In this document: one piece after another, positions 1-12,818 of the stretch
How positions within the stretch are numbered: position 1 is the stretch's first letter
How the letters are laid out: the number at the start of each line of letters is the position of its first letter
Origin: an uncultured Candidatus Competibacteraceae bacterium
GTDB taxonomy: Bacteria; Pseudomonadota; Gammaproteobacteria; Competibacterales; Competibacteraceae
DNA: 12,818 bases
Direction of reading: 5' to 3'
Assembly: GCA_937872125.1 (NCBI GenBank)
Contig: CALMNY010000468.1
Location: 1 to 12,818, forward strand
Program-made: the position numbers and the translations under genes
The notes under the pieces: generated by a model
Databases searched by the model: none
Told to the model about the DNA's origin: nothing
The model's input: only the letters and a program-made list of their open reading frames with translations

Positions 1-932
1 ATACCTTGCAAGCCAACCTGGGCTACCGCTGCAACCAGTCCTGCACCCATTGCCATGTGGCGGCCAGTCCCCAGCGCACCGAAGCCATGGATCGGGAGAC
101 CATTGAACTGTTGCTGCGCTACCTGGCGGCGCGGAGGATCGCGACGCTGGACCTGACCGGGGGCGCGCCGGAGTTGAATCCCCATTTTCGCGAACTGGTC
201 AGCCGCGCTCGCGCGCAGGGCGTCCGGGTCATGGACCGCTGCAACCTGACGATCCTCAACGAACCGGGCCAGGAAGACCTGGCGGCGTTTCTGGCCGATC
301 AGGCGGTCGAAATCACTGCGTCCCTGCCCTGCTATCTGGAAGAGAACGTGGACCAGCAGCGCGGCAAGGGCGTGTTTGAATCCAGTCTGGCCGGTCTGCG
401 GCAACTCAACGCCCTGGGTTATGGCCAACCCGACAGCAGCCTGACGCTAAACCTGGTTTACAACCCGCTCGGCCCGGTGCTACCGCCCGATCAGGCCAAT
501 CTGGAAGCGGCGTATAAACACGAATTGGCGATCCGCTACGGGATCACGTTCAATCATCTGCTGGCTCTGGCCAACATGCCGATCCAGCGGTTCGGCAGCC
601 AACTGCTGTCCAAGGGGCAATTCCAGCCCTACATGGACCTGCTCAAGTCCGCGCACCGGGACGAGAACCTGGCGGCGGTGATGTGCCGGAATCTGATCTC
701 GGTGGACTGGCAGGGCTACGTCTACGACTGCGATTTCAACCAGATGCTGAACCTGCCGCTGGGCGCTAGCGGACCGGGCCGCATCCATCTGACCGAACTG
801 CTGGACCAGGAACTGACGGGCGCCCCCATCCGGGTCGCCGATCACTGTTACGGCTGCACCGCCGGCCAGGGCAGCAGTTGCGGCGGGGCGCTCGACGCCG
901 CCTCCGCGCCCCCCGCCAGGGCGGCGGCGTGA
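1..932 (+). CDS. arsS: Arsenosugar biosynthesis radical SAM protein ArsS (5' end outside window)
   Basis: This is a radical SAM enzyme of the ArsS family. Family knowledge: ArsS uses a 4Fe-4S cluster and S-adenosylmethionine to attach a 5'-deoxyadenosyl group to dimethylated trivalent arsenic, giving the precursor of arsenosugars. The sequence shows the cluster motif CNQSCTHC (CxxxCxxC) near the start, the family phrase LDLTGGAPELNPHF, DRCNLTILNEPGQEDLA, and the C-terminal cysteine-rich DHCYGCTAGQGSSCGGAL of the DUF3641 region. The open frame continues to the left edge (Thr-Leu-Gln before the first window ATG/TTG), so the true start is upstream and the N-terminal tens of residues are missing. 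A 16-base gap separates it from the next gene, consistent with an operon. Many ArsS homologues lie in genomes where arsenic chemistry is unproven, so the substrate is inferred from the family. Confidence 0.93.
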   Translation, partial: TLQANLGYRCNQSCTHCHVAASPQRTEAMDRETIELLLRYLAARRIATLDLTGGAPELNPHFRELVSRARAQGVRVMDRCNLTILNEPGQEDLAAFLADQAVEITASLPCYLEENVDQQRGKGVFESSLAGLRQLNALGYGQPDSSLTLNLVYNPLGPVLPPDQANLEAAYKHELAIRYGITFNHLLALANMPIQRFGSQLLSKGQFQPYMDLLKSAHRDENLAAVMCRNLISVDWQGYVYDCDFNQMLNLPLGASGPGRIHLTELLDQELTGAPIRVADHCYGCTAGQGSSCGGALDAASAPPARAAA

Positions 933-948
933 GGGCGGTAACCTGATC

Positions 949-1632
949 GTGCCCCGCCTTTCCATCATCCTGCCGGTCCTGAACGAGGAAGCGCACATCG
1001 TCGCCTGTTTGCACGTCCTGCAACCGCTGCGCGGACCGGAGAGCGAGCTGATCGTGGTGGACGGTGGCAGCCACGACCATACCGTGGCGCTGGCCGAGCC
1101 GCTGGCAGATCGGGTCATCGGCGGCTCGCGCGGGCGGGCGGCGCAGATGAACGCCGGCGCGGGGCAGGCCAGCGGCGTCATCCTCTGGTTCCTGCACGCC
1201 GACAGCCTGCCACCCCCGGATGCGGCTACCCTCATCCGCTCGGCCTTGGCCCAGCCGAACCGCCATTGGGGCCGATTCGACGTGCGGCTGTCCGGCCGTC
1301 ATCCGCTGCTGCGGGTGGTGGAAACCCTGATGAACTTGCGTTCCCGACTTACCGGCATCGCCACCGGCGATCAGGGTATTTTCGTGCGCCGGGAAGTCTT
1401 CGAGCGGGTGGGTGGCTATCCCGCCCTCGCGCTGATGGAGGACATCGCGCTCAGCCGCTTGCTGAAGCGCCACAGTCGGCCGGTCTGCCTGCGCCAGCGG
1501 CTGACAACGTCCAGCCGGCGCTGGGAATCCAACGGCATTCTGCGCACGATTCTGCTGATGTGGCGGCTGCGGCTGGCGTACTTTTTCGGCGCCGATCCCG
1601 ACCGGCTGGCCCGGATGTACTACCGCGCATGA
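949..1632 (+). CDS. TIGR04283-type arsenosugar biosynthesis glycosyltransferase (GT-A)
   Basis: This is a 227-residue family 2-like glycosyltransferase of the type found beside ArsS. Visible motifs are the nucleotide-binding N-terminus SIILPVLNEEAHI, the VVDGGSHDHT segment (the usual DGSSxDxT place), GRAAQMNAGA, the metal-site variant LWFLHADSLPP, and the acceptor/catalytic region GDQGIFVRREVF with LMEDIALSRLL. The C-terminal part is basic and hydrophobic (RTILLMWRLRLAYFFGADP) and may touch the membrane. The chosen start is GTG at 949, because the conserved beta-strand begins three codons later and a GAGGG stretch lies upstream at somewhat long spacing. The stop overlaps the ATG of the next gene (ATGA), pointing to translational coupling. 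Sugar donor and acceptor are not deducible; in arsenosugar clusters it is presumed to modify the ribosyl-arsenical. Confidence 0.9.
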   Translation: MPRLSIILPVLNEEAHIVACLHVLQPLRGPESELIVVDGGSHDHTVALAEPLADRVIGGSRGRAAQMNAGAGQASGVILWFLHADSLPPPDAATLIRSALAQPNRHWGRFDVRLSGRHPLLRVVETLMNLRSRLTGIATGDQGIFVRREVFERVGGYPALALMEDIALSRLLKRHSRPVCLRQRLTTSSRRWESNGILRTILLMWRLRLAYFFGADPDRLARMYYRA

Positions 1633-2267
1633 GCCTGAGTTTTCCCGACGCCCGGCTGCTGATCTTTGCCAAGGCTCCGGTTCCCGGTCGGGTCAAGACC
1701 CGGCTGGCGGGACAGCTCGGCACGCGCGGCGCGGCGACGCTGTATCAAAAGCTGCTGCGCCGGACCGTGCGTATCGCCTGCAACGCCCGGCTGTGCCCGA
1801 TTGAACTGTGGTGCGCGCCGGATGCCGCGCATGGCTTCTTTGTCGCCTGCCGGCGGGAGTACGGGATAATGTTGCGCCGACAATGCGCGGGCGATCTGGG
1901 TCGGCGCATGAATCACGCCCTGAACCAGACCCTGGCCGCCGGCCATCCGGCGGTGCTGATCGGCGGCGATTGTGCGTCGCTGGGAGAAGCAGAACTGCGA
2001 ACCGCGTTCGGCCTGTTGGCCGCTGGTCACGAAGCGGTGCTGGGACCGGCGGCGGATGGCGGTTACGTGCTGATCGGCCTGAATCGGCCCGGTCCGGCGC
2101 TGTTCCGGGACATCGCCTGGAGCACGCCGATGGTGCTGGCGGCGACCCGCCGACGACTGCGGCGGGCTGGAATAAGCTGGGCCGAGCTGCCGCCCGGCTG
2201 GGACGTGGACACGCCGGCGGACCTGCGGCGACTGCGGCAATCCAGTTCGCCGGCCGCTCAAACCTGA
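1629..2267 (+). CDS. TIGR04282/DUF2064-type glycosyltransferase of the arsenosugar cluster
   Basis: This 212-residue protein has the DUF2064 fold, a GT-A/nucleotidyltransferase-like Rossmann domain. Evidence is the N-terminal LLIFAKAPVPGRVKTRLAG, with its nucleotide-binding KTRL signature; the central LIGGDCASL, where most relatives have a Pro after Cys; LGPAADGGYVLIGLN; the IAWSTPMV segment; and the C-terminal PPGWDVDTPADLRRL. The ATG at 1629 overlaps the preceding stop by ATGA and places the conserved strand nine residues in. The frame stays open upstream to 1266, but that part overlaps the previous gene and lacks family features, so the long start was not used. Pairing of TIGR04283 and TIGR04282 proteins directly after ArsS is the standard neighbourhood. 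The exact reaction is unproven. Confidence 0.9.
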   Translation: MSLSFPDARLLIFAKAPVPGRVKTRLAGQLGTRGAATLYQKLLRRTVRIACNARLCPIELWCAPDAAHGFFVACRREYGIMLRRQCAGDLGRRMNHALNQTLAAGHPAVLIGGDCASLGEAELRTAFGLLAAGHEAVLGPAADGGYVLIGLNRPGPALFRDIAWSTPMVLAATRRRLRRAGISWAELPPGWDVDTPADLRRLRQSSSPAAQT

Positions 2268-2299
2268 TTCCCGACATCCAGAGGTTGAAACCTGATCCC

Positions 2300-4447
2300 A
2301 TGAACCCGCGCAAACTCCTGCTTCTTCTCGCGCTCGGCCTGTTGGTCGGCGCGTTCTTTGTTTTCGACCTGGGGCGGTTTTTCAGCCTGGACTATTTCAA
2401 GTCCCAGCAAGCCGCCATCGAAACCTGGCGAGCGGCGCATCCCGGTCTGACGGCAGGGCTGTTCTTCGCCGGTTACGTCGCCGTCACCGGCTTGTCCCTG
2501 CCCGGCGCGGCGGTCATGACTCTGGTGGCGGGTGCGATTTTCGGCCTGCTGTGGGGCACGGTCATCGTCTCCTTCGCCTCGACCCTCGGCGCGACCCTGG
2601 CCTTCCTCGCCGCCCGCTTCGTGCTGCGTGACTGGGTGCAGGGAAAATTCGGGGAGAAGCTGAAAGCGATCAACGCCGGGATGGCGAAGGAGGGCGGTTT
2701 ATACCTGTTCACCCTGCGGCTGATTCCGATTTTCCCCTTCTTCATCATCAACCTGCTGATGGGCCTCACGCCGATCCGCACCTGGACCTTTTACTGGGTC
2801 AGCCAGATCGGCATGTTGGCCGGTACCCTGGTCTACGTGAACGCCGGCACCCAACTGGCAAAAATTGACTCGCTGCACGGCATTTTGTCAGCCGAACTGC
2901 TCGCCTCCTTCGCCCTGCTGGGCGTCTTTCCCCTGATCGCCAAAAAAATCGTGGCGGTGGTCAAAGCACGGCGGGTGTACGCGAAGTGGCCAAAGCCGAA
3001 ACGGTTCGACCGCAACCTGGTGGTGATCGGCGCCGGTTCGGCGGGGCTGGTGACCGCCTACATCGCGGCGGCGGTCAAGGCGAAGGTCACGCTGATCGAA
3101 AAACACCGGATGGGCGGCGACTGCCTGAACACCGGCTGCGTGCCGTCCAAGGCGCTGATCCGTTCCGCCAAGTTGCTCTCCCACATCCGCCGCTCCCCCG
3201 AATTCGGCATCCGTCAGGCCGAAGCCGAGTTCGAATTTGCCGAGGTCATGGAGCGGGTGCAACGGGTCATCCGTGAAGTCGCGCCCCACGATTCGGTGGA
3301 GCGCTATACCGGACTCGGCGTGGAGGTGATCGAAGGCGCGGCGAAAATCACTTCACCCTGGACAGTGGATGTCACTACTGCCGAGGGCACGCGAACCCTG
3401 ACCACCCGGAGCATCGTCATTGCCGCCGGCGCCCGGCCGTTCGTGCCGCCGATTCCGGGCTTGGAGGAGGTCGGCTATCTGACTTCGGACACCGTCTGGA
3501 ACCTCCGCACGTTGCCGAAGCGCCTCATCGTGTTGGGCGGCGGCCCCATCGGCTCGGAACTGACCCAGACCTTTGCCCGGCTCGGCAGCCAGGTCACGCA
3601 GGTCGAGATGGCCCCGCGCATTCTGATTCGGGAAGACTCGGAGGTCTCGGAACTGGTGACGCAGCGGTTTCGCGCCGAAGGCATCGCGGTGTTGGTCAAC
3701 CACAAGGCGAAGCGGTTTACGGTGGAGAACGGCGAAAAGGTCTTGATTGCCGAACACGACGGTTCGGACGTGCGCATTCCCTTCGATGCGGTGCTGGTCG
3801 CGGTCGGGCGAGTGGCGAACACGACCGGCTACGGGTTGGAGGAACTGGGCATCCCCACGACGCCTGCCCGCACTGTGGAAACCAATGAATTTCTGCAAAC
3901 CCGCTATCCCAACATCTACGCCGCTGGTGATGTGGCCGGGCCGTTCCAGTTCACCCACACCGCCGCTCATCAGGCGTGGTATGCGTCGGTCAACGCGCTA
4001 TTTGCTCCGTTCAAGATGTTCAAGGCGGATTATTCAGTCATTCCCTGGTCCACCTTCGTTGATCCCGAAGTGGCGCGGGTGGGGTTAAACGAGCAGGAAG
4101 CGCGGGACAGGGGCATCCCGCATGAGGTGACGGTGTACGGCCTCGACGATCTGGACCGCGCCATCGCCGATGGGGAAGCGCACGGTTTCGTCAAGGTGCT
4201 GACCGTGCCCGGCAAGGACCGAATTCTCGGCGCGACCATCGTGGGCGAACACGCCGGTGACCTGCTGGCCGAGTACGTGCTGGCCATGCGCCACGGCATC
4301 GGGCTGAACAAAATCCTGAGCACGATTCACATTTATCCCACGCTGGCGGAAGCGAACAAGTATGCCGCCGGCGTTTGGAAGAAAGCGCACACCCCCAAAA
4401 AGCTACTGGCCTGGGTGGAACGCTTTCACGGCTGGCGGCGGGGATAA
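2300..4447 (+). CDS. TVP38/TMEM64 membrane domain fused to FAD-dependent disulfide oxidoreductase
   Basis: This 715-residue two-domain protein starts with a TVP38/TMEM64 (SNARE-associated/DedA-like) membrane domain at about residues 1-225. It has a hydrophobic N-terminal helix, LPGAAVMTLVAGAIFGLLWG, and the family stretch TLRLIPIFPFFIINLLMG. A dihydrolipoamide-dehydrogenase/mercuric-reductase-like domain follows from about residue 238. It shows the FAD motif VVIGAGSAGL, the redox-active pair C275/C280 in GGDCLNTGCVPSK, the NAD(P) motif VLGGGPIGSELTQTFARLG, and AAGDVAG. At the C-terminal active site the usual HPT-x-x-E is YPTLAE, so Tyr679 replaces the general-base His while Glu684 is kept. 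MerA also has Tyr there, but the terminal vicinal Cys pair of MerA and an NmerA domain are absent, so mercury reduction should not be assumed. ATG 2300 was chosen because the membrane domain begins there. It probably tethers an electron-transfer domain to the inner membrane in the arsenosugar cassette; the substrate is unknown. Confidence 0.88.
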   Translation: MNPRKLLLLLALGLLVGAFFVFDLGRFFSLDYFKSQQAAIETWRAAHPGLTAGLFFAGYVAVTGLSLPGAAVMTLVAGAIFGLLWGTVIVSFASTLGATLAFLAARFVLRDWVQGKFGEKLKAINAGMAKEGGLYLFTLRLIPIFPFFIINLLMGLTPIRTWTFYWVSQIGMLAGTLVYVNAGTQLAKIDSLHGILSAELLASFALLGVFPLIAKKIVAVVKARRVYAKWPKPKRFDRNLVVIGAGSAGLVTAYIAAAVKAKVTLIEKHRMGGDCLNTGCVPSKALIRSAKLLSHIRRSPEFGIRQAEAEFEFAEVMERVQRVIREVAPHDSVERYTGLGVEVIEGAAKITSPWTVDVTTAEGTRTLTTRSIVIAAGARPFVPPIPGLEEVGYLTSDTVWNLRTLPKRLIVLGGGPIGSELTQTFARLGSQVTQVEMAPRILIREDSEVSELVTQRFRAEGIAVLVNHKAKRFTVENGEKVLIAEHDGSDVRIPFDAVLVAVGRVANTTGYGLEELGIPTTPARTVETNEFLQTRYPNIYAAGDVAGPFQFTHTAAHQAWYASVNALFAPFKMFKADYSVIPWSTFVDPEVARVGLNEQEARDRGIPHEVTVYGLDDLDRAIADGEAHGFVKVLTVPGKDRILGATIVGEHAGDLLAEYVLAMRHGIGLNKILSTIHIYPTLAEANKYAAGVWKKAHTPKKLLAWVERFHGWRRG

Positions 4448-4522
4448 GCGATAAAACTACACCTTGAGTTGGGCTAAACACGGTTCGCCACTGGCGCTGA
4501 AGGAGCCTGAAACGCGTCGGGC

Positions 4523-4548
4523 CAAGTCAATCGGACTTGAATTGACTT
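4523..4548. repeat. Two overlapping inverted repeats in the leader of the aspS-gatC operon
   Basis: The 208-base gap between the oxidoreductase and aspS contains two inverted repeats sharing one arm. CAAGTC (4523-4528) pairs with GACTTG (4534-4539) over a 5-base loop. AAGTCAAT (4524-4531) pairs perfectly with ATTGACTT (4541-4548) over a 9-base loop. The two hairpins exclude each other. The second overlaps a -10-like TAAAAT (4548-4553), and a TTGACT lies in its right arm. No T-run follows, so an intrinsic terminator is unlikely; an operator or a folded leader is possible. A perfect palindrome, CAGCACTGCTG (4554-4564), lies just downstream. I see no convincing -35/-10 pair with normal spacing, no T-box and no gene in the rest of the gap. 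Confidence 0.4.
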
Positions 4549-4655
4549 AAAATCAGCACTGCTGGAGCCATAACCCCATGTCCATGCCCAGGATTTGACC
4601 CGCTTTCCCAGGCGGACAACGTAGAATAACAGTTTGAATAGAAAGGACTTTTCTC

Positions 4656-6776
4656 ATGCTTTTTTCCCAACGTATCTTTTGCGGGCGACTGACTCCGCAG
4701 GATGTCGGCCGCCAGGTGCTGCTGGCCGGCTGGGTAGACGCCTTCCGCGATCACGGCGGTCTGCTGTTTATCCATCTGCGCGACCTGAGCGGCATCCTGC
4801 AGATCGTCTTCAGCCCGGAAGTTTCCCCGCCCGAAGTCTGCCAGCAGGCGGCCGCCTTGCGCGCCGAATATTGCATCGCAGTCCGGGGCGAGGTGAAAAA
4901 CCGGCTGCCCGGCGCCGAAAACCCCCACATCGAAACCGGCGCCATTGAAGTCGTGGTCACGGAACTGACCGTACTGGCCGAATCCGAGGCGCCGCCGTTC
5001 GCCATTTCCGATAAAGCCATGGTGGCCGGCGCGGTTTCCACCGGCGCCGACCATGTGGCCGAGGAGCTGCGACTCCAGTACCGCTATCTCGATATCCGCC
5101 GGCCAGCGATGCGGGACAATCTGATCGCCCGGCACCGCATCTTTCAGTGCGTCCGGGAATTTCTCGACGCGCGGGGCTTTTTCGAAATCGAAACCCCGGT
5201 ATTGACCATGAGCACCCCCGAGGGGGCGCGCGATTACCTGGTGCCCAGCCGCGTCCATCCGCAGAATTTTTACGCCCTGCCCCAGTCGCCGCAGCTCTTC
5301 AAACAATTGCTGATGATCGGCGGCATCGAACGCTACTTCCAGATGGCCCGCTGCTTCCGCGACGAAGACCTGCGCCCCAACCGGCAACCGGAATTTACCC
5401 AGCTCGACCTGGAAGCGTCCTTTATTGACGAAGAATTTATCTACGAGCTGATCGAAGAACTGACCGTCCGGATGTTCGCGATCGGCGGGATTACCCTGCC
5501 CCGGCCCTTCCCCCGCATGAGCCATGCCGAAGCCATCGACACCACCGGGTCCGACCGTCCCGATCTGCGCTTCGGCCTGCGCTTTGTTGAGGTGACGGAC
5601 CTGTTTTCGCAAACGAATTACTCGATCTTCCGCCAGATTCTGCAGCGCGGCGGCTGCATCAAGGGCATCAACCTCAAGGGCCAGTCCGATCAGCTCAGCA
5701 AGAATGTCCTGCAAAATGAATACGCCAAGGACATCGCACCGTCGTTCGGCGCCAAGGGCATGACCTGGATGCGAGCCGAGAGCGGCAAGCTGGAATCCAA
5801 CATCGTGCAGTTTTTCAGTGAAGCCGAACTGGAGGGACTGCGCCAGCGATTCGAGGTTACCGACGGGGACGTGCTGATCATGGTCGCCGATCCGTCGTAT
5901 GCCATCGTCACCTCGGCGCTCGGCCATCTGCGCCTGCACCTGGCGCATCGCCTCGGGCTGATTCCAGCCAACACGTTCCATCCGGTCTGGATCACCGAGT
6001 TTCCGCTGTTCGAGGCGACCGAAGACGGTGGCATGACCTCCAGCCACCATCCGTTTACCGCGCCCGACCGCACCGATTTCGATCCGAAAAATAGCGAAGA
6101 ATTGCTGGCGCTGCGCTCGCGGTCCTACGATCTGGTCATGAACGGCGAGGAACTGGGCGGCGGCAGCATCCGCATCAACCATCGCGACGTGCAGCGCAAG
6201 ATTTTCGCTGCCCTGGGCCTGACTGAAGAAGAAACCCGGGAAAAATTCGGCTTCTTCCTGCGGGCGTTCGATTTCGGCGCGCCTCCGCATGGCGGCCTGG
6301 CGCTCGGCATGGATCGCACCGTATCCATGATTTTGCAGACCTCGTCCATCCGCGAAGTCATCGCCTTCCCCAAAAACCGCAGCGCGGCCTGTCCGCTGAC
6401 CGGCGCGCCGTCCCGGGTCGCCCGCGAGCAACTGGCCGAACTGGGACTGCTGGATCTCGGCGGCCAGACCGGGTTGCCCGGCGCCGCCGAAAAGGAGAAC
6501 CCGATCGATCATCTGTCCTGGGTCTCGCGCATCGGCCTTTCCGCTGAAGAGCGGCCGGTGATGGAAGCGATTTTGCTCCAGGCCCAACAACTGGCGACGC
6601 GGGTGGCTGAAACCGCAGGAGAGGCAGAACCGATCCGCACCGTCGTCCCGGCCGCCAACCGCATGCGCCCGGGGACGGAGGAGCAGCGCTCGGCGCTGGC
6701 CGAAACCGGCCAACTGCTCAAGAGCGCCCCCGCCATCAAGGGGAATTACTTTAAAGTCGCCAGCATTCTGGAATAA
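4656..6776 (+). CDS. aspS: Non-discriminating-type aspartyl-tRNA synthetase with fused C-terminal GatC domain
   Basis: This 706-residue protein has a complete bacterial AspRS followed by a GatC-like tail. Seen: an OB-fold anticodon-binding domain (about 1-105), the class II catalytic core with LTMSTPEGARDYLVP (183-197), LPQSPQLFKQ, motif 2 RCFRDEDLRPNRQPEFTQLD (232-251), a GAD insertion domain (about 290-420) and motif 3 GLALGMDR (547-554). His33 and Gly86 occupy the positions (P. aeruginosa 31 and 81) that in known AspRSs mark charging of both tRNA-Asp and tRNA-Asn; E. coli has Leu and Lys. Standard AspRS is about 590 residues; here residues 615-706 resemble GatC (IDHLSWVSRIGLSAEE and GNYFKVASILE). 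The SD AAGGA (4643-4647) is 8 bases before the ATG. gatA starts 14 bases after the stop, so the three genes form an operon. The AspRS call is near certain and the GatC domain very likely. Confidence 0.96.
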   Translation: MLFSQRIFCGRLTPQDVGRQVLLAGWVDAFRDHGGLLFIHLRDLSGILQIVFSPEVSPPEVCQQAAALRAEYCIAVRGEVKNRLPGAENPHIETGAIEVVVTELTVLAESEAPPFAISDKAMVAGAVSTGADHVAEELRLQYRYLDIRRPAMRDNLIARHRIFQCVREFLDARGFFEIETPVLTMSTPEGARDYLVPSRVHPQNFYALPQSPQLFKQLLMIGGIERYFQMARCFRDEDLRPNRQPEFTQLDLEASFIDEEFIYELIEELTVRMFAIGGITLPRPFPRMSHAEAIDTTGSDRPDLRFGLRFVEVTDLFSQTNYSIFRQILQRGGCIKGINLKGQSDQLSKNVLQNEYAKDIAPSFGAKGMTWMRAESGKLESNIVQFFSEAELEGLRQRFEVTDGDVLIMVADPSYAIVTSALGHLRLHLAHRLGLIPANTFHPVWITEFPLFEATEDGGMTSSHHPFTAPDRTDFDPKNSEELLALRSRSYDLVMNGEELGGGSIRINHRDVQRKIFAALGLTEEETREKFGFFLRAFDFGAPPHGGLALGMDRTVSMILQTSSIREVIAFPKNRSAACPLTGAPSRVAREQLAELGLLDLGGQTGLPGAAEKENPIDHLSWVSRIGLSAEERPVMEAILLQAQQLATRVAETAGEAEPIRTVVPAANRMRPGTEEQRSALAETGQLLKSAPAIKGNYFKVASILE
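6498..6773 (+). other. gatC: GatC-like domain within the AspRS fusion
   Basis: Residues 615-706 of the fusion have the size and order of a free GatC (about 95 residues). They begin with a helix IDHLSWVSRIGLSAEER (family form: hxHLARLxLSEEE), continue with a second helix ending QQLATRV, then a linker with NRMRPGTEEQ in the place of the NxxReD segment. They end with LLKSAPAIKGNYFKVASILE, matching the GatC tail 'xxNAPexxxgyFxVPkVlE'. In GatCAB, GatC wraps around the GatA-GatB interface. Fusing it to AspRS would covalently attach the synthetase to the amidotransferase. There is no separate gatC start or stop in this frame. Assignment is by motif recognition only. Confidence 0.85.
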
Positions 6777-6790
6777 AGGATCACCCGTTC

Positions 6791-7993
6791 ATGGATTCCA
6801 TTTTTTGCTATCGCCATCCCGAAACCGCCACCGCTCAGGCCGGCCCGCTCCAGGGATTGCGCCTTGCCATCCAGCCCAACTTCTCGGTGGCGGGCTGGCC
6901 GACCGACGCCGGCTCCCGGGCGCTGGCCCACTTTACTGCGCTGGAAGACGCGACTCTGGTGGAACGCCTGCGCCAGGCCGGCGTCGGGTTATGCGGTTCG
7001 ATCCGGATGAGCGAATTCGGCTTCGGCCTGGCGAGCAGTCAGGCCGGCGCCGCGTTGCAACAGCAAGCCGCCGACGCGGAACTGGTGTTGGACCTCATGG
7101 GCGAGAGCCGGCTGGCCGCCGCGCGCGCCGCCGTGTGCGGCTTCAAACCCAGTTACGGCCTGGTCTCCCGCTTTGGGCTGATCGGGCTGATTCCATCCAT
7201 GGAATGCTGCGGACTGCTGTCCGGCAGCCCGAACACGATTCGGGAGATGCTGAAGCGGATCGCCGGTCCCGACGAGCGGGATTTCTCCCTGCCCGACGAA
7301 CCGGTCCCGGACTTTTCCCTGCCGACCATCACCCCGCCGACCACCACCATCGGCGTCATTACCGAAGCGCAAAACCCGCTGTCTGCCGAGGAGCAGGCGC
7401 AGTTTCGCGCCGCGCTCGACGAACTTAACCGCGCGGGCTTCAACCTCCGGGAACTGTCCCTGCCCGACTTCGAGCTGTTTTCCCTCGTCCATCGCATTGT
7501 CGGCTCGGTGGAAGCCTCCTCCTGCGCCGGGCGCTACGACTCCGTCCGTTACGGGGAGCGCGCGCCGGGAGCCAGGAACTGGAATGAGATGTACCGGCTC
7601 TCGCGCGGCGCGGCCTTTGGCCTGCTGGTGAAAAGCTATCTGTTTCAGGGGGCGTTTTTCCAGTTCGAGCGTTACGACGCCTACGAAGACGCCTGCCGCC
7701 TCCGCGCCCGGCTGGTGGCGGACATGCAGCGGTTGACCGGCCAGGTGGACTTTCTGGTATTGCCGGTCGCCGCCGGCGCCGCCGCCCGCGCGCCGGCAGC
7801 GCTGGCCGAGCATTACGCCCAGTTCGCCACAACGCTCTTTGCCAATGTCACCGGCCAGCCCGCCCTGTATCTGCCGCCGCCCTCCGGCGCCGCCCAGGCC
7901 GGCGTGCAACTGGCCGGTCCCAGGCTCAGCGACGCACGGTTGCTGGCGCTGGGGGAATACCTTGTCAATTCGCGCCGGAGAGGAAACCCGTAA
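6791..7993 (+). CDS. gatA: GatA homologue lacking the amidase catalytic triad (probable pseudoenzyme)
   Basis: This 400-residue protein has amidase-signature GatA relationship but is about 85 residues short. It opens at GPLQGLRLAIQPNFSVAG, matching the family GPLaGIPIAIKDN, so the usual N-terminal helices are missing and the catalytic Lys is Gln28. SRALAHFTALEDATLVERLR and MSEFGFG follow as in GatA. The next segment is about 22 residues shorter than normal: the GGSSGGS loop carrying the cis-Ser is gone, and GTDTGGSIRQPA reads DLMGESRLAAA, putting Glu105 at the nucleophile Ser. GFKPSYGLVSRFGL and the C-terminal VDFLVLPVA region are preserved. The frame is intact, an SD AAAGGA precedes it, and its TAA overlaps the gatB ATG (TAATG), so it looks expressed rather than decayed. 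It probably keeps a structural or ammonia-channel role without glutaminase activity. Confidence 0.9.
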   Translation: MDSIFCYRHPETATAQAGPLQGLRLAIQPNFSVAGWPTDAGSRALAHFTALEDATLVERLRQAGVGLCGSIRMSEFGFGLASSQAGAALQQQAADAELVLDLMGESRLAAARAAVCGFKPSYGLVSRFGLIGLIPSMECCGLLSGSPNTIREMLKRIAGPDERDFSLPDEPVPDFSLPTITPPTTTIGVITEAQNPLSAEEQAQFRAALDELNRAGFNLRELSLPDFELFSLVHRIVGSVEASSCAGRYDSVRYGERAPGARNWNEMYRLSRGAAFGLLVKSYLFQGAFFQFERYDAYEDACRLRARLVADMQRLTGQVDFLVLPVAAGAAARAPAALAEHYAQFATTLFANVTGQPALYLPPPSGAAQAGVQLAGPRLSDARLLALGEYLVNSRRRGNP

Positions 7994-9417
7994 TGGATTT
8001 TGAAGCAGTCATCGGCCTGGAAATTCATGTCGAACTCAATTGTGCCACGAAACTGTTCTGTGATTGCCCCAACCGGCCCGGCGACGAACCCAACAGCAAC
8101 ATCTGCCCGATCTGTCTGTGGTTTCCGGGCGCCATTCCCCGGTTGAGCCAGGCGGCGGTAGAAAAAGCCGCGCTGTTGTGCCTGGGACTGGGGGCGGAAC
8201 TACAGCCCCGAAGCGCCTTCGATCAGAAGGTCTACTACTATCCGGATCTGCCGAAGGGCTACCAGCTCTCCCAGGCCCATCTGCCCCTGTCGCGCGGCGG
8301 CGGCATCGAGATTAGCGATGAACACGGCAAGCCGAAAAAGCTGCGCATTCATCACATCCACATGGAAGAGGACGTTGCCAAACTGCTGCACGAGATGGAA
8401 GGCCGCCAGCCGATCAGCCTGGTGGACTTCAACCGCGCCGGCGCGCCGCTGGTGGAAATCGTCACCGAGCCGGATTTCCGCACGCCCTATGAAGCGATGG
8501 AATTTCTCAAGGCGCTGCGCACCCAGGTGCGGTATGTGGGCTCCTCCGAGTGCAGCATGGAAAACGGCACGATGCGCGTCGACGCCAACATTTCCATCCG
8601 GCCGTGCGGTTCCCATCAGATGAACACCAAGGTGGAAGTCAAGAACATGAATTCCATCCGGCATGTCGGCGACGCCATCGCCTACGAGATCAGTCGCCAG
8701 AGTGCGGCGGTGCTGGCGGGGGAAGCCATCGTGCTGCATACCCGGCTGTGGGACCCGGACAAAAAGGTCACCGCCCCGATGCGGGCCAAATTCGAAGGTC
8801 CCTGCGTGCCTGATCCCGCCGTTCCGGTCATCGAGTTATCGCCGGACTGGATCGAAAAAATGCGCGGGCGGCTGCCGGAAATGCCCGCCGCCCGGGCCGA
8901 GCGGTTCGTCAAACAGCACGGCCTGACCGGTGATGAGGCGGTATTCCTGAGCGCCGATCCCGAGGTCGCGGGCTACTTTGAGGCGCTGACCGGCGAGGGC
9001 GTTGCGCCGCGCACCGCCATGCACTGGCTGACGACCCAGTTGCTCCCGGCAGTCAAGGCGCGCGGGCAGGAACTCAGCCGTTCACCGGTGACGGCTGCGC
9101 GCTTTGCCGGGTTGCTGAACATGCTGGCCAGGGACGAGATCAACGCCAATGCAGCGCGTGAGGTGCTAACCCACCTGTTCGACAGCGATGCAGCACCCGA
9201 AGCGATCATCAGCGCCAAGGGGTTCCGGCAGGTGTCCGACCAAAGCGTCCTCGATGCGCTGATCAACCAGGTTCTGGCCGCCCAGCCGGCGGCGGTCGCC
9301 GATCTGCAGGCCGGTCAGGGCAAAGCCATGGGCTTTCTGATCGGCCAGGTGATGCAGGCCTCGGGCGGCAAAGCCAATCCGAAAATCATTCGGGAACTGC
9401 TGGCCAAAAAAATATAG
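7993..9417 (+). CDS. gatB: Aspartyl/glutamyl-tRNA amidotransferase subunit GatB
   Basis: GatB phosphorylates the acyl group on mischarged Asp-tRNA(Asn) or Glu-tRNA(Gln) with ATP and transfers ammonia to it. The 474-residue length is normal. Seen: AVIGLEIHVEL (family IGLEVHVQL), four zinc-type cysteines C23, C25, C38 and C41 in LFCDCP and ICPICL, YYYPDLPKGYQLSQ, HMEEDVAKLLHE, DFNRAGAPLVEIVTEPDF, VDANISIRP, KVEVKNMNSIRHV and TRLWDPDK. The C-terminal helical/YqeY-like tRNA-binding part, from about residue 330, is present and ends in KIIRELLAKKI. Odd point: after APMRAK the expected HDYRYFPEPDLPPL is replaced by FEGPCVPDPAVPVIEL, about three residues shorter. The SD GGAGAGGA (7977-7984) lies 8 bases before the ATG. 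Its place after the AspRS-GatC fusion suggests Asp-tRNA(Asn) as main substrate. Confidence 0.95.
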   Translation: MDFEAVIGLEIHVELNCATKLFCDCPNRPGDEPNSNICPICLWFPGAIPRLSQAAVEKAALLCLGLGAELQPRSAFDQKVYYYPDLPKGYQLSQAHLPLSRGGGIEISDEHGKPKKLRIHHIHMEEDVAKLLHEMEGRQPISLVDFNRAGAPLVEIVTEPDFRTPYEAMEFLKALRTQVRYVGSSECSMENGTMRVDANISIRPCGSHQMNTKVEVKNMNSIRHVGDAIAYEISRQSAAVLAGEAIVLHTRLWDPDKKVTAPMRAKFEGPCVPDPAVPVIELSPDWIEKMRGRLPEMPAARAERFVKQHGLTGDEAVFLSADPEVAGYFEALTGEGVAPRTAMHWLTTQLLPAVKARGQELSRSPVTAARFAGLLNMLARDEINANAAREVLTHLFDSDAAPEAIISAKGFRQVSDQSVLDALINQVLAAQPAAVADLQAGQGKAMGFLIGQVMQASGGKANPKIIRELLAKKI

Positions 9418-9479
9418 GCGGCGCAACGGGCGGCTTCGTGCAGCCCTGCCGGGGCAAGACTTCCGGGTCTGGCAACCTG

Positions 9480-9511
9480 ACGATCATAACCAGATGATTT
9501 TGCTTGATCGT
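9480..9511. repeat. Inverted repeat in the gatB-hisF intergenic region
   Basis: ACGATCA (9480-9486) and TGATCGT (9505-9511) form a perfect 7-base inverted repeat with an 18-base loop. Inside it, ATCAT (9483-9487) and ATGAT (9494-9498) form a competing smaller repeat. The region is AT-richer than its neighbours, and the right arm contains TTGATC (9504-9509), which could act as a -35 box with a poor -10 (near 9528-9537). It could be an operator or leader for hisF. The sequence between the gatB stop and here also has a weak GCCC/GGGC hairpin (9443-9455) without a T-run. The function is unknown. Confidence 0.3.
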
Positions 9512-9526
9512 AAAGAACGAGCACCC

Positions 9527-9643
9527 ATGACTATTACCCTAACCATTCAAGTAAATCCAGCCGATGCGTGTAGCCCACAGGGCTGGTTTGCAACGTCTGG
9601 CCAAAAGCACCTCAACCCACCCATGGAGCAGTCAAACCCATGA
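9527..9643 (+). CDS. Possible small ORF overlapping the hisF start (doubtful)
   Basis: ATG at 9527 opens a 38-codon frame beginning MTITLTIQVNPADACSPQGW. Its TGA (9641-9643) overlaps the hisF ATG (9640) in an ATGA junction, the arrangement used for translational coupling. Against it: no good SD (only a weak AAAGAACGAG), codon use poorer in GC than neighbouring genes, and no recognisable domain. It has a single His, so it is not a histidine attenuator peptide. It could be a leader peptide, a tiny protein, or chance. I recognise no family. Confidence 0.2.
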   Translation: MTITLTIQVNPADACSPQGWFATSGQKHLNPPMEQSNP

Positions 9644-10398
9644 TCAAGATCATGCCCTGCCTGGACATGAAGAACGGACGAGTCGTCAAGGGAATTCACT
9701 TCGTTGATATCCAGGATGCGGGCGACCCGGTGGAAAACGCCGCCCGCTACCAGCAGGAAGGCGCCGACGAACTCGCCATGCTGGATATTGCCGCCACCCT
9801 CGAAAATCGCAAAACCCGGCTTGAATGGGTCCGGAACGTGTCTGCCGTGATTGAGATCCCTCTGACGGTCGGTGGAGGCATCTCAACGCTGGAAGACATC
9901 GAGCTGTTGTTTGAGGCCGGCGCCGATAAAGTCTCGATGAACAGCGCGGCGGTCAACCGGCCTGCCCTCGTCAGCGAAGCCGCCAAGGCGCTCGGCCCGG
10001 AGCGCATCACCGTGGCGATTGATGCCCGCCGAAACAGCGCCATGCCCTCGGGGTTCGAACTGGTCGTTTCCGGCGGCACCAGGGCGGTCGGAAAGGATGC
10101 CGTCGAATGGGCCAGGCAGTGTGAAGCGTTGGGAGCGGGCGTGATCCTGCCGACCAGCATGGACGGTGACGGCACGCAGGCGGGCTACGATATTGCGTTC
10201 ACCCGCGCGATTTCCCAGGCGGTTCGCGTGCCGGTAGTCGCCTCGGGCGGAGCCGGCAAACTGGAAGACTTTGAGGAAGCGGTCACGCAGGGCGGCGCGA
10301 GCATTCTGCTGGCGGCCTCCGTCTTTCATTACCGGATTCTGACCATTCAGCAGGTGAAGGAGTATCTGCGCCAACAAGGCCTCGCGGTCGCCTTGTGA
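9640..10398 (+). CDS. hisF: HisF-like imidazole glycerol phosphate synthase cyclase subunit, divergent and without adjacent HisH
   Basis: HisF is a (beta/alpha)8 barrel that uses ammonia, normally from the glutaminase HisH, to convert PRFAR into imidazole glycerol phosphate and AICAR. This 252-residue protein has PCLDMKNGRVVKG with catalytic Asp9 (D11 in T. maritima), VAIDAR with Asp128 (D130), phosphate-binding VGGGIS, and ASGGAGKLEDF. GADK at 94-97 keeps the interface Asp and Lys. Of the four ammonia-gate residues at the barrel base (R5, E46, K99 and E167 in T. maritima), Glu44 and Lys97 remain, Arg is Lys3, and the last Glu is Val168 (GAGVILPTSMDGDGT versus usual GAGEIL). No hisH, hisA or other his gene is in the window. 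GGAG (about 9624) is the likely SD. It may be a second HisF copy, the sole HisF, or a cyclase with another substrate. Confidence 0.88.
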   Translation: MIKIMPCLDMKNGRVVKGIHFVDIQDAGDPVENAARYQQEGADELAMLDIAATLENRKTRLEWVRNVSAVIEIPLTVGGGISTLEDIELLFEAGADKVSMNSAAVNRPALVSEAAKALGPERITVAIDARRNSAMPSGFELVVSGGTRAVGKDAVEWARQCEALGAGVILPTSMDGDGTQAGYDIAFTRAISQAVRVPVVASGGAGKLEDFEEAVTQGGASILLAASVFHYRILTIQQVKEYLRQQGLAVAL

Positions 10399-10420
10399 CT
10401 GCCGCGCTGGTCTGCGGCAG
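10399..10420 (+). terminator. GC-rich hairpin directly after hisF
   Basis: CTGCCGC (10399-10405) and GCGGCAG (10414-10420) form a perfect 7-bp stem with an 8-base loop, starting on the base after the hisF stop. No T-run follows (GGTTGCCTCG), so it is not a classical intrinsic terminator. It may protect the mRNA 3' end or act with Rho. The remaining bases to 10507 hold no gene or clear promoter that I can see. Confidence 0.35.
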
Positions 10421-10507
10421 GGTTGCCTCGCGCTTGCCGCTCATTCCGGGCGGCTGGCGCGCTCCAAAACCGATGACCCCTCCATTCCACCTTGGTACTG
10501 ATCGCCC

Positions 10508-11437
10508 ATGATTGACATCCTCCTTCCGGCTGGGCGCGCGGCCATTGATCTCGCCCTCTTCGTATTGCTGCCGGTGATGGTGGTCATGTTGTCCCTGATG
10601 CGCCTGCTGGAGGCCAAGGGGCTGCTGGATTGGGTCGTGGCCCGGCTGACCGGCCTCGTGCGTCCGTTCGGACTGACCGGCCTGGGGATCTTTGCGGCGC
10701 TGCAAATCAACTTCGTCAGCTTTGCGGCCCCGGTCGCCACGTTGGCGATGATGGAACAGCGCGGGGCATCGGACCGACATCTGGCGGCCACCCTGGCGAT
10801 GGTGTTCGCCATGGCCCAGGCCAACGCCAGCCTGCCGCTGGCGGCTCTGGGGTTGCACTGGGGGCCAACGCTGCTGTTCTCGCTGGTGGGCGGTCTGGTA
10901 GCGGCGGCGGTCGCTTATCACGGCTTTGGCCGGGGTCTGTCCGGTGAGGAGCACCTCACCGACGACACCCTGCACCATCCCACCGCCGAGGGCGCCAAAG
11001 GCGTGCTGGACACGATCAACCGGGCCGGGGCCGAGGCGTTGCGGATCACCATCGGCGCGATCCCGCTACTGGTGCTGTCGCTGGTGGTCGTCACCGCCCT
11101 GCGCCAGGCCGGCGCCGTGGATGCCCTTACCCACGGCTTGACGCCGGTGCTGGGTGCACTGGGGATCGATCCGGCGCTGATTCTGCCGACTGTCGTCAAG
11201 TACCTGGCCGGCGGCACCGCCATGCTGGGCGCGGTGGACGAATTGCTGCGCCAGGGGCAATTCACCACGGCCCTGCTTAACCAGAGCGCCGGGTTCCTGA
11301 TCAATCCGCTGGACCTGCCCGGCGTGGCGATCCTGGTGTCGGCTGGCCGCCGCGTGGCCGGGGTCTGGAAGCCCGCGGCCTTGGGCGCTGGCGTGGGCAT
11401 TGCCGTCCGCACCGTAGGCCATGCGCTGTGTCTGTGA
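10508..11437 (+). CDS. Nucleoside recognition (Gate) domain membrane protein
   Basis: This is a 309-residue polytopic inner-membrane protein with two Gate-type (nucleoside recognition, spore maturation SpmA/B-like) halves, about residues 15-125 and 175-300. Seen: an N-terminal hydrophobic helix LALFVLLPVMVVMLSLMRLL, the first core with ALQINFVSFAAPVATLAMME and MAQANASLPLAALGL, a soluble middle loop (about 138-165, rich in His and Asp/Glu), then AEALRITIGAIPLLVLSLVV and the second core VVKYLAGGTAMLGAVDELL with AGFLINPLDLPG. The family sits in membranes and resembles concentrative nucleoside transporter gates, but no member with this layout has an assigned substrate that I can name with confidence. 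ATG 10508 has no strong SD. It stands alone and ends 29 bases from the convergent NnrU gene. Confidence 0.85.
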   Translation: MIDILLPAGRAAIDLALFVLLPVMVVMLSLMRLLEAKGLLDWVVARLTGLVRPFGLTGLGIFAALQINFVSFAAPVATLAMMEQRGASDRHLAATLAMVFAMAQANASLPLAALGLHWGPTLLFSLVGGLVAAAVAYHGFGRGLSGEEHLTDDTLHHPTAEGAKGVLDTINRAGAEALRITIGAIPLLVLSLVVVTALRQAGAVDALTHGLTPVLGALGIDPALILPTVVKYLAGGTAMLGAVDELLRQGQFTTALLNQSAGFLINPLDLPGVAILVSAGRRVAGVWKPAALGAGVGIAVRTVGHALCL

Positions 11438-11466
11438 CCGCAACGGGCGGACCTGCCTCAGTCGCC

Positions 11467-12156
11467 TCAGTAGGGCCGCACCCCGAACAGCGCCGGATGC
11501 AGTACGAGCAGCAGCACGAAGACGCCCAGCCCCCACAGCGCCGGGCGGCGGAGTTCGGCCCAGGCCCACCGCTGGCGCCCGGCCAGCAGGGCGGCGAACG
11601 GCACGAATGATGTAGCTTCGGCGAAGCGGCGCCAGCGGTCACCTTGAGCCGCCGCCATCCGCCGGTCGAGGTGAGCGGCCCCGCCCAGCGCAGTCAGCAG
11701 AAACCCGCCGAAGAACAGCAGCGAGGCCAGATCACCGTTGGCCAGAACGTGCGCCGCCGCCCACAGCCCGACCCCCCACATCACCGGATGGCGGGTGATC
11801 CGCAGCACCCCTTGCGCCGGCTCCGGCCGGTCGAGCGCGCCGGTCATGCCGGTCGCCGACGGGTTGGGGACCAGGACGCCGCCCGCGATCAGGATCAGGG
11901 CCAGCGGCATCATCAGCAGCGGCAGATGGCGGACGCCGGGGCCGGGCGGCCACAGGTAGACCTGGTGGGAAGCCTGGCTGTAGGCGGCGATCAGCGTGCC
12001 CAGGGTCAGGACGGCCACCAGCCCGTACAGGATTTGAAAGCCGGTCTCACCCAGCCGGGCGACCAGCGTGGCGCGCAGCGGGGTGGCGGAGAGACCGAGG
12101 TGGCTGGCGACGAAGGCGGCGCTGGCCAGACCAGTGGCGAGCAAAGCAGTGTCCAT
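11467..12156 (-). CDS. NnrU family membrane protein
   Basis: This 229-residue membrane protein belongs to the NnrU/isoprenylcysteine-methyltransferase-like group. Seen: about six hydrophobic segments, an N-terminal FVASHLGLSATPLR (family 'lfhlgHllpssp lR'), LYGLVAVLTLGTLI, PLLMMPLALILIAGGVL, and the diagnostic ITRHPVMWGVGLWAAAHVLANGD, matching NnrU's R-HP-x-L-W-x-HLLANGD. Later come AALGGAAHLDRR and SFVPFAALLAG. NnrU was named for a role in nitric-oxide-linked denitrification control; the biochemical function is unknown, and no denitrification gene is nearby. The ATG at 12156 is preceded by GAGGA at 8-9 bases. A GGTATCCTG on the minus strand near 12250-12258, in the loop of a hairpin, resembles an extended -10 without a good -35. 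Confidence 0.87.
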   Translation of the reverse strand: MDTALLATGLASAAFVASHLGLSATPLRATLVARLGETGFQILYGLVAVLTLGTLIAAYSQASHQVYLWPPGPGVRHLPLLMMPLALILIAGGVLVPNPSATGMTGALDRPEPAQGVLRITRHPVMWGVGLWAAAHVLANGDLASLLFFGGFLLTALGGAAHLDRRMAAAQGDRWRRFAEATSFVPFAALLAGRQRWAWAELRRPALWGLGVFVLLLVLHPALFGVRPY

Positions 12157-12229
12157 TGGGATTTTTCCTCATCGAACGGCGATATGGCGATAGGCGCCAG
12201 CGGCGGCCGCCACCAGACGCCGCATCCGC

Positions 12230-12279
12230 CGGCTGTGGCGGCGCGCTCAGGATACCAGATTGCGCCCCGGCCACAGCCG
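12230..12279. repeat. Long imperfect hairpin between the SMR and NnrU genes
   Basis: CGGCTGTGGC (12230-12239) pairs with GCCACAGCCG (12270-12279). Directly inside, GGCGC (12240-12244) pairs with GCGCC (12262-12266) past a 3-base bulge (12267-12269). The stem totals 15 bp and the loop spans 12245-12261. There is no T-run on either side, so it is not a typical intrinsic terminator, although it lies downstream of the SMR stop on the minus strand. The loop holds GGATACC, read on the minus strand as GGTATCC. It could be a REP-like palindromic unit, a 3'-end stabiliser or a regulatory hairpin. Confidence 0.55.
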
Positions 12280-12294
12280 CTGAGTGGCTCAGCG
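12278..12294. repeat. Second perfect hairpin adjoining the long one
   Basis: CGCTGAG (12278-12284), a TGG loop, and CTCAGCG (12288-12294) form a perfect 7-bp stem. It overlaps the foot of the preceding hairpin by two bases. The CTCAG string recurs in the loop of that hairpin (12246-12250), and the bases that follow are also alike (GGATACC and CGTATCT), so the two may be related units. The rest of 12157-12375 shows no gene. Confidence 0.5.
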
Positions 12295-12375
12295 TATCTC
12301 CTCCAACCAGGCGGCCGATGCTGGGCGGCGTAGTCCGATCTACCACCAGCAGGACAAGGGTGTCGGTAGCTGCGT

Positions 12376-12702
12376 TCAGCCAGGGCCATGCGCCAGCTTC
12401 AGGCCGATGATGCCGGCGATAATCAGCCCGACCGAGACCAACCGCAGGGCGCTGGCAGAATCGCCATAGAAGGCAATGCCGACCGCGAAGGTTCCCGCCG
12501 CGCCGATACCGGTCCAAACGGCGTAGGCCGTGCCGATGGGGATGTCGCGCTGGGCCAGCCACAGAAACGCGCCACTGGCGGCCATGCCGATCACAGCGAT
12601 GATGACGCCCAGGGCCAGCCGACCCGGTGTTTGCGACAGCTTCAGGCCGACCGGCCAGGCGATTTCAAACAAACCGGCCACGACGAGATAAAGCCAGGCC
12701 AT
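12376..12702 (-). CDS. Small multidrug resistance (SMR) exporter, Gdx/SugE type
   Basis: This is a 108-residue, four-helix SMR protein, the normal length for the family, expected to work as an antiparallel dimer in the inner membrane. Seen: helix 1 MAWLYLVVAGLFEIAWPVGLK with essential Glu13, Trp16 and the GLK motif typical of the guanidinium-exporter (Gdx, formerly SugE) branch rather than EmrE; helix 3 IGTAYAVWTGIGAAGT with the conserved Tyr and Trp; and helix 4 LVSVGLIIAGIIGLKL. Pro17 after Trp16 is unusual. Gdx members swap guanidinium for protons; quaternary ammonium export is the alternative. The SD-like GGGGGAG lies about 9 bases before the ATG, inside a weak hairpin (TCCC...GGGA). No full guanidine riboswitch was recognised in the visible upstream bases. 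Confidence 0.88.
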   Translation of the reverse strand: MAWLYLVVAGLFEIAWPVGLKLSQTPGRLALGVIIAVIGMAASGAFLWLAQRDIPIGTAYAVWTGIGAAGTFAVGIAFYGDSASALRLVSVGLIIAGIIGLKLAHGPG

Positions 12703-12733
12703 GCGGTGGTCTCCCCCGTGAGGGAACAGTAGT

Positions 12734-12818
12734 TCATAAAGGCGGCGCGTCCAGCGTGTTGATTAAGCACACCATACTCGCCACCCCCGCCAGGTCTTCT
12801 CCGGCGCTGCAACCTCCG
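12734..12818 (-). CDS. Possible 3' end of an upstream minus-strand gene (partial)
   Basis: On the minus strand a frame is open from the right edge to a TGA at 12734-12736, encoding 27 residues ending AGVASMVCLINTLDAPPL. The composition looks protein-like, and the stop lies 31 bases before the SMR start, as expected for an operon partner. An open stretch of this length is common by chance in GC-rich DNA, and no family is recognisable, so this is only a possibility. Confidence 0.25.
   Translation of the reverse strand, partial: GGCSAGEDLAGVASMVCLINTLDAPPL

Follow-up and report, generated by a model that had tools for sequence, protein, structure and literature searches.

A spare tRNA-charging operon carried by many phyla points to glutamine-free aminoacyl-tRNA synthesis. 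It encodes an AspRS-GatC fusion, a GatA paralogue from which all three catalytic residues are gone (here the cassette GatA) and a GatB paralogue with changed signature residues (the cassette GatB). The original prediction, made for a single gatA-like gene, was of a pseudo-amidase that does not hydrolyze glutamine; the family to which this gene belongs is real, conserved and widespread, and that reading is both supported and extended here by the changed GatB, an ordinary GatA in the same genome, the mobility of the cassette and its linkage to paralogues of GuaA and HisF (GuaA' and HisF'). The explanation we prefer, to which we give somewhat less than an even chance, is that the operon specifies a second, dedicated transamidosome that has no need of glutamine and probably uses free ammonia.

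The window, by which we mean the whole stretch of 12,818 nucleotides analyzed, is the entire contig C468 of the draft genome G000 (3.49 Mb, 553 contigs, 80.7% complete) of an uncultured Candidatus Competibacteraceae bacterium. Genes for a radical-SAM protein (DUF3641), a glycosyltransferase, a DUF2064 protein and a VTT-flavoprotein lie, in that order, upstream of the following:

4656 to 6776, + strand: AspRS-GatC fusion, 706 aa, with the GatC domain C-terminal (NF009460 profile, AspRS alignment).
6791 to 7993, + strand: cassette GatA, a predicted glutaminase-dead GatA paralogue, 400 aa, ATG start (profiles, alignments, model).
7993 to 9417, + strand: cassette GatB, an apparently re-specified GatB paralogue, 474 aa (GatB_N and GatB_Yqey).
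9640 to 10398, + strand: HisF', a HisF paralogue and recurrent cassette neighbor (profile, alignment, tree).

A gene for a Gate-domain protein (+ strand) and an NnrU-like gene (− strand) complete the window. The cassette gatA is coupled to gatB, as had been proposed, with the stop codon TAA (7991-7993) and the gatB ATG (7993-7995) sharing one base. An ordinary gatA with an intact triad is present in the same genome (contig C20, L001); its product is 31% identical to the cassette GatA, and it lies between an apparent partial gatC upstream (by eye) and a downstream gatB truncated where the contig stops. Contig C310 of this assembly, which is possibly a contaminant, encodes a third, differently related GatB. 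A binning artefact was ruled out for the cassette flanks because the upstream VTT protein is conserved in same-genus genomes, being 88-94% identical in five of seven, present as two pieces of 80-85% identity in G002 and only about 32% identical in G005. The flanking genes point to a genus that databases name Ca. Contendobacter/Competibacteraceae. The exact site of cassette insertion was not found, the likeness to relatives ending at the gene end.

Alignment of the cassette GatA with the intact GatA of its own genome bears out every loss originally predicted: Gln28 (CAG) aligns with the catalytic Lys84, Glu105 (GAG) aligns with the nucleophile Ser183, and the segment with GGSSGGS (cis-Ser159) falls within a gap of 22 columns. 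The N-terminal helices are absent, with 21 residues before an aligned Gly as against 69-77 in four ordinary GatA proteins, and GFKPSYGLVSRFGL and the C-terminal core are retained. The positions of interest are as follows, with counts from the family alignment described below:

6872 to 6874, + strand: Gln28, in the place of the catalytic Lys (Lys in 0 of 255 rows).
7040 to 7045, + strand: junction of the 22-residue deletion, between residues 84 and 85, its exact place being alignment-dependent (gap in 255 of 255).
7103 to 7105, + strand: Glu105, in the place of the nucleophile Ser, GESR for GGSIR (Glu in 254 of 255).
7490 to 7492, + strand: His234, in the place of an invariant Tyr of ordinary GatA (His in 253 of 255).
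7637 to 7663, + strand: Tyr283, Gln286 and Gln291 (alignment).
7823 to 7825, + strand: Phe345, in the place of a glutamine-binding Asp (Phe in 250 of 255; Asp in 34 of 34 ordinary GatA).

The protein matches the Pfam Amidase family and scores 207.4 bits with TIGR00132 (gatA), below the cut-off of 481.1. Its AlphaFold model (pLDDT 90.7) aligns to Pseudomonas aeruginosa GatA over 399 residues, and the protein is thus confidently predicted to have the amidase-signature fold of GatA. It is a GatA by fold, without the residues that define the function, and glutamine hydrolysis is predicted to be absent.

At E <= 1e-3, a protein search with the cassette GatA scored 766 proteins; identity is 66-98% for the best 120, almost all of which have a length near 400 aa. 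A second search, from the Desulfocicer protein, added at least 119 further proteins. Scanning species genomes yielded 20 loci. Sixteen belong to this family, with labels that include Chloroflexi, Verrucomicrobia, Syntrophus, Dehalococcoidia, Acidobacteria, Ca. Anammoximicrobium, Gaiellales, Actinomycetota, Pseudomonadota and Desulfobacteraceae/Desulfobacterales, among the last the cultured Desulfocicer vacuolatum; the remaining four hold GatA-like genes of the ordinary rhizobial kind (28%). The cassette was found in 28 of 241 genomes from the class of Desulfocicer (E <= 1e-60), two of which were already among the first 16. Within a set of 144 genomes around G000 (136 matched), the best match outside G000 had 139.6 bits and only 34% identity over its length, which is what an ordinary GatA would give; the seven other genomes of the genus are among those searched.

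We aligned 255 cassette GatA rows (239 database proteins, 15 loci and the window, with near-duplicates included and some loci also present among the proteins) with 34 ordinary GatA rows. The losses are beyond chance. The Lys of all 34 ordinary rows is replaced by Gln in 219, Glu in 22, Asp in 11, and Ala, Pro and His in one each; the cis-Ser, likewise present in all 34, falls in a gap throughout the family; and where the ordinary rows all have the nucleophile Ser, the single cassette row without Glu has Gln. Four further columns that are invariant in the ordinary set have been rewritten: R363 to Tyr (242), Phe (11) or Cys (2); E359 to Leu in 231 rows and to other residues elsewhere; D430 to Phe, apart from Tyr, His and Ser in one row each and a gap in two; and Y314, which we take to lie at the active site, to His, apart from one Tyr and one Gly. 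In yeast GatFAB, glutamine is bound by the residues corresponding to R363 and D430, and the one corresponding to E359 supports the Arg; on mapping by spacing, the replaced positions include the counterparts of the glutamine-binding yeast residues E330, R334 and D418 (PMC4027206). Tyr283 of the window protein occupies the place of the Arg that binds the glutamine carboxylate in ordinary GatA (again mapped by spacing). The new residues W264, N265, Q286 and Q291 are invariant (255 of 255) and W36 is present in 253; with old pocket residues lost and new ones fixed, the pocket looks rebuilt rather than merely lost, and we infer that the new invariant residues line one pocket.

No replacement triad was found in the 255 sequences: Ser follows Glu105 in only 129 of them, and none has a GGSSGG-type motif. 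The near-invariance of Glu105 and His234 raises the idea that this pair hydrolyzes another amide donor, but with the cis-Ser loop gone, and with no precedent known to us for Glu/His hydrolysis among amidase-signature enzymes, we consider this very improbable.

The same changes recur in the 28 Desulfobacteria loci, all of which have the deletion, the Ser to Glu and the Tyr to His replacements; the Lys position reads Gln in 16, Glu in six, Arg in three, His in two and Trp in one. Estimates of dN/dS are far below 1 for the cassette GatA (0.16-0.25 over seven pairs), GatB (0.09-0.15) and AspRS-GatC (0.08-0.18), indicative of purifying selection. With the catalytic changes fixed or nearly fixed family-wide and glutamine-binding residues lost as well, the proposal of a pseudo-amidase under selection, not a decaying gene, stands. 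Random frameshifts would have spoken for decay, but all 28 loci keep the three genes in order and a GatA frame of full length (398-426 aa), and the cassette is present in the cultured Desulfocicer vacuolatum and Desulfobacula toluolica. Two of the first 16 loci have a damaged gatA, which counts against the preferred explanation: in L047 the gene breaks off at an ambiguous base, and in L048 (6995-8101) an internal deletion, real or an assembly fault, runs from gatA into the end of gatB. These two cases would be accommodated by a decaying gene or an assembly artefact, an explanation to which we give almost no credence; decay as such is ruled out by the fixation of the same changes across the family and by the dN/dS values.

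The partners are altered too. The cassette GatB scores above its family cut-off (TIGR00133, 481.4 bits versus 314.8), and its AlphaFold model is weaker than that of GatA (pLDDT 81.3). The ATP/Mg2+ residues named for GatFAB GatB, E10, H12, E125, E155, T158, N199 and S201 (PMC4027206), were mapped by spacing, and all seven are invariant in 15 of 15 cassette GatB proteins. In the Desulfobacteria loci, where counts fall below 28 because of gaps at contig ends, E10 and H12 are kept in 28 of 28, E125, E155, N199 and S201 in all 27 with a residue, and position 158 is Thr in 23 and Ser in four. Elsewhere, R78, R121, E267 and the motif DYRYF are present in all 46 ordinary GatB and in none of 14 members of the cassette family, in which R78 has become Gln, R121 His, E267 Phe and R270 Pro, with DY deleted and Y271 replaced by Cys in 13 members and Thr in one:

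8224 to 8226, + strand: Gln78, in the place of an invariant Arg of ordinary GatB (Gln in 14 of 14, and in 27 of 27 Desulfobacteria with a residue; Arg in 46 of 46 ordinary).
8353 to 8355, + strand: His121, in the place of an invariant Arg (His in 14 of 14, and in 26 of 27 with a residue; Arg in 46 of 46 ordinary).
8791 to 8805, + strand: FEGPC, where ordinary GatB has E..(DY)RYF, with a conserved new Cys271 (13 of 14, and 26 of 26 with a residue).

The conserved Cys of FEGPC may have a catalytic or metal-binding role. The fusion matches NF009460 (bifunctional AspRS/GatC) over its full length with 1339.5 bits, just below the cut-off of 1379. Its AspRS part retains the active-site motifs for Asp and ATP (alignment with 16 ordinary AspRS, by eye), and the changes fixed in the family include Asn for Asp224 in the loop of motif 2 and His for Asp37 in the domain that reads the anticodon (E. 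coli numbering). According to the same source, Asn52 is one of two GatB residues that touch an invariant Arg and Asp of GatC (PMC4027206). Asn52 is Ser in 13 of the 14 cassette GatB members, and the GatC Asp reads Gly in the fusion (by eye); the parts of the cassette seem to have evolved together and to be orthogonal to their housekeeping counterparts.

In the second transamidosome that we propose, AspRS-GatC would load Asp onto a tRNA, most likely tRNA-Asn, and anchor GatA and GatB; GatB would use ATP and Mg2+ to activate the bound Asp at its side-chain carboxylate; and the nitrogen would come from free ammonia, or a small amine, by way of the retained GatA/GatB fold, not being made by GatA, which would persist as a scaffold and, with its pocket rebuilt, as a port for the donor. 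That the donor is ammonia, the substrate Asp-tRNA-Asn and the product Asn-tRNA is inferred. GatFAB mutants with reduced glutaminase activity are reported to amidate better with NH4Cl (PMC4027206), which is a precedent. Alternatively, a pseudo-enzyme with conserved new residues might be expected of a regulator, in which GatA senses a ligand or serves as a scaffold and the complex, rather than amidating Asp-tRNA, chiefly retains or edits it; a pure scaffold would have no need of the conserved ATP/Mg2+ ligands of GatB and motifs of AspRS, and we think this reading quite unlikely.

The three genes travel as a unit. They are adjacent in 28 of 28 Desulfobacteria carriers and, as far as the contigs reach, in the first 16 loci except L048; the flanks differ among most loci, those of L042 and L043 being shared. 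Other copies were counted in the first 17 of the 43 carriers: another GatB above the cut-off is present in 16 (the exception is G157), and a clear stand-alone AspRS in 16 (that of G144 is fragmentary, and the G147 copy has one stop). The cassette is therefore an extra, and a role as sole housekeeping enzyme was ruled out for these 17 genomes. Among 12 hosts with both types, the cassette GatB proteins are more alike than the housekeeping ones in 64 of 66 pairs (mean likeness 0.74 versus 0.52). On these comparisons the cassette is an accessory module that has been transferred horizontally between phyla. Carriage by phages or plasmids was ruled out by the want of close matches: there was no relative in viral contigs, in a search that reaches close relatives only, and the 167 plasmid records with a match (the ten listed at about 28%) and 39 phage records matching AspRS are all below 60% identity.

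Clustering of the neighbors of 32 cassette loci revealed two recurrent companions. A paralogue of HisF accompanies the cassette in four loci, just as it does in the window, and three loci have a GuaA ATP-PPase that stands alone:

L185 5983-6975, L186 6483-7448 and L192 11904-12932: GuaA' without a glutaminase domain, linked to the cassette or to HisF'.
Window, L185, L186, L190 and L195: HisF' beside the cassette in unrelated genomes, with the gate Glu lost.

The full operon in G297 and G164 reads AspRS-GatC, GatA, GatB, GuaA', HisF', and the last two frames overlap by 4 bases in G164; GuaA' lies directly upstream of AspRS-GatC in G202, and HisF' is convergent and directly downstream in G307 and G219. 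GuaA' frames are 312-408 aa (27 copies) compared with 511-580 aa for ordinary GuaA; the glutaminase domain is absent from the three copies scanned, many positions are changed and fixed in 27 of 27, and the nearest relative is GMP synthase subunit B. The window HisF' scores 311.2 bits with TIGR00735, above the cut-off of 294.55, and the Desulfobacteria copies fall below it at 268-285 bits. The catalytic Asp pair (D11, D130) is kept in all 37 HisF'. The residues R5, E46, K99 and E167 are presumed to couple HisF to HisH, with Glu167 as the ammonia gate, and these are partly lost: E167, present in 21 of 21 ordinary HisF, is Val in 23 HisF', Thr in five, Ala in three, Ile in two, and Gln, Tyr, Cys and Glu in one each, and R5 is Lys in 20, Arg in 14, Leu in two and Ser in one. 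E46 (37 of 37) and K99 (34 of 37) are largely kept, which counts against the glutamine-free explanation that we prefer. There is no HisH among the ten window genes scanned.

Co-occurrence was examined in 70 genomes, 43 cassette carriers and 27 non-carriers, the latter defined by E > 1e-60 or no close match, so that very divergent copies could escape; HisF' was called at >=271 bits or, in G368, by adjacency to GuaA'. With kinship ignored, GuaA' is present in 25 of 43 carriers and 6 of 27 non-carriers (Fisher p 0.006), HisF' in 32 of 43 and 7 of 27 (Fisher p 0.00015), and the two co-occur with each other (p 1.4e-7, 70 genomes). In Desulfobacteria alone the association holds for HisF' (20/28 versus 6/20, p 0.008) and is not significant for GuaA' (16/28 versus 6/20, p 0.08). 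Both are missing from nine of the 43 carriers, including Desulfocicer vacuolatum, no GuaA' was found in the genome of the window, and the same-genus genome G001 has a 96% identical HisF' with no cassette beside it; carriers without these genes, and non-carriers with them, argue against the preferred explanation. Each of the five families recurs in 26-32 of 73 loci (the window together with loci of the cassette, of GuaA' and of HisF', several being from one genome), partly from the choice of loci, and no other gene recurs in more than five. The most recurrent is an acyl-CoA dehydrogenase (five loci), followed by a response regulator, TatA, TatC and four others at four loci each, mostly in related genomes. 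TatA/TatC lie near HisF' or GuaA' in L269, L272, L282 and L284, with one other phylum represented, and this may be chance. In L049 (514-3705) a gene for CarB, the carbamoyl-phosphate synthase large subunit, is directly upstream of the cassette, as a single case, and a small NirB-like (nitrite/sulfite reductase-like) protein is encoded near it in L048 (3540-4217, by eye) and L192 (12996-13652, by profile).

On sequence grounds GuaA' and HisF' are linked to the cassette and both appear to lack a glutaminase. HisF and the ATP-PPases of GMP synthases can in principle use free ammonia, and so GuaA' and HisF' fit the glutamine-free theme, the module traveling in many genomes with these two other glutaminase-free synthase paralogues. 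A variant with the same mechanism, concerned with why the set is kept, would make it a mobile backup that takes over glutaminase-dependent steps under glutamine shortage or when glutamine antimetabolites block the glutaminase sites. An accessory, mobile and self-contained module would suit such a purpose, and all three modules would be free of the glutaminase that such inhibitors hit, but they cover just three of many glutamine amidotransferases, the changed positions of GuaA' suggest another substrate, and the neighborhood shows no other recurrent gene, for example one for resistance; we judge it unlikely.

The cassette resembles the asparagine transamidosome (ND-AspRS with GatCAB; PDB 3kfu, 4wj3), but here AspRS is fused to GatC, the glutaminase site is removed, signature residues of GatB are changed, and an ordinary GatA and GatB coexist in the same genome. 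The bifunctional AspRS-GatC model PRK12820/NF009460 covers the whole fusion and is silent on the dead GatA and changed GatB. Unlike yeast mitochondrial GatFAB, which has intact catalytic scissors, the cassette GatA has none. Biuret hydrolase (6c62), presumably AtzE with a GatC-like partner, has a GatA-like fold outside tRNA charging (by name and title); it is a catabolic hydrolase, whereas the cassette GatA lacks the triad and sits within a full AspRS-GatC-GatB operon. The best solved-structure matches are GMP synthase subunit B 2dpl, which we take to be archaeal, for GuaA' (L185 copy) and HisF-LUCA 4evz for the window HisF'. To our knowledge, all known tRNA-dependent amidotransferases carry their own ammonia source, GatA or GatD; if our explanation is true, the cassette is the first naturally glutaminase-free transamidosome known to us, and together with GuaA' and HisF' it makes the need of amidotransferases for a coupled glutaminase directly testable. 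Many of the 239 GatA relatives, some annotated 'amidotransferase subunit A', are unlikely to be glutaminases. We recognized no report on this family in the literature searched, which is not proof of its absence from print.

A different chemistry is a serious rival, though on balance unlikely: a group other than ammonia may be transferred onto Asp-tRNA, or the acceptor may be another aminoacyl-tRNA or a nucleotide, in one pathway with GuaA' and HisF'. The GatA pocket (E105, H234, Q286, Q291, W36, F345) would bind the new donor or ligand, and a new acceptor or nucleophile would be taken by the altered GatB site, to which the new Cys belongs. The new GatA residues are as invariant as the old ones; simple ammonia use would not require the loss of R78, R121, E267 and DYRYF from GatB, which counts against the preferred explanation, so the acceptor or the chemistry may differ; and the changes in GatB and GuaA' suggest altered substrates, against a plain Asn backup. 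Each of the five families, GuaA' and HisF' included, forms a clade apart from the housekeeping relatives of the hosts compared (support 0.995-1.0; the GatA tree was built from a random 60 of 255 rows). Many carriers already have routes to Asn, with AsnRS in 17 of 26 and AsnB above the cut-off in 16 of 26, which weakens the supply of Asn as a simple reason for the cassette and counts against the preferred explanation. Stated as a whole, this would be a mobile, widespread five-gene system for an undescribed pathway, both tRNA- and nucleotide-dependent, with re-specified glutaminase-free synthases, delivering ammonia or another small nucleophile to an activated Asp-tRNA and a purine-like substrate, with a product other than ordinary Asn-tRNA; that, too, we hold to be possible but on balance improbable. 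The AspRS and GatB ATP/Mg2+ sites look ordinary, there is no wider gene cluster, and no suppressor or otherwise odd anticodon occurs among the ARAGORN-named tRNAs of two carriers, Desulfocicer and Syntrophus.

ARAGORN named 50 of 51 Rfam tRNA matches in Desulfocicer, the unnamed one (C44) scoring 30.6 bits, and 43 of 43 in Syntrophus. The Syntrophus genome G146 has a divergent second tRNA-Asn (L142, 87-162) with only 36 bits in Rfam tRNA; the two Desulfocicer tRNA-Asn are identical, so that a divergent tRNA-Asn has no link to the cassette, and a dedicated odd tRNA was rejected on this ground and on the anticodons. No tRNA lies beside the cassette except a tRNA-Arg in L034, and Rfam at gathering scores gave no match at the cassette in 11 sources. 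A tandem glycine riboswitch (L045, 2340-2516, − strand) precedes a minus-strand neighbor gene in Desulfocicer.
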